Positions 1 to 59,104 of a DNA stretch of 59,104 nucleotides are shown one piece after another. Each line of letters begins with the position of its first letter. The stretch's first letter is position 1. Source of the DNA: Candidatus Endomicrobiellum cryptotermitis (GTDB lineage Bacteria; Elusimicrobiota; Endomicrobiia; Endomicrobiales; Endomicrobiaceae); NCBI GenBank assembly GCA_031257835.1, contig JAIRNY010000019.1, positions 1 through 59,104 on the forward strand. The letters run 5' to 3'. Below the pieces are notes generated by a model, which saw only the letters and a program-made list of their open reading frames with translations, had not been told where the DNA came from and made no database searches. Both the position numbers and the translations under genes were made by a program.

Positions 1-1
1 A

Positions 2-220
2 GATTATAAGTTTATAGAAGTGATAGAAAAGACAAACATGTATGGTAGACATCTACTTGTAACAAATGAACATTTGTCAGATATAAAAGACTTTGATAAA
101 AAGATTGACTTTATAAAAACGTTGCGGTTTTCTTGTGATTATGTAGCCATTTTTATCCACTCACTTCTTTGTGCCAATTCTTTAGGTACTACGGGAAATC
201 GAAAAAAGAACCATTGTTAA
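2..220 (+). other. Unrecognised open frame at window edge, possibly a gene remnant
   Basis: The frame is open from the window edge to a stop near 220 (about 72 codons; an internal ATG lies at 38, a GTG or ATA would be needed to start earlier). I recognise no family. The last third (about 165-220) reads poorly, while another frame stays open over about 165-280, which would fit a frameshifted tail of an older gene. It lies just upstream of the decayed ATPase at 282, and no convincing ribosome-binding site is visible. Confidence 0.25.
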
Positions 221-281
221 AAATTGATAAAATAGTAAACATAAAATTGTTTTTTTCGGAAATATTTGATAGCATAACTTT

Positions 282-1382
282 ATGACAGAATACAAGAAAA
301 GAATTATAGATAAACAAATAGAATAGAGCAAAAATTAACTGCTCTTGGAGGTATTCTCTTAGAAGGGGCAAGAGGTGGTGGCAAGTCAACTACTGCAAAA
401 CACTATGCCGCAAGTTACGTTTCTTTGGACCAATCTCCGCAAACACTAGATGCAGCACGGATAATCCCTAAAAATGTCTTAGAGGGGGATACTCCACGCG
501 TTATTGACGAGTGGCAATTAGCCCCAGAACTTTGGAACACTGCACGCAACGAAATTGATACACGTAATGCAAAAGGACAATTTATTTTAACTGGTTCATC
601 TCCTCCAACAGATAACATCACTCACCATAGCGGCGCTGGAAGATTTGGGCGCGTACGCATGCGACCTATGTCATTGTCCGAAGGGGGAAAATCTACTAAC
701 CAAGTTTCTTTTTCAAATTTATTTGAGAAAGGTTTTAACCCTAGTGGCAACAGTGGCCTTTCCATATCAGAATTTGCAGAGACATTAGTTATAGGGGGCA
801 TGCCTGCAATTTTCTATTATTCTGAAAAGAGCGCGCAATATTTCAACTCAAGCTAGCCTAGAGACACTTGCTAAAGAATCAGAAATTGAAATTGATGTCA
901 CAACAAAAACAATAAGAAAATATCTGGATAGGTTAACTCAAATTTTTTTATTAGAGGAATTATCTGTCTGGAAAACACATATCCGTTCAAGTGCACAAAT
1001 AAGAATAAAACCAAAATGGCATTTTATGGATCCTGCGATTGCTGTAGCTGCGTTAGGAATAAATTCTAAAGCTTTGCTCAATGATTTGGAAACCTTTGGT
1101 CTATTCTTTGAATCAATGGTTTTAAGAGACATAAGAACTTACGCTGAGGCTATAGGTGCAGATACATTTTTTTACAAAGATTCTTCTGAAGTTGAAGTCG
1201 ATATAATAGTTCAGCTCAGTAATGGCAAATGGGCCGCCTTTGAAGTAAAGGTTGGCGGAGAGCATAACATAAAAAAGGCAGAAGATAATTTAAATAAATT
1301 AAAAAAATCTGTAGATAAAAGAAAGTTAGAGGATTTAACTTCGCTAAATATTATCACAGGCGGAGAAGTACAGTTACACTAA
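282..1382 (+). pseudogene. Decayed AAA+ ATPase with DUF4143-type C-terminus
   Basis: An ATG at 282 opens 14 codons (start MTEYKKRI) and stops at a TAG. The neighbouring frame then continues with the rest of the N-terminus and a P-loop variant GARGGGKST, giving a frameshift near 320-330. A Walker B-like stretch (VIDEWQLAP) and the strand ending in FILTGSS follow. After the GGMPA segment near 800 the frame breaks again. The resumed frame begins at ARNISTQAS near 835 and runs through the DUF4143 end (IRKYLDRL, FVDP-like FMDP, the nuclease-like EVDIIV and FEVKVGG) to a stop at 1380-1382. Members of this family are usually over 400 residues; the segment between GGMPA and ARNIST is missing, so there is an internal deletion plus frameshifts. 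These ATPases are often mobile or accessory genes. The pseudogene call is secure; the original function is unknown. Confidence 0.8.
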
Positions 1383-1536
1383 TTCTAATGGTATAAACAT
1401 TATTTCTATAGGCCACTTATGTTGATCAAAGAACTATGGTATTGTGCTTTAGCCTGACTAACTAGATTTTTTTAATTTATTATTTTAAAAGTAAATTCCC
1501 TATTTTTTATTAAAATACATCAAAGAAACTAAATTA

Positions 1537-3303
1537 TTAAATTATTCTATTTTTTAGTTCTACTAAATAATTTCTCAACTCTTTTGGTATTTTATCACCA
1601 AATTTTGCATAAAATTCTTCTATCATTACTATTTCTTTTTTCCACTCATCTTTATTTACTTTCAACAACTTTTCAAGTATCTGTGTATCTATATCTAAAC
1701 CTGTTAAATCTAAAGAGTCTAGTCTAGGCAACAATCCGATTTCTGATTCTACTGCATCTACCTTACCTTCAATTCTATCTATCATCCATTTTATAACTCT
1801 TGAATTATCTCTAAAACCTGGCCACATAAATTTACCATCTTCGTCTTTCCTAAACCAGTTCACCATAAATATTTTGGGTGCCTCTTTTACTTTTTTACCT
1901 ATATCAAGCCAATGTTGAAAGTAATCCCCAATGTTATAACCACAAAACGGCAACATAGCCATAGGGTCTCTCCTGACTGTACCTACTTTTCCAGTCGCAG
2001 CAGCAGTTGTTTCTGAACCTATTGACGAAGCAATAAAAACACCAGTTTGCCAATCTTTAGCCTCATATACTAAAGGTATAGTATCTTTTCTACGTCCCCC
2101 AAAAATTATACCAGAAATAGGCACACCATGAGGATTGTCATATTCTGGAGAAAGCGTCGGACAATTGTAAATAGAAACAGTAAACCTAGAATTTGGATGT
2201 GCTGCAGGTTGACCTAAATCTTTACTGTATTTTCTACCTTGCCAATCTGTTAAATCAGAAGGAATCTCGTCACAAACCCCTTCCCACCAAGGAGTGTTAT
2301 CACTATTGTTTATAGCTGTATTTGTAAAAAGAGTAGGAAAAAATTTATCATTCTTTAATGTTTTCATCATAACTGGATTTGTTTTCATCCCTGTCCCAGG
2401 AGCAACACCAAAAAAACCTGATTCTGGATTAATCGCGTAAAGTTTACCGTCATTACCTATATTTATCCAAGCAATATCATCACCTAAAGCCCAAACTTTA
2501 TAACCTTTAAGAACAGGCTCTAAAAGTGCAAGATTTGTCTTCCCGCAAGCAGAAGGAAATGCTCCTAAAAAATATGTTATCTTGCCGTCTGGAGCTTGCA
2601 CGCCTATAATAATCATATGTTCAGCAAGCCAGCCTTCTTGTTTGCCTAAATACGAACCTATCCTTAAGGAATAACATTTCTTACCAAGTAAAGCATTTCC
2701 TCCATAACCAGAACCAAAACTCATAACAAGGTTTTCTTGAGGAAAATGCATTATAAATCTTCTATCTGGATTAACATCTCCTATAGAATGTATTCCTCTA
2801 AAAAAATCCGACGAATTGCATATTCTTTCTATTGCTTGATTTCCAACCCTAGACATAATACGCATACTTAAAGCAACATAAACAGAATCTGTCACTTGAA
2901 CACAGTTTTTTGCATATCTTGATTTTGGCGTGCCCATAACAAAAGCAATTACATACATTGTTCTTCCTTTCATTGCGCCTTTAAAAAGATTATTCATTTT
3001 ATTTTTAGCTTCATCCGGATTTAACCAATTATTGTTAGGCCCTGATTCTTCTTGTGTTGGAGTACATACAAAAGTTAAATGTTCTGTTCTTGCTACATCA
3101 TTAGGATTTGAACGATGATAATAGGAATTAGGATATTCCTTACCATTTAATTTTTCTAGAACAATTCGTCCGGCAACTTCAGATTTTTGAGAAATCTCAG
3201 TAAGTTTTTCAGCTTCTTCCTGTGACCCATCCATGACATAAACTTTATCTGGTTGAAAAAGATCCTGCATTTCTTTTATAAACATTTCCATTGGCGCTGG
3301 CAT
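1537..3303 (-). CDS. pckG: Phosphoenolpyruvate carboxykinase (GTP)
   Basis: This 588-residue protein is a full-length GTP-dependent PEP carboxykinase, interconverting oxaloacetate + GTP and PEP + CO2 + GDP in the cytosol. The kinase-1a P-loop GAFPSACGKTN lies at residues 247-257, followed by a metal/nucleotide-binding GDDIAWI segment. The conserved GRRKDTIPL and the C-terminal MAMLPFCGYN/WF region are also present. A GGGAG-type ribosome-binding site sits about 9 bases before the ATG. In anaerobic symbionts this enzyme typically links glycolytic PEP to C4 acids or runs gluconeogenically; direction cannot be read from sequence. It is monocistronic here: downstream is the decayed ATPase and upstream a 260-base gap. 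Confidence 0.97.
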   Translation of the reverse strand: MPAPMEMFIKEMQDLFQPDKVYVMDGSQEEAEKLTEISQKSEVAGRIVLEKLNGKEYPNSYYHRSNPNDVARTEHLTFVCTPTQEESGPNNNWLNPDEAKNKMNNLFKGAMKGRTMYVIAFVMGTPKSRYAKNCVQVTDSVYVALSMRIMSRVGNQAIERICNSSDFFRGIHSIGDVNPDRRFIMHFPQENLVMSFGSGYGGNALLGKKCYSLRIGSYLGKQEGWLAEHMIIIGVQAPDGKITYFLGAFPSACGKTNLALLEPVLKGYKVWALGDDIAWINIGNDGKLYAINPESGFFGVAPGTGMKTNPVMMKTLKNDKFFPTLFTNTAINNSDNTPWWEGVCDEIPSDLTDWQGRKYSKDLGQPAAHPNSRFTVSIYNCPTLSPEYDNPHGVPISGIIFGGRRKDTIPLVYEAKDWQTGVFIASSIGSETTAAATGKVGTVRRDPMAMLPFCGYNIGDYFQHWLDIGKKVKEAPKIFMVNWFRKDEDGKFMWPGFRDNSRVIKWMIDRIEGKVDAVESEIGLLPRLDSLDLTGLDIDTQILEKLLKVNKDEWKKEIVMIEEFYAKFGDKIPKELRNYLVELKNRII

Positions 3304-3429
3304 TTTAGCACTCCCAAGATAAAAATCAAGGCTAGCTTTAAGAATAACACTATATTAGTAATGGACTTACACACTCTTACTAATTTTAGTATCTCAAAAC
3401 TTCTATTTAACAATCTTTCACATCAAATC

Positions 3430-3548
3430 GCATATACTACTCTCAACATTCCCTATCCCTCCCACTTCTACTCTATAGTCTTAGGTTTAGCGTGTTGCCG
3501 GTAAAATTATCTCTACCACCTACTCCACCAATTAATGTACGTCTTATT
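3430..3548 (-). pseudogene. Remnant of a glycine-rich adhesin/autotransporter passenger
   Basis: In the gap between pckG and ndk the minus strand encodes a short in-frame stretch reading TLIGGVGGRDNFTGNTLNL before a stop. The GGxGG...N.TxNTLN pattern is typical of repeat units in autotransporter or haemagglutinin-like passengers. No start, signal peptide or barrel remains. Two other loci in this window (near 11.2 kb and 39.1 kb) carry similar debris. The rest of the 3304-3564 gap shows nothing else I can support. Confidence 0.45.
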
Positions 3549-3564
3549 GTTACTTTCCCTTCTA

Positions 3565-4077
3565 TTATGTCCAGACTTCCCTTTTTTCTTTTTCCACAAC
3601 AACTTTTTTTGTAGAATATATTGATTTAACTATTTCTTCAGGTTTAAACCACAATTTAATTTCTCTTTCAGCTTCAGAAAGATCAGAAGAGCAATGAACT
3701 ACATTTTCATACACCCCCTTTGTAGTTATTCTACCATAAGCCCCTCTTATAGAAACTGGGTCAGCTTCTTCAGGGTTTGTTGCCCCTGCAATTTTTCTCA
3801 TTCTTACAATAGCGTCTTCACCCTGATAAACAAAAGCTAGAACTCTATCCCAAGGTTCTCCATATATTTTACCTTGAATATAGTCTATGAGTTCACCAAA
3901 AAAAGGTTTATCTTTAAGTTGGTGATAATGAGTTTTTGCCAATTCTTCACTTACCTTAACAGCTTTTGCGCCTATAATAAGCATTCTTGCTTCAGAAAGT
4001 TTAGTTAAGATATTCCCTGTTAAAGACTTTTTTATACCATCTGGTTTAATTAAAATTAAAAGTTGTTCAATTGGCAT
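3565..4077 (-). CDS. ndk: Nucleoside diphosphate kinase
   Basis: The 170-residue product carries the NDK fold: an N-terminal LILIKPDG strand, the GATNPEEADPVSIRGAYG segment and the active-site histidine in NVVHCSSD. It transfers the gamma phosphate of ATP to other NDPs through a phosphohistidine. It is longer than the usual 135-150 residues: an insertion precedes GEPWDRVLAFVYQG, and a charged tail follows the catalytic region. Its ATG overlaps the pssA stop by one base (TAATG), so it is translationally coupled as the last gene of a psd-pssA-ndk operon. Confidence 0.95.
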   Translation of the reverse strand: MPIEQLLILIKPDGIKKSLTGNILTKLSEARMLIIGAKAVKVSEELAKTHYHQLKDKPFFGELIDYIQGKIYGEPWDRVLAFVYQGEDAIVRMRKIAGATNPEEADPVSIRGAYGRITTKGVYENVVHCSSDLSEAEREIKLWFKPEEIVKSIYSTKKVVVEKEKREVWT

Positions 4078-4874
4078 TAATTGTTCCCCTTCTTTAAATT
4101 TATTTTTTGCTTGAAAGCTCTATAATATTTTGCCCCAGTAAAAAGTATCCCGGAGATAACGTATAAACTAAACAATATAAAAATAATATTTTGTGGAAAC
4201 GTTATTATAAGAAACAAAAGTACTATTAATAGAACTAATAATCTAAATGCTTTTGGTTTTGATAAATCCATTTTTTTAAACGATAAATATGTAATATTTG
4301 ATACCATAAGTAAAGATAAAACTACTACAGTAACAGGCATTGCTTTAAAAAAGATAGGCATATTTTTCATAAGAATTGGAATTGTTTTAAATGTCAAATC
4401 TTGACCTGGAGAAGCAATAAGAAGCTCGTAACTTAACACAAAAGATATCAAAAGACCTGCAGAAGCTGGCGTTGGCAAACCAACAAAAGAACTATACACA
4501 ATACCATTCTGAGTCTGAACATTAAATTTGGCAAGTCTTAAAGCACTACACACAACAAAAAAAATAGCAATAGCAAGCCCAACTTTGCCCATAGAATTTA
4601 AAACAAGCTGATACATCATAACAGAAGGAGCAACTCCAAAAGAAATCAAATCACTTAAAGAATCAATTTGTATTCCAAACTCGCTAGTCGTTTTAGTAAA
4701 TCTTGCAATTCTACCATCAATCATATCAAAAGCTATTGCAAATATCAAAAACCATGCTGCTTGAGTAAAATTACCATTTATAGAAGATACTATAGATAAA
4801 TAACCACAGGAAATATTTCCACAAGTGAACAAACTTGGCAAGATATAAATACCCTTTTTCAACCCTTTATCCAT
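4077..4874 (-). CDS. pssA: CDP-diacylglycerol-serine O-phosphatidyltransferase
   Basis: This is a 265-residue polytopic inner-membrane enzyme making phosphatidylserine from CDP-diacylglycerol and serine. The CDP-alcohol phosphotransferase signature is visible near residues 50-75: DGRIAR, then GIQIDSLSD supplying the downstream aspartates. About seven hydrophobic segments follow. It sits 13 bases after psd, which decarboxylates its product to phosphatidylethanolamine, and overlaps ndk by one base. The PssA/Psd pairing shows the cell makes its own phosphatidylethanolamine. Confidence 0.95.
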   Translation of the reverse strand: MDKGLKKGIYILPSLFTCGNISCGYLSIVSSINGNFTQAAWFLIFAIAFDMIDGRIARFTKTTSEFGIQIDSLSDLISFGVAPSVMMYQLVLNSMGKVGLAIAIFFVVCSALRLAKFNVQTQNGIVYSSFVGLPTPASAGLLISFVLSYELLIASPGQDLTFKTIPILMKNMPIFFKAMPVTVVVLSLLMVSNITYLSFKKMDLSKPKAFRLLVLLIVLLFLIITFPQNIIFILFSLYVISGILFTGAKYYRAFKQKINLKKGNN

Positions 4875-4887
4875 AGCAACACTCTCC

Positions 4888-5508
4888 TCATCTGCTTAAA
4901 GTTGCAAAAATCGTTACACCTGAGACAACTTTATCCCCAAACTTCACTTTAACATTTACATTTTTTGGCATATGAATATCCACCTGAGAACTAAACTTTA
5001 TTACTCCTATTTTATCACCTACTTTTAAAACGTCACCTGGTTTAACCCAAGAAACACATCTTCTAGCTAAAATCCCCGCAATTTGCTTAACAATATACTT
5101 ACCATCTTTGTTTTTTATTGTTATAACATTTTGTTCATTAACTATATGAGCCTGAGGGTCCATAGCTTTTAAAAATTTTCCAGGTTTATGCTCTACGCTT
5201 ACAACTTTACCGGAAATTGGAGAACGCTGTAAATGTACATCTAAAACAGATAAAAAAACTTTCACAACTTTTTCCATTTCATCTTCACTAACTTCTAAAA
5301 CAGTACCATTACAAGGAGAAAGAATTAACCCATCACCTTTTGTTATTTCTATATTTGGGTCCCTAAAAAAATATAAACAAAATAAAGAAACTAAAAGAAA
5401 TAAAAAACCTAAAATATTTACTACGATACCACCATTTAAAAAAAATAACACCAAACTTAAAACAAATGTAGGAATGATAAAAACGTACCCTTCTTTTACA
5501 ATTCTCAT
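4888..5508 (-). CDS. psd: Phosphatidylserine decarboxylase proenzyme, short form
   Basis: The 206-residue protein belongs to the short Psd class. It has an N-terminal hairpin of membrane segments (residues about 8-50), the SPCNGTV strand, and the conserved HLQRSPISG and HKPGKFL motifs. These enzymes self-cleave at a Gly-Ser bond to generate a pyruvoyl cofactor. Here the site reads IKFSSQVD (Ser173-Ser174), so the usual glycine before the cleaved serine is serine. The nucleophilic serine is retained. It leads the psd-pssA-ndk operon behind a strong promoter about 85 bases upstream. Confidence 0.93.
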   Translation of the reverse strand: MRIVKEGYVFIIPTFVLSLVLFFLNGGIVVNILGFLFLLVSLFCLYFFRDPNIEITKGDGLILSPCNGTVLEVSEDEMEKVVKVFLSVLDVHLQRSPISGKVVSVEHKPGKFLKAMDPQAHIVNEQNVITIKNKDGKYIVKQIAGILARRCVSWVKPGDVLKVGDKIGVIKFSSQVDIHMPKNVNVKVKFGDKVVSGVTIFATLSR

Positions 5509-5590
5509 TTAAACACCCTTTAATATTTTATAAGTTTAACTTTTTACTATAAAGCTAAAAATAACAATAATAAAACCAAATGATTTAACG

Positions 5591-5619
5591 ATTCTACTAA
5601 AAATACTAATAGCTGTCAA
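5591..5619 (-). promoter_or_regulatory. Sigma70-like promoter of the psd-pssA-ndk operon
   Basis: On the minus strand the hexamers TTGACA (5614-5619) and TAGAAT (5591-5596) are separated by 17 bases. This is a consensus -35 and a 5/6 -10. It leaves a leader of about 75-80 bases before the psd ATG. Confidence 0.75.
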
Positions 5620-5660
5620 AACGCAAAAAAATTTGAAAAAACAATCACTTTTTTAAATAT

Positions 5661-6747
5661 TTATAGCTTCTTTTCCAATTTCCAAGACAAATATGCCTCT
5701 ATAAAACTATCTATTTCCCCATCCATCACCAAATTAATTTGAGAAGTTTCATAACCTGTTCTGTGGTCTTTGACAAGTTGATACGGCATAAAAACATAAG
5801 AACGTATTTGACTACCCCATTCTATTGCCCATTTTTCATTATAATGCTTTTCGTAAGAAGCTCTTTGTTTTTCTTGTTCAAGTTCATATAATTTAGCTTT
5901 CAAAAGTTTCATAGCTGTTGCTCTATTTTTTATTTGAGATCTATCATTTTGAGATTGAACAATAATACCTGTTGGCATATGCGTAATTCTGACTGCAGAG
6001 TCCGTTTTATTTATGTGCTGCCCTCCAGCACCTGAAGCTCTATATGTGTCAATTCTAATATATTTATCTTCAATAACAATATTTATGCTATCATCTATTT
6101 CAGGGATAACATCTACAGAACTAAAAGATGTATGTCTTCTTTTATTAGAGTCAAAAGGAGAAATACGTACTAATCTATGGACCCCAATTTCTGACTGCAA
6201 AAATCCATAAGCATATTCGCCCTTTATAATCATTGTTATACTCTTAATACCTGCTTCATCTCCATCCAAACTATCAACAACATCTACATTAAAACCTTTA
6301 TCTTCAGCCCAATGAGAGTACATTCTCACAAGCATTTGCGCCCAATCACAAGACTCAGTACCACCTGCTCCAGCATGTATAGACATAATTGCACTATTTT
6401 TATCATGCTGACTGCCTAATTTTGTTTTAGTTTCAAAAGTAGCCAACTCTTTTTCAAGTTTTTTAGTATTTATTTCTATTTCAGATAAAGTATGTTCGTC
6501 ATTTTCCAAAACAGCCAACTCTTTTAAATCTATTAAATCTTGCACTTGGTTTTTCATGAATGTCCAAGACTGACTTAAGTTCTTTAAGGCGTCAAGTTCA
6601 GACATAATTTTCTTTGCTTTACTTTGGTCATTCCAAAAATTTGAATCAGATATTTCTATTTCAAGCTCTTTGATTTTTTGTAGTTTTGCATCTAAATCAA
6701 AGAGACCTCCTTAAAGCATATATTCTTTCTTTTTGTTTTTCTAACAT
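5661..6747 (-). CDS. prfB: Peptide chain release factor 2, with programmed +1 frameshift
   Basis: RF2 recognises UGA and UAA stops and triggers peptidyl-tRNA hydrolysis. The full protein (361 residues) starts at the ATG at 6747. Sixteen codons are read, ending LRRSL, then an in-frame TGA (6697-6699). Skipping one base continues as DLDAKLQKIKELE through to the stop at 5661. The shift site has the classic parts: an AGGAGG Shine-Dalgarno-like element two codons upstream, a CTT slippery codon and the TGA. The stop-recognition motif SPF and the catalytic GGQ (RASGAGGQHINKT) are intact. Starting only at the internal ATG (6605) would delete the N-terminal helices. The frameshift autoregulates RF2 level. 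lnt ends only 20 bases upstream. Confidence 0.96.
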
Positions 6748-6767
6748 ACAATCCCTTTTTTACATTA

Positions 6768-8312
6768 TTATTTATTTTTTACAAAAAAATTTAGCAAAAA
6801 TAATATTAACATCAGAGAAAATATAAATAAGCTCATATACATACAAACATATACAAATATATCTCCATGCTCTGTATAAAAAGTTTTAAAGTCATTGGGC
6901 AAAAATGTTCCTTTTAACAAAACACTTTTTGAAGACATCGTTTGACTTACAATAAAACCAGATGCACTAATTATCCCAGAAATGCCAGAATTAGCAGATA
7001 CTAACAATGTCTTTCTATTTTCTACAGCTCTAAACACGTTCATTATAAAATGTTGTTCTAGAGCTGCTGTATCAAAAAACCAAGCATCATCAGCTTGGCT
7101 TATGAGTACTTTTGCTCCAGAAAGAACAAAGCGCCTAACAATGTCTGGGAAAAAATTCTCCGAACATATCATAGCCCCTAAATACATTTTTCCATTACTA
7201 AAAATTTGAGTATCATCTCCTCTAACAAAATCCCCCATTTGATTTAAAACTCCAAAAAATTTTAAAAGGAAAGTTTTGTATGGAATAAATTCCCCAAAAG
7301 GGACAAGGTGGTTTTTTTTATGAACAGAAATATAGTCTCCATTATTTTCAAAGGAAAACGTAGCGTTATAAGGCAAATCTTCTTCATAAAAATTAGAACC
7401 TATTACATTAAACCCACCTGCAACATTTACAATATCTTTAACACTACCATAAATATATTCATCTATAGGTATATATCCTGGCAACACTGTTTCAGGCCAT
7501 AGGACCAAATCCGTTTTATGTTCAGAAATTTTATTAGCATACATCCTTAACGTTTCTAAGATATGTTCTCGATAAGCATTATCCCATTTACAATTTTGGT
7601 CAATATTAGGTTGAACTATAGACACAGAAAATTCTTCGTCACCAAAAAAGTTAAACTTTTCTGTTCTTACTGCTCCAAATATTAATATAATAAAAACAAA
7701 AGATAGCGATAAATATAAGTATTTCTTTTGATTTTCTTTAATCCAAAAATAAAAACACAAATTACAAAATAATATTAAAAATGACACTCCATAAACACCG
7801 CAAATTTCAGACAACTGTATAAATTCAATAAACTTAAACTGTGAATATCCAATCAACATCCACGGAAATCCTGTAAGAAAATATGTTCTCACATATTCTA
7901 ATAGCACCCATAAACAAGCACCAAAAATAATGACAAGACTATTTGCAAATATTTGATTTTTAATTTTTTCTGTATTTGTATAAACAAAAGAAAAGAGTAA
8001 TGCCCAAAATCCCCAATATAAAGATAAATATGCCCACAAACAACAAGAGCTCACAATCGTTTGTAAATGTGAACTTGTGTAGAATTCTAACATCGGCAAT
8101 AGCCAATAAAGCCCTAAAGCATTAAAAACAAACCCTGCAATAAAACCATAAAAAAACGATTTTTTAAAATCGTTTCTTGTAACTGCAAAAAGTAACGGTA
8201 TAAATGCTATATATATCAAAAAAAATAAATTAAACTTTGGGAATGAAACTACAGCTAACAAACCTGTAATACAACAAAATATAATATTCTGTATAGTTTT
8301 TTTTAAAACCAT
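6768..8312 (-). CDS. lnt: Apolipoprotein N-acyltransferase
   Basis: This 514-residue inner-membrane protein adds the third acyl chain to the N-terminal cysteine of lipoproteins, the last maturation step after Lgt and LspA (both also in this window). There are about six or seven N-terminal membrane helices, a periplasmic nitrilase domain and a C-terminal helix. The nitrilase triad is visible: Glu in LWPETVLPG, Lys in the following segment around VHKKNHLVPFGEF, and Cys in GAMICSENFF. The enzyme implies a diderm envelope. It lies directly upstream of prfB and may be co-transcribed with it. Confidence 0.95.
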   Translation of the reverse strand: MVLKKTIQNIIFCCITGLLAVVSFPKFNLFFLIYIAFIPLLFAVTRNDFKKSFFYGFIAGFVFNALGLYWLLPMLEFYTSSHLQTIVSSCCLWAYLSLYWGFWALLFSFVYTNTEKIKNQIFANSLVIIFGACLWVLLEYVRTYFLTGFPWMLIGYSQFKFIEFIQLSEICGVYGVSFLILFCNLCFYFWIKENQKKYLYLSLSFVFIILIFGAVRTEKFNFFGDEEFSVSIVQPNIDQNCKWDNAYREHILETLRMYANKISEHKTDLVLWPETVLPGYIPIDEYIYGSVKDIVNVAGGFNVIGSNFYEEDLPYNATFSFENNGDYISVHKKNHLVPFGEFIPYKTFLLKFFGVLNQMGDFVRGDDTQIFSNGKMYLGAMICSENFFPDIVRRFVLSGAKVLISQADDAWFFDTAALEQHFIMNVFRAVENRKTLLVSANSGISGIISASGFIVSQTMSSKSVLLKGTFLPNDFKTFYTEHGDIFVYVCMYMSLFIFSLMLILFLLNFFVKNK

Positions 8313-8429
8313 TGCTACTCACTCCAGTTTTGATCAAACATATATTCATTTACGCAATACCGTCCGTCATACCAAGATATTTAAGTTATAGTTCATTATC
8401 TTTACTATTTAGGAACAAGTTGTACAAAT

Positions 8430-11042
8430 TTATTTTGTACCACAACACTTCTTATATTTTTTTCCACTACCACAAGGACAAAGATCATTTCTCCCAATTT
8501 TGTTTAAATCATTAATCTTTTTGGAGTTTGTTATCTCTTTTTTATTTTTAAAAACAGAACTCGAACTTACAACTTCAAAGTCACTCCCATTACTTTGTGG
8601 TTGAGATTTTATATTTACTTGGACCTTAAAAATGTACTCTATGGTATTTTCTCTAATTCTTTTCATCATAGATTCAAACAAAGCAAAAGATTCCTTTTGG
8701 TACTCTATTTTAGGGTCTTTCTGAGCATAAGCTCTAAAACCTATACCTCTTTTCAATTGGTCAAGCTCGTATAGATGATCTTTCCAAGAAGAATCTATCA
8801 TCTGTAAAAAAACCATTCTTTGTATTTGAGCCATAAGCTCTGGAGTAAAGTCTTCTTTTCTTTTTTCATAAACTTCTAAAACTTTATCGTAAATATCTCT
8901 AAAAAATGCTTCTCCTGTTAAAAAGCTTAACCTTTCTTTATCTTCAATTTCATAATTAATACCAAAGGTTCTAAAAAGCCATGCATTTATACTTGCAAAA
9001 TTCCATTCTTCTGAGTATTTTGCAGATGCCCATGTACTAAGTTTTTCTTCTATGGATTCATCAATCATATCCTTTATAGTATCTGAAATATCTTCACCTT
9101 CAAGAATTTCATTTCTTAAATTATACACAGCTTCTCTTTGCTTATTCATAACATTATCAAAATCTATTAGTTGTTTTCTTATATCAAAATTCATACCTTC
9201 CACTCTTCTTTGGGCACCTTCTACAGCCTTTGTTATCCAAGGATGCTCAATGTTTTCATCCTCTTTTAACCCAAACCTTTGCATCATAACGGTCATCCTA
9301 TCTGAACCAAAAAGACGCATAAGTTCATCTTCCATAGAAAGAAAAAACCTTGTAGATCCAGGATCTCCTTGTCTTCCGGCACGCCCTCTTAACTGATTAT
9401 CTATTCTCCTAGATTCATGACGTTCTGTCCCTATTATGTGTAAGCCACCTAAATCCTTAACCTCTTGGCTCTGCAACTGATCCTGCGCACCAAGAACAAT
9501 ATCTGTACCTCTTCCAGCCATATTTGTAGCTATTGTAACAGCTCCTTTAGCTCCAGCTGCAGAGATTATTTGCGCTTCAAGTTCATGATATTTTGCATTT
9601 AAAACCTGATGTGGAATACCTTTATGTCTTAACATCGAAGCTATCTTTTCTGATTTTTCTATTGATCGTGTTCCAACAAGAACAGGTTGCCCTTTTCTCC
9701 AAGATTCTTCTATTTCATTGACTATAGCTTTATCTTTTTCTTTCTCTGTTCTATAAATAACGTCTGGATAATCTTTCCTCTGCATAAGATTGTTTGTAGG
9801 AACTTCTACCACATCAAGTTTATAAATTTCCCAAAACTCTGCCGACTCTGTTGAAGCTGTACCTGTCATACCTGATATTTTTTTATACATTCTAAAAAAG
9901 TTTTGAAAAGTTATAGTAGCAAGAGTCTGGTTTTCAGCTGCAATTTTTAAATTTTCCCTTGCTTCTACAGCTTGGTGAAGTCCATCTGACCACCTTCTTC
10001 CAGGCATAAGTCTACCCGTAAACTCATCAACTATTATTACTTCACCATTTTTTAGAACATACTCAACATCTTTTCGATATAAATTATGCGCTCTTATAGC
10101 TTGAGTTATATGATGCACCCATTCAGATTGTAAATCATCATAAATATTTTTAACCCCTAATATTTTTTCTGCTTTTAAAATACCTTGTTCTGTCAAAACT
10201 ACAGAATGGTTTTTTTCGTCAAGAAGATAGTCATAACCTTTTGACAAATCTATATTATCATACTTTGCCTTTATTTCTTCACTTTCTGTAACTTTTCTAC
10301 CTTTTAACATAGGAACAATTCTATCTGAAATATAGTACTTATCAGTAGACTGCTCTGCAGCTCCAGATATAATAAGTGGAGTTCTTGCTTCATCAATAAG
10401 AACTGAGTCAACTTCATCTATAATTGCATAGTTTAAAGGACGCAAAACTCTTTCCTCTTTTGAGGTAACCATATTATCTCTTAAATAATCAAAACCGAGC
10501 TCATTATTAGTAACATAAGTTATATCGCAATTGTAAGCTTGCCTTCTTTCTTCGTTTTTTGTTTCATGTCCAACCTTACCAACCCTAAGACCTAACTTCT
10601 CATAAACCACACCCATCCACTCTTTATCCCTTTTTGCCAAATAATCATTAATTGTTACAATATGCACACCTTTTCCGGGCAAAGCATTTAAATAAGCTGC
10701 AAGAGTTGCAACTAAAGTTTTACCTTCTCCTGTCTTCATTTCAGCTATTTTACCTTTATGTAAAATATAACCGCCTATTATTTGAACATCAAAATGTCTT
10801 AACCCTATTGTTCTGACAGAAGCTTCTCGAACACAAGCAAAAGCTTCCAGCAAAATATCATCTAAAGTTTCACCTTTAGCAAGACGCTCTCTAAATTCAA
10901 TCGTTTTGTTTCTTAAACCCTCATCTGAAAGTTGTTTTATAGTCATCTCTAAAGCATTAACCTTCTCCACAATAGGTTTTATTGCTTTTATATCTCTTTC
11001 ATTTTGAGAACCAAAAATTAAACCAAGGATAGCTTTTAGCAT
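8430..11042 (-). CDS. secA: Preprotein translocase ATPase SecA
   Basis: SecA, 870 residues, drives protein export through SecYEG. Walker A GEGKT is at residues 105-109, DEVDSVLIDEARTPL marks Walker B, and the second nucleotide-binding fold has ATNMAGRGTDI and QLRGRAGRQGDPG. The C-terminus keeps the zinc/SecB-binding motif CPCGSGKKYKKCC. The ATG is preceded by AGGTGG at 8-9 bases. The opposite-strand open frames inside it are coding shadows. Confidence 0.98.
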   Translation of the reverse strand: MLKAILGLIFGSQNERDIKAIKPIVEKVNALEMTIKQLSDEGLRNKTIEFRERLAKGETLDDILLEAFACVREASVRTIGLRHFDVQIIGGYILHKGKIAEMKTGEGKTLVATLAAYLNALPGKGVHIVTINDYLAKRDKEWMGVVYEKLGLRVGKVGHETKNEERRQAYNCDITYVTNNELGFDYLRDNMVTSKEERVLRPLNYAIIDEVDSVLIDEARTPLIISGAAEQSTDKYYISDRIVPMLKGRKVTESEEIKAKYDNIDLSKGYDYLLDEKNHSVVLTEQGILKAEKILGVKNIYDDLQSEWVHHITQAIRAHNLYRKDVEYVLKNGEVIIVDEFTGRLMPGRRWSDGLHQAVEARENLKIAAENQTLATITFQNFFRMYKKISGMTGTASTESAEFWEIYKLDVVEVPTNNLMQRKDYPDVIYRTEKEKDKAIVNEIEESWRKGQPVLVGTRSIEKSEKIASMLRHKGIPHQVLNAKYHELEAQIISAAGAKGAVTIATNMAGRGTDIVLGAQDQLQSQEVKDLGGLHIIGTERHESRRIDNQLRGRAGRQGDPGSTRFFLSMEDELMRLFGSDRMTVMMQRFGLKEDENIEHPWITKAVEGAQRRVEGMNFDIRKQLIDFDNVMNKQREAVYNLRNEILEGEDISDTIKDMIDESIEEKLSTWASAKYSEEWNFASINAWLFRTFGINYEIEDKERLSFLTGEAFFRDIYDKVLEVYEKRKEDFTPELMAQIQRMVFLQMIDSSWKDHLYELDQLKRGIGFRAYAQKDPKIEYQKESFALFESMMKRIRENTIEYIFKVQVNIKSQPQSNGSDFEVVSSSSVFKNKKEITNSKKINDLNKIGRNDLCPCGSGKKYKKCCGTK

Positions 11043-11074
11043 TAGTTTCCACCTTACCTATAACTTTAAATTTG

Positions 11075-11103
11075 ATTATAGCTTTATTTTTAAACATTTT
11101 AAA
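11075..11103 (-). promoter_or_regulatory. Candidate secA promoter
   Basis: On the minus strand a perfect TATAAT (11075-11080) lies 17 bases from a weak -35 TTTAAA (11098-11103). It is about 30 bases upstream of the secA ATG. The AT-rich context makes chance matches likely. Confidence 0.35.
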
Positions 11104-11165
11104 TATCTTAAAATTTTACACTTTTTGTTTTATTCTTATTGTATATAATAATACTCCTTGCCTCT

Positions 11166-11345
11166 AGCATAATGTAGCAGACAAACAATTAATCTAGTAA
11201 CTCACAGCACATTTAGCGTTGCAGGTAATGGTTAGTACTAATGGCAGTATTAATTATGATGGCAAGGTTAGATTTATAGATGCTGAGAATAACTAATTCA
11301 ATCCTACCAATATGGATAATAATACTGTTAACATTTAGTAGTAGT
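11166..11345 (+). pseudogene. Remnant of an adhesin/autotransporter repeat (copy A)
   Basis: The plus strand reads, through stops and shifts, the stretch STNGSINYDGKVRFIDAENN followed by FNPTNMDNNTVNI. A segment at 11174-11242 is near-identical in DNA to the minus strand of 39130-39203 (shared runs include ATTAATCTAGTAA and AATGGT...AGTACTAATG). Asn/Gly/Ser-rich beta-helix-like repeats of this sort are typical of secreted adhesin passengers. There is no intact reading frame. The gap 11043-11654 otherwise holds only the fold-back repeat and the secA upstream region. Confidence 0.5.
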
Positions 11346-11420
11346 GGTGATGTAGGTATGTTGTGCGGAACAATTTGTGTATTTTGTGTATTTGCTTAAT
11401 GACGCCGGGACAGTGATAAA

Positions 11421-11604
11421 TCTAGTTTAGAACCTTATCGGACTTACCTCAAAGAGCAGCTTATGAGCCATAAACATTTAATATTACAAATTAGCATTGT
11501 TTGAAGCAAAATTCATTTAAGTCTTTTTTGTCTTCCCATTTTGCTAAGTTGATTAAATGGTTGTTGCGATTGCTCTAGTAACGTAGATAAGGTTCTAAAG
11601 TAGA
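11421..11604. repeat. Fold-back (MITE/ERIC-like) intergenic repeat, copy 1
   Basis: This 184-bp element is bounded by 19-bp terminal inverted repeats matching at 18 of 19 positions (left 11421-11439, right 11586-11604; core TTTAGAACCTTATC). The symmetry continues inward: CTTAC...AGAGCA on the left faces GTTAC...AGAGCA in the reverse complement of the right, and CATTTAAT...TAGCA recurs in both arms. The whole element can therefore fold as a long imperfect hairpin. A second copy is at 38826-39022. It lies 50 bases beyond the dusB stop and encodes no protein. Confidence 0.8.
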
Positions 11605-11654
11605 CTAGACTAACTTTATATGCTTTCTATTACTCCTGTCAATCATTAAAGATG

Positions 11655-12638
11655 TCAGTCCTCTCGATATAGCAAAGCCTCTAAGGTTTTTAACATTGTA
11701 TTAAAATCATCTAAATTAGACATTGTATTAATCATGCAACGTATTTTAGAAGCATTAGGAAAATCTTTAATATAATAGTGCGCAACTTTCCTAAAAACAA
11801 CTAATCCCTTTTTTATACCATAATTATCAATTGAATATTGAACATGTTTTCTTAACCATTGAACTTTTTCTTCTTTACCAGCCTTTGGTAAAGTTTTACC
11901 ATATGCAATAAAGCTTTCTAACCTTTTAAAGATGGAATAATTACCAATAGCACCTCGACCCACCATTAAACCAGAACAATTTGGTATTTTCATAAATTCC
12001 TGAGCAGTTTTCTCATCAACAATACCACCATTTGCAATAATTGGAATTTTTGCATCAGAACAAGATTCTGCAAAAGCCTCTAAGTCAGGTTTCCCTGAAT
12101 GTCCTAAAGATGCATACCTAGCATGCACTACCACCATTTTTATACCACTATTGTGTGCTATATGTATAATTTCTTTAGCCACATTCTGACCTGGCAAAAG
12201 TCCTATACGTATTTTAATCGTAACAGGAATGTTAACATTATCTACAACAGACTCTAAAATCTTAGCTACAAGGTGTTCATTGGCAAGTAGTCTTGCCCCA
12301 GCTCCAGCTTTAGCTACTTTTCGTACAGGACAACCTAAATTAATATCAATAATATCAACACCTATGTCTTGTACGATTCTTGCAGCTTCAGACATACTAC
12401 TAACTTCCCCGCCAAATATTTGTGCGGCAACTGGTCTTTCTTGATCCCTGATTCTCAAAAGACTTCTTGTTTTTTCATCATGGTAAACAAGAGCTTTAGC
12501 CGAAACCATTTCGGTATATACTAGCCCTGCTCCTCCTTCTTTTGCAAGAAGGCGTAATGGCAAATCTGTAGTCCCTGCCATCGGAGCAAGAAAAATATTA
12601 CTGCAAAATTTTATGTTACCTATAGTCAATTTATTCAT
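11655..12638 (-). CDS. dusB: tRNA-dihydrouridine synthase
   Basis: This flavoenzyme reduces specific uridines in the tRNA D-loop. The family start FLAPMAGTTDLPLRLL and the catalytic cysteine in INLGCPVRKVAKAGAG are present, as are the FMN phosphate-binding VIANGGI and GLMVGRGAIGNY segments. Length (about 327 residues) is normal for the DusB/nifR3 group. I prefer the ATG at 12638; the TTG three codons earlier is less likely. It begins 15 bases after the tsaD stop and ends the ftsX-envC-ctpA-tsaD-dusB run. Confidence 0.95.
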   Translation of the reverse strand: MNKLTIGNIKFCSNIFLAPMAGTTDLPLRLLAKEGGAGLVYTEMVSAKALVYHDEKTRSLLRIRDQERPVAAQIFGGEVSSMSEAARIVQDIGVDIIDINLGCPVRKVAKAGAGARLLANEHLVAKILESVVDNVNIPVTIKIRIGLLPGQNVAKEIIHIAHNSGIKMVVVHARYASLGHSGKPDLEAFAESCSDAKIPIIANGGIVDEKTAQEFMKIPNCSGLMVGRGAIGNYSIFKRLESFIAYGKTLPKAGKEEKVQWLRKHVQYSIDNYGIKKGLVVFRKVAHYYIKDFPNASKIRCMINTMSNLDDFNTMLKTLEALLYRED

Positions 12639-12653
12639 TTTAATCAATATGAC

Positions 12654-13682
12654 TTACCAGTTAGATAAAATAAGAGATGGAGATGGTTTTAGCTGCAAAC
12701 TATTATAGTTATAGCTTAACCCACATTTTTTTTGTTTTAAGTATGCTGCACAACCAATCATAGCAGCATTGTCTGTACAATATATTGGAGAAGGAATAAA
12801 AACTTTTATTTTATCCTTTTTATCATTCTCTAAAAACATGTGTCTTATTAAAGAGTTAGAACTTACTCCACCACCTAAAACAATCTTTTTCAAATTAAAT
12901 TCCCTAACAGCTTTAAAAGTTTTAAAAATTAAAGTCTCAGCTATTGCCATCCTAAAAGAAGAACATATATTGTTTAAATGTTGTTCATTTTTCACAGGGT
13001 TTGATTTAAGATAATTTAAAAGCGACGTTTTAATTCCAGAAAATGAAAAATCCCAACTATCTCTTAAATATGGATGAGGGAACTTAATTGACAATGGATC
13101 TCCCTTTGAAGCTCTTTGGTCAATTATCGGTCCGCCTGGATATGAAAGGCCCAACATTCTTGCAGCTTTATCAAAAGCTTCACCAACAGCATCATCTCTT
13201 GTGCCACCTAACACTTTATATTTACCAAAATCTTCAACTACAACAAGCTCAGTGTGCCCACCAGATATTATAAGAGCTAAAAATGGCGGTTTTAAAAATT
13301 TATTTTCAATAAAACAAGAGTACAAGTGCCCCTCTAAATGATTTACGGGTATCAATGGTTTTTTGTATACACTTGCTAATGATTTTGCTGCAACAGAACC
13401 AACAAGTAACGCACCAGCAAGACCAGGCCCCACACTAAAAGCCACAGCATCAATTTTTTTTGAAAAATCGTTAAAATTAATCTTAGCATTACTTAAACTC
13501 TCAGCTATTACTGGATTTATTTTTTCTACGTGTGCACGACTTGCAAGGTCTGGAACAACTCCACAAAACTTCGCATGTATATGTATTTGCGATGAAATTA
13601 CTAAAGATTTTACATCTACTCCATTTGAAATAACAGAAACAGAAGTTTCATCACAAGAGGTTTCTATAGCAAGAATATTCAT
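12654..13682 (-). CDS. tsaD: tRNA N6-adenosine threonylcarbamoyltransferase
   Basis: TsaD transfers threonylcarbamoyl from TC-AMP to A37 of ANN-decoding tRNAs with TsaB and TsaE. The 342-residue protein shows the ASKHA start ETSCDETSVSV, the metal-binding HLEGH (residues 115-119) and ISGGHTELV. The GGTRDDAVGEAFDKAARMLG block and the C-terminal NAAMIG are also present. Its ATG overlaps the preceding stop by four bases (ATGA), so it is coupled to the small membrane protein upstream. Confidence 0.97.
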   Translation of the reverse strand: MNILAIETSCDETSVSVISNGVDVKSLVISSQIHIHAKFCGVVPDLASRAHVEKINPVIAESLSNAKINFNDFSKKIDAVAFSVGPGLAGALLVGSVAAKSLASVYKKPLIPVNHLEGHLYSCFIENKFLKPPFLALIISGGHTELVVVEDFGKYKVLGGTRDDAVGEAFDKAARMLGLSYPGGPIIDQRASKGDPLSIKFPHPYLRDSWDFSFSGIKTSLLNYLKSNPVKNEQHLNNICSSFRMAIAETLIFKTFKAVREFNLKKIVLGGGVSSNSLIRHMFLENDKKDKIKVFIPSPIYCTDNAAMIGCAAYLKQKKCGLSYNYNSLQLKPSPSLILSNW

Positions 13683-14125
13683 TTCTCATATCCATTTTTT
13701 AAAGATTTCACAGGAACAACAGTTATATTGGAGTACGTTCTATCAGGAGAGTAAAATTTATAAGTAGTTGAACCATCTACATTATCTAGCTTACTTAGAC
13801 CTACTTTCATATCTCTTGCAATTTCTCTAAAATCTTCCTGAAAAAAATGCATCTTTTGATTAGGTTTCAACTTTATTACTTTATAAAATTCGTTCCATTT
13901 AGAGCCAACAACTTTCCTCTCTCTCACGTATTGTTTTAATATATCATCTTGAGTTGCACCTCGTTTAATTAAAGTTTCACCAATCCTTTTTTCTATAAAT
14001 ATGTCAACTGAAACCTCTTGTTTTTTTATAGGCTGTACACAAAACCATATAGCTATACCACAAAAAAATAACATAACTATATATAATTTGACCCATAAAC
14101 TTTCTTTATTTTCCTTACTCGACAT
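13679..14125 (-). CDS. Small single-pass membrane protein, possibly a shortened YibQ-like protein
   Basis: About 148 residues: a charged N-terminus (MSSKENKES), one hydrophobic helix (about residues 11-30) and a 115-residue extracytoplasmic part without cysteines or recognised motifs. I chose the ATG at 14125 because GGAGAG lies 5 bases before it; an upstream GTG at 14140 has no such site. I do not recognise the family with confidence. Its place directly after ctpA and envC is where many bacteria carry a divergent polysaccharide deacetylase (YibQ). The N-terminal layout would suit that family's non-catalytic leader, but the deacetylase domain is absent. It overlaps tsaD by four bases. Confidence 0.7.
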   Translation of the reverse strand: MSSKENKESLWVKLYIVMLFFCGIAIWFCVQPIKKQEVSVDIFIEKRIGETLIKRGATQDDILKQYVRERKVVGSKWNEFYKVIKLKPNQKMHFFQEDFREIARDMKVGLSKLDNVDGSTTYKFYSPDRTYSNITVVPVKSLKNGYEK

Positions 14126-14152
14126 GTACTCTCCAGGCACAAAAATTATTCC

Positions 14153-15440
14153 CTATTTTTTCTTATTTAAAGTAACTAACACCCTAGAAGCTTCTATACT
14201 CTCCATAACTTTGTTGCCTCTAATTATTTCCAAAGCCTTGTTTAAAGCTTTATCTTCTAAATTATTATCTTTTAAACCTTTTTTAGTATCTTTATCTTTC
14301 TTAAACAACACATCAGCATTTGCATAAAGTTTAATTTCTTCTTCTATAGTAACATCCACATTAATATTATCTGGAGTAATACCATTTTTTGCACTTTTTG
14401 CATTTGAACGGTCAATCGGACGACCAGACGGCAAATAGTATTTAGCTATAGTAAGTCTTAATGCTGTACCATCAGACAAAGGGAAAACTGTTTGAACGCT
14501 ACCTTTACCAAAAGTGTTTGAACCAACTATTAACGCACGTTTAAATTCTTGCATTGCACCAGAAACAATTTCAGAAGCAGAAGCCGATCCTTTATTTACA
14601 AGTATAACAATTGGAAGATCAAAAAAGGTTCCTTCGCCTTCAGTAAAATACTCTTTCTTAGTATCTTGTTGTGGACCTTTTGTAGTAAGAACTAACTTTC
14701 TTTCACTTATAAATATACTAATTATTTTTAATGCAGACTCTAAAAGACCTCCAGGGTTATTTCTTAAATCTAAAATCAGAGCTTTCATATTTTGACTTTC
14801 ACAATTTAAAAGTACTTTTTGTATATCATCTGCACTTTGAGAATTAAATTCTATAAGTCTAACTATAGACAACGTTTCCATCCAAAACAGTAGACTCAAC
14901 AGTTTCTATTTTTATCTTTTCTCTTACAAGTTCAAAATCTATTTCTTTAGCGTCTCTACCTCTGGATATAGTAAGCTTAACTTTTTCCCCTACTTTCCCC
15001 CTCATTATGTCAACACCCTTGTCTGTTGACATACCAATAGCAGACTTACCATTTATTTTTATAATTCTATCTTCAGGCAAAATGCCAGCTTTATAAGCTG
15101 GCGTACCTGGCAAAGGCGAAACAACAGTTAAGTTTGCATTTTTCATCATAATTCTTAAACCTATACCACCATAAGAACCATCTGTTTCTGTTTGCATCTG
15201 TTTGTAGGATTTTTCTTCCAAATACTGTGAAAATGGATCTAAGGAACCAGCCATACCTTTTATTGCGTTAACAACCAAACTTTTAGGTTTTGTAGCTAAA
15301 ACATAGTTTGTGTTTATAATTTCCATAATATCTACAAAAATACCTAATTTTTCATATGTCTCATCAGTTTGCGAAAAAACAGACACTTTATAAAAACTTA
15401 TTAATATAAAAAAAATAAGCATTTTTTTTATTCTTGGCAT
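14153..15440 (-). pseudogene. ctpA: Carboxy-terminal processing protease (S41), frameshifted
   Basis: The first part (15440 to 14859) has a signal peptide (IFFILISFYKVSVFSQ), the N-terminal helices and a PDZ domain (GGIGLRI, PLPGTPAYKAGILPEDRI). It ends at a TAG just after VLDGNVVYS. The adjacent frame (to 14153) continues at once with VRLIEFNSQSADDI and the protease core, including catalytic Ser in GSASASEI and Lys in FGKGSVQ. A single one-base change near 14860-14885 separates the two. Everything else, including both catalytic residues, is intact, so the break is recent or a sequence error. Intact CtpA trims envelope proteins and peptidoglycan hydrolases; it lies between envC-like and tsaD. 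Confidence 0.85.
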
Positions 15441-15469
15441 TTATTTCCTCAAAATGACACTTTCCAACC

Positions 15470-16582
15470 TTATCTTAACCATAAGATAGGGTTTTCTGGT
15501 ACATTATTTTTTCTTATCTCAAAATAGAGCACATTATCATTTCGCCTACCAACACTAGCAAGCACTTCCCCTTTAGATATTTTCTGATTTTCCTTAACAT
15601 AAATATTATCCAAAAGACCGTAAATAGAAAAAACAGAACCTTTATGATCTATTATAACAACTTTACCATAAGAATGAAAAACACCAATAAAAACAACTCG
15701 CCCAGAAGCAACACTTTTCACTTTATTAAAATCTACACTTTTTATTTTTATACCATTACTTATCACGTAAGTATCAAGGTAAGGATGTTTACTTTTACCA
15801 AAACCCACAACAACTTTACCATTTACTGGCCAAGGTAAAAACTTTTTTCTTTTTTCTTGAAAACTCTTCTCAACAGGAGAAATACTTTCTTGTTTAGTTG
15901 AAGACATAATTTTATTTATCAAATCCTGCATAGTCTTTGCACTATCATTTAAAGCTTTTATTTCTTGTTCTGCAGCTATAAGTTTACCTGATGTTGTATT
16001 TAAAAGTTCACTTTTTTTCTCTATCATACTTCTATGTTTTTTGACTAAAGATTGCTCATATTTTTGTAGATTTAAAAGCTTATTTTTTGCATTTTGCCAC
16101 TTTTTTAAATCTAAAGAAAAATTAATTAATTCTTCTTTAGCTATTTTATAATTTGCTTTTTTATTTTCTAAAAGTTTTTGCCTTATTTTATATTCAAGAG
16201 GGTTTCTTTCATACGATAGTATAAATGTTATTCTATTAAAAAACTTCATTTCATCTTGCATACTTTTATTGCACTCTTTAGTTTTTAAAGAAGCAATATT
16301 GTATAGCTTAGATGATTTTTCAAGATTTTTTTCTGCTACTGCTATGTCTTTTATACATTTGTTAAGCTTTAATTCTGTAAGAACAATACTTTTATTTAAT
16401 TCGTCAAGTTCCTTTTCAAAAGTTTTTTCTTGAATAATAAGTTTAAGCTTTTCTTGTTTTTTTGATTGAATAGCTTTCTTTACTTTAGATAGTTGTTCTG
16501 ACTTTATCTGTAAATCAGAACTTTTAGAAAATGATAAACTTGAATAAAACAACAAAAAAATTAATAAAAATACTTTTTTCAT
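15470..16582 (-). CDS. envC: EnvC-like murein hydrolase activator
   Basis: About 370 residues: signal peptide (MKKVFLLIFLLFYSSLSFS), long coiled coil (about 20-230), then a LytM/M23 domain. The M23 zinc ligands are replaced: the HxH-type site reads ...YGLL and LYFEIR where active enzymes have H, and the first ligand region NGIKIKS lacks its histidine. As in EnvC, this predicts an activator of amidases rather than a peptidase. It follows ftsX by 13 bases, matching the FtsEX-EnvC system. I use the ATG at 16582; a TTG ten codons upstream lies inside the ftsX end. Confidence 0.88.
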   Translation of the reverse strand: MKKVFLLIFLLFYSSLSFSKSSDLQIKSEQLSKVKKAIQSKKQEKLKLIIQEKTFEKELDELNKSIVLTELKLNKCIKDIAVAEKNLEKSSKLYNIASLKTKECNKSMQDEMKFFNRITFILSYERNPLEYKIRQKLLENKKANYKIAKEELINFSLDLKKWQNAKNKLLNLQKYEQSLVKKHRSMIEKKSELLNTTSGKLIAAEQEIKALNDSAKTMQDLINKIMSSTKQESISPVEKSFQEKRKKFLPWPVNGKVVVGFGKSKHPYLDTYVISNGIKIKSVDFNKVKSVASGRVVFIGVFHSYGKVVIIDHKGSVFSIYGLLDNIYVKENQKISKGEVLASVGRRNDNVLYFEIRKNNVPENPILWLR

Positions 16583-16595
16583 ATTATCAATGTCA

Positions 16596-17324
16596 TTACA
16601 ATTTATTATCAAATATCAACCCAAATATAGTTACAAAAGGTATCACTAATAAAACTCGTGGTTTATTTATTGACAAATCATATTGAACAAATATGCTCAA
16701 CATCCAAATTATAAAAAAACCTAAGGAAGTTGCCATAAAATAAAAACAAAATTTTTGAACAATTTTTTTTATAGCAGACTCTTGTACAAAAACAGTAAAA
16801 ATAATTTTAAAAATAAACAAAACTCCAACAACAATAAGAAAATAAAAAAATGTTTTTTGGCATAACATTAACAAATTTTTCAATTTTCTATATTGACTAA
16901 AAGAATAGGCATCAAAAACTATCTCGTCAACACCATTAATAGCTTCTACATGATTTCTTACTTCTAACAGATAATTTTCATCAAAAGTTTCTTTTGGCAA
17001 AACAATAGCATAGCTGCCAATAGATTCTACATCATCTGGACTTGATATATCTTTTAAAAAGGGATTTCTTTCTAGAGCTTTTAAATACGATTGCGATGAA
17101 TCAACGATCTCTTTAACAAACAAGGTCTCTTTCTTTGCTATTTCCTCTGCAATTACGTTGATATCTTTAACCTCATTTTTAAAAAATACAACAATATTAA
17201 GCTCATCATAAAGAGAAGAAACATATGATTCTACTTGATAATAATAATTTAAAATCAAAATAAAAAACGAGCTCAAAAATATTATACTTAAAAATTTTAT
17301 AGTATCAGATATTATTTTCCCCAA
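16596..17324 (-). CDS. ftsX: Cell-division ABC-type permease FtsX
   Basis: The 242-residue protein has the FtsX layout: an N-terminal membrane helix (about 8-28), an extracytoplasmic domain of about 120 residues (with VFFKNEVKDI and VDEIVFDAYSF), and three C-terminal helices. FtsX relays ATP hydrolysis by FtsE to periplasmic amidase activators. The envC-like gene follows immediately. No ftsE is in this window. It follows glgA by 18 bases. Confidence 0.88.
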   Translation of the reverse strand: MGKIISDTIKFLSIIFLSSFFILILNYYYQVESYVSSLYDELNIVVFFKNEVKDINVIAEEIAKKETLFVKEIVDSSQSYLKALERNPFLKDISSPDDVESIGSYAIVLPKETFDENYLLEVRNHVEAINGVDEIVFDAYSFSQYRKLKNLLMLCQKTFFYFLIVVGVLFIFKIIFTVFVQESAIKKIVQKFCFYFMATSLGFFIIWMLSIFVQYDLSINKPRVLLVIPFVTIFGLIFDNKL

Positions 17325-17342
17325 CTTTTTGCCTCTATTAAA

Positions 17343-18818
17343 CTAACTTCTGCTAAAAATCGTTTCTTTTAGTTTATTTGCAACCAAGTTATTATACATT
17401 TTTTCATATTTAAAAACAGACTTATCCCACGAAAAATCGCTATTTAAAGCATTCAACATTAAAATATTCCAGTTTTGCTTGTCTTTAAATATTTTGTCTG
17501 ACTTTAAAATTGTTTGGACAAAATTTTCACCATAAGTTATATTAAACACAAAACCATTTCCCTCTTTTGTGAAATGATTATAGTACTTTATAGTGTCTGA
17601 AAGTCCACCTGTACGATTAACTACTGGAATAGTCCCATAAGCTAAAGCTATCATTTGACTAAGTCCACAAGGTTCAAACCTAGAAGGCATCATGTAACTA
17701 TCACAACCTGCATAAATTTTATGTGCAAGTTTCTCGTCATAATCAAAAAACACAGCAACCTTTTTTGGCATATTTAATGCAGCTTTCTTTAATTTATCCT
17801 TTATCTCATTATCACCTGAGCCTAAAATAACAAACTGCATATCACAATCTTTTAAAGTGTACAACGCATCTATTATAATGTCAAAACCTTTTTGATTATC
17901 TAACCTTGAAACACAACCAAACAGATGCATATTATCATTTACTTTAAAACCACATTTTTTTTGTAAATCCTCTTTACATAGTTTTTTGTTATTTAATTTA
18001 TTTTTATCATAATTTGCTGCTATATATTTATCTGTTGAAGGGTTCCAATAATCATAATCTATGCCATTTAAAATACCATAAATTTCATCATGCCTAGAAT
18101 TTAACACAACCTCCATACCTCTTCCATTAAACTCTTTTATTTCCTTTGCATAAGTAGGACTTACAGTAGAAACAGCATCAGCCGTAGCAATACCACACTT
18201 CATAAAATTTACCCTATTATAATATTCTAGCTTATCTGAAGTAAAATCTTCCCAAGAAAAACCAGCTTCTTCTATTGTACAGGCACTAAATTGCCCTTGA
18301 TAAGCAATATTGTGTATTGTAAATACGCAAGAAGTGTTCCAAAAGAAACCATCGTTTTTCAAATTTGTTTTAAGATATGCTGGAATTAACCCTGTTTGCC
18401 AATCATTACAATGTATAATGTCTGGTCTAAACATTAAGGCTTTAACAGATTCTAAAACTGCTCTACAAAAAAATATATATCGTTCTTTGTTATCGCTATA
18501 ATCTAAACCAGCATTACCATATACTCCAATACGATTAAAAAAATGCATATTCTCTATAAAATATACTTCTATTTTATCTTTTATCTTACAATACTTTATT
18601 CTAAAACTCTCAATACTTTTCCCTACCTGGACATTTAACCTAAATGGAAGTATTTGTAAATTATATTTTTTACCGTCTACACTTTTATATTTTGGCAAAA
18701 TAATTTTCACATTGTGACCCAACTTTTTTAAATATTTAGGCAACGTTCCAACAACATCTGCCAAACCACCAACCTTTACAAAAGGAACACACTCTGAAGC
18801 AACCATTAAAATATTCAT
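17343..18818 (-). CDS. glgA: Glycogen synthase (ADP-glucose type, GT5)
   Basis: The 491-residue protein elongates alpha-1,4-glucan from ADP-glucose. The GT5 N-terminal KVGGLADVVGTLPKYL supplies the ADP-glucose-binding KxGG motif, and the C-terminal fold has SRFEPCGLSQMIALAYG and the RTGGLSDTI motif. This indicates polyglucan storage. Its ATG follows directly on the debris of a galT-like gene; after that gene's last frameshift, the remnant is in frame with glgA, so the upstream part of the transcription unit has been deleted. Only a weak AAGAGA precedes the ATG. Confidence 0.95.
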   Translation of the reverse strand: MNILMVASECVPFVKVGGLADVVGTLPKYLKKLGHNVKIILPKYKSVDGKKYNLQILPFRLNVQVGKSIESFRIKYCKIKDKIEVYFIENMHFFNRIGVYGNAGLDYSDNKERYIFFCRAVLESVKALMFRPDIIHCNDWQTGLIPAYLKTNLKNDGFFWNTSCVFTIHNIAYQGQFSACTIEEAGFSWEDFTSDKLEYYNRVNFMKCGIATADAVSTVSPTYAKEIKEFNGRGMEVVLNSRHDEIYGILNGIDYDYWNPSTDKYIAANYDKNKLNNKKLCKEDLQKKCGFKVNDNMHLFGCVSRLDNQKGFDIIIDALYTLKDCDMQFVILGSGDNEIKDKLKKAALNMPKKVAVFFDYDEKLAHKIYAGCDSYMMPSRFEPCGLSQMIALAYGTIPVVNRTGGLSDTIKYYNHFTKEGNGFVFNITYGENFVQTILKSDKIFKDKQNWNILMLNALNSDFSWDKSVFKYEKMYNNLVANKLKETIFSRS

Positions 18819-18825
18819 TTTAATA

Positions 18826-19238
18826 TCTCTTAAATAAAGTTCTCTTAAAAATTTTGCAGCATGTTCAGGAGTTTCTATAAAATCTCATGAGCACCAATCC
18901 CATCTATTTTATCGTATATACCATCTACTTCCTTTTTTAACGCAGTTTCAATATTTAATATAGGCTTGTTATTCGGAATTATTCTTAAATCCCAATTTTT
19001 TGAGCCTTCTTTTTTAGCAATGGTTAGGATATCGTCATTAGTCATAAATTCATTGCCTGGACAAAAAGGACATTTAGGAATATATATAGGATATTTACCA
19101 TAATCTAAAATTTTGTTAATTTTTCTTGACAAATCTATAATAACCCAATTATTTATCCAAAACAGGGTCTTTCCTAAAGTCAGACACTACTTTCCCTTCT
19201 ATTGTTTTTATTATAAACCAACCATACAATTTTAGCAT
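18826..19238 (-). pseudogene. galT: Galactose-1-phosphate uridylyltransferase-like remnant
   Basis: An ATG at 19238 opens 29 codons (ending SDFRKDPVLDK) that stop at a TAA. The next frame resumes WVIIDLSRKINK and carries the zinc-binding CPFCPGNE motif and RIIPNNKPIL. It reaches GAHEIL and a TAG, then a third frame reads ETPEHAAKFLREL straight into glgA. The protein is therefore broken by at least two frameshifts and cut off after about 135 residues, losing the catalytic HPH half. The intact enzyme would convert sugar-1-phosphates to UDP-sugars. Confidence 0.8.
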
Positions 19239-19254
19239 AACATTTTGTGAGATT

Positions 19255-20065
19255 TTAATGTTTTCTTTTAATATTCTTTTGTATCTTTTTGTTTTTAGAA
19301 GTATCTGGGTTATTTTTTACTGTAAAGCCAAGATAAATTTCATCTTTAAATAAATCTATATCATCATACTTTTCTTTTAATGCTTTTTTAGAAAGTATGT
19401 AATATTTTTTTGCTTCACTCATATTAGGATCTGTAACATATGCTGCACTAAAATATCTTGCAGCTTCTTTATAGTTTTTCTCGTTATAATATCGTATTCC
19501 TTGTTCAAAAATTACCTTAGCTTGTACTGCAGTTATGTTAGACAATTGAGTTACAATAAAATTTAAATATTTTATTGCCCCTGGTTTTTTAGGATCAATA
19601 GATAGGATTTGCTCAAATTTTTCTTTTGCAAAAACAAAATCTTTTTCATTGTATAATTCAATACCTTCTTGCCATATTGTCATAAACTGGATCTGATTTA
19701 AAAATAGGCAATGCATAGTTTAAATATACCACAGAGTTATCTTTTAGATAATTTTCCTGGTTTACATAAACAGTTTTAGAAGGGTACCTGTTATAAGAAC
19801 CTGCCAAAGTAACATTTCCAAACGAAAATGGCATAGATATAGCATACGCTCCAACATATATATTACTTAGCAAAGAAACAAAAGAAAAATCCATTCTTTT
19901 AGATAAAAGGTTAAAATTTGTTGAAGGAGAATTTATACAAGAAAACGAATTATTAGAAAAAGAAGCTATACTGTTTCCCATAGCGCAAGATTGTGCATCA
20001 TAATTTTGGAAAAAAAGTCTATCTGAAGAAATATTATTACTCGCAAAAATATCAATAGGAACCAT
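19255..20065 (-). pseudogene. PorV/UPF0164-like barrel plus TPR protein, broken
   Basis: The first segment (20065 to 19658) has the family-type opening NYDAQSCAMGNSIASFSNN and barrel-like strands, ending at FKSDPVYDN. It resembles outer-membrane PorV/UPF0164 proteins, but no signal peptide remains. A frameshift near 19680-19716 leads to a second segment (to 19255) with two tetratricopeptide units (EGIELYNEKDFVFAKEKFEQ and EQGIRYYNEKNYKEAARYF) and a lysine-rich tail. Much of the barrel appears deleted. It follows the decayed FHA and kinase genes in the same direction, so the three were probably one operon. Confidence 0.6.
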
Positions 20066-20077
20066 TAAAATTATTTT

Positions 20078-21084
20078 TTATTCTAGCCCAACAGTTAAAC
20101 TTATTGATAAATCCAAATATTTTACAATATTGAGATTATCATCAACTAAACTATACCTTGGATCCTTTAACAACATCCTATATTCCCCAACAGGGAGATA
20201 AATCTTTATAGAATAATTTCCTGACAAAGCAATAAACTTATTATACCCATTCTTTTCTTCAATAAAAACAATAGCATTAATAAAATTAAAAGAATAATTT
20301 TTGTAAAAACTTTTAGCCTCTTCCAACAATTGTCTTCTATAAACTATAATGGTAATTGTCTACTTCCATAATAGTTTTTAGTTTATCCTTTTTTAAATGT
20401 CTTATGTTTAATATTATACCGGAAATTTCATCTAACTTTTTATTGCAGATTTTCTTTTCCTTTTTCTTAGCAAAGAAATAATATCCAAAAAAAGCTAACA
20501 ACATTATAAAAGCAACTACACATATGTATATATAAATATTTCTTATTTTTTTCTTTTTTCAGATTTTTGGGTATTTCTATAGTTAATTTCTTTAGTTAAT
20601 TTCTTTGATATTTTCTTTAAAATCCTATCTTCGTATAAATTTTTCTGTAAATCATCATCACTAAATGACACAATATCTTTCTGAATATCTTTGGACAACT
20701 GAACAGTTTGGCCGTCATCATCTAAAGTATTTTTTACCTTCAAATTTACCATAAACACCTAAAAGATAATACTTGTCATCTGAAATAGAATTTTTTTGCC
20801 AATACTCTAATGTATAAGTACCTATACTATATAGTATCGCCATTGGAAAGAAGCTCTTGTTCTACAATAATTTTGCCATTAATTTTAGTGCCTGATACTG
20901 TGTTTTGATCTTTAATATAGTATTTGTCATTTTTTAAAATCAGAGTACAGTGATTATCTGAAACCAATGAATCATTTATAACAATATCATTTGTTTTTTT
21001 CTTCCCAATAAAAATTTTTTCTTTTCTTTTTAAAACATATTCACTTAAAATTTCTTCTTTTTTCTTTAGCAGCAACAAGGGCAT
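20078..21084 (-). pseudogene. FHA-domain membrane protein, multiply frameshifted
   Basis: An ATG at 21084 with AAGGAG upstream starts an FHA domain (IGKKKTNDIVINDSLVSDNH, then GTKINGKII and SNGDTI), a phosphothreonine-binding module. The frame stops at 20827. The domain end (IGTYTLEYWQKN) continues in a second frame. A third (20758-20543) holds a charged acidic/basic region, and a fourth a membrane helix (VVAFIMLLAFFGYYFFA). A last one (20329-20078) gives the C-terminal domain, ending LDLSISLTVGLE. At least four indels, several at poly-A tracts, have inactivated it. It lies between the decayed kinase and the PorV/TPR gene. Confidence 0.7.
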
Positions 21085-21119
21085 AAACTTTCTCCTTGCA
21101 ACAAGTCGTTATTGTTAAT

Positions 21120-23082
21120 TTAATATTTAAGAGACTTACCACAATTTAAACAAAATCTTAACTTTCTACCTTTTGAAATTACGTTAACATACCCACAATA
21201 CGAACAAACTACTGTACGTTCACCATCTTTTGTAGCAGCTGTTGCAGCTGCTTTTTTATCTAATTGTTTATTACTTCTACTTTTAGCAGCTTGTTTTACT
21301 CTGTCTTGTACAACTTCAACATTTTTATTAATAGGCAAAGAATCTTTCTTTGAAATTAAAGTTATCTCGTTAACATTAGCATTACCATTTGTCAGAGAAA
21401 CAGTAAAATTTTGTGTTACAAATCCTTTAGCAATAATTTTCCCTTTTACAACTTTACTTTTTGCAAATTTATAGTCCCAATCCCCTTCTTGATTAGTTTT
21501 ACCTAACATTACACCATTAACCCAAACAGCAGCACCAGAAATAGGCACTCTTTTACCATATTAATATATGAAACTTCTAAGTTTAAAAGGAATTTTTGCA
21601 TTATATAATTCAACACTTATAGAATTTATTTTTTCTATATTCACATCATCTTTAACAAAAGATTCAAATCCTTCTGCAAAAAAAGTAAATTTATATATAC
21701 CAATAGGTAAAGATAAAGAAAGGGGCTTATTAGCACTTATGTCTTGAACATCATACGATTTGTCATTATCTAATTTATTCTCATTTTCACTTGATTCTTC
21801 TGCTACTTCCTGAACCGACTGATCTTGCACATTTTCTGTATTTAACGTTGAAGAACTATTTTCTAAATGGATATTATCAGTTGAAGTAACAACTTGATTT
21901 TCTACATTTTAAGGTTTTTACTAAAATGCCTTTTAAATTTACTATTTTTTTCTTAAACCAATCATCAACTTCCTCAAAAATAGTTTTTCCTTTGGATTCA
22001 ACCTGTGGTTGCGGTTGTGAATACTTTTTTTGTCCATTTTTATTATTTTCACTATCAACTTGTTTAGCATCTGGAGTTCTAGTCCCTACTTTTGTTTGGC
22101 CCGCAACAAAATCTGTAGTATTAATCTTAATGACAGAGGCATCATTACTTATCATATTCATATCAATCGTTTTAACAAAGTTTGAAAGAGTAACAGAATC
22201 ATTAAACTCTTTTTCCATTATTTTTAAAATAAAAGATGAAAAATCTGAGATAATATCCTCTTCGCCTATACCTTTTAAAACTCGCCTTAAATCCCTGTAC
22301 ATTTCAATAGTTCTTTCATAGCGTAGAGTTTTGTCTATTTGAAGAGCTTTCGAAAGAATTTCTACAATTTCAGCAGGTAAATCTAACCCCTCTAAAAGAG
22401 TTTCATTGAACTCTCTGAAACTCTATTTAACACACAAGATCTCACCTCAGAAATACTGCCAGAAAAAAGCTTCTTACCTGTAAGCATTTCGTACAAAACA
22501 ATAGCTGTAGAAAATATATCAGACCTATGGTCTATATCTTTAGATCCTTTTATTTGTTCAGGAGACATGTAAGAATATTTGCCAGTTAAAATTGATTCCT
22601 CTAGATTTAGTATTTAGATCGTCTGCAGTTTTTGCAATACCAAAATCACTTAACTTAATATTGCCTTCAAAAGAAAGTAATACATTCCCAGGAGAAATAT
22701 CACGGTAAACTATACCATACGGTTTATTTGTAACAGGGTCCAGCGCAACACGATTTATTAAGACTTTCAAGATCTGTACCATTGACATGGTCCATTAAAA
22801 TATAAAAAGAGCCGTTATCACCTTTCCAAAAATGTTGTACCCTTACAATATTTGCATGCACAATACTTTTGGCAATTAACGCCTCTTTGTAAAGCATGTC
22901 AACAAATTTCAATTCAGAAAACTGACTTAAAAGTTCTTTGCAAGCAGCATAGTTTTTTAAGCTAAAGTCATATACTTGCCATAGAACCCCAAAACCACCA
23001 ATACCAATTTCTCTTACGCTTACATATTGCCCATTAACAACAAATTTAATACTCAGTTTTTTTGAGATTGATTATCAAGCAT
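21120..23082 (-). pseudogene. Hanks-type Ser/Thr protein kinase with PEGA and zinc-ribbon C-terminus, decayed
   Basis: From an ATG at 23082 the product breaks at once in an A7 tract. It then reads as a kinase: GIGGFGVLWQV glycine loop, AACKEL with the candidate ATP-binding lysine, [11 protein letters not shown] as catalytic loop (Tyr for the usual His) and [18 protein letters not shown] (APE-like), [17 protein letters not shown] and a C-lobe end at YRDLRRVLKG follow. Frameshifts lie near 23055, 22755, 22605, 22410 and 21910. The tail has PEGA-like beta domains (PLSLSLPIGIYKFTF; PISGAAVWVNGVMLGKT), interrupted by a TAA near 21550. It ends in a zinc ribbon, CSYCGY...CLNCGKS. It was the probable partner of the FHA protein that follows. 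Confidence 0.8.
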
Positions 23083-23251
23083 TAGTCATTAGTATATACC
23101 CTTTGCTTAAATTTTTAGTCAAATGGTGGCTATTATATCAATAATGGACATATTATTATTATTGTAATAATAAAAATAATATTAATCAAATTAGACCAAA
23201 AACAATAATTTTCTTAGGAATCAATAAAAGAAGTTTCTTTTGTATTAAGAC

Positions 23252-23854
23252 TTAAAACTTCTCAATAGTTGTTTCAACAACACCAAGCGATAATTCTGGT
23301 TCTGATATGTCATTTGTCTGACAAGCATCTTCAGACACGTCTTCAATAAGAGGCAATTCACTTAAATGTGCCAACCCAAAATGTTTTAAAAAGTCTTGTG
23401 TAGTTCCATAAAGTAAAGGTTTACCTAAAGCTTCTTTCCTACCAACTATCTTTACAAGTTTTCTTTCTAAAAGGGTATCTATGACACCAGAAGATTCAAC
23501 GCCTCTTATTTCATCAATCTCAGCTCTTGTTATAGGTTGTTTGTATGCAACCATGGCAAGTGTCTCTAAAGCAGACGGCGATAACTTCAAAACAGTTTTT
23601 TCCTTTAACAGTTTTTTAATCCAACTAGAATATTCTGGTTTTGTAGCAAATGTCCAACCATCTGCAATAAACTTAATATCGTAAGGCTTATTTAGTTTTA
23701 CACATTCATCCTGCAATTGATTTAAAATGTCATTTATATTAGAAATATCAGGACACTCAGATTTTAGTATATCTTTAAAATCTTTAAAAGTTAAAGGTCT
23801 TTCCGAAGCAAAAAGTAATACTTCTATAATTTTTTTAACTTCAGATGTTTCCAT
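23252..23854 (-). CDS. scpB: Segregation and condensation protein B
   Basis: ScpB binds ScpA and the SMC ATPase in the condensin complex that organises replicated chromosomes. The winged-helix protein shows IIEVLLFASERPLTF, LKLSPSALETLAMVAYKQP and a GKPLLYGTT end. I choose the ATG at 23854 because GAGGAAG lies 3-4 bases before it; an ATG 13 codons upstream has no such site. The C-terminal 30 residues are acidic and not conserved. scpA precedes it. Confidence 0.92.
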   Translation of the reverse strand: METSEVKKIIEVLLFASERPLTFKDFKDILKSECPDISNINDILNQLQDECVKLNKPYDIKFIADGWTFATKPEYSSWIKKLLKEKTVLKLSPSALETLAMVAYKQPITRAEIDEIRGVESSGVIDTLLERKLVKIVGRKEALGKPLLYGTTQDFLKHFGLAHLSELPLIEDVSEDACQTNDISEPELSLGVVETTIEKF

Positions 23855-23956
23855 CTTCTTCCTCTTGCACACCATCGATTTTAGAAACTCCATTTACAAC
23901 ATGCATATTATCATAAATTATAACATTATACTTTATTTGTGAAGTTATTTCCTCTA

Positions 23957-24688
23957 CTAACCTAAAACATTTTCTTGTACATTAACAATCTCTTCATTAT
24001 AAACCCTGTAAATTCGTATTTCTGCAAAGAGTTCAGATTGTTTAGCTATAATTTGCTTATTTTTTATTAACTCTAAAACTGCCATAAAACAGACTATCAA
24101 CGCAGCTTTGGAACTTTGGTTTTTTAGTATTTCTGTAAAAGAAACATATTGTTTTCCTTCTAAAATATCAAGAATTTCCCTAATTTTTACTTCTATAGGA
24201 ATTTCCTGATACATAATTTCTTTTATATTTTCAGGGACACTAAACAAAGCCTTGCGAAAACAATTTAATAAATCAAAAATCGTAACATTCAAAACAAAAT
24301 CTTGTTTGCTTATTATAGTCATTGGTCTATAATACACTTGGGCATTTTCTAAAACTTTATAGGATAAAAGCTTTCCAATTTCTTTATATTTTTGATATTC
24401 CAACAATCTATTTTTAAGCTGATCTAACATATCTTCTTCATCTTCTTGCAAATCATTACCTGATGGCAACAAAGATTTAGCTTTTATCTGCATAAGTGTA
24501 GAAGCCATTACAAGAAACTCACCGGCTATTTCAATGTTCAAATTTTGCATTAAACCTATATAGGCAAGATATTCAGAAGTGATATCAGCTATTTTTATTT
24601 CGCTAATTTCAAGTTCGTTCTTCTTTATAAGGTGTAAAAGAAGCTCTAATGGACCTTCAAACATGTCTATATGTATATCATAAGCCAT
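23957..24688 (-). CDS. scpA: Segregation and condensation protein A
   Basis: The 243-residue kleisin bridges SMC heads and ScpB. The N-terminal YDIHIDMFEGPLELLLHLI and the ITSEYLAYI and MASTLMQIKAKSLLP motifs are diagnostic, and the C-terminal winged helix begins around KAALIVCFMAVLELIK. The trpS stop lies 17 bases upstream, so trpS, scpA and scpB form a chain headed by the M50 protease. Confidence 0.93.
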   Translation of the reverse strand: MAYDIHIDMFEGPLELLLHLIKKNELEISEIKIADITSEYLAYIGLMQNLNIEIAGEFLVMASTLMQIKAKSLLPSGNDLQEDEEDMLDQLKNRLLEYQKYKEIGKLLSYKVLENAQVYYRPMTIISKQDFVLNVTIFDLLNCFRKALFSVPENIKEIMYQEIPIEVKIREILDILEGKQYVSFTEILKNQSSKAALIVCFMAVLELIKNKQIIAKQSELFAEIRIYRVYNEEIVNVQENVLG

Positions 24689-24704
24689 TTAAGTTCCCTA
24701 AACT

Positions 24705-25685
24705 TTAAAACTTTAGCGCATGCCTTATTTCAGTCATAGTTTCCCGAGCAAGTTCGCTTGCTTTTTGGTTTCCTTCATCAATTACTTTTTGCAAATAAGC
24801 TTTATCTGCAATTATTTCTTTTCTCTTTACTGTAAAAGATTTCATAAATCCTGAAAGCATTTCCATTAACTGTTTTTTGCATAACATACATCCAATTGAA
24901 CCTGCTTTACATTCTTGTTCTATGCTCATATAATCTGCAATAAATACTTTATAAAAAGAAAATACAGCACACTCCTCAGGGTGACCAATATCATCTTTTT
25001 TTACTTTTAATGGATCAGTAAACATATTCCTAATCTTTTCCTGCCAAATATCATCTTCCTCGCCAAGAAAAATTGAATTCTCATAGGATTTTGACATTTT
25101 CCGACCATCCAACCCTAAAAGCTTAGAGGCTTTTGTTAAACATTCTTTTGGCTCAATTAAAACGTTTCCATAAAAATTATTAAATCTTCTAGCTATTTCC
25201 CTAGCAAATTCCAAATGAGGAAGCTGATCCTCCCCTACAGGCACAAAATTTGCTTTATAAAGAAAGATATCTGCTGCCATTAAAACAGGGTACCCTAAAA
25301 AGCCATAGTTATTAAGATCTTTATTTTTTATTTCTTTTATCTGTTCTTTATATGTCGGACATCTCTCAAGCCAACCTAAAGGCGTTATCATAGATAGAAT
25401 TAAAAATAGTTCACTATGTTGAGTAACTTTAGATTGTCTAAAAACAACCGACTGTTTTGGATCTATTCCTGCAGTAATCCAATCTGCAAGCATTTCAAAA
25501 ATATTTTCGTCTATTTTAGATGTATCTTGGTAATCTGTAGTTAAAGCGTGCCAATCAGAAGACATATAAAAACACTCAAAATCTTTTTGCATTTCTATCC
25601 AGTTTTTTAAAGCCCCAAAATAGTGACCTAAATGAAGTCTCCCTGTAGGACGCATACCAGACAATACTCTTTTTTTATCATTCAT
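24705..25685 (-). CDS. trpS: Tryptophanyl-tRNA synthetase
   Basis: This class I synthetase (326 residues) charges tRNA-Trp. The HIGH motif appears as HLGH (residues 18-21) after MRPTGR, and KMSKS is intact in GRKMSKSYEN. It overlaps the upstream M50 protease by four bases (ATGA coupling). Typical bacterial length. Confidence 0.97.
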   Translation of the reverse strand: MNDKKRVLSGMRPTGRLHLGHYFGALKNWIEMQKDFECFYMSSDWHALTTDYQDTSKIDENIFEMLADWITAGIDPKQSVVFRQSKVTQHSELFLILSMITPLGWLERCPTYKEQIKEIKNKDLNNYGFLGYPVLMAADIFLYKANFVPVGEDQLPHLEFAREIARRFNNFYGNVLIEPKECLTKASKLLGLDGRKMSKSYENSIFLGEEDDIWQEKIRNMFTDPLKVKKDDIGHPEECAVFSFYKVFIADYMSIEQECKAGSIGCMLCKKQLMEMLSGFMKSFTVKRKEIIADKAYLQKVIDEGNQKASELARETMTEIRHALKF

Positions 25686-26338
25686 AAAATTGTCTCGCTA
25701 ATTTTAAAAATAATACCGCTCAAATGTGTTATAAAAAAATTAATCATAGGATACAAAAAACTCCAAACTAAACCTGAAGATAACACTATAAATAAAATTA
25801 TTAAACACACAAAAGGGTTTAAATTTAAATAATTTCTAGAAATATTCTTAGGCAAAAAATAGGCAACAATTTTTGAACCATCTAACGGAGGAATCGGTAT
25901 CAAATTTATAACAATAAGAATAAGGTTTACATTAAGCATTACATACAAGAAAATTCCTATTGACCCACCAAAACCGTTAGGGGAAGTAGTAAAATGACTA
26001 ATGAAACGTATTCCAATACCAGAAAATACAGCAAGTAATATATTAGAGGCAGGACCTGCAAAAGATACAATAACCGCATCTAACTTTGGATTCTTTAAAT
26101 TAGCATAATTTACAGGAACAGGTTTTGCCCAGCCAAAAAGTATAGGAGCTTTCATAAGTAAAAGCATAGAGGGAAGGACTATACTTCCAAAAAGTTCTAA
26201 ATGGACAAGCGGATTAAGCGTTATACGCCCAAGATTTTTCGCAGTATCATCGCCCCTTAAATGAGCTATATAACCATGCGAAACTTCATGAATTATAACT
26301 GAAAAAATAAAAACAACAATATATACAAAAACTTCCAT
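25682..26338 (-). CDS. Site-2 protease family membrane metallopeptidase (M50)
   Basis: The 218-residue protein has the zinc-binding HEVSHG (HExxH) in its first membrane helix. A downstream NLIPIPPLDGSKI supplies the third ligand, the aspartate of the NxxPxPxLDG motif. There are about five membrane helices and no PDZ domain, so it belongs to the compact group often found beside trpS and scpA. Its substrate is unknown. It is transcribed divergently from mnmG, with 182 bases between them. Confidence 0.9.
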   Translation of the reverse strand: MEVFVYIVVFIFSVIIHEVSHGYIAHLRGDDTAKNLGRITLNPLVHLELFGSIVLPSMLLLMKAPILFGWAKPVPVNYANLKNPKLDAVIVSFAGPASNILLAVFSGIGIRFISHFTTSPNGFGGSIGIFLYVMLNVNLILIVINLIPIPPLDGSKIVAYFLPKNISRNYLNLNPFVCLIILFIVLSSGLVWSFLYPMINFFITHLSGIIFKISETIL

Positions 26339-26457
26339 TTTGATTCCCTATACTATTGATACAACACTTAAAACTTGATATTTTATTTTATCTTTTTTTG
26401 AATATATTTGTCAATGAAAAATTATTGAAAAAATCGTTAAATTAAAACTTACACCAC

Positions 26458-26486
26458 TTGCTTTTTTCTATATAAAAAGATAAAAT
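26458..26486 (+). promoter_or_regulatory. Sigma70-like promoter of the mnmG operon
   Basis: TTGCTT (26458-26463) and TAAAAT (26481-26486) are spaced by exactly 17 bases, 34 bases before the mnmG ATG. A strong ribosome-binding site (GAGGAGAGG) lies between. Confidence 0.65.
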
Positions 26487-26520
26487 CCTTTTTATTTTTA
26501 ATATACAAAAGAGGAGAGGC

Positions 26521-28317
26521 ATGGAAAGAAAGTATCAAACTGTAGTTATTGGTGCAGGGCACGCTGGTTGTGAAGCAGCTTTAGCTTCTGCGAGAATGGG
26601 ATTAAAAACACTTGTTATTACATTAAATGTTGACTCTATAGCAAGAATGCCTTGCAATCCTGCCATAGGAGGCATAGCTAAAGGACAAATGGTCAGAGAA
26701 ATTGACGCCATGGGTGGGGAAATGGGTTGGATAACTGATCATGCCGGCCTTCAGTTTAAAATTTTAAATAGTTCTAGAGGACCGGCAGTTTGGTCTCCAA
26801 GAGCACAATGTGATAAAGAGCTCTACTCTGTTTTAATGTCAAAATCTCTTCAACATCAATCAAACTTGGATATATTGCAATCTGAAGCAACGTCTCTAAT
26901 AGTAAAAAATGGAAAAGTTTGTGGAGTTAAAATTCTTACAGGTGAAACAATAGAAACAGAAGCTGTTGTAGTCACAACCGGAACATTTTTAAAAGGAACC
27001 ATACATCTTGGCAAAATGTATTTTGAAGGCGGGAGGTTTAATGAAAGGCCTGCTTCTTATCTTTCAAAATCACTAACCGAAGATGCTGGATTAAAACTTG
27101 GAAGATTCAAAACAACAACAACTCCAAGAATTAATACTTTATCAATAGACTATTCAAAAATGACAGAACAATCAGGAGATGAAAAACCAAAACCATTTTC
27201 ACACTTTACAGAAGTAAAATCTTGGAGAAAAAATTTAAAGCAACTTTCTTGCTGGCTTACATACACAAACCCAACAACACACAAAATTGTTGGAGATAAT
27301 TTGGGTCTTTCTTCAATTGATATAGGTGAAGTAAACAGCAAAAGTCCAAGATATTGCCCTGCTATAGAAGAAAAAATTGAACGCTATCCAGAAAAAACAA
27401 GCCATCATATTTTCGTAGAGCCTGAAGGATATAATACAAATGAAGTATACTTAAACGGTTTATATACTGGCCTTCCTTTTGATTTACAACAGCAGATGAT
27501 TAATTCTATAGCTGGTCTTGAAAATGCAAAAGTTATACGTTATGGGTACGCTATTGAGTACGATTATTCATGCCCATTACAAATAACGAAATCTTTAGAA
27601 ACAAAAACTTGCAAAAACCTTTTCTTAGGTGGACAAATTAACGGAACAACTGGGTATGAAGAAGCTGCATCTCAAGGTTTTGTAGCTGGTGTAAACGCTG
27701 CTTTGAAAGTTTTAGGTAAAGGCTCTTTTATACTTAAAAGAAATGAGTCTTATATAGGGATATTAATAGACGATATTACAACAAGAGGAATGGACGAACC
27801 TTACAGAATGTTTACCTCTAGAGCAGAGTATAGACTCTCTATAAGAAACGATAACGCTGATTTAAGACTTATGGATATAGGACATTCTATAGGGCTTATT
27901 TCTGATAAAAGTTATAAGGAATTTGAACTTTATAGAAACACTTTAAACGATATATATAACAACGATACTAATAATCTTCCAACAGACCAAGATTTATCGC
28001 CATGGTCATTAGAAAAAGCAAAAGAAGAAGTTTATATTTATAAAAAATATGAAGGCTATATTGAAATACAAGACAAAATGGCAAAGAAAGTAAAGAAAAA
28101 TGAAGATAAAAAGATCCCTGTTGATTTTGATTATACCAAGATAAATTCTTTATCTGCAGAAACAAAGCAAAGACTTATGCAAGTACGTCCACAAACAATA
28201 GGACAAGCTTCAAGAGTACATGCTATTAAGCCTTCTGATATAGCTATAATAACAATACATCTGGAAAAGCAAAAAAAGGAGAGTAAACAGAAGAAGTATG
28301 AAAACCACAATAGTTGA
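26521..28317 (+). CDS. mnmG: tRNA U34 carboxymethylaminomethyl synthesis enzyme MnmG
   Basis: MnmG (GidA), 598 residues, acts with MnmE to modify wobble U34 of several tRNAs. The FAD-binding GAGHAGCEAA is at residues 11-20. Further signatures are NPAIGGIAKG, FKTTTTPRI, the GGQINGTTGYEEAA block and the EYRLSIRNDNADLRL region. It opens a plus-strand operon and overlaps the next gene by 20 bases. Confidence 0.97.
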   Translation: MERKYQTVVIGAGHAGCEAALASARMGLKTLVITLNVDSIARMPCNPAIGGIAKGQMVREIDAMGGEMGWITDHAGLQFKILNSSRGPAVWSPRAQCDKELYSVLMSKSLQHQSNLDILQSEATSLIVKNGKVCGVKILTGETIETEAVVVTTGTFLKGTIHLGKMYFEGGRFNERPASYLSKSLTEDAGLKLGRFKTTTTPRINTLSIDYSKMTEQSGDEKPKPFSHFTEVKSWRKNLKQLSCWLTYTNPTTHKIVGDNLGLSSIDIGEVNSKSPRYCPAIEEKIERYPEKTSHHIFVEPEGYNTNEVYLNGLYTGLPFDLQQQMINSIAGLENAKVIRYGYAIEYDYSCPLQITKSLETKTCKNLFLGGQINGTTGYEEAASQGFVAGVNAALKVLGKGSFILKRNESYIGILIDDITTRGMDEPYRMFTSRAEYRLSIRNDNADLRLMDIGHSIGLISDKSYKEFELYRNTLNDIYNNDTNNLPTDQDLSPWSLEKAKEEVYIYKKYEGYIEIQDKMAKKVKKNEDKKIPVDFDYTKINSLSAETKQRLMQVRPQTIGQASRVHAIKPSDIAIITIHLEKQKKESKQKKYENHNS

Positions 28318-29095
28318 TATATATTTTTTTACAGGTACAGGGAACACTTTTCTTGCTGCATCAAAAATTGCCCAAACTCTTGAAAGTTACAATTGTAAAG
28401 TAAACGTGTTTGATATGGCAAAAATTGATGCTAAATCAGTAAATTTATCCCATACAATAGGCATAGGTTTTCCTACTGCATTTTGGAACACGTACCCTAT
28501 TGTTAAAAATTTTATAAATGCTTTACCTAACGATATAGCCGGTATTACTGAAATTTTTGTATTTACCACTATGGGAAATTCATCTTTAAAAACAGCATCT
28601 AATTTTGGTCTTATTCTTAAAAGTAAAGGATATAAATTAATAGGAGTTAATGGTTTTTTAATGCCCAATAATTTTATAGCTGTACAAAACGAAACCAAAA
28701 ATGTTAAAAAAAGAGAAAAAGCTTATAAACAAATAGAAATTTTTGCAAAAAATTTAATTAACACAAACGCAAAACCTATAAAAACAAACCTGTTTTTCAA
28801 ATTATGCTTTGCTATCACAAGTTTCATAACTGATAGATGGAAAAGTAAATTATTTCAAAAAATTGTTAAATTTAAAGTTAAAGAAAACAAATGTACTAAA
28901 TGTGGACTTTGTGCTCAACTCTGCCCAACAAAAAACATTGTAATTAAAGAAAATTACCCGATATTTAAAGCTCAAAATTGTCAAATATGTATGAGATGCA
29001 TATCTTATTGCCCTCAAAAAGCAATAAAATCTTTTTTACTAAGAAAAACGTACCGAGCTTTAACCGACCAGGAACTTAAAAAATGCTTTTTTTAG
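28298..29095 (+). CDS. EFR1-type flavodoxin-ferredoxin fusion protein
   Basis: The N-terminal half is a flavodoxin domain with FMN phosphate loop TGTGNT (residues 12-17). The C-terminal part has two 4Fe-4S motifs: CTKCGLCAQLCP (199-210) and CQICMRCISYCP (228-239). Such fusions (265 residues, normal length) are electron carriers of anaerobes with mostly unassigned partners. The gene overlaps mnmG by 20 bases and the next gene by 13, so it is tightly coupled. The ribosome-binding site lies inside the mnmG end (AGAAGAAG). Confidence 0.9.
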   Translation: MKTTIVDIYFFTGTGNTFLAASKIAQTLESYNCKVNVFDMAKIDAKSVNLSHTIGIGFPTAFWNTYPIVKNFINALPNDIAGITEIFVFTTMGNSSLKTASNFGLILKSKGYKLIGVNGFLMPNNFIAVQNETKNVKKREKAYKQIEIFAKNLINTNAKPIKTNLFFKLCFAITSFITDRWKSKLFQKIVKFKVKENKCTKCGLCAQLCPTKNIVIKENYPIFKAQNCQICMRCISYCPQKAIKSFLLRKTYRALTDQELKKCFF

Positions 29096-29343
29096 ATATA
29101 TTAGGATTTACAGCAGGGTTCTTTTCCATGGTAATTTTTGTCCCACAAGTTTATAAAACTTGGAAAAATAAATCTGCTAAGGGTGTTTCTATTCAAACGT
29201 TTATAATATGCACAATAAGCAATATCTTATGGATAATTTATGGAATATCTCTAAAAGAACCTGCTATTTATGTAACAAATATTGTCATACTTTTTCTTGC
29301 TTTGACACAAATTGTTCTAAAAATTAAATATGATATTTTTTAA
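29083..29343 (+). CDS. SemiSWEET-type sugar transporter
   Basis: An 86-residue, three-helix membrane protein with the PQ-loop signature FVPQVYKTWKNKSAKGVS in helix 1 and a conserved asparagine in SNILWIIYG. SemiSWEETs dimerise to move sugars down their gradient across the inner membrane. The ATG lies in the last codons of the flavodoxin-ferredoxin gene (13-base overlap). In a host-associated cell this may let glucose or another sugar enter passively; the substrate cannot be told from sequence. Confidence 0.87.
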   Translation: MLFLDILGFTAGFFSMVIFVPQVYKTWKNKSAKGVSIQTFIICTISNILWIIYGISLKEPAIYVTNIVILFLALTQIVLKIKYDIF

Positions 29344-29379
29344 AAAAAATTAAACTATTTAGATTAAAAAAATATTTAT

Positions 29380-30129
29380 ATGTGCAATATTTCAATATTT
29401 AAACAATTTCAAGATTATGCTAAAGCAAATATAATCTCTTTGTTATCGGAAGAAATGATAAAAAAGTTTGAAATATACTTTAACAAACTTATAGAATGGG
29501 ACAAAAAATTTAACCTTATATCTTATAAAACAGAAAAAGACATACTCTATAGACACTTTTGTGACTGTCTTTATAGCGCAAAAGCATTAAACGAGTTAGC
29601 AGCAAACTCTGACAATGTAAAAGTGGTAGATTTGGGTACTGGCTCAGGTATGCCAGGAATACCTGTAAAAATTGTGCTTCCTAACATCCAAATTACCTTA
29701 GTTGAATCTATAACAAAAAAATGTAAATTCCTTGAGAATGTAAACAACAAACTAAATTCTAATATAGAAATACTAAATACACGAGCAGAAGAATTAGGGC
29801 AAAATCCAAAACATAGAAACAAATATGATTTTGTTTTATCTAGAGCTATATGTAAATTTTCTCCCAATTTAGAAATTTCAATTCCTCTATTAAAAGTGAG
29901 TGGTTATTTTATAGTACACAAAACTAAAGATTCAACATTAAGTTTAGAAGAGGGTTTACCGTCTGTAGAAAATGCTCTTAAACATCTTGGAGCAAAACTA
30001 GAAAAAACTATACCTTACAATTTACCTAATCAAGAGTTAAGTTACTGTATTTTAGTGTTTAAAAAGTATAAGGATACACCTACACAATTTCCTAGAAAAG
30101 TTGGCGTACCAGAAAAGAAACCCTTGTAA
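29380..30129 (+). CDS. rsmG: 16S rRNA (guanine527-N7)-methyltransferase
   Basis: RsmG (GidB), 249 residues, methylates G527 of 16S rRNA. The SAM-binding VVDLGTGSGMPGIPVKIV is clear, with the preceding NLISYKTEKDILYRH and the SRAICKF strand. The C-terminal 35 residues are longer than usual and lysine/proline-rich. It ends the mnmG operon, separated from the SemiSWEET gene by 36 bases. Confidence 0.93.
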   Translation: MCNISIFKQFQDYAKANIISLLSEEMIKKFEIYFNKLIEWDKKFNLISYKTEKDILYRHFCDCLYSAKALNELAANSDNVKVVDLGTGSGMPGIPVKIVLPNIQITLVESITKKCKFLENVNNKLNSNIEILNTRAEELGQNPKHRNKYDFVLSRAICKFSPNLEISIPLLKVSGYFIVHKTKDSTLSLEEGLPSVENALKHLGAKLEKTIPYNLPNQELSYCILVFKKYKDTPTQFPRKVGVPEKKPL

Positions 30130-30145
30130 TCAGAGTTTTTTATAG

Positions 30146-31033
30146 TTATTTATCTTTAAAAATTTCTGACATATCTTTAGGTAAAGGCGCTGTAAAAGTA
30201 ATTTCCTTTGAAGTTCTTGGATGAGTAAACGTTATATTATAAGCGTGTAACATTTGCCTTGTATACCTTCTACCATTTATTGTATCTGGACCACCATATT
30301 GAAAGTCCCCTACAACTGGATGGTTGATATATTTCATATGACTTCTTATCTGATGAGTTCTACCTGTAATAATCCTTACTTCCAAGAGACTATACCCATC
30401 TTTCCTAGAAATAACTTTAAACTCTGTTATTGCCATTTTTTTTGCCAAAGAATTTACAGATATCAATTTTCTATTCTGTGGCGATCTCCCAAGAGGAGCT
30501 TCTATACGACCTCTGTTTTCAACAATTGTACCTTTTACTACCGCATAATATATTTTTTTTACTACTCTATTTTGTAATTGTTTAGAAATACTTATTTTAG
30601 ACTTTTCATTTTTAGCAAAAACTATAAGTCCTGAAGTGTCTTTATCAAGCCTATGAACTAAATAAGGATTATATTTCTCCTTTGAATGAGCAACTATTGC
30701 ATTAAGAAGAGTTCCAGAAGTATGGCCGTATGATGGATGTACAACAATACCAGGTTGCTTGTTTATTATTATTATATCGTTATCTTCATATATAATATCA
30801 AGTTTTATATTTTCTGGGTCTATTTGAACAATTTTTTCTTTCCCAAATTCAAAAGCAATAATATCGTTATATTTTAATTTGTAGCTTGGCAAAACTGGTT
30901 TGCCGTTTACAAAAATTTTCTGTTCTCTTGCAACTTTTTGAAAATATGAGCGCGAATAATCTTTATACGCAGAAGCTAAATAAGAGTCTACCCTTTCTTT
31001 GTCAAGTTTTTGGTAGTATAGATTTTCTTGCAT
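30146..31033 (-). CDS. rluD: Ribosomal large subunit pseudouridine synthase (RluD family)
   Basis: An S4 domain (SRSYFQKVAREQKIFVNGKPV) precedes the RluA/RluD catalytic domain with the active aspartate in HRLDKDTSGL and the RTHQIRSHM motif. It isomerises uridines in 23S rRNA. I start it at the ATG at 31033, because GGAG lies about 8 bases before it; a TTG five codons upstream would contain that site. It overlaps the end of lgt by about 30 bases. Confidence 0.92.
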   Translation of the reverse strand: MQENLYYQKLDKERVDSYLASAYKDYSRSYFQKVAREQKIFVNGKPVLPSYKLKYNDIIAFEFGKEKIVQIDPENIKLDIIYEDNDIIIINKQPGIVVHPSYGHTSGTLLNAIVAHSKEKYNPYLVHRLDKDTSGLIVFAKNEKSKISISKQLQNRVVKKIYYAVVKGTIVENRGRIEAPLGRSPQNRKLISVNSLAKKMAITEFKVISRKDGYSLLEVRIITGRTHQIRSHMKYINHPVVGDFQYGGPDTINGRRYTRQMLHAYNITFTHPRTSKEITFTAPLPKDMSEIFKDK

Positions 31034-31772
31034 ATATAAATACTCCAATTATTAACAAAATTATAGATATATTTTGAGAAATTGATAGTCCAAAATATTG
31101 CAGACCTCTATCATCACCTCTAAAACATTCCACTATAAACCTTAAAATACCGTATAAGATTAAATAAACAGCAAGGACATTTCCAACTTCTCTTTGTTTT
31201 TTTGCATAAAAAAATAATATAAGAAATATACAAAAGTTCCCTAAAAATTCGTAAATTTGTGTTGGATGTAAATGCTCACCTAAAACTGCTAAAGATTGTT
31301 TATCTTTAAAAACAATAGCCCAAGGCAAGCTAGTTTCTTTACCATAACAACATCCTGCAAAAAAGCACCCTATCCTACCTATAGAATGTCCTAAAGCAAG
31401 AGCTGGAGCAAAAAAATCGCCAAGATATAAAACCTGCACATTTTTAACCTTACAATATATTATTGCAAAAATAGTTACAGTTAAAAATCCACCATAATAC
31501 ACTAATCCGCCTTGCCAAACTTTAAAAATATCTAAAGGATTAGCAATATATTCTTTTATATTTGTAAAAATATAAAAAATCCTAGCACCAACAATACCAA
31601 AAAGTATCAAATATAATAAAAAAGAGTAAAGCTCATCTTGAGGAAAAATTTCTGATTTTGATTTATTTAGAAAATAAGAAAGATAATAAATCGAAACAAT
31701 AAAAGCTAAAGCTACAAAAAGTCCATATGAAAATATTTTAAAATTACCGAAACTAAAAAGAATTGGGTACAT
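31002..31772 (-). CDS. lgt: Prolipoprotein diacylglyceryl transferase
   Basis: Lgt attaches diacylglycerol from phosphatidylglycerol to the lipobox cysteine. The 256-residue, seven-helix protein has GHSIGRIGCFFAGCCYG (the Lgt signature region), HPTQIYEFLG and the C-terminal RGDDRG segment. It follows lspA by 11 bases, putting two steps of lipoprotein maturation in one operon, with lnt elsewhere in the window. Confidence 0.95.
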   Translation of the reverse strand: MYPILFSFGNFKIFSYGLFVALAFIVSIYYLSYFLNKSKSEIFPQDELYSFLLYLILFGIVGARIFYIFTNIKEYIANPLDIFKVWQGGLVYYGGFLTVTIFAIIYCKVKNVQVLYLGDFFAPALALGHSIGRIGCFFAGCCYGKETSLPWAIVFKDKQSLAVLGEHLHPTQIYEFLGNFCIFLILFFYAKKQREVGNVLAVYLILYGILRFIVECFRGDDRGLQYFGLSISQNISIILLIIGVFIYARKSILPKT

Positions 31773-31783
31773 AATCTATACCT

Positions 31784-32248
31784 TTATTGTCTATTACTAA
31801 GTATAAGAACATCAAAAAAGAGAATACAAACAGCTATAAAAATGCAAGAATCTGCAAAATTAAAAGAAGGCCATCTTAAAGAACCAATACCAAAATCTAA
31901 AAAATCTACAACTGCTCCCCTAAATATTCTATCTATAAGATTGCCGATCCCACCTGACACTATAAGACAACAGGAATATTGCCATATTCTATTTATTTTA
32001 TTCCAAGATTTACAAAAAAACATAACCATAAGAGTTAAAGCAATAAATATTATTAAAGAAAATATAAAATTTTGACCTTGGAACATGCTAAAAGCTGTAC
32101 CTGTATTTCTAATATTTACAATATTAAAAAAATCAAAAAAAGATATTATGTTCACAAAATGACCATAATTAATAAAAGTGCTCGCAAGATACTTTGTGAT
32201 TTGATCTATAATAAGTAAAACTATGCCCAAAATAATAGGTTTTTTCAT
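31784..32248 (-). CDS. lspA: Lipoprotein signal peptidase
   Basis: LspA cleaves the signal peptide of diacylglyceryl-prolipoproteins. Four membrane helices are visible. The conserved NTGTAFS, GNLIDRIFRGAVVDFLDF and NFADSCIF motifs supply the two catalytic aspartates. I choose the ATG at 32248 (protein begins MKKPIILG, the usual start); an earlier ATG at 32266 lies inside ileS. The start sits at the end of ileS, as in many bacteria. Confidence 0.95.
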   Translation of the reverse strand: MKKPIILGIVLLIIDQITKYLASTFINYGHFVNIISFFDFFNIVNIRNTGTAFSMFQGQNFIFSLIIFIALTLMVMFFCKSWNKINRIWQYSCCLIVSGGIGNLIDRIFRGAVVDFLDFGIGSLRWPSFNFADSCIFIAVCILFFDVLILSNRQ

Positions 32249-35031
32249 TTTATTAGTTCTGAACATCTAGGACATAAATCTTCAACTACATTATTTATAT
32301 GCCTCCAACACCTTGCACATTTTTCATACTCTGACTTTTTTGCTTTTACAACTAACTCGTCTTCACTATTTGATGACTTAAGACTTATATCCCAACTACC
32401 TAAAACTAAACTTACAAGATTTTTATCTTTTAAAAAATCTAAATACTTTTTACCATAAGTTATCTCTAAAGCAGCCTCTAAATTTGAACCTATAATTTTA
32501 TCTTGTCTTAACTTTTCATAAACAGACAAGGCTTCCCTTCTTACGTCAAGAATTTTATTCCATTTATCCAATATTTCAGCCTGAAGAATAAATTTACTAT
32601 TCTCTACCGGAAAATCTGAAAGAAAAACCGACTCAGGCAAAGAAGAATCTATTTTTTTTAGTTCTTTAAAAGCTTCTTCACAAGTAAAAGATAGAATAGG
32701 AGCCATTAGCCTTATTATAACCGAACATATTATAAACATAGCAGACTGCGCACTTATTCTTTCTATACTATCTTTTTTATTACAATATAAAACATCTTTA
32801 AGAGCATCTAAATAAAATCCACTTAAAAAGACAGTACAAAAATTATTAATTGCTGTAGCTGCTTTATGAAACTCATAACTTTCATAAGAAGAAGAAACTA
32901 CAGAAATTAAATATTGTAACTTACTAAGAGCGTATGTATCTATTTCTTGCATATCTTTAAATGCCAAAGATTTATCTAACCTAAAATCTCCCAAATTCCC
33001 AAGCAAGAATCTTAAAGTATTTCTAACTTTCCTATAACTATCACTTAATCCTTTTATAATCTCATCAGATATTCTAATATCTTCCTTATAATCACTTGAA
33101 GCTATCCATAAACGTACAACATCTGCACCATATTTATTTATTAATTGTTGGCTAGAAACAACATTACCTACAGACTTAGACATTTTTTTACCTTGCCCGT
33201 CTACAGTAAAACCATTTGTCAAAACGTTTCTATAAGGAGCAATCCCTTTAAGAGCAACTGATGGGATCATAGACGTTTGAAACCACCCACGATGTTGATC
33301 GCTACCTTCAAGATATAAATCTGCAGGAAACTCCAAATCTTTATAGTTCCCACGTGATAAAACAGCTTCATAAGAAACGCCTGCATCAAACCAAACATCA
33401 AGAATATCTTCTTCTTTTTTAAATGCAGAAGAACTACAAACAGAACATTTTGCATTTATACCACTTAAAAGCTCTTCTTCAGACATTTCAAACCACGAGT
33501 CTGAGCCTTTTTGCCCAAAAAGAGTCGATATTTTATTTATAACTTTCGGATCAACAAGTGGTTCTCCGCATGCCTTACAATAAAAGACTGGAATTGGCAC
33601 CCCCCATAAACGTTGACGACTTAAACACCAATCAGGACGAGTGCCCAACATAGAATTAATTCTACCTTCACTGTATTTTGGTATCCAATTTACATCTTTA
33701 ACACAATCCAATAACTTCTTCCTCAACTCATTATGATCTACAGACAAAAACCATTGAGGAGTAGCTCTAAAAATTATTGGTTTCTTACACCTCCAACAGT
33801 GAGGGTAAGAATGTTCCATTTTAACTTTTGCAAGAACTTTACCTTCTTTTTGAAGCTTTTCAATAATTATTGGATTAGCTTTAAAAATATGAATGTTTTC
33901 TAATTCCGGAACTTCCTTCGTATACAATCCTTTACCGTTAATAGGAGACAAAATTTCTAAACCATATTCTAATCCTGCGTGGTAATCTTCTGGGCCATGT
34001 CCAGGAGCAATATGCACTATACCAGTACCACCTTCCATACTTACAAATTCTGCAACAATACCTTGAGATTGTCTATGTTCAAGCAAAGGGTTTTGACATT
34101 TTATATTCACAAAATCAATCCCTTTAGATTCCATAAGTATTTTATAATCAACTGCTTCTATTGTATTTTTAACATTTTCTATTAACACTTTGGCAACTAT
34201 AATATTTTCATCTCTACCATCTTGCATTTTATAAACAACTGCTGCATATTCAGACTTTTCACTAAAAGCTAAAGCAACATTTGAAGGGAGCGTCCAAGGT
34301 GTTGTTGTCCAAATCAAAACAGAAAAACCTTTTAATAAAGACGCTCTTGTCTTAAGGATATCTGAAACAGACACAACTTTAAATTTTACAAAAATAGAAT
34401 CTGAAGAATGATCAGCATATTCAACTTCTGCGTCAGCCATAGCTGTTTCACATGTAGGACACCAATACACAGGCTTTTTTCTTCTATAAATAAAACCTTT
34501 TTCTACTAAATCTCCAAAAACTTTGACTATAGAAGACTCATACTTTGGATCTAAAGTTAGGTATGGATTGTCCCAATCTGCAAGCATACCAAGTCTTTGA
34601 AATTCTACTTTTTGTATTTCAACAAACTTTTTTGCAAAATCTGCAGCTTGTTTTCTAAAAGTTACCTTATTAACTTTATTTTTGTCAGTATTAAGCTCTT
34701 TTAAAGCAAGTTGCTCTATTGGAAGTCCATGGCAATCCCAACCTGGAGTAAATGGTACATAATTGCCTGACATAGAACGATACTTAATTATAAAATCTTT
34801 TAACACCTTATTAAGAGCTGTGCCTATATGTATATGAGCATTTGCATATGGAGGCCCATCATGAAAAATAAATTTTTCTTTTTTTTTATTCTTTATGCAA
34901 AGTTTTTCATAAAGCTTATTCTCATTCCATTCCTTCACAAAAAAAGGTTCTCTTTGAGATAGATTTGCTTTCATTTGAAAATCTGTCTTAGGGAGGTTCA
35001 CAGTTTTTGAATAATCTTTCTGCTCTGACAC
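32245..35031 (-). CDS. ileS: Isoleucyl-tRNA synthetase
   Basis: The 928-residue class I synthetase has its HIGH-type motif HIHIG at residues 66-70 and an intact GKKMSKSVGN. The editing domain has TTTPWTLPSN, and the C-terminal zinc finger CARCWRH...CPRC is present. Bacterial-type (not the eukaryotic-like, mupirocin-resistant form). It heads the ileS-lspA-lgt-rluD run. Confidence 0.97.
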   Translation of the reverse strand: MSEQKDYSKTVNLPKTDFQMKANLSQREPFFVKEWNENKLYEKLCIKNKKKEKFIFHDGPPYANAHIHIGTALNKVLKDFIIKYRSMSGNYVPFTPGWDCHGLPIEQLALKELNTDKNKVNKVTFRKQAADFAKKFVEIQKVEFQRLGMLADWDNPYLTLDPKYESSIVKVFGDLVEKGFIYRRKKPVYWCPTCETAMADAEVEYADHSSDSIFVKFKVVSVSDILKTRASLLKGFSVLIWTTTPWTLPSNVALAFSEKSEYAAVVYKMQDGRDENIIVAKVLIENVKNTIEAVDYKILMESKGIDFVNIKCQNPLLEHRQSQGIVAEFVSMEGGTGIVHIAPGHGPEDYHAGLEYGLEILSPINGKGLYTKEVPELENIHIFKANPIIIEKLQKEGKVLAKVKMEHSYPHCWRCKKPIIFRATPQWFLSVDHNELRKKLLDCVKDVNWIPKYSEGRINSMLGTRPDWCLSRQRLWGVPIPVFYCKACGEPLVDPKVINKISTLFGQKGSDSWFEMSEEELLSGINAKCSVCSSSAFKKEEDILDVWFDAGVSYEAVLSRGNYKDLEFPADLYLEGSDQHRGWFQTSMIPSVALKGIAPYRNVLTNGFTVDGQGKKMSKSVGNVVSSQQLINKYGADVVRLWIASSDYKEDIRISDEIIKGLSDSYRKVRNTLRFLLGNLGDFRLDKSLAFKDMQEIDTYALSKLQYLISVVSSSYESYEFHKAATAINNFCTVFLSGFYLDALKDVLYCNKKDSIERISAQSAMFIICSVIIRLMAPILSFTCEEAFKELKKIDSSLPESVFLSDFPVENSKFILQAEILDKWNKILDVRREALSVYEKLRQDKIIGSNLEAALEITYGKKYLDFLKDKNLVSLVLGSWDISLKSSNSEDELVVKAKKSEYEKCARCWRHINNVVEDLCPRCSELIK

Positions 35032-35057
35032 TTTTTATCCTTAAAATTCATAATAAA

Positions 35058-35321
35058 TTATGGTATTGTATCTAAAACTTCATTTAATTCTTCTTCTGAA
35101 CGACCTGTGATTTCAATAGTCTTTTCTCTTCCACGTTCGCCTTTTCTTAAAAAAATCATTGACCTTTTTACATCAAAAAAATCTACTAAAAAATCACAAA
35201 GATCCTGATTTGCTTTTCCGTCAACAGCAGGAGCTGCAATTTTTACTCTTAAAATAGAACCAACTCTACTTATCACTTCGTTCTTTTTTGAGTTAGGGAT
35301 AACTCTTACTTTTATAATCAT
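35058..35321 (-). CDS. DUF167 / YggU family protein
   Basis: An 87-residue protein with the family core VIPNSKKNEV, VKIAAPAVDGKANQDL and a GERGREKTIEI end. Its function is not established. It lies between proC and ileS and downstream of yggS, the conserved yggS-proC-yggU neighbourhood. Confidence 0.88.
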   Translation of the reverse strand: MIIKVRVIPNSKKNEVISRVGSILRVKIAAPAVDGKANQDLCDFLVDFFDVKRSMIFLRKGERGREKTIEITGRSEEELNEVLDTIP

Positions 35322-35336
35322 TACAATCTCCTTCTA

Positions 35337-36149
35337 TTACTTACTAAATTCTTTTGACCTTTTCATCGCTTCAAGCATAGCATTATAAACTATACCTGAA
35401 AGATTTTGAGATTCAAAATATTTTAAAGCAGCTTCTGTCGTACCTTTTGGAGATTTAACTTTCTCTTTTAAAGCTACTGCAGATTCATTTGTTATATCTA
35501 ACATTTTACCAGAACCATAAATTGTTTGTACTGCAAAACTTTTTGCCATTTCTTTACTCAATCCCAACTTAAAAGCAGAATCTTGTAAAAGCTCACAAAA
35601 ATAAAATATATAAGCAGGGCCAGAACCTGATAATGCTGTTACAATATCAAATTTTTCTTCATCAAGAATTTCTGCTTTACCTATAGCAACAAACAAATTT
35701 TTTGCTCTTTGCAGCTGCTCTCCTGAAACAAATCTACCCTTACATAAAGCAGTAGCACCACATCGCACTAAAGCAGGTGTATTAGGCATAGCCCTAATAA
35801 CTGCAACATCTTTTTTTATATTATCTTCAATAAATCTTGTGGTTATTCCAGCAGCTATTGAAATAATAATTGTATTTTTTTTTACAAAATTTTTTATTTC
35901 ACCAAAAACTTTCAAAACATTTTGAGGTTTTAGAGAAAGAAAAATAATATCAGCATCTATTAAAGCTTCACCTTTATCTTCTGCTATAGATACACCAAAC
36001 TGTTGTTGCAGATTTAAAACTTTCTCTTTTACAATATCATTACAAATAATGTTTTGAGCTTTTACAAGTTTGGCTTCTAAAAGACCACTGATAATGGCTT
36101 GGGCCATATTCCCTGAACCAATAAAAAAAAGTTTTTTACTTATTTCCAT
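35337..36149 (-). CDS. proC: Pyrroline-5-carboxylate reductase
   Basis: ProC reduces pyrroline-5-carboxylate to proline. The Rossmann start FFIGSGNMAQAI, the RAMPNTPALV segment and the C-terminal SGSGPAYIF and SPKGTTEAAL motifs are all present. I start at the ATG at 36149, which has GGAG 9-10 bases upstream; the ATG five codons earlier contains that site. Slight overlap with yggS. Confidence 0.94.
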   Translation of the reverse strand: MEISKKLFFIGSGNMAQAIISGLLEAKLVKAQNIICNDIVKEKVLNLQQQFGVSIAEDKGEALIDADIIFLSLKPQNVLKVFGEIKNFVKKNTIIISIAAGITTRFIEDNIKKDVAVIRAMPNTPALVRCGATALCKGRFVSGEQLQRAKNLFVAIGKAEILDEEKFDIVTALSGSGPAYIFYFCELLQDSAFKLGLSKEMAKSFAVQTIYGSGKMLDITNESAVALKEKVKSPKGTTEAALKYFESQNLSGIVYNAMLEAMKRSKEFSK

Positions 36150-36831
36150 AGTCTCTTTCTCCAAATATTGCTGAACCGATTCTAACCATTGTTGAACCCT
36201 CTTCTATAGCAATCTTGTAGTCTGTAGACATCCCCATAGATAGAATATTAAAATCGTTATCAGCAAAAAAAAATTTCATATCTTTAAATAAATTATATAC
36301 TTGTTTAAAATACGGCCTTGAATCACTAAGGTTATCACTGTAAGGAGCTATAAGCATGAGCCCTTTAATGTTAACGTTAGAAAGATTCCTACACTCATTA
36401 TAAAAATCAGCAACAAAATCTGGATTAATGCCAGTTTTAGAAATCTCTTTAGAAACTTTTACTTCTATAAGACAATCTTGAATTTTACTAATATTTTTAG
36501 CATGATGATTTATATTATAAGCAAGTTTAACACTATCTAAAGACTGTATCAAATCAAATGTTTCTACAGTTTTTTTTACTTTATTGGACTGTAAATGCCC
36601 CATAAAATGTTTAGTCACTCCAATAAGGGAATCCCCAATTTGGTCAAATTTAGCAACTGCTTCTTGAACTTTGCTCTCACCTATATGTTTAATTCCACAT
36701 TTTAGTGCTTCTAACACAAAAGGATACGTAAAAGTTTTTGTTACTGCAACTAAATCCACAGTACCAGCAACGTTTTCTAACAATTTTATAGTATTATTAA
36801 TACTTTTTATATTTTGGCAAATATGTTTCAT
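36136..36831 (-). CDS. yggS: YggS/PLPBP family pyridoxal-phosphate homeostasis protein
   Basis: A single-domain alanine-racemase-fold protein binding PLP through the lysine in LVAVTKTF. HFMGHLQSNKVKK, LMLIAPYSDN and LSMGMSTDYKIAIEEGSTMVRIG are diagnostic. It buffers PLP and has no known catalytic role. I prefer the ATG at 36831 (MKHICQNI), matching usual length; an in-frame start at 36903 would add 24 unconserved residues. No clear ribosome-binding site. Confidence 0.9.
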   Translation of the reverse strand: MKHICQNIKSINNTIKLLENVAGTVDLVAVTKTFTYPFVLEALKCGIKHIGESKVQEAVAKFDQIGDSLIGVTKHFMGHLQSNKVKKTVETFDLIQSLDSVKLAYNINHHAKNISKIQDCLIEVKVSKEISKTGINPDFVADFYNECRNLSNVNIKGLMLIAPYSDNLSDSRPYFKQVYNLFKDMKFFFADNDFNILSMGMSTDYKIAIEEGSTMVRIGSAIFGERDYGNK

Positions 36832-37037
36832 TTTTTTATTTATTATGTTTATGTTTATATTGTAGCATATTTTCAAGCAAATCGTTTTTTTTAGCACTAA
36901 CACTTTTTTCTATACCCAAACACTACAAACTTTTTATTAAATTATTATTTTTTTATTATTTTTTTGAATTAAAGAACATTTATTTAGTAATATATCTTGA
37001 TATGAATAAAATGTAGTGAAAATATAGGTGAATTAAA

Positions 37038-38804
37038 ATGCACGATTATCAACTATTGCAAATAATGGCTATTGGTTTTACTCTTTCTTTAACATTTGGC
37101 TTTATAACACAAAAACTAGGGCTTTCTTCTATTGTTGGCTATATTCTTGCAGGATTTTTGATAGGGCCTTCATCCCCAGGCTTTGTTGCAAACTATAGTC
37201 TAGCATTTCAACTTTCAGAAGCAGGCGTTATACTTTTAATGTTTGGAGTAGGCTTGCATTTCAAAACAGATGATCTTTTTGCAGTTAAAGGTGTCGCTAT
37301 ACCTGGAGCTATAATACAAAGCACTGTTGCTACAATTTTTGGAGTTTTCCTTGGCACACTGTTTGGAATTGACTTTAAATCTGCATTAATTTTAGGATTA
37401 GGACTTGCCGTAGCAAGTACTGTCGTGCTTTTAAGAGTTTTGGAAGACAACGATGTTTTAAATACAGTTCATGGCCATGTAGCAGTTGGCTGGCTTGTTG
37501 TAGAAGATATTTTGACTGTACTAATTTTAGTCGTACTTCCTAGTCTTTCTGTAGTGCTTTCAAATTCTAACACAACATCTTTAGGAACAATAGAAATATT
37601 TAAAGCTATAGGAATCGCCTTAATAAGAGTAATTTTATTATGGTTATTAGTTATAAAAGGCGGCGGACGGTTTGTACCTTGGTTTTTGTCAAAAATAGTT
37701 AAAACACGTTCTCAAGAACTTTTCACTTTAGCTGTTTTAGTTATAGCTTTTGTAACTGCAGTCATTGCAGCGCTTGTGTTTCAAACTTCATTTGCTTTAG
37801 GTGCATTTTTAGGAGGTATGGTCGTAGGCAAAAGTAAAGTAAGTCACCAAGCAGGAGCAGATATTTTACCATTAAGAGACGCTTTTGCAGTTTTGTTTTT
37901 TTTGTCAGTTGGAATGCTTTTCGACTGGAAATTTATTATCGAGTATCCATTACTTGTATATACTTGTTTAATTATAGTTTTATTAATTAAACCTTTAACA
38001 GCACTGGTTGTTGTCTCCATGTTAGGATACTCTACAAGAACAGCACTTACTGTAGCTGCAGGATTAGCACAAGTTGGAGAATTCTCTTTTATATTAGCAC
38101 AAGAAGCTAAACGTTTAGATCTTGTTGGAGATCTAGTTTATAATTCTATAGTTATATGCGCTATCGTATCTATAACTTTAAATCCCTCAATATTCAAAAA
38201 AATACCTTCTTTTGAAAGATTTTTACACTCAAAAAACAAAATATGGAAAATGCTAAATTTCTCAGTAAACAGGAAATGTAATAAAGTTAACGAAATAGCA
38301 AAAAATTTACTCCCTACAGAAGAATTTCTTTCTGAAAAAGTTGCCATAGTTATAGGATATGGACCGACAGGAAAAGAAATTACTCAAGCATTAATAAAGC
38401 AAGGAATAAAACCTGTTATAATAGAAATAAATATAGATACTGTAAATTCATTAAGTTCTCAGGGACAAGCTGTAATATATGGAAATTCAACAAGAAAAGA
38501 TATTTTAATTGCCGCTGGCATAAAAAAGGCAAATTACCTAATAATCACTGTTCCTTCTTTAAATATAACATTAGAAACAGCATCTTTAGCTTCTTCGCTA
38601 AATCCTAAAACCCGCATTATTGTTAGAGCTCGTTTCTTAGATCACAAAGAAAATCTTAAACAACTTGGCATTTCTGCAATCGCCTTTGAAGAAGAGGAAG
38701 TAGCAAAAGCTTTAACTTCTTTAGTTTTAGACGACTTAGAACAACAAAGCTTGCTTGCCACTGCTTCAGAAATAGCATCTCAAACAGCTAAAGAAAATAA
38801 TTAA
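37038..38804 (+). CDS. Kef-type K+/H+ antiporter with RCK domain (CPA2)
   Basis: The 588-residue protein has about twelve membrane helices (with GYILAGFLIGPSSPG and the LGLAVASTVVLLRVLED region). A cytoplasmic TrkA-N/RCK domain follows from about residue 430 (VIGYGPTGKEI as its nucleotide loop, then VIYGNSTRKDIL). It exchanges cations for protons and serves pH or potassium balance; ion specificity is uncertain. AGGTGA precedes the ATG. It is a single gene, with a fold-back repeat starting 22 bases after its stop. Confidence 0.92.
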   Translation: MHDYQLLQIMAIGFTLSLTFGFITQKLGLSSIVGYILAGFLIGPSSPGFVANYSLAFQLSEAGVILLMFGVGLHFKTDDLFAVKGVAIPGAIIQSTVATIFGVFLGTLFGIDFKSALILGLGLAVASTVVLLRVLEDNDVLNTVHGHVAVGWLVVEDILTVLILVVLPSLSVVLSNSNTTSLGTIEIFKAIGIALIRVILLWLLVIKGGGRFVPWFLSKIVKTRSQELFTLAVLVIAFVTAVIAALVFQTSFALGAFLGGMVVGKSKVSHQAGADILPLRDAFAVLFFLSVGMLFDWKFIIEYPLLVYTCLIIVLLIKPLTALVVVSMLGYSTRTALTVAAGLAQVGEFSFILAQEAKRLDLVGDLVYNSIVICAIVSITLNPSIFKKIPSFERFLHSKNKIWKMLNFSVNRKCNKVNEIAKNLLPTEEFLSEKVAIVIGYGPTGKEITQALIKQGIKPVIIEINIDTVNSLSSQGQAVIYGNSTRKDILIAAGIKKANYLIITVPSLNITLETASLASSLNPKTRIIVRARFLDHKENLKQLGISAIAFEEEEVAKALTSLVLDDLEQQSLLATASEIASQTAKENN

Positions 38805-38825
38805 GCCTTTTATGATGGTTAATTT

Positions 38826-39022
38826 GATCTAGTTTAGTATCTTATCGGAGTTACCTCAAGGAGCATTCTATGAGCAATAAACATTTAATATTGCAAATTA
38901 GCACTGTTTGAAGCAAAATTCATTTAACTCTTTCTTGTCTTTTCATTTTGCAAGTTTGCTAATTTGATTAAATATTTGTTGCGATTGCTCTGGGAACGTA
39001 GATTAATATACTAAAGTAGATC
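38826..39022. repeat. Fold-back (MITE/ERIC-like) intergenic repeat, copy 2
   Basis: This 197-bp copy aligns along its whole length with 11421-11604. Identical internal runs include TAAACATTTAATATT, TGTTTGAAGCAAAATTCATT and TTGTTGCGATTGCTCT. The ends again pair: 38826-38846 against 39001-39022. The arm core differs from copy 1 on both sides together (left AGAACC to AGTATC, right GGTTCT to TATACT), which keeps most of the pairing. It lies in the convergent gap between the kef-type gene and priA. Confidence 0.8.
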
Positions 39023-39047
39023 AATATCCGCAAAATAGTTTGGTTAG

Positions 39048-39070
39048 TCTAGTTTAGAATCTTATCTACC
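39048..39070. repeat. Solo arm of the fold-back repeat
   Basis: The 23 bases read like one terminal arm of the repeat (TCTAGTTTAGAATCTTATC, then TACC). The preceding GTTAGTCTAG is the reverse complement of the outer flank of copy 1 (near 11604-11613). It marks a partial third unit beside copy 2. Confidence 0.5.
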
Positions 39071-39071
39071 T

Positions 39072-39203
39072 TACCAGACGCATCCCAAATCATAACTTCA
39101 CCATATACCACCGACATTAGTACTACCATTGCTTGCAACACTAAAGGTGCTATGACTTACTAGATTAATAACTTAACCTGCTACACTGATACTTAGGAAG
39201 GAA
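39072..39203 (-). pseudogene. Remnant of an adhesin/autotransporter repeat (copy B)
   Basis: The minus strand reads SISVAG, a stop, then VINLVSHSTFSVASNGSTNV and GG. After a one-base shift it reads VYGEVMIWDASGKVDK. Its DNA matches the plus strand at 11174-11242. Both copies lie beside a fold-back element. The rest of 38805-39255 shows no further gene. Confidence 0.5.
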
Positions 39204-39255
39204 GAGAATAGTGAGAAAGAAGAGGGTGACAACTTGTTTACACACATTACAAAAA

Positions 39256-41244
39256 TTAAATTAATTCTGATGGCATAATTTCTGTTATAATAGAGGTCCC
39301 TGAAGATTGTTTTATGTTTTCTGTAAACTTTGTAAGTTTTAATATATTATCTCGTTTCCCTTTAATTATTATATATTTTCTAAAAAGATTATTTAATTTT
39401 GCAATATATGCTGGTACCGGACCCAAAAGAATCAAATTTAATCCATATTTCTCATTTAAATCTTTAAACAAATAAAAAAGTTTTTGAGAATCTACACCTG
39501 TTCTTTTTTCATTTTTATTTTTAATAGTAATTTTTGCAATGTCACAATATGGTGGATAATTTAATTTTCTTCTTTGCTCTATTTCTGTATTATAAAAAGA
39601 TATATAATCATTCTTTTTTGCATATTCTATTGCATAATGAGAACTATGATTTGTTTGAACTATAACACTACCCTTTACATCTCCCCTTCCACTACGTCCT
39701 GAAACTTGCGTTATAAGTTGAAATGTTTTCTCTACAGATTTAAAACCAGGCAAATATAAAGATGTGTCTGCATCTATAACACAAACTAAACTCACCTGAG
39801 GAAAGTCAAAACCCTTTGCAATCATCTGCGTGCCAATTAATATGTCAAATTCTAAATTCTTTATACCATTGTAAGCTTTATCATAGCTCTTTTTTGATGT
39901 AGCAGTATCACCATCAAGTCTAAAAATTTTTGCATTAGGAAAAAGTTTTCTTAACTCATCTTCAACTTTTTGCGTACCAGTACCAAACACTGTTATCTTT
40001 CTACTTGCACATACAGGACAAATTATAGGCAAATTTTTAGTCGCTCCACAATAATGACATTTTAGAGTATCGGGGTTTCTATGAAAGACCATAGATATAG
40101 AGCATCTTGGACATTGATAAACATTGCCACAGTGTCTGCACATTAAAGTAGGAGAATATCCTCTACGATTTAAAAAAATCATAGTTTGTTCTTTTTTGGC
40201 AATTGTGTTTGATATTGCTTCAACAGTTTCAGGGATAAATAAACTAGATCTAGGCCTATTATTTAATGGTACAACTTTTATTTCCGGTAAACTTTTTTTA
40301 CCAACACGTTCTTTCATTTCTATTAAAGTAATTTTTTTTTCTAAAGCATCTTTATAAGTTTCTAAAGACGGCGTAGCTGAACCAAACACTACAACTCCGT
40401 TACTATATTTAGCTCTCCATTTTGCTATTTCTCTAGCATCGTAAGATGGTTTTTGTTCTTGTTTATAAGTATGTTCGTGCTCTTCATCAACAATTATAAG
40501 GCCTAAGTTTTTAAAAGGGGCAAAAACAGCAGATCTTGCTCCAAGCATAACTTTTATTTCGCCATTTTGTGCTTTCAAAAATAGTTGATATTTTACAATA
40601 TTACTTATATTGCTATGCCAAACACCTAAATTTTCTCCAAACCTTTGCGTCATAATATTAACAAATTGAGTTGTAAGAGAAATCTCTGGTATAAGCATTA
40701 TGGCACTTTTGCCTACTGCTAAAGCTTTTTCTATGGTTTTTATATAAACTTCTGTTTTGCCAGAAGCTGTTATTCCATGAACTAAGAAACAAGAATTTAC
40801 GCTCTTTTCTAATGAAGAGTTTATTAGAGATAGAGCGTTTGTTTGCCAAGAATTTAAAATATGTCTTTGTTGAACATTACAATCTTTTAAAACCTTAACT
40901 TTAAAAGATCTCTTTGAAGCTTTCATTGAGATAGGCACAACAGATGACAATGCCTCACCAAAAGAACAAGCATAATTGTTTGAAATGTAGTTACTTAACT
41001 CAATAGTTTCTTGTGTAATAAGCGGCTTATTATCTAAAACTTCAACAACTGTTTTAAAATTTAATTCAGATATACTGTTTAAATCTATATCCTTTAAAGC
41101 AATTACATACCCAACTAAAACCTTATTTGCAAAAGGAACCTTGACTCTTTTACCAACAAAATTTTGAGGTTCTATATTTTCTAAAGGTAGATAATAAAAA
41201 GTTTTTTTCAAAGGTACAAAAAAAACAACTTCTAAAACAATCAT
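39256..41244 (-). CDS. priA: Primosomal protein N' (replication restart helicase)
   Basis: PriA, 662 residues, reloads the replisome at stalled forks. Walker A GITASGKTEVYI, the DEEHEHTYKQ box and the eight-cysteine zinc region (CRHCGNVYQCPRC ... CHYCG ... CPVC) are intact, as are the helicase motifs GTQMIAKGFDFP and QVSGRSGRG. It overlaps udg by four bases. The operon order gmk-rpoZ-coaC-coaB-udg-priA is a familiar housekeeping set. Confidence 0.97.
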   Translation of the reverse strand: MIVLEVVFFVPLKKTFYYLPLENIEPQNFVGKRVKVPFANKVLVGYVIALKDIDLNSISELNFKTVVEVLDNKPLITQETIELSNYISNNYACSFGEALSSVVPISMKASKRSFKVKVLKDCNVQQRHILNSWQTNALSLINSSLEKSVNSCFLVHGITASGKTEVYIKTIEKALAVGKSAIMLIPEISLTTQFVNIMTQRFGENLGVWHSNISNIVKYQLFLKAQNGEIKVMLGARSAVFAPFKNLGLIIVDEEHEHTYKQEQKPSYDAREIAKWRAKYSNGVVVFGSATPSLETYKDALEKKITLIEMKERVGKKSLPEIKVVPLNNRPRSSLFIPETVEAISNTIAKKEQTMIFLNRRGYSPTLMCRHCGNVYQCPRCSISMVFHRNPDTLKCHYCGATKNLPIICPVCASRKITVFGTGTQKVEDELRKLFPNAKIFRLDGDTATSKKSYDKAYNGIKNLEFDILIGTQMIAKGFDFPQVSLVCVIDADTSLYLPGFKSVEKTFQLITQVSGRSGRGDVKGSVIVQTNHSSHYAIEYAKKNDYISFYNTEIEQRRKLNYPPYCDIAKITIKNKNEKRTGVDSQKLFYLFKDLNEKYGLNLILLGPVPAYIAKLNNLFRKYIIIKGKRDNILKLTKFTENIKQSSGTSIITEIMPSELI

Positions 41245-41996
41245 ATTTCACCAACACTTAAAAAATGCATGACTTTTTTCATGTCTTCCCAAACAAATCT
41301 TTTTAAGATAGGGTTACGAAGCAAAGCTGCCGGGTGATATGTAGGTATAAGTTTAACATTATTATATTCTTGCAATGTGCCTCTTATTCTACTTATAGGT
41401 TCTTCATTATTTAAAAGTCCTTTAGTAGAAGACGCTCCCAAAGTAACAATAATTTTAGGTTTTACAATATTTATTTGCATATCTAAATATTTTTTACAAA
41501 TTTGCATTTCTAAAGGCGTTGGAGGTCTGTCATTTCCCCGTTTTTCTGTATCTGAAGGGTCTATCATAGGGTGACATTTAACAATATTTGCTATATATAC
41601 CGTATCTCTAGTTTGGCCCATAGCTTCAATAATTTTAGTTAAAAGTTGACCTGCATTTCCAATAAATGGCTCCCCTTTATGGTCTTCATCATATCCGGGA
41701 CCTTCTCCAACAAACATTAAATCTGCATTTTCAAAACCTTCTCCAAAAACAGCATTTAAACGTGTTTTGCACAAAGGACAACCCTTACAATTTTTTACTT
41801 GTTGTCTCAAATTGTCTAACTGCTCTTTAGCATTCAGAGGTTTTACTGTAAAAGTTTTTTGTTGTTCTTCTAGAATCGTCTTATTATTAGACAATGCTTG
41901 GCTAGATTTATAAACTTCTGTTTCTCCCCAGTTACTATAATCTTCTATAGTTGTCTTTGCAAACTTTAATATTTTTAAATATTTTAACTGTTTCAT
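41241..41996 (-). CDS. udg: Uracil-DNA glycosylase, family 4 (iron-sulfur)
   Basis: This excises uracil from DNA. The Fe-S cysteines begin CKGCPLC, the uracil-binding GEGPGYDEDHKGEPFIG and the NIVKCHP and TYHPAALLRNP motifs follow. The 55 residues before the first cysteine are variable and glutamine-rich. The ATG lies within coaB (62-base overlap) and I see no better start. Confidence 0.93.
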   Translation of the reverse strand: MKQLKYLKILKFAKTTIEDYSNWGETEVYKSSQALSNNKTILEEQQKTFTVKPLNAKEQLDNLRQQVKNCKGCPLCKTRLNAVFGEGFENADLMFVGEGPGYDEDHKGEPFIGNAGQLLTKIIEAMGQTRDTVYIANIVKCHPMIDPSDTEKRGNDRPPTPLEMQICKKYLDMQINIVKPKIIVTLGASSTKGLLNNEEPISRIRGTLQEYNNVKLIPTYHPAALLRNPILKRFVWEDMKKVMHFLSVGEI

Positions 41997-42603
41997 CGAT
42001 AATTTTCCCGGCTATTGTGTTTTTACTTTTATTTTTTATTTTTAAAACATTATTTTGAGTTATTATATTTACAGTAGAATTTTTAGAATTAAAAGTTTCT
42101 ACTCCATTAGCTACAATTAAATCTAAATTTTTCTTCTTTAGTTTTATTAAAGCATTACTTATTAGGTTTTTTGTCTCTAAAGCAAAACCTGCAACAATTT
42201 GACTTTTTTTATTTTTACCACAATATTTTATTATATCTGGATTTTGTTTAAGTTTTATTGACATTGTAGGACTTGAACAATCTTTCTTTATCTTGTGCTT
42301 ACTTACTTTTAGAGGTCTATAATCTGCAATTGCTGCCGCACTTATAACAATATCAGTCCTTTTAAAATTAAGTTTTGTGACTTTAAACATATCCAAAGCT
42401 GTTACAACATTTATAATCTTTACATTTTTTGGCAACACTTTTGCAGGTCCAGAAACAAATATAACCTCATAACCTTTTTTAATTGCAACTTCTGCCAAAG
42501 CACTACCCATTCTTCCAGAAGATTCATTGCTTATATATCTTACAGGATCAATATACTCCTTAGTTGGCCCAGATAAAATAAGAAATCTAATTTTTTTGTT
42601 CAT
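41935..42603 (-). CDS. coaB: Phosphopantothenate-cysteine ligase (CoaB)
   Basis: CoaB joins cysteine to 4'-phosphopantothenate on the coenzyme A pathway. The start ILSGPTKEYIDPVRYISN and SSGRMGSALAEVA are diagnostic, with VSAAAIADYRP and the VAGFALET segment. In many bacteria coaB and coaC are one gene; here they are separate, with the coaC TGA and coaB ATG sharing one base (TGATG). Confidence 0.93.
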   Translation of the reverse strand: MNKKIRFLILSGPTKEYIDPVRYISNESSGRMGSALAEVAIKKGYEVIFVSGPAKVLPKNVKIINVVTALDMFKVTKLNFKRTDIVISAAAIADYRPLKVSKHKIKKDCSSPTMSIKLKQNPDIIKYCGKNKKSQIVAGFALETKNLISNALIKLKKKNLDLIVANGVETFNSKNSTVNIITQNNVLKIKNKSKNTIAGKIIDETVKIFKNIKVCKDNYRRL

Positions 42604-43148
42604 CAACTCAAAATTTCCATAACATTAGAAACTATAACTTCTATTTTAGCAAGACGACCATCACCACAATCCCCACAAGCAAGTTCTCCACTTTCTGGCA
42701 TGACAAAATTATATCCATAACTTTTTAAAATTTTAATATTGTTACAGACCGCCTTATGTGACAACATATTAGAATTCATAGATGGACATATTAGAATTTT
42801 AGCTTTAGAAGCAAGCACTACGCTAGAAAGTAAGTCATTTGCTCTACCAACAGCAAGCCTTGCAATTGTATCGGCAGTAGCTGGAGCTACAACAATAATA
42901 TCTGCCTTTTTTGACAAAGAAATGTGATTAATGTCATATTTTTCAATACTTTCAAACATATCTTGATGTACTTTATTTTTTGACAAAGTTTGCAAAGTAA
43001 GCGGTGTTATAAAATTAGCTCCGCTCTTTGTTAAAATACACTCTACATTAGCTTTCAGTTTAGTAAGCTGCCTTATTATATCACAAACTTTATAAGCTGC
43101 AATGCCCCCACAAACTCCTAAAACAATGCTTTTATTTTCTAAAGACAT
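42603..43148 (-). CDS. coaC: Phosphopantothenoylcysteine decarboxylase (CoaC)
   Basis: This flavoprotein, 181 residues, decarboxylates phosphopantothenoylcysteine. GVCGGIAAYKVCDIIRQL, the active-site histidine in DINHISLSKKAD, APATADTIARLAVG and the substrate-clamp CPSMNSNML are present. It stands as its own gene rather than fused to coaB. Confidence 0.93.
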   Translation of the reverse strand: MSLENKSIVLGVCGGIAAYKVCDIIRQLTKLKANVECILTKSGANFITPLTLQTLSKNKVHQDMFESIEKYDINHISLSKKADIIVVAPATADTIARLAVGRANDLLSSVVLASKAKILICPSMNSNMLSHKAVCNNIKILKSYGYNFVMPESGELACGDCGDGRLAKIEVIVSNVMEILS

Positions 43149-43149
43149 T

Positions 43150-43380
43150 TTAATTATCTTTTACTTTTTTACGCAACTCTTCAATTTTTTCTAAAGTTGC
43201 TACACCTGTAACAACATCATTTAAAGCTCTATTGATTAATTCTGTTTGAGGCAATTTCCTAAACTCTTCGTTATATTTATTTACAAAAATCCAATCTAAT
43301 GCCATCTTTACTATCTCATATCTACAAATAGCAGATGATGCAACTGCTTCTCTTAAGTGCCTATCTGTTAGTTGTGCCAT
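43150..43380 (-). CDS. rpoZ: RNA polymerase omega subunit
   Basis: A 76-residue omega subunit in the expected place between gmk and coaC. The AVASSAICRYEIVKMALDWI stretch replaces the usual RxxLVxxxxxRAxQL, and the acidic/basic end matches the family. Function: assembly and stability of RNA polymerase. Short, so identification leans partly on position. Confidence 0.8.
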   Translation of the reverse strand: MAQLTDRHLREAVASSAICRYEIVKMALDWIFVNKYNEEFRKLPQTELINRALNDVVTGVATLEKIEELRKKVKDN

Positions 43381-43401
43381 TTTATTCTCCCTTTTGTTGA
43401 A

Positions 43402-44007
43402 CTAATTAAAATAATTCTTATTTTTTATTACTTTATATTTTAAAGATCTTATAATAGTTTTTACAGAATCTATAGCTTTTTTTAAATTGTCATTTATAAC
43501 AAGATATTCATATTTTTTTAAGCATTGTATTTCTTTTTTAGCATTTTTAAGGCGCAGCTTTATTGTTTCTGCGCAATCTTTATTTCTAGAAATTAAACGT
43601 TGTCTTAAAATATTAAGATTTTTAGTCATAATAAAAATCATACAAGATTGCGGGTATTGTTTTTTTATTTTTAGTCCGCCTTGAACATCAATTTCTAAAA
43701 GAACATTTTTGCCAGACTTTAATGTTTTATCTACAAAACCTTTTGATGTACCATAATAATTACCATGCACTTTAGCTGATTCAACAAATTTATTTTCTTT
43801 AAGCAATTGTTTAAATTCTATTTCTGACACAAAAAAGTATTCCCTAGAATCTCTTTCTCCCTTGCGGGGCATTCTAGTTGTATAAGAAACTGAACGTACT
43901 ATATTTTTATCACTTTTTATAATAGCATCACATATAGTATTCTTCCCAGCTCCAGAAGGAGCAGATACTACAATTATATTTCCTAATTTGTTAATACTTT
44001 TTTTCAT
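43402..44007 (-). CDS. gmk: Guanylate kinase
   Basis: Phosphorylates GMP to GDP. The P-loop SAPSGAGKNT, the GMP-binding SYTTRMPRKGERDSREYFF and the LLEIDVQGGLKIK segment are present. Length 201 is normal. First gene of the operon; upstream lies the glycan island. Confidence 0.96.
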   Translation of the reverse strand: MKKSINKLGNIIVVSAPSGAGKNTICDAIIKSDKNIVRSVSYTTRMPRKGERDSREYFFVSEIEFKQLLKENKFVESAKVHGNYYGTSKGFVDKTLKSGKNVLLEIDVQGGLKIKKQYPQSCMIFIMTKNLNILRQRLISRNKDCAETIKLRLKNAKKEIQCLKKYEYLVINDNLKKAIDSVKTIIRSLKYKVIKNKNYFN

Positions 44008-44009
44008 TT

Positions 44010-44318
44010 ATTAATAAACCTGCCATAAACTTGTAGCATACTGTAATATTTTACATGTTTTAAAGCTATTTGCACACAATAATACCTCTTAACCATAGCT
44101 GCCTCTGCTCCTCCTTGGTTCTATTGGCTAATAACAATAATCCTCTTATCTTTAGAAACATACTCTTCCAATATACTTAAACTACCATCACTAGATCCAT
44201 CAGTTACACATATTATTTCTATATCTTTGAGTGTTTGATTGCAAACACTGTCCAGGCATTGTTTTAAATATTCTTCTGTGTTATATACAGGTATTATGAC
44301 ACAAACCTTTGTGTCCAT
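44010..44318 (-). pseudogene. Family 2 glycosyltransferase, N-terminal remnant
   Basis: From the ATG at 44318 the GT2 start is clear: VCVIIPVYNTEEYLKQCLDS, then TDGSSDGSL, the nucleotide-sugar site. The frame hits a TAG at 44121, where the family has ISQ(E)NQG; reading through gives NQGGAEAAMVK for about 40 more codons, then nothing recognisable. It is therefore a nonsense-inactivated and truncated gene. Nine bases separate it from the truncated decarboxylase upstream. Confidence 0.8.
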
Positions 44319-44326
44319 TAGCTCTA

Positions 44327-45145
44327 CTACAGCAAATTTCTCATTAATGCTATTTTTGTTTCAATAGGGCTTGTCTTTGGTCTTCCAAGATCTTTTCTTG
44401 CGCCCTTTCTAACTAATACCTCAATAAAAACAGAATATTTTTGTGAATCTGAAAGAACTTTTATAAGTTCTTCTTTGGATTTTACCTTATAGCAATATTG
44501 ATATCCACTAGCACGTGCTATTTCGCAAAGATTTATGTGTTGAGCAATTGTTGGTTGACCTCCAACACTATCATGTGCAACATTGTTTAATACTATATGT
44601 CTAAAATTATTTATTTTTTTTGATCCAATTGCCGGCAGAGCTCCCATATGCATAAGAACTGCATCATCGCCATCTATAACAGTTATTTTTTTATCAGGTT
44701 TTTCCAAGGCTATATGTGAAGTATGCCCCATTGAACCTACTGTCAAAAAATCATGAGAGTGGTTCATTTTATACTTGTCTCGTATTTCATATAACTCTCG
44801 CGATGCCATTCCTGTTGTAGAGAAAAATATTTCATCTTTACCTGAAACTTTTATAAATTCTTCTATAGCTTCTTCTCTGCTCATTAATTCCGTATTTTTT
44901 TTCTGAATATTTTTTGAAGAATAAGAATCAAAAGTACCTTTTCTTACTAGCAAAGCATATGATGCACTATTTTTAGATATAAAATCAAAACATGTGTTTA
45001 TCTGCTTTAATACTTCATTTTCATCGCTTGAAAGTATTTCGTATGGAATCCCCATAGATTCAAGCAATTTTAATGTTACTTTCCCCTGCTTTATATGTTG
45101 AGGTTCATCATAAACACCAGGATCTCCACGCCACCCGACAAGTAA
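44327..45145 (-). pseudogene. Phosphonopyruvate decarboxylase, N-terminally truncated
   Basis: The open frame begins after a TAA near 45146 with LLVGWRGDPGVYDEPQH and runs to 44327. That is the middle and C-terminal thiamine-diphosphate domains of phosphonopyruvate decarboxylase (phosphonoacetaldehyde formation). The cofactor motif reads GDDAVLMHMG ... NN where GDG is usual. About the first 100 residues, including the catalytic glutamate domain, are missing, and no good start codon with ribosome-binding site exists. It suggests the surface glycan once carried an aminoethylphosphonate-type group. Translation from an internal TTG (45067) is possible but would not give an active enzyme. Confidence 0.8.
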
Positions 45146-45177
45146 TTAAAACCACTAAGGAGTTCTAAAATAGATTT

Positions 45178-46161
45178 CTAAATTTCAAATTCAGATTTTT
45201 CGGGGAACCATTTGTTCATAAAATGTCTTTGGATTTCCCTATAAACCTCTAAACCCGTAATCTTATCTCCATCATATGACTGAACACCTATTTGGCGAAC
45301 GCCGTTTATTTTGTTATACCAATGAATATCTGTTTCTATAATCATACGAATATCACCAAGCCAATTTGGATTTTTGAACCACGTTCCTTCTTTACTTTTA
45401 ATATATTCGTGAATCTCCGACATCTTCACCCAATATTCTCCCCTTGATTCGCCAACCAAAGCAAACAACAGATGGTTCATATCTGTTATTTTTCTAAATC
45501 TGTGGCTTTGCATCAATTTATAATATGGAGTTAAAAATGAATTTGTTACGGTTTTTGTAATTGATTTCAATGAATGAGGCTGTATTCCATGATATGTTGC
45601 TATACGGGTCGGCCAATCTTTGCCAGTAGCCAAATATGCCATTTGGTTACAAAAATCAACATGCAAGAGATAAGGGCTTCGTTTTTTAGAAGTAGATTGT
45701 TTGATCCTGTAAATCGGACGATTGTACTCGTCAAAGAAAAAATCTCTGTCCGTTGGCAGCATAACCAACAAATCATCACACGACATCAAAAATTGTTCTG
45801 ACAAGCCTTTAATTTTATATACATTTCCTTCTATCAGATTGGAATTAAACACAGGAAGGTATTGTCTATCAATTATGTCGCTTGTATTTACCAATTTTAC
45901 ACGGGGATTAGATAAGTTCAGCCATTGCGGATATTCATCGGCACTTATAATATAAACATTTCTAATCCAATTCATATTTTTGAATATAGAGCGCAGTGCG
46001 TATCTTATTTCATCATTCTCCGATATTCTGCTTAACGAAAAGTTTTCTCTATGTTCTGTTATTTCCGTACTGTTTTCCTTTGCAACATACTCTTGCCATA
46101 AACGCAATCTCGTCTCAGAACTAGAGGACCACAAATATACAATATCAACTGAAAAATTCAT
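45178..46161 (-). CDS. Stealth-family sugar-phosphate transferase
   Basis: The 327-residue protein matches Stealth proteins, hexose-1-phosphate transferases of capsule-type polymers. CR1 is VDIVYLWSSSSETR and CR2 is ENDEIRYALRSIFKNMNWIR, with YIISADEYPQWL and FLMSCDDLLVM. CR3-like SPYLLHVDF and CR4-like segments follow. CR1 normally reads VDGSD-like; here the acidic residues are replaced by serines, which may affect function. A GAGAGGA ribosome-binding site precedes the ATG. The gene is less AT-rich by eye than its neighbours, fitting acquisition. Confidence 0.85.
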   Translation of the reverse strand: MNFSVDIVYLWSSSSETRLRLWQEYVAKENSTEITEHRENFSLSRISENDEIRYALRSIFKNMNWIRNVYIISADEYPQWLNLSNPRVKLVNTSDIIDRQYLPVFNSNLIEGNVYKIKGLSEQFLMSCDDLLVMLPTDRDFFFDEYNRPIYRIKQSTSKKRSPYLLHVDFCNQMAYLATGKDWPTRIATYHGIQPHSLKSITKTVTNSFLTPYYKLMQSHRFRKITDMNHLLFALVGESRGEYWVKMSEIHEYIKSKEGTWFKNPNWLGDIRMIIETDIHWYNKINGVRQIGVQSYDGDKITGLEVYREIQRHFMNKWFPEKSEFEI

Positions 46162-46223
46162 ATTTTTATCCTCTCTTCTCCTTTTTTACCATAATTTTTG
46201 CAACCAATAATCTATTTTCATTT

Positions 46224-47258
46224 TTAATCCACCTTTATTGACCATAAAGGAAATATCTTAAATAAATACCATACCCATCTATTACCTCTACGCTTTAAAA
46301 ATATAATAGGAATTTTATCAAACAATTTTATTTTTCTATTAAACAGTACACTGAACCGATTTGACTCATACCTCATATGATTAGTTATATAATCTTGGTT
46401 TAAAATTCCAAAATATGGGGTTATTTTTGCATATTTCCACCACAAAATATCCATAATCTTATTTTCTCTACGACTTTGCCAAGGTTTCTCCCAACCAACG
46501 AAATGATATACAACAGGTTTATATAACATTTCGTTAACTTCTTCTTTTGTCCATATTTGCTCATCCATCATTTTCTGCACAAAATTATGAGACATTGGTA
46601 AATATGAGTTGTATTTAGGTGGCAAAAATCCAATTTTCCCTTCACACGTTATATTAATAATATCTTGATCGGGGAAATAATACTTATTGAGAGACAAAAT
46701 ATTCCACTTATAAACTAAATTTAACTCACGCATCAATTCCAGATTCATTACTATAAATCCAGAACAAATATAACTCACATGAATTGGTATTTTCCTTTTA
46801 GGAATTTCTTCTTTAAGGGTTGCTGTATCTTTTACACCTAATACTAACTTTCCGTTTATATCAATAGATGTTAAAACTGCTAAGTCATCTAGAAATATAA
46901 TATCAGAATCAGCATAGATAATTTTTTTAACATCTGGTAATAAGTTTGGTAACTGCAATCTATAAAATATTGCTTTTGACCAATAAGCATTTTTACCACA
47001 ATAACCTTTATTAAATAACTCTAGATTTACATCGAGAATTTTATATTCAAAGTCATAGGATAATGAATTTAAATATTCTATAAATTCTGTCCGATACATC
47101 CCCTTCGGACAAACTAAATACAATTTATATCTTGTTGTCTTATTCGCATTGCATAAAAGACTAGTGATAGCCACCATTGCCTGTATAAATTGATTTACAT
47201 CAAAACAAAAAGCTATGTCAACTAATGTTGTTTGTTGTTTGTTGTTTGTTGTCATCAT
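46224..47258 (-). CDS. Family 8 glycosyltransferase with 7-bp repeat at its start
   Basis: The 344-residue GT8 protein has the fold start VDIAFCFDVNQFIQ and the metal-binding DSD (residues 117-119, in IIYADSDIIFLDD). SGFIVMNLELMREL, the FPDQDIIN motif and HFVGWEKPW follow, as in LPS galactosyl/glucosyltransferases. It transfers a sugar to a surface glycan. The start ATGATG is followed at once by 3.9 copies of a 7-base repeat encoding TTNNKQQTT, and conserved sequence begins directly after it. Gain or loss of one unit would shift the frame. Confidence 0.9.
   Translation of the reverse strand: MMTTNNKQQTTLVDIAFCFDVNQFIQAMVAITSLLCNANKTTRYKLYLVCPKGMYRTEFIEYLNSLSYDFEYKILDVNLELFNKGYCGKNAYWSKAIFYRLQLPNLLPDVKKIIYADSDIIFLDDLAVLTSIDINGKLVLGVKDTATLKEEIPKRKIPIHVSYICSGFIVMNLELMRELNLVYKWNILSLNKYYFPDQDIINITCEGKIGFLPPKYNSYLPMSHNFVQKMMDEQIWTKEEVNEMLYKPVVYHFVGWEKPWQSRRENKIMDILWWKYAKITPYFGILNQDYITNHMRYESNRFSVLFNRKIKLFDKIPIIFLKRRGNRWVWYLFKIFPLWSIKVD
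47226..47252 (-). repeat. 7-bp tandem repeat, candidate phase-variation tract
   Basis: Coding strand ACAACAA repeated three times plus six bases (27 bases), starting directly after the second ATG of the GT8 gene. Seven is not a multiple of three, so slippage would switch the gene on or off. In this window it is in the ON register. Confidence 0.8.
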
Positions 47259-47351
47259 ACTTAATATTCTAAAAAAATTTATTAATATAAAAATCCTTAA
47301 TTAGCAGAGCACAGGACTTTTTAGGTTCACTCAAATACAAAAATAATAACA

Positions 47352-47425
47352 TCGGGAAGGCGGGACTTGAACCCACAACCTCCTGCTCCCAAAGCAGGCG
47401 CGATAGCCAATTACGCTACTTCCCG
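47352..47425 (-). tRNA. tRNA-Pro (anticodon TGG)
   Basis: A complete cloverleaf reads on the minus strand. The acceptor pairs CGGGAAG with CTTCCCG (discriminator A, no encoded CCA). The D arm is GCG...CGC, the anticodon stem CCTGC/GCAGG with loop TTTGGGA, and the T arm GTGGG TTCAAGT CCCGC. Its first ten bases hold the end of rdgB, whose TAG stop lies inside it. The glycan island lies on its 3' side. Confidence 0.95.
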
Positions 47426-48024
47426 GTTTGTTTATAATTGGTTAAGTAACCTTTAACTTGTTGCAAAGCTTTTGCCCTATGGCTTATTGTATTTTTAATA
47501 TCAGGCGTTAACTCTGCAAAAGTTTTATTGTATTTAGGAATATAAAAGATCGGATCATACCCAAAATTATATTGTCCTTTTTCTGTAAGGCTAATTATAC
47601 CATATATCTGTCCTCTTGACAAGCACAACTGCCCATTAGGGCTAGCAATTGCAATAACTGTTCTAAACCGTGCAGTTCTTTTTTCAAACGGAACATCTTT
47701 TAAAACATAAAGTAACTTACTAATATTATCCGCAAAATGACAACCTTCTCCAGCATATCTAGCACTAAAAACTCCAGGCTCGCCATTTAAACAATCTACC
47801 TCAAGACCAGTATCATCTGCAAGAACCCAACTATTAAAAAACTTAGCTGCTTCTTTTGCTTTCTTTATTGCGTTATCTTCAATAGTTTTTCCATCTTCTA
47901 TTGTTTTAGGATACTTATCAAAAGCGGTCATAGAGATAACTTCAATATCTAGATCTTTTAACAATGCTTTTATTTCTCTTTCTTTATACTTACTAGTAGT
48001 AGCTACTACTATTTTTTTTATCAT
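47416..48024 (-). CDS. rdgB: Non-canonical purine NTP pyrophosphatase (RdgB/HAM1)
   Basis: Hydrolyses ITP, dITP and XTP to monophosphates, keeping them out of nucleic acids. ATTSKYKEREI, ADDTGLEVDCLNGEPGVFSARYAG and the FGYDPIFYIP motif are all present; length 202 is normal. Its last codons and stop overlap the 5' end of tRNA-Pro by ten bases. valS precedes it by four bases. Confidence 0.96.
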   Translation of the reverse strand: MIKKIVVATTSKYKEREIKALLKDLDIEVISMTAFDKYPKTIEDGKTIEDNAIKKAKEAAKFFNSWVLADDTGLEVDCLNGEPGVFSARYAGEGCHFADNISKLLYVLKDVPFEKRTARFRTVIAIASPNGQLCLSRGQIYGIISLTEKGQYNFGYDPIFYIPKYNKTFAELTPDIKNTISHRAKALQQVKGYLTNYKQTGK

Positions 48025-48028
48025 AATT

Positions 48029-50680
48029 TTAATCCAAAAACTTTAAACTTTCACTAACTTTTTCTAGCTTTATGTTAGCTTCGTTTAGTCTAGTTTTAAT
48101 TTTTTCTATTTCTGAAGATGGAGCTCTATTTATAAAATTATCATTTTGCAACTTAGAAGTACTTTTTTCTATTTCTTGTTTTGCAAGAGCTAAGTCTTTA
48201 AGAAGCCTGGTTTTTTCTTTTTCTATGTCTATAAGCCCTTCTAAAGGTAAAAATATTTCAAAGCCACTAACAACAGCTAACGCAGAATTTTTTGGTCTTA
48301 CAATATTTTTTGCAAAAGATATTGAGCTAAGTTTTGCAAGCTGTTTTACATAACTTTCATTTTCCTTTACAACTTTTTCCTTACTTTCATCTAGCACATT
48401 AAATAGTGCTTCTATTTGCTGCGCTGGAGAGATGTTCATCTTGCTTCTAATAGTTCTTAAAGCTATTATTATATCCTGCAAAGATTTCATTTTTTCAATA
48501 TTACATTTATCATTTTCTTTAAGCTCATTTAAAAACTCGCTTTCTGCGATTATCTTTTTTTCTCCTAATATTTGCCAAATCTCTGAAGTTATAAACGGCA
48601 TAACAGGCGACAACAACTGCAATATAACTTTAAGGACATGTGCCAATATTTTAAGTACCTGCTTTTTTGCTTGCAGATCTTCAGACATCATGCGTATTTT
48701 GGAAAGTTCAATATACCAATCACAATACTTTACCCAAAAGAAATCATAAAGCGTCCTTGAAGCAGTGTCTATATTGTAAGATTCATAAGCTTTTTTTACT
48801 TTTAAAGACATTTTGTAAAGTTCTGCTAAAATCCACTTATCAGAAAGTTCTATAGCTGTTATATCTTCATCATCTAAATTTTCAATTCCTTCTAAGTTCA
48901 TTATTATAAACCTTGAGGCGTTCCATATTTTGTTTGCAAAATTTCTTGCAGATAAAAACGATTCCTGTGAAATTTGGATATCTCTTCCAGGAGCTCCAGC
49001 ACAAGCTAAAGCAAATCTTAAAGTATCTGTACCATAGTTATCCATAATTTCTCTAGGATCCACCACATTACCTAAAGATTTAGACATCTTTTTGCCATGT
49101 TTATCCCTTACAATACCATGAATAAAGACATCTCTATAAGGAACTTCTTTCATGAATTCTAACCCAAACTGTACCATTCTAGCTACCCATAAATATATAA
49201 TCTCATGACCTGTAGCTAAAACTGATGTTGGATAAAAATACTTCAACTCCTCATTATGTTTGTCTTCTTGCCAACCAAAAACACTAATTGGCCATAAAGC
49301 AGAAGAAAACCAAGTATCTAAAACATCTTCATCTTGAACAAAATTTGACCCTTTACAACACAAGCATTGCGTTGGTTTTTCAAAAGAAGCAATTGGTTTA
49401 CAATTAGTTTTATTGCCTTGTTTATCAACACAATAATATATAGGTATTCTATGTCCCCACCACAACTGACGACTTATACACCAGTCTCTTAAATTTTCAA
49501 GCCATAAAGTGTAAGGTCTTTTCCAAGATTCTGGATGAAAAATAGTTTTACATTCATCTACCACTTCTATTGCTTTTTTAGACATTTGCCTAACATCTAA
49601 AAACCATTGCTCTGACATCAGAGGTTCTATTGTTGTAGAACATCTATAACATTTACCAACTTTATGATCATAATCTTCTACTTTTATTAAATGGCCATTT
49701 ATTTCTAACTCTTTAACTACTTTTTCTCTAGCCTCTTTTACCGTTAAACCTTTATAACTTTCTGGACCATTTATCAATTTTCCATTAATATCTATTACAT
49801 CTATAACTTCAAGATTGTTTCTTCTTGCAATTTCATTATCTACAGCATCGCAAGAAGGTGTTACTTTAAGAGCACCTGTACCAAAAGTTTTGTCTATAGT
49901 ATAATCTGCAATAATTTTAATTTCTCTATTTACTAAAGGCAACATTACAATTTTCCCTAAAAGTTTTTTATATCTGTCATCGTCAGGGTTTACTGCAACA
50001 GTAGTATCACCAAACATAGTTTCTGGCCTAGTTGTTGCTATAACAATATACTCGTTAGAATCTTTTAAAGGATACTTAATATGCCACAAACTACTTTTTT
50101 CATCAGCGTACTCAACTTCTATATCTGAGAGCGCTGTACCGCATCTTGTACACCAATTGACAAGTCTTTTTCCTCTATATATTAAACCTTTATTAAATAG
50201 TTCTATAAAAGCTTTTTTTACAGCTTTAGAACGACTTTCGTCCATAGTAAAAGCAACTCTATCCCAATCTAAACCGCATCCCATCATTTTGAGTTGGCTT
50301 AATATTGTATCACCTGTTTCGTTTCTCCACTGCCACATCTTTTCTAAAAACTTTTCACGGCCTAATTCGTATTTATTTATACCTTTTTTCTTTAAAAGTT
50401 TTTCAACTACATTCTGTGTAGCAATACCACCATGATCAGTGCCAGGCACCCACAAAGTATTGTACCCTTGAAGCTTTTTAAACCTTATTATAATATCTTG
50501 TAAAGTAGTGTTTAAAGCATGCCCCATATGTAATGAACCTGTAATGTTAGCAGGAGGGATAACTATGGTAAACGGCTTTTTGTTTTTGTCTACTTTTGCT
50601 GAAAATACTTTATTTTCTACCCAATACTTGCTCCATTTCCCTTCAACTGTTTTAAAATTATAAACTTTCTCCATATCCAT
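48029..50680 (-). CDS. valS: Valyl-tRNA synthetase
   Basis: The 883-residue class I synthetase has HMGH (residues 51-54) in GSLHMGHALN, the editing-domain TTRPETMFGDT, and an intact KKMSKSLGN. The C-terminal coiled coil (about the last 65 residues) binds tRNA. It is transcribed with rdgB and tRNA-Pro, divergently from the SDR-KAS-AOS operon. Confidence 0.97.
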   Translation of the reverse strand: MDMEKVYNFKTVEGKWSKYWVENKVFSAKVDKNKKPFTIVIPPANITGSLHMGHALNTTLQDIIIRFKKLQGYNTLWVPGTDHGGIATQNVVEKLLKKKGINKYELGREKFLEKMWQWRNETGDTILSQLKMMGCGLDWDRVAFTMDESRSKAVKKAFIELFNKGLIYRGKRLVNWCTRCGTALSDIEVEYADEKSSLWHIKYPLKDSNEYIVIATTRPETMFGDTTVAVNPDDDRYKKLLGKIVMLPLVNREIKIIADYTIDKTFGTGALKVTPSCDAVDNEIARRNNLEVIDVIDINGKLINGPESYKGLTVKEAREKVVKELEINGHLIKVEDYDHKVGKCYRCSTTIEPLMSEQWFLDVRQMSKKAIEVVDECKTIFHPESWKRPYTLWLENLRDWCISRQLWWGHRIPIYYCVDKQGNKTNCKPIASFEKPTQCLCCKGSNFVQDEDVLDTWFSSALWPISVFGWQEDKHNEELKYFYPTSVLATGHEIIYLWVARMVQFGLEFMKEVPYRDVFIHGIVRDKHGKKMSKSLGNVVDPREIMDNYGTDTLRFALACAGAPGRDIQISQESFLSARNFANKIWNASRFIIMNLEGIENLDDEDITAIELSDKWILAELYKMSLKVKKAYESYNIDTASRTLYDFFWVKYCDWYIELSKIRMMSEDLQAKKQVLKILAHVLKVILQLLSPVMPFITSEIWQILGEKKIIAESEFLNELKENDKCNIEKMKSLQDIIIALRTIRSKMNISPAQQIEALFNVLDESKEKVVKENESYVKQLAKLSSISFAKNIVRPKNSALAVVSGFEIFLPLEGLIDIEKEKTRLLKDLALAKQEIEKSTSKLQNDNFINRAPSSEIEKIKTRLNEANIKLEKVSESLKFLD

Positions 50681-50723
50681 AACAAATCCCTCTTGAGTAA
50701 TTTAAAATAATGTAATCTTTAAG

Positions 50724-50764
50724 ATTATACTAAAAAACTTCTTTCGTGTAATTTTTAGTATAAT
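50724..50764. promoter_or_regulatory. Inverted repeat with divergent -10 boxes (valS / SDR operon)
   Basis: Perfect 13-base arms (50724-50736 and 50752-50764, arm ATTATACTAAAAA) flank a 15-base spacer. Each arm contains TATAAT oriented outward: minus strand for valS (with ATTACA 17 bases behind), plus strand for the operon starting at 50784. It may be two symmetric promoters, an operator, or both. Confidence 0.5.
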
Positions 50765-50783
50765 TTCATTATAGTGAGGTTTT

Positions 50784-51485
50784 ATGCAAAACAAAACAAT
50801 ATTAATAACAGGTATATCTAGAGGTATAGGAAAACATTTAGCAATCGCATTTTCTGAAGCTGGATGGAGCATATGTGGTTGTTATAAAAACAATAAACCA
50901 GATTATACATTAAAAAATTCTAAGTTTATACAAGCAAATGTTTCCGTTTATGAGGACGTAAAAAAGTTGGTTACAACTACTATTGCAGAGCATGGACGCA
51001 TTGATTGTCTCATAAACAATGCTGGCATTTCTGATCCATCAACAATATTAAAAATGGCAAACGACAAATGGTCTTCTGTTATAAATACTAATCTAACAGG
51101 TGTATTTTATACAACAAAAGAAATTTTAAAAGTCATGAGCAAACGTAAGAGTGGGTCTATAATTAATATAGCTTCTATACGTGCATTCACAGCTTTTATA
51201 GGAAGTGCAAATTATTCTGCTTCTAAAGCAGGCCTTATTGCATTTACTAAAAATCTCTCTATAGAAGCTGGACATTTTGGGATAACGGCAAATGCTGTCT
51301 TGCCAGGGTTTCACTTTACAAGTATGGGCAACAATGCTAGCGATTCTTATATAAAAAAAATAAAAGAAGAAAGTGTTCTAAACACAACAACAGACATTAA
51401 AGAGTTCACTGATTTTATTATTTTTTTATCAGGACTTAAAACTGTTTCAGGACAGGTATTCAACTTTGATTCAAGATTAATATAA
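50784..51485 (+). CDS. FabG-like short-chain dehydrogenase/reductase
   Basis: A 233-residue SDR: NAD(P)-binding TGISRGIG (residues 9-16), NNAG (78-81), catalytic Ser131, Tyr144 and Lys148 in YSASK. It most resembles 3-oxoacyl-ACP reductases. GTGAGG precedes the ATG. The ketosynthase gene begins seven bases after its stop, so it probably reduces that enzyme's 3-oxoacyl product. It could instead be a dedicated reductase of a secondary pathway. Confidence 0.85.
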   Translation: MQNKTILITGISRGIGKHLAIAFSEAGWSICGCYKNNKPDYTLKNSKFIQANVSVYEDVKKLVTTTIAEHGRIDCLINNAGISDPSTILKMANDKWSSVINTNLTGVFYTTKEILKVMSKRKSGSIINIASIRAFTAFIGSANYSASKAGLIAFTKNLSIEAGHFGITANAVLPGFHFTSMGNNASDSYIKKIKEESVLNTTTDIKEFTDFIIFLSGLKTVSGQVFNFDSRLI

Positions 51486-51491
51486 AATGAA

Positions 51492-52598
51492 ATGAATAGT
51501 AACATTAATGTAGCAATTACAGGTATAGGTATAGTTTCCCCCTTAGGCATAGGCAAAGAAGAAAATTGGAAACAATTAATAAATTGTAATCATAAAATTT
51601 ACTATAGTAAAAAGTTTGATGCATATATTGCTAACGTAGGCAATTTAAATGTATGTGACACTAAAAAACAATACCAAATGGCAAAGTTAGCTATTTGCCA
51701 AGCATTACAAGATGCAAGCATTGCAAACTCTTTTTCTAATAAAAAGGTAGGATTTTGTCTAGGTGAAAGTAAAATAAACCTTTTTACTAACCCTTTTAAA
51801 TATTCTCTATTAGAAAAACTAAATCAAACTTTTTATTTTAACGGACCACTATCTTGTGTGTCTGCAGCGTGTGCTACAGGAATTTTAACAATTATACAAG
51901 GGTGTAACCTTATAAAAGATGGGATATACGATGCTGTTGTCTGTGGTTGTAGCGAAACTTCTATACATCCACTTTATATAGCAGGATTTAAAAAGATGGG
52001 CGTTTTAACAAAACATTTACCTAGCCCTTTTGACAAAGACAGAGATGGTTTTGCAATAGGAGAGGGAGCTGGTTTTATCGTACTTGAAAGTTTAGAAAAG
52101 GCTATAAAAAATAATGCTAAAATTTATGCTGAAATAGTAAATTTTTCAAATGGTATATACTCTGACAATACTTTATCTATAAGTTCCCATTCAAAAATGA
52201 CACAAATAATCAAAAAAACCGTGTCAAACCATACACCTGACTATATACATATGCATGGGACTGCAACTAAATTAAACGATTACAATGAAAGTAAAGCTGT
52301 TTTTGAATCTTTTAATAATGCAAGCAAAATTTCTTTAAGTTCCACAAAAGCTGCAACTGGGCACATGCTTAGCGTTTCTGCAATAGCTGGAACAATATTT
52401 TCTTTACTTGCTATGGCAAACAATATTGTCCCTCCAACTTTAAATTTTACACAAACAGACATAAATTTAAATTTGGATTACACGCCAAATAATCCAAAAA
52501 CAAGAACTATCAACTCTAGTCTTGTTTTGTCTTTTGGGTTTGGCGGACAATCTTGTGCTTTATTTTTAAAAAAACATAAAAGGGAACAATATGTTTAA
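51492..52598 (+). CDS. Beta-ketoacyl-ACP synthase (KAS I/II type)
   Basis: A 368-residue ketosynthase, some 40 residues shorter than FabF, with losses mainly in the N-terminal half. The active residues are intact: Cys127 in CVSAACATG, His255 in HMHGTAT, Lys286 and His291 in TKAATGHM. It condenses malonyl-ACP with an acyl primer. It lies between an SDR and an alpha-oxoamine synthase, overlapping the latter by eight bases, so its chain probably feeds that enzyme. Confidence 0.87.
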   Translation: MNSNINVAITGIGIVSPLGIGKEENWKQLINCNHKIYYSKKFDAYIANVGNLNVCDTKKQYQMAKLAICQALQDASIANSFSNKKVGFCLGESKINLFTNPFKYSLLEKLNQTFYFNGPLSCVSAACATGILTIIQGCNLIKDGIYDAVVCGCSETSIHPLYIAGFKKMGVLTKHLPSPFDKDRDGFAIGEGAGFIVLESLEKAIKNNAKIYAEIVNFSNGIYSDNTLSISSHSKMTQIIKKTVSNHTPDYIHMHGTATKLNDYNESKAVFESFNNASKISLSSTKAATGHMLSVSAIAGTIFSLLAMANNIVPPTLNFTQTDINLNLDYTPNNPKTRTINSSLVLSFGFGGQSCALFLKKHKREQYV

Positions 52599-53769
52599 TA
52601 AACTCTTATCACAACAATTATCAGAAATGGAAAATAGTGGACTTAAAAGATTTTTAAGAAATGTAGATTGTTCCCCTACATCCAAAATAAAACTTCAAGG
52701 AAAAGATTTTATAAATTTTTCATCTAATAATTATTTAGATTTGGCTGGGGATAAAGAAATAGAAAAAAAAGCCATAAATATTATTAAAATTTATGGGCTG
52801 TCTGCCACATCTTCTAGACTTGTGTCTGGCAATATTTCAGTACATAAAGGATTGGAAGAAAAGTTGGCCTTATTTAAAAACAAAAAAGCATGTCTTGTAT
52901 ATCCGAGCGGATACCAAACAAATTTAGGTGTTATAAGTGCGTTGATATCTTACCAAAAAGATGCATGTATAATAATGGACAAACTAAACCACGCTTCAAT
53001 TTGGGACGGGGCAAAACTTTCAGGCAGTAGAATTTTTGTTTACAAACATTGTGATATGAACTCTCTTGAAAAGGTCCTTAAAAGAGCAGAAAATTATAAC
53101 TTAAAACTAGCAATAACAGAATCTGTTTTTTCAATGGATGGGGACATAACGCCAATGAAAGATTTTATAAATCTTTGCCAAAAATATAAAGCTGTAAGCA
53201 TGGTAGACGAAGCTCATTCTACAGGCGTTTTTGGTAATCAAGGGAAAGGCCTTGCTGACACTTTTGGCATTTCTGACAAAATAGATATAATTATAGGTAC
53301 TCTTTCAAAAGCTTTTGCTTTACAGGGCGGCTTTGTGTGTGGCTCTAAAACATTAATAGACTTTTTAATAAACAAATGCAGATCTTTTATTTATACAACT
53401 GCAATTTCTCCGTTTCTTGCAGCTATTGCTATAGAAACTTTAGAAATTATTAAAAAAAGCGACAATAGAAGAGAAACGCTTTACGACAATGCAAAAATAT
53501 TAAAAAGCAAATTAATAGATTTAGGGTTTAATATTGGAAAATCTGAATCTCAAATAATTCCAATTATAACAGAAACTGTTGAAAACACTGAAAAATTGTC
53601 CTTACATCTTTTAAAAAACAATATCTACACTCCTTCAATAAAGCCGCCAACTGTACCTAACAGTAAAGCAAGGATAAGAATATCTTTAACAGCTGGCCAT
53701 AGCATTAAAGATATAGATCTTTTAGTAAACGCGTTAAAATTATATAAACACAATTCTACTCGACTTTAA
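52591..53769 (+). CDS. Alpha-oxoamine synthase (BioF / KBL family)
   Basis: A 392-residue PLP enzyme condensing an acyl thioester with an amino acid and releasing CO2. The PLP lysine is Lys240 in GTLSKAF, DEAHSTGVFG is at 206-215 and the substrate-binding NNYLDLAG at 46-53. The best guess is 8-amino-7-oxononanoate synthase (biotin), but no bioA, bioD or bioB is near. The coupling to a ketosynthase and reductase would also suit a lipid or other amino-ketone product. Overlaps the ketosynthase by eight bases. Confidence 0.85.
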   Translation: MFNKLLSQQLSEMENSGLKRFLRNVDCSPTSKIKLQGKDFINFSSNNYLDLAGDKEIEKKAINIIKIYGLSATSSRLVSGNISVHKGLEEKLALFKNKKACLVYPSGYQTNLGVISALISYQKDACIIMDKLNHASIWDGAKLSGSRIFVYKHCDMNSLEKVLKRAENYNLKLAITESVFSMDGDITPMKDFINLCQKYKAVSMVDEAHSTGVFGNQGKGLADTFGISDKIDIIIGTLSKAFALQGGFVCGSKTLIDFLINKCRSFIYTTAISPFLAAIAIETLEIIKKSDNRRETLYDNAKILKSKLIDLGFNIGKSESQIIPIITETVENTEKLSLHLLKNNIYTPSIKPPTVPNSKARIRISLTAGHSIKDIDLLVNALKLYKHNSTRL

Positions 53770-54554
53770 CCTTTTGGGTTCCCCTGATTAATAAAACATA
53801 AGAGCAAATACAAACAATATATAAATATCAAGCAAAAAACGTTAACAAAACAGTTCAGACGACAATTTTAATATACTCTCCTTAACAAAAACAAAAAACC
53901 TTCTTTACCACACATTTATATGTAAATATAAGGTTGGAGCTTTCCTCATAACCGTATATTTTTATGTGTAAATCCATCGTGTTCTCTTAAACCATTGCAA
54001 GTTTGGTACTAACAAGGAAACTAAACTTCCTAACTTAATCTCTAAAATAAAAAAATAAAGTGTAATATATATACACTTATGTTATGTATTTACTACAGTG
54101 ACGATAACTTATTTAAAAATCAACAACTGTTAATACACAGCTCTATTTTAGTCGGTCTAAAATATTACTATATCCTTACATATTTTAATATTTTACATTA
54201 AGTTGATACCACCCCAGTCTTTTAGTACAATTGAGGCATTAATACACACAAAAAATAATAGAAGTAATGGTACATGGGTACGCATGGTACGGGAAAGAGT
54301 TTGTATATAATCCGTTTTCAACAATGTAGGGTTGGCAATGAGAGAGCAAAAAGATGGCATTATTGAACGCAAACTTTATGCAGGAATTGCCCCTAAATTA
54401 TAGAGTACAATTTAAGCAAGCTAGGTAAAAGTTTAAAGCCAACAATAAAATTGGGGAACGCAATATAAACAAAATCAAAAGTGATATTTCGTACCAGTTA
54501 TGATAATTTTAACAATAAACTTATCTAACTTTTTAAAATATAATTTTTATATTT
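53770..54554. other. 785-base stretch without an intact gene
   Basis: No long open frame. An imperfect inverted repeat lies at about 53910-53969 (outer arms ACACAT and ATGTGT, inner AGGTT and AACCG). A short palindromic AAGTGTA/TACACTT is near 54059-54080. At 54250-54410 the sequence is less AT-rich and reads plus-strand fragments such as MREQKDGIIERKLYAGIAPK (from an ATG at 54338), interrupted by stops; I cannot assign them. This looks like debris of a deleted gene between two convergent units. Confidence 0.5.
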
Positions 54555-56024
54555 TTAATTTTCATTTGATGTAAGTGTTAAAAATTGTTTGTTCAACCCA
54601 AAAACAGCAATAACCCAAACTAAAACTATTACAATAAACACACTTGCTACTACTCCTGCAAGTGACAGAAGAGACGATCCTACAAATATCATATTGAGCA
54701 ACACATATAAAATTAAAGATCCACCAGATTTACCAGCACGAGTGCCAATAACATCAACAACAGCTTTACCTTTAGATTTTAATTCATCATCCAGAGGTAT
54801 ATAGCTCATTTCTTTAGTCGGATCAAAAAGTGAATACTTTACGCCTTTAGCTAGGAGGTTTTGAATTAGTCCAACCCAGACTATAACATCTAAAACTGTA
54901 AGCCCAATGCTTGCAACCGAAGTTGAAAAAAAATCTTTAAAAATAATAAAACCAAAGAAAATAATCCCGGTTAAGGCAATCATAACTGGAGTCATTAAGG
55001 CACCTGTACGCCAAGAACATATACGTAATATATTCGTACCTATTAGCATACATATAATTGTACAAATTCCTGTAAGAAGTTGAAGATTGCCCATAAACGC
55101 ACCATATGCAGCTTTTGTTGGATACAGTAAGCTTACTTGCCCTTTCCAGACAACTTCTACCAAGTTTATGCTTACCCCATAGCAAATTACTAAAAGCGCT
55201 ATATAACCTAAATATTTTGATTTGATAATATATTTAAAACTATCAACTAAAGGCAATTTTTCTTTCGTTTTAGATTTTTTTATTTCATCAGGATTGTAAT
55301 AAAGAGGATCTTTTAAAATATAGTTATTTAAACGATAATATAAAGCAACCACAATAAGCCCAGCTACTATTGTAGCCATCATTAAATATGGCAATGCGTT
55401 CCACTGATTACTACTAGAATGTGCTTCACTACTGTTTAGTACCTTTAAAATAAGACCAGTCACTATTAATGCTACATTTGCAATAAAACCAAACATTGCA
55501 TAAAAACGTCTTGATTCTTTAATGGAAGTTACATCATTAGCAAAACGCCAAAACATTAACCCGATCATTGTGCTACCCCACAACTCTGCCATTACATAAA
55601 ATGAAGAAAACACCCAAGAACCAATAGGTTTCAATAATCCGCTTACCAAAGGGATAGAAACACTTGAAACATCAAACTGTAGATAATGATGAAAAGGATA
55701 TAGAACTGTCATAAATAAAGCAAAATACGCCACAAAGGAAAGCGTTATAATATAAAAAACTGTATCTTTTTTAAAAACATTTACTAACTTAGAATAAATC
55801 AACATAAGTAACATAGCAGAAGGTAGTACAAACCATAACTTTATTGTAGGAATTACTTCTGCTCCAAGAGATGTAACTACTAAAGAATCCTTTATAGACC
55901 TTAACATACTATAGTTAAATAAAATACATAAAAACATAAACGCCATAGGTAAAAATTTTTTTAACTCAAAATTATGTATTGGCCACAACACGGCTTTCCA
56001 ACCTGTAATTTGCTGATTATTCAT
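54555..56024 (-). CDS. tlc: ATP/ADP translocase (NTT/TLC family)
   Basis: A 489-residue protein of about twelve membrane helices with the family's N-terminal block: WPIHNFELKKFLPMAFMF, then LRSIKDSLVVTSLGAEVIP and IKLWFVLPSA. The KEMSYIPLD region near residue 410 is also present. Known relatives import host ATP in exchange for ADP in Rickettsiales, Chlamydiae and a few other intracellular bacteria, or carry other nucleotides. Its substrate here is inferred. It is a single gene, with GAGGAG 14 bases before the ATG. A perfect 10-base inverted repeat lies about 100 bases upstream. Lateral acquisition is likely. Confidence 0.95.
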   Translation of the reverse strand: MNNQQITGWKAVLWPIHNFELKKFLPMAFMFLCILFNYSMLRSIKDSLVVTSLGAEVIPTIKLWFVLPSAMLLMLIYSKLVNVFKKDTVFYIITLSFVAYFALFMTVLYPFHHYLQFDVSSVSIPLVSGLLKPIGSWVFSSFYVMAELWGSTMIGLMFWRFANDVTSIKESRRFYAMFGFIANVALIVTGLILKVLNSSEAHSSSNQWNALPYLMMATIVAGLIVVALYYRLNNYILKDPLYYNPDEIKKSKTKEKLPLVDSFKYIIKSKYLGYIALLVICYGVSINLVEVVWKGQVSLLYPTKAAYGAFMGNLQLLTGICTIICMLIGTNILRICSWRTGALMTPVMIALTGIIFFGFIIFKDFFSTSVASIGLTVLDVIVWVGLIQNLLAKGVKYSLFDPTKEMSYIPLDDELKSKGKAVVDVIGTRAGKSGGSLILYVLLNMIFVGSSLLSLAGVVASVFIVIVLVWVIAVFGLNKQFLTLTSNEN

Positions 56025-56120
56025 AATATTTCTTTTTCTCCTCTATTTTCATTTAGATAAATCTAACTTTGTTTGCATATATACATATTGTACATTTACT
56101 CTTACCAAAATAAAGCTTCC

Positions 56121-56150
56121 TTTTGTAAAAAATGTGTGAATTTTACAAAA
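56121..56150. promoter_or_regulatory. Inverted repeat upstream of the ATP/ADP translocase gene
   Basis: TTTTGTAAAA (56121-56130) and TTTTACAAAA (56141-56150) are perfect arms around a 10-base centre. No T-run follows on the minus strand, so an operator is more likely than a terminator. It lies between the guaB stop and the translocase start. Confidence 0.4.
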
Positions 56151-56236
56151 TCAGCCAAATCTAGCAAAACTTAAAAATTTAAAGGAGTTTTTAAGATTTT
56201 AACTCTACAAAACATTATTAAATATTTAGTTAATAC

Positions 56237-57745
<1,509 letters not shown>

Positions 57746-57747
<2 letters not shown>

Positions 57748-57774
57748 AAAGTCCCGCTGTTTTAAAAGCAGGAC
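57746..57774 (-). terminator. Intrinsic terminator just upstream of guaB
   Basis: On the minus strand, GTCCTGCT pairs with AGCGGGAC (8 base pairs, one G-T) around an 8-base loop, followed by TTTTT. It would stop minus-strand transcripts entering guaB from the remnant region, or act as a leader attenuator. Confidence 0.65.
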
Positions 57775-57821
57775 AAAAGTTTTAACATATAAATTCATAA
57801 AAGCATAAATCCAGCACTTAT

Positions 57822-57968
57822 ACGGAGTTGGGAAACTTTACACATGAAAATTACTCTAAATTATTAGAGCTTCTCACACTTATACCTGCCAGAGAACGCT
57901 TAATAGCTGATGGTGAATTAAACAATAATCTTAACAATCTGTCAAATGTATATACTATTAAAAGATAA
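57822..57968 (+). pseudogene. Unassigned secreted-protein remnant
   Basis: A short frame reads YTELGNFTHENYSKLLELL and then PARERLIADGELNNNLNNLS before a stop near 57968. It has no start codon or ribosome-binding site. The Asn/Leu-rich pattern could be the debris of a surface or adhesin-type gene, but I recognise no family. A plus-strand terminator follows at 58167-58197. Confidence 0.35.
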
Positions 57969-58166
57969 TATTTGTTGGTTCTTCTCTTTTATCAATAGTA
58001 GCTGTTGTAGCTAGCATGTTTATTTTGATAGTTTTGGTTTGAATATTGCCTTACACAATCGTCATCAAATGCTACCATTAATATTGTTAAAAAACAAGCA
58101 AACATCAAGAAGTATAGTTAATTATAAATTTTTAGAAAAGTTTTAATTTAGCCATAAAGAAAGAAA

Positions 58167-58197
58167 GGCAGCAGAGTAAATATCTGCTGCCCTTTTT
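58167..58197 (+). terminator. Intrinsic terminator (plus strand)
   Basis: A perfect 9-base stem GGCAGCAGA / TCTGCTGCC with a 7-base loop is followed by CTTTTT. It is well preserved although the gene it served (upstream on the plus strand) is only debris. Confidence 0.8.
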
Positions 58198-58307
58198 ATA
58201 CAGAATCTAAAAGTTTATATCTGACAACTACTAGGAACTTTTAGAATTTCACATGTTAATTCCAGCATTGACTGCCTGGGAACTAGTATTCAATTAAACA
58301 AATAAAA

Positions 58308-58946
58308 CTAGAAAGCGTAAAATCTTACCGGAAGCACTCCCTGAAACCCTAAGTCTCTTTTTCTGAATTTATCGTGTATTTTAAGTCAAGTGACAGGGCT
58401 AAAAGTTTGTTAAATCTGTATTCCACCCCTCCTGCTATGTGAGGTGACGTTTTGATTTTGAAAGCATTCTCCTTTTACTTTGCGTATTATTATAATTATC
58501 CGTACTCGTCCATTTCATATCAATAATAGTTAATCCTACGCTGCCAAGCACCGAAAATTTAGAGTCTTTAAATTCGTATTTATAGTAAACCGTTACAGGG
58601 ATTGACTGCATCTTGCTTTTAAATGTCAACTCTCCCTTTTCCCCTTCATCTTCTGTTGTGTAGTTGCATTTTAGACTTATAGTATCGTGCCAATTATAGC
58701 CACATCTATCTTACACCTAATAATTGGTTTTCGCTTATTAGTGGAGACTCATAACCTATTCAAGTCCGTAAAAAAACTTTGGCTGAGAAAGCTCTATACT
58801 AAGGGAGGGAGTGATCTCTTTTAATGCATTTTCCCTATCTTTAAAGTTATCGCTGCCGGCCGCCATACCTGTAGTACCGCCGATATAAAAGCCTTTCAAA
58901 CTTTCCAACTTTCGGCGCTTAACACGCCGCTAAAAACAAAAAACAT
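58308..58946 (-). pseudogene. Outer-membrane beta-barrel protein, decayed
   Basis: An ATG at 58946 begins a signal-like MFFVFSGVLSAES, then stops. In other frames the barrel continues: KGFYIGGTTGMAAGSDNF, GYESPLISENQLLG, DTISLKCNYTTEDEGEKG, then PVTVYYKYEFKDSKFSVLGS. GGVEYRFNKLLALSLDLKY and finally LGFQGVLPVRFYAF with a terminal Phe, the usual barrel end signal, complete it. At least four frameshifts or stops interrupt it. It resembles a small 8-stranded OmpA/OMP-type barrel of about 205 residues. Confidence 0.75.
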
Positions 58947-58950
58947 TAAC

Positions 58951-58988
58951 AGTCAACTGCTATGGACGTAAGTCCATAGCAGTTGACT
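58951..58988. terminator. Perfect 17-bp hairpin, probable terminator
   Basis: Perfect arms (58951-58967 and 58972-58988; AGTCAACTGCTATGGAC) with a 4-base loop. On the minus strand it is followed by GTTAATGTTTTTTG. It overlaps the stop of the partial gene at 58953-59104, so stem bases are also codons. Confidence 0.65.
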
Positions 58989-59104
58989 TAATTTGCTGCC
59001 CACATCTTCAACTGCTGTTGTAACACCCTCAACAACTCCAGCTGCACCATCTTTATTACCACTTCTTGCAGCAAGATAAAGTATTGTTCCACCAACAACT
59101 ATCA
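58953..59104 (-). CDS. C-terminal end of a small protein with a hydrophobic segment (partial)
   Basis: The last 50 codons of a gene entering from the window edge. It reads IVVGGTILYLAARSGNKDGA as a short hydrophobic stretch, then an alanine/valine-rich amphipathic tail ending TYVHSS and TGA. Family not recognised. The final 12 codons lie in a perfect hairpin. Confidence 0.45.
   Translation of the reverse strand, partial: IVVGGTILYLAARSGNKDGAAGVVEGVTTAVEDVGSKLSQLLWTYVHSS

What the first reader, a model, noticed from the sequence alone, without database searches (positions are those of the whole stretch)
54555..56024. ATP/ADP translocase points to energy dependence on a host cell
The gene has the full NTT/TLC N-terminal block and length. 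Such carriers are best known from obligate intracellular bacteria. It sits alone between a gene desert and guaB, consistent with lateral gain. Together with the SemiSWEET carrier it implies direct use of host cytoplasm.
Basis: partly seen in the sequence, partly recalled or inferred. Interest (0 to 1): 0.62.

Follow-up and report, generated by a model that had tools for sequence, protein, structure and literature searches.

The report
Horizontally acquired ATP/ADP carrier in endosymbiont
The gene is an intact ATP/ADP carrier that a bacterium living inside termite-gut protists acquired from alphaproteobacterial endosymbionts, so it can probably take ATP from its host; this was already published in 2024, and the genome still keeps its own fermentation genes, so it is not shown to depend on host energy.

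Summary
Confirmed and already known. ORF 54555..56024(-) encodes an intact 489-aa NTT/TLC carrier (PF03219 E=4e-170; TIGR00769 521.8 bits, cut-off 387). The window belongs to an Endomicrobiellum-type genome (Elusimicrobiota), endosymbionts of termite-gut flagellates. Mies et al. 2024 (PMC11257099) already reported this NTT for "Endomicrobiellum lineage D", its alphaproteobacterial origin and its conserved critical residues. Independently here: lineage-D copies are 87-92% identical; the next relatives outside the genus are NTTs of Holosporaceae/Alphaproteobacteria from termite and ruminant guts (57-63%); none of 35 genomes of other genera in the family has a copy; all four residues critical in plant NTT1 are kept; dN/dS is 0.13-0.30. 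In all six lineage-D genomes the gene lies directly 3' of guaB, where free-living-type relatives have a PF03547 transporter: one insertion at one site. What does not hold: 'energy dependence' is overstated (enolase, pyruvate kinase, acetate kinase retained), the SemiSWEET is ancestral, and the 'gene desert' is 785 bp. Small additions not found in that paper's text: the shared insertion site, a lineage-specific dyad and promoter, a decayed second NTT fragment upstream of guaB, and a recent duplication in one relative.

The parts
54555..56024 (-). ntt/tlc: ATP/ADP (NTT family) carrier, 489 aa, intact
   Evidence: charged residues K62, E147, E290, K432 = AtNTT1 K155, E245, E385, K527; dN/dS 0.13-0.30 in lineage D
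56087..56114 (-). probable own promoter of ntt: -35-like TTTATT and -10-like TACAAT with a 16-base spacer (TATAAT in most relatives)
   Evidence: alignment of guaB-ntt spacers of six lineage-D genomes; consensus resemblance only
56123..56148 (-). dyad TTGTAAAATTCACACATTTTTTACAA between guaB and ntt; before ntt in five of the six lineage-D genomes, diverged in G018
   Evidence: found before ntt in G000, G014, G023, G028, G029; no pattern match in G020, G027, G054, G015, G058; G018's pattern match is elsewhere
56237..57715 (-). guaB, IMP dehydrogenase; resident gene that marks the insertion site
   Evidence: TIGR01302 630 bits; synteny across the family
57962..58041 (+). decayed 3' fragment of a second ntt copy, opposite orientation, upstream of guaB
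   Evidence: 61/80 bases identical, E=5e-12; same remnant in G014
53770..54554 (.).

Best explanation
An ATP/ADP antiporter of the NTT (TLC) family in the inner membrane of a termite-flagellate endosymbiont of the genus Endomicrobiellum (lineage D). It exchanges host-cell ATP for bacterial ADP (plus phosphate), supplementing the bacterium's own fermentation. The gene was gained once by the lineage-D ancestor from an alphaproteobacterial endosymbiont related to termite/ruminant Holosporaceae, at the 3' side of guaB, and has been kept under purifying selection with what is probably its own promoter. Shown here: family, intactness, conserved critical residues, alphaproteobacterial kinship, shared insertion site, selection. 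Inferred: ATP/ADP specificity, direction of net transport, and its weight in the energy budget.
For: Family and full length. K155/E245/E385/K527 equivalents all present; these matter for transport in AtNTT1, and K527 for ATP binding (PMC4256464; PMC3306366). Closest homologs outside the genus are Holosporaceae/Alphaproteobacteria MAGs from termites and a goat cecum; an 18-row clade with them has 100/100 support. None of 35 genomes of other genera of the family carries it, and outside the genus the phylum shows only weak matches under 50 bits. guaB-ntt adjacency in all six lineage-D genomes against guaB-PF03547, or a gene-free stretch, in relatives. dN/dS 0.13-0.30. Published with the same conclusion: PMC11257099.
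Against: The four charged residues are kept in every typical NTT aligned here, so they do not fix the substrate; PMC4256464 states that substrates cannot be predicted from sequence. No biochemical data for this clade. Fermentation enzymes are kept, so the need for imported ATP is unproven.
Confidence: 0.86

Rival explanations
1. The carrier mainly imports nucleotides as building blocks (net NTP uptake or proton symport, like some chlamydial and rickettsial NTTs) and not energy.
For: Critical residues do not discriminate substrate (PMC4256464). The gene sits 3' of guaB in lineage D and 3' of pyrG (CTP synthase) in G020/G027, both nucleotide genes.
Against: guaB and gmk are intact in the window, so guanine nucleotides can still be made from IMP. 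Mies et al. place the clade close to characterised Rickettsiales ATP/ADP antiporters. Adjacency may be chance.
Confidence: 0.12
2. The organism is an obligate energy parasite that depends on host ATP (the first reader's reading; it is compatible with the carrier being an ATP/ADP antiporter).
For: NTT kept under purifying selection; reduced genome; termite Clostridia with NTT and disrupted glycolysis are described as putative energy parasites (PMC10579323).
Against: Enolase, pyruvate kinase and acetate kinase are all present; most Endomicrobiellum-type genomes, several of them smaller, have no NTT. The authors leave the question open.
Confidence: 0.08
3. Contamination: the gene comes from a Holosporaceae contig binned into this assembly.
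For: Fragmented assembly (28 contigs); best hits outside the genus are alphaproteobacterial.
Against: It is physically linked on a 59 kb contig to guaB, and the same junction occurs in five other assemblies; guaB is 94-96% identical to the closest ones. The protein is only 57-63% identical to Holosporaceae copies.
Confidence: 0.01

Closest known systems
NTT of Endomicrobiellum lineage D (Mies et al. 2024, PMC11257099)
   Same: Same clade of endosymbionts, same NTT family, alphaproteobacterial origin, conserved critical residues.
   Different: Nothing essential. The shared guaB insertion site, the promoter dyad and the decayed second copy were not found in the text I searched; its supplements were not read.
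NTTs of Holosporaceae / orders UBA3830 and RUG11792 (termite and ruminant gut MAGs)
   Same: Closest relatives outside the genus, 57-63% identity, same residues.
   Different: Different phylum. In my tree they are sister to, not surrounding, the Endomicrobiellum copies.
Solved NTTs 9j3n ('ADP,ATP carrier protein 1') and 9j3j (chloroplastic ADP,ATP carrier protein 1, taken as Arabidopsis NTT1)
   Same: Full-length homologs with solved structures; all four critical residues shared.
   Different: Separate, distant branch of the tree.
NTTs of termite-gut Acutalibacteraceae (PMC10579323)
   Same: Another protist endosymbiont group with a laterally gained ATP/ADP translocase.
   Different: Those bacteria lost net ATP-generating glycolysis; this genome keeps eno, pyk and ackA.

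Membership tests
NTT/TLC carrier family (PF03219, TIGR00769) | Full-length match above curated cut-offs | tested here: met
   567 bits against 21; 521.8 against 387.2
NTT/TLC carrier family (PF03219, TIGR00769) | Four charged residues (At K155, E245, E385, K527) | tested here: met
   K62, E147, E290, K432
ATP/ADP antiporter (functional subclass) | ATP/ADP counter-exchange measured | not testable with these tools
   needs uptake assay; sequence does not fix substrate
ATP/ADP antiporter (functional subclass) | Phylogenetic grouping with characterised ATP/ADP carriers and apart from non-ATP NTTs | tested here: inconclusive
   no named non-ATP references could be fetched; the published tree puts the clade close to Rickettsiales ATP/ADP antiporters
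Endomicrobiellum lineage D NTT | Clade of Endomicrobiellum NTTs apart from other acquisitions in the genus | tested here: met
   5-row clade 100/99; same guaB junction. That this clade is the paper's lineage D is inferred from the distribution and description, since its tables were not read
Energy parasite | Loss of net ATP-generating pathways | tested here: not met
   eno, ackA, pyk present; other steps not tested

The most novel reading that the evidence does not exclude
The two NTT groups in Endomicrobiellum (lineage D and the G020/G027 type) are sisters and may stem from one acquisition in the genus that later moved between loci or between endosymbiont lineages, rather than from two donors as published. 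The decayed second copy beside guaB and the duplication in G029 fit a gene that is often copied and moved.
Probability: 0.15. Interest if true: 0.3.

Novelty: already known. Interest (0 to 1): 0.2.

Why it matters
It is a clear case of an endosymbiont gaining direct access to host ATP by gene transfer from a co-resident endosymbiont of another phylum, while its own fermentation is still in place. That makes it useful for asking whether an NTT comes before or after loss of energy metabolism. The main point is published.

Tried and rejected
Contamination: rejected by the same guaB-ntt junction in six assemblies. SemiSWEET as a sign of cytoplasm use: rejected, ancestral in the family. A ntt remnant in the 785 bp 'desert': none found. 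The dyad before ntt as a regulon site: not supported; at most one pattern match per genome, five of six before ntt. Critical residues as a substrate test: rejected, invariant in all typical NTTs aligned. The distant NTT-like ORF of G016 has no match in solved structures. Named references for Rickettsia Tlc1-5 could not be fetched; the plasmid collection gave one Rickettsiales NTT only.

Full report
Observation. The ORF at 54555..56024 on the minus strand is real, intact and exactly placed. It is a full-length NTT/TLC carrier by Pfam, NCBIfam and solved homologs, and the only copy in its 1.05 Mb, 87%-complete assembly.

Which organism. The closest homologs, at 87-92% protein identity, lie in MAGs named Endomicrobium sp. 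and Candidatus Endomicrobiellum roisinitermitis, cubanum and incisitermitis.

Lateral origin. In the class, 9 of 96 genomes match PF03219, all in the window's genus (7 with a full-length copy, G029 with two pieces cut by contig ends, G016 with a distant homolog); none of the 35 genomes of other genera of the family does. Across 341 genomes of the phylum, matches outside the genus stay under 50 bits. The next homologs are Holosporaceae and other Alphaproteobacteria from termite guts and a goat cecum (57-63% identity). A tree of 48 NTTs places the window with the other lineage-D copies (100/99), this group with the NTTs of G020 and G027 (98/94), and all of them with the Holosporaceae group (100/100). 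My tree has the two Endomicrobiellum groups as sisters; holding either with the Holosporaceae group instead is at the edge of rejection (p-AU 0.050 and 0.048; the groups were named after the tree was seen). The published tree, which also has RUG11792 and Acutalibacteraceae copies, reads them as separate gains. I cannot settle this.

Insertion site. In the window and in G014, G018, G023, G028 and G029 the gene lies directly 3' of guaB on the same strand. In large-genome relatives (G055, G058, G059), and in G015 and G019, guaB is followed by a PF03547 membrane transport gene; in G054 and G033 about 550 bp without an ORF follows guaB instead, which I read as its decayed remains (inference). G018 keeps the ancestral block on the other side of guaB. 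One insertion in the lineage-D ancestor explains this. In G020 and G027 the NTT lies elsewhere, 3' of pyrG.

Function. The four charged residues that matter in Arabidopsis NTT1 are present as K62, E147, E290 and K432 (roles in PMC4256464, and PMC3306366). They are invariant in all typical NTTs aligned, so they support a working carrier, not a specific substrate. dN/dS among lineage-D genes is 0.13-0.30, so the gene is under purifying selection. The guaB-ntt spacer holds a promoter-like pair of boxes and a dyad, conserved in five of the six genomes and diverged in G018; ntt therefore probably has its own promoter.

Energy dependence. The assembly keeps enolase, acetate kinase and pyruvate kinase. 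The NTT is better read as a supplement than as proof of dependence; Mies et al. also leave this open. The SemiSWEET in the window is no support, because relatives occur in 59 of 77 genomes of the family, including a closed 1.59 Mb genome of another genus.

Prior knowledge. Mies et al. 2024 (PMC11257099) report an NTT in Endomicrobiellum lineage D, embedded among homologs of the alphaproteobacterial order UBA3830, related to Rickettsiales ATP/ADP antiporters, with conserved critical residues, and independent gains in other lineages. Termite-protist Clostridia with an ATP/ADP translocase are also known (PMC10579323), and NTTs are not restricted to intracellular bacteria (PMC5381601). The finding is correct in its main point and already known. 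Supplements of these papers were not read, so the small additions (shared insertion site, dyad, second-copy remnant, duplication in G029) may be partly reported there.

Noticed in passing
window 57962-58041 (+); L102:7752-7838 (-): Decayed 3' fragment of a second ntt copy upstream of guaB, inverted to the intact gene, 76% identical over 80 bases; shared with G014.
   Followed up: partly
L097:1-240 and L098:9129-9376 (genome G029): Two different 5' ends of ntt, 97% identical over 249 bases, on two contigs that break at the same base: probably a recent duplication in G029.
   Followed up: partly
L094:13114-14427 (-), genome G016: A 437-aa distant NTT-like protein (57.5 bits to TLC; K/E/D/K at the four critical positions) in a 0.7 Mb Endomicrobiellum-type genome in which no enolase was found; at those positions it resembles the divergent copies of G104 (Holosporales MAG).
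   Followed up: partly
L095, L096 (genomes G020, G027): Another NTT group in the genus, located 3' of pyrG next to an amidotransferase/phosphoribosyltransferase-type gene and a carB-like gene.
   Followed up: partly
window 56123-56148: Dyad TTGTAAAATTCACACATTTTTTACAA before ntt, in five lineage-D genomes, one site per genome; role unknown.
   Followed up: partly
window 50784-53769 (+): A fabG-like, fabF-like and bioF gene run next to valS; bioF is on other contigs in the other lineage-D genomes, so the bioF side of ntt was probably rearranged in this genome.
   Followed up: no
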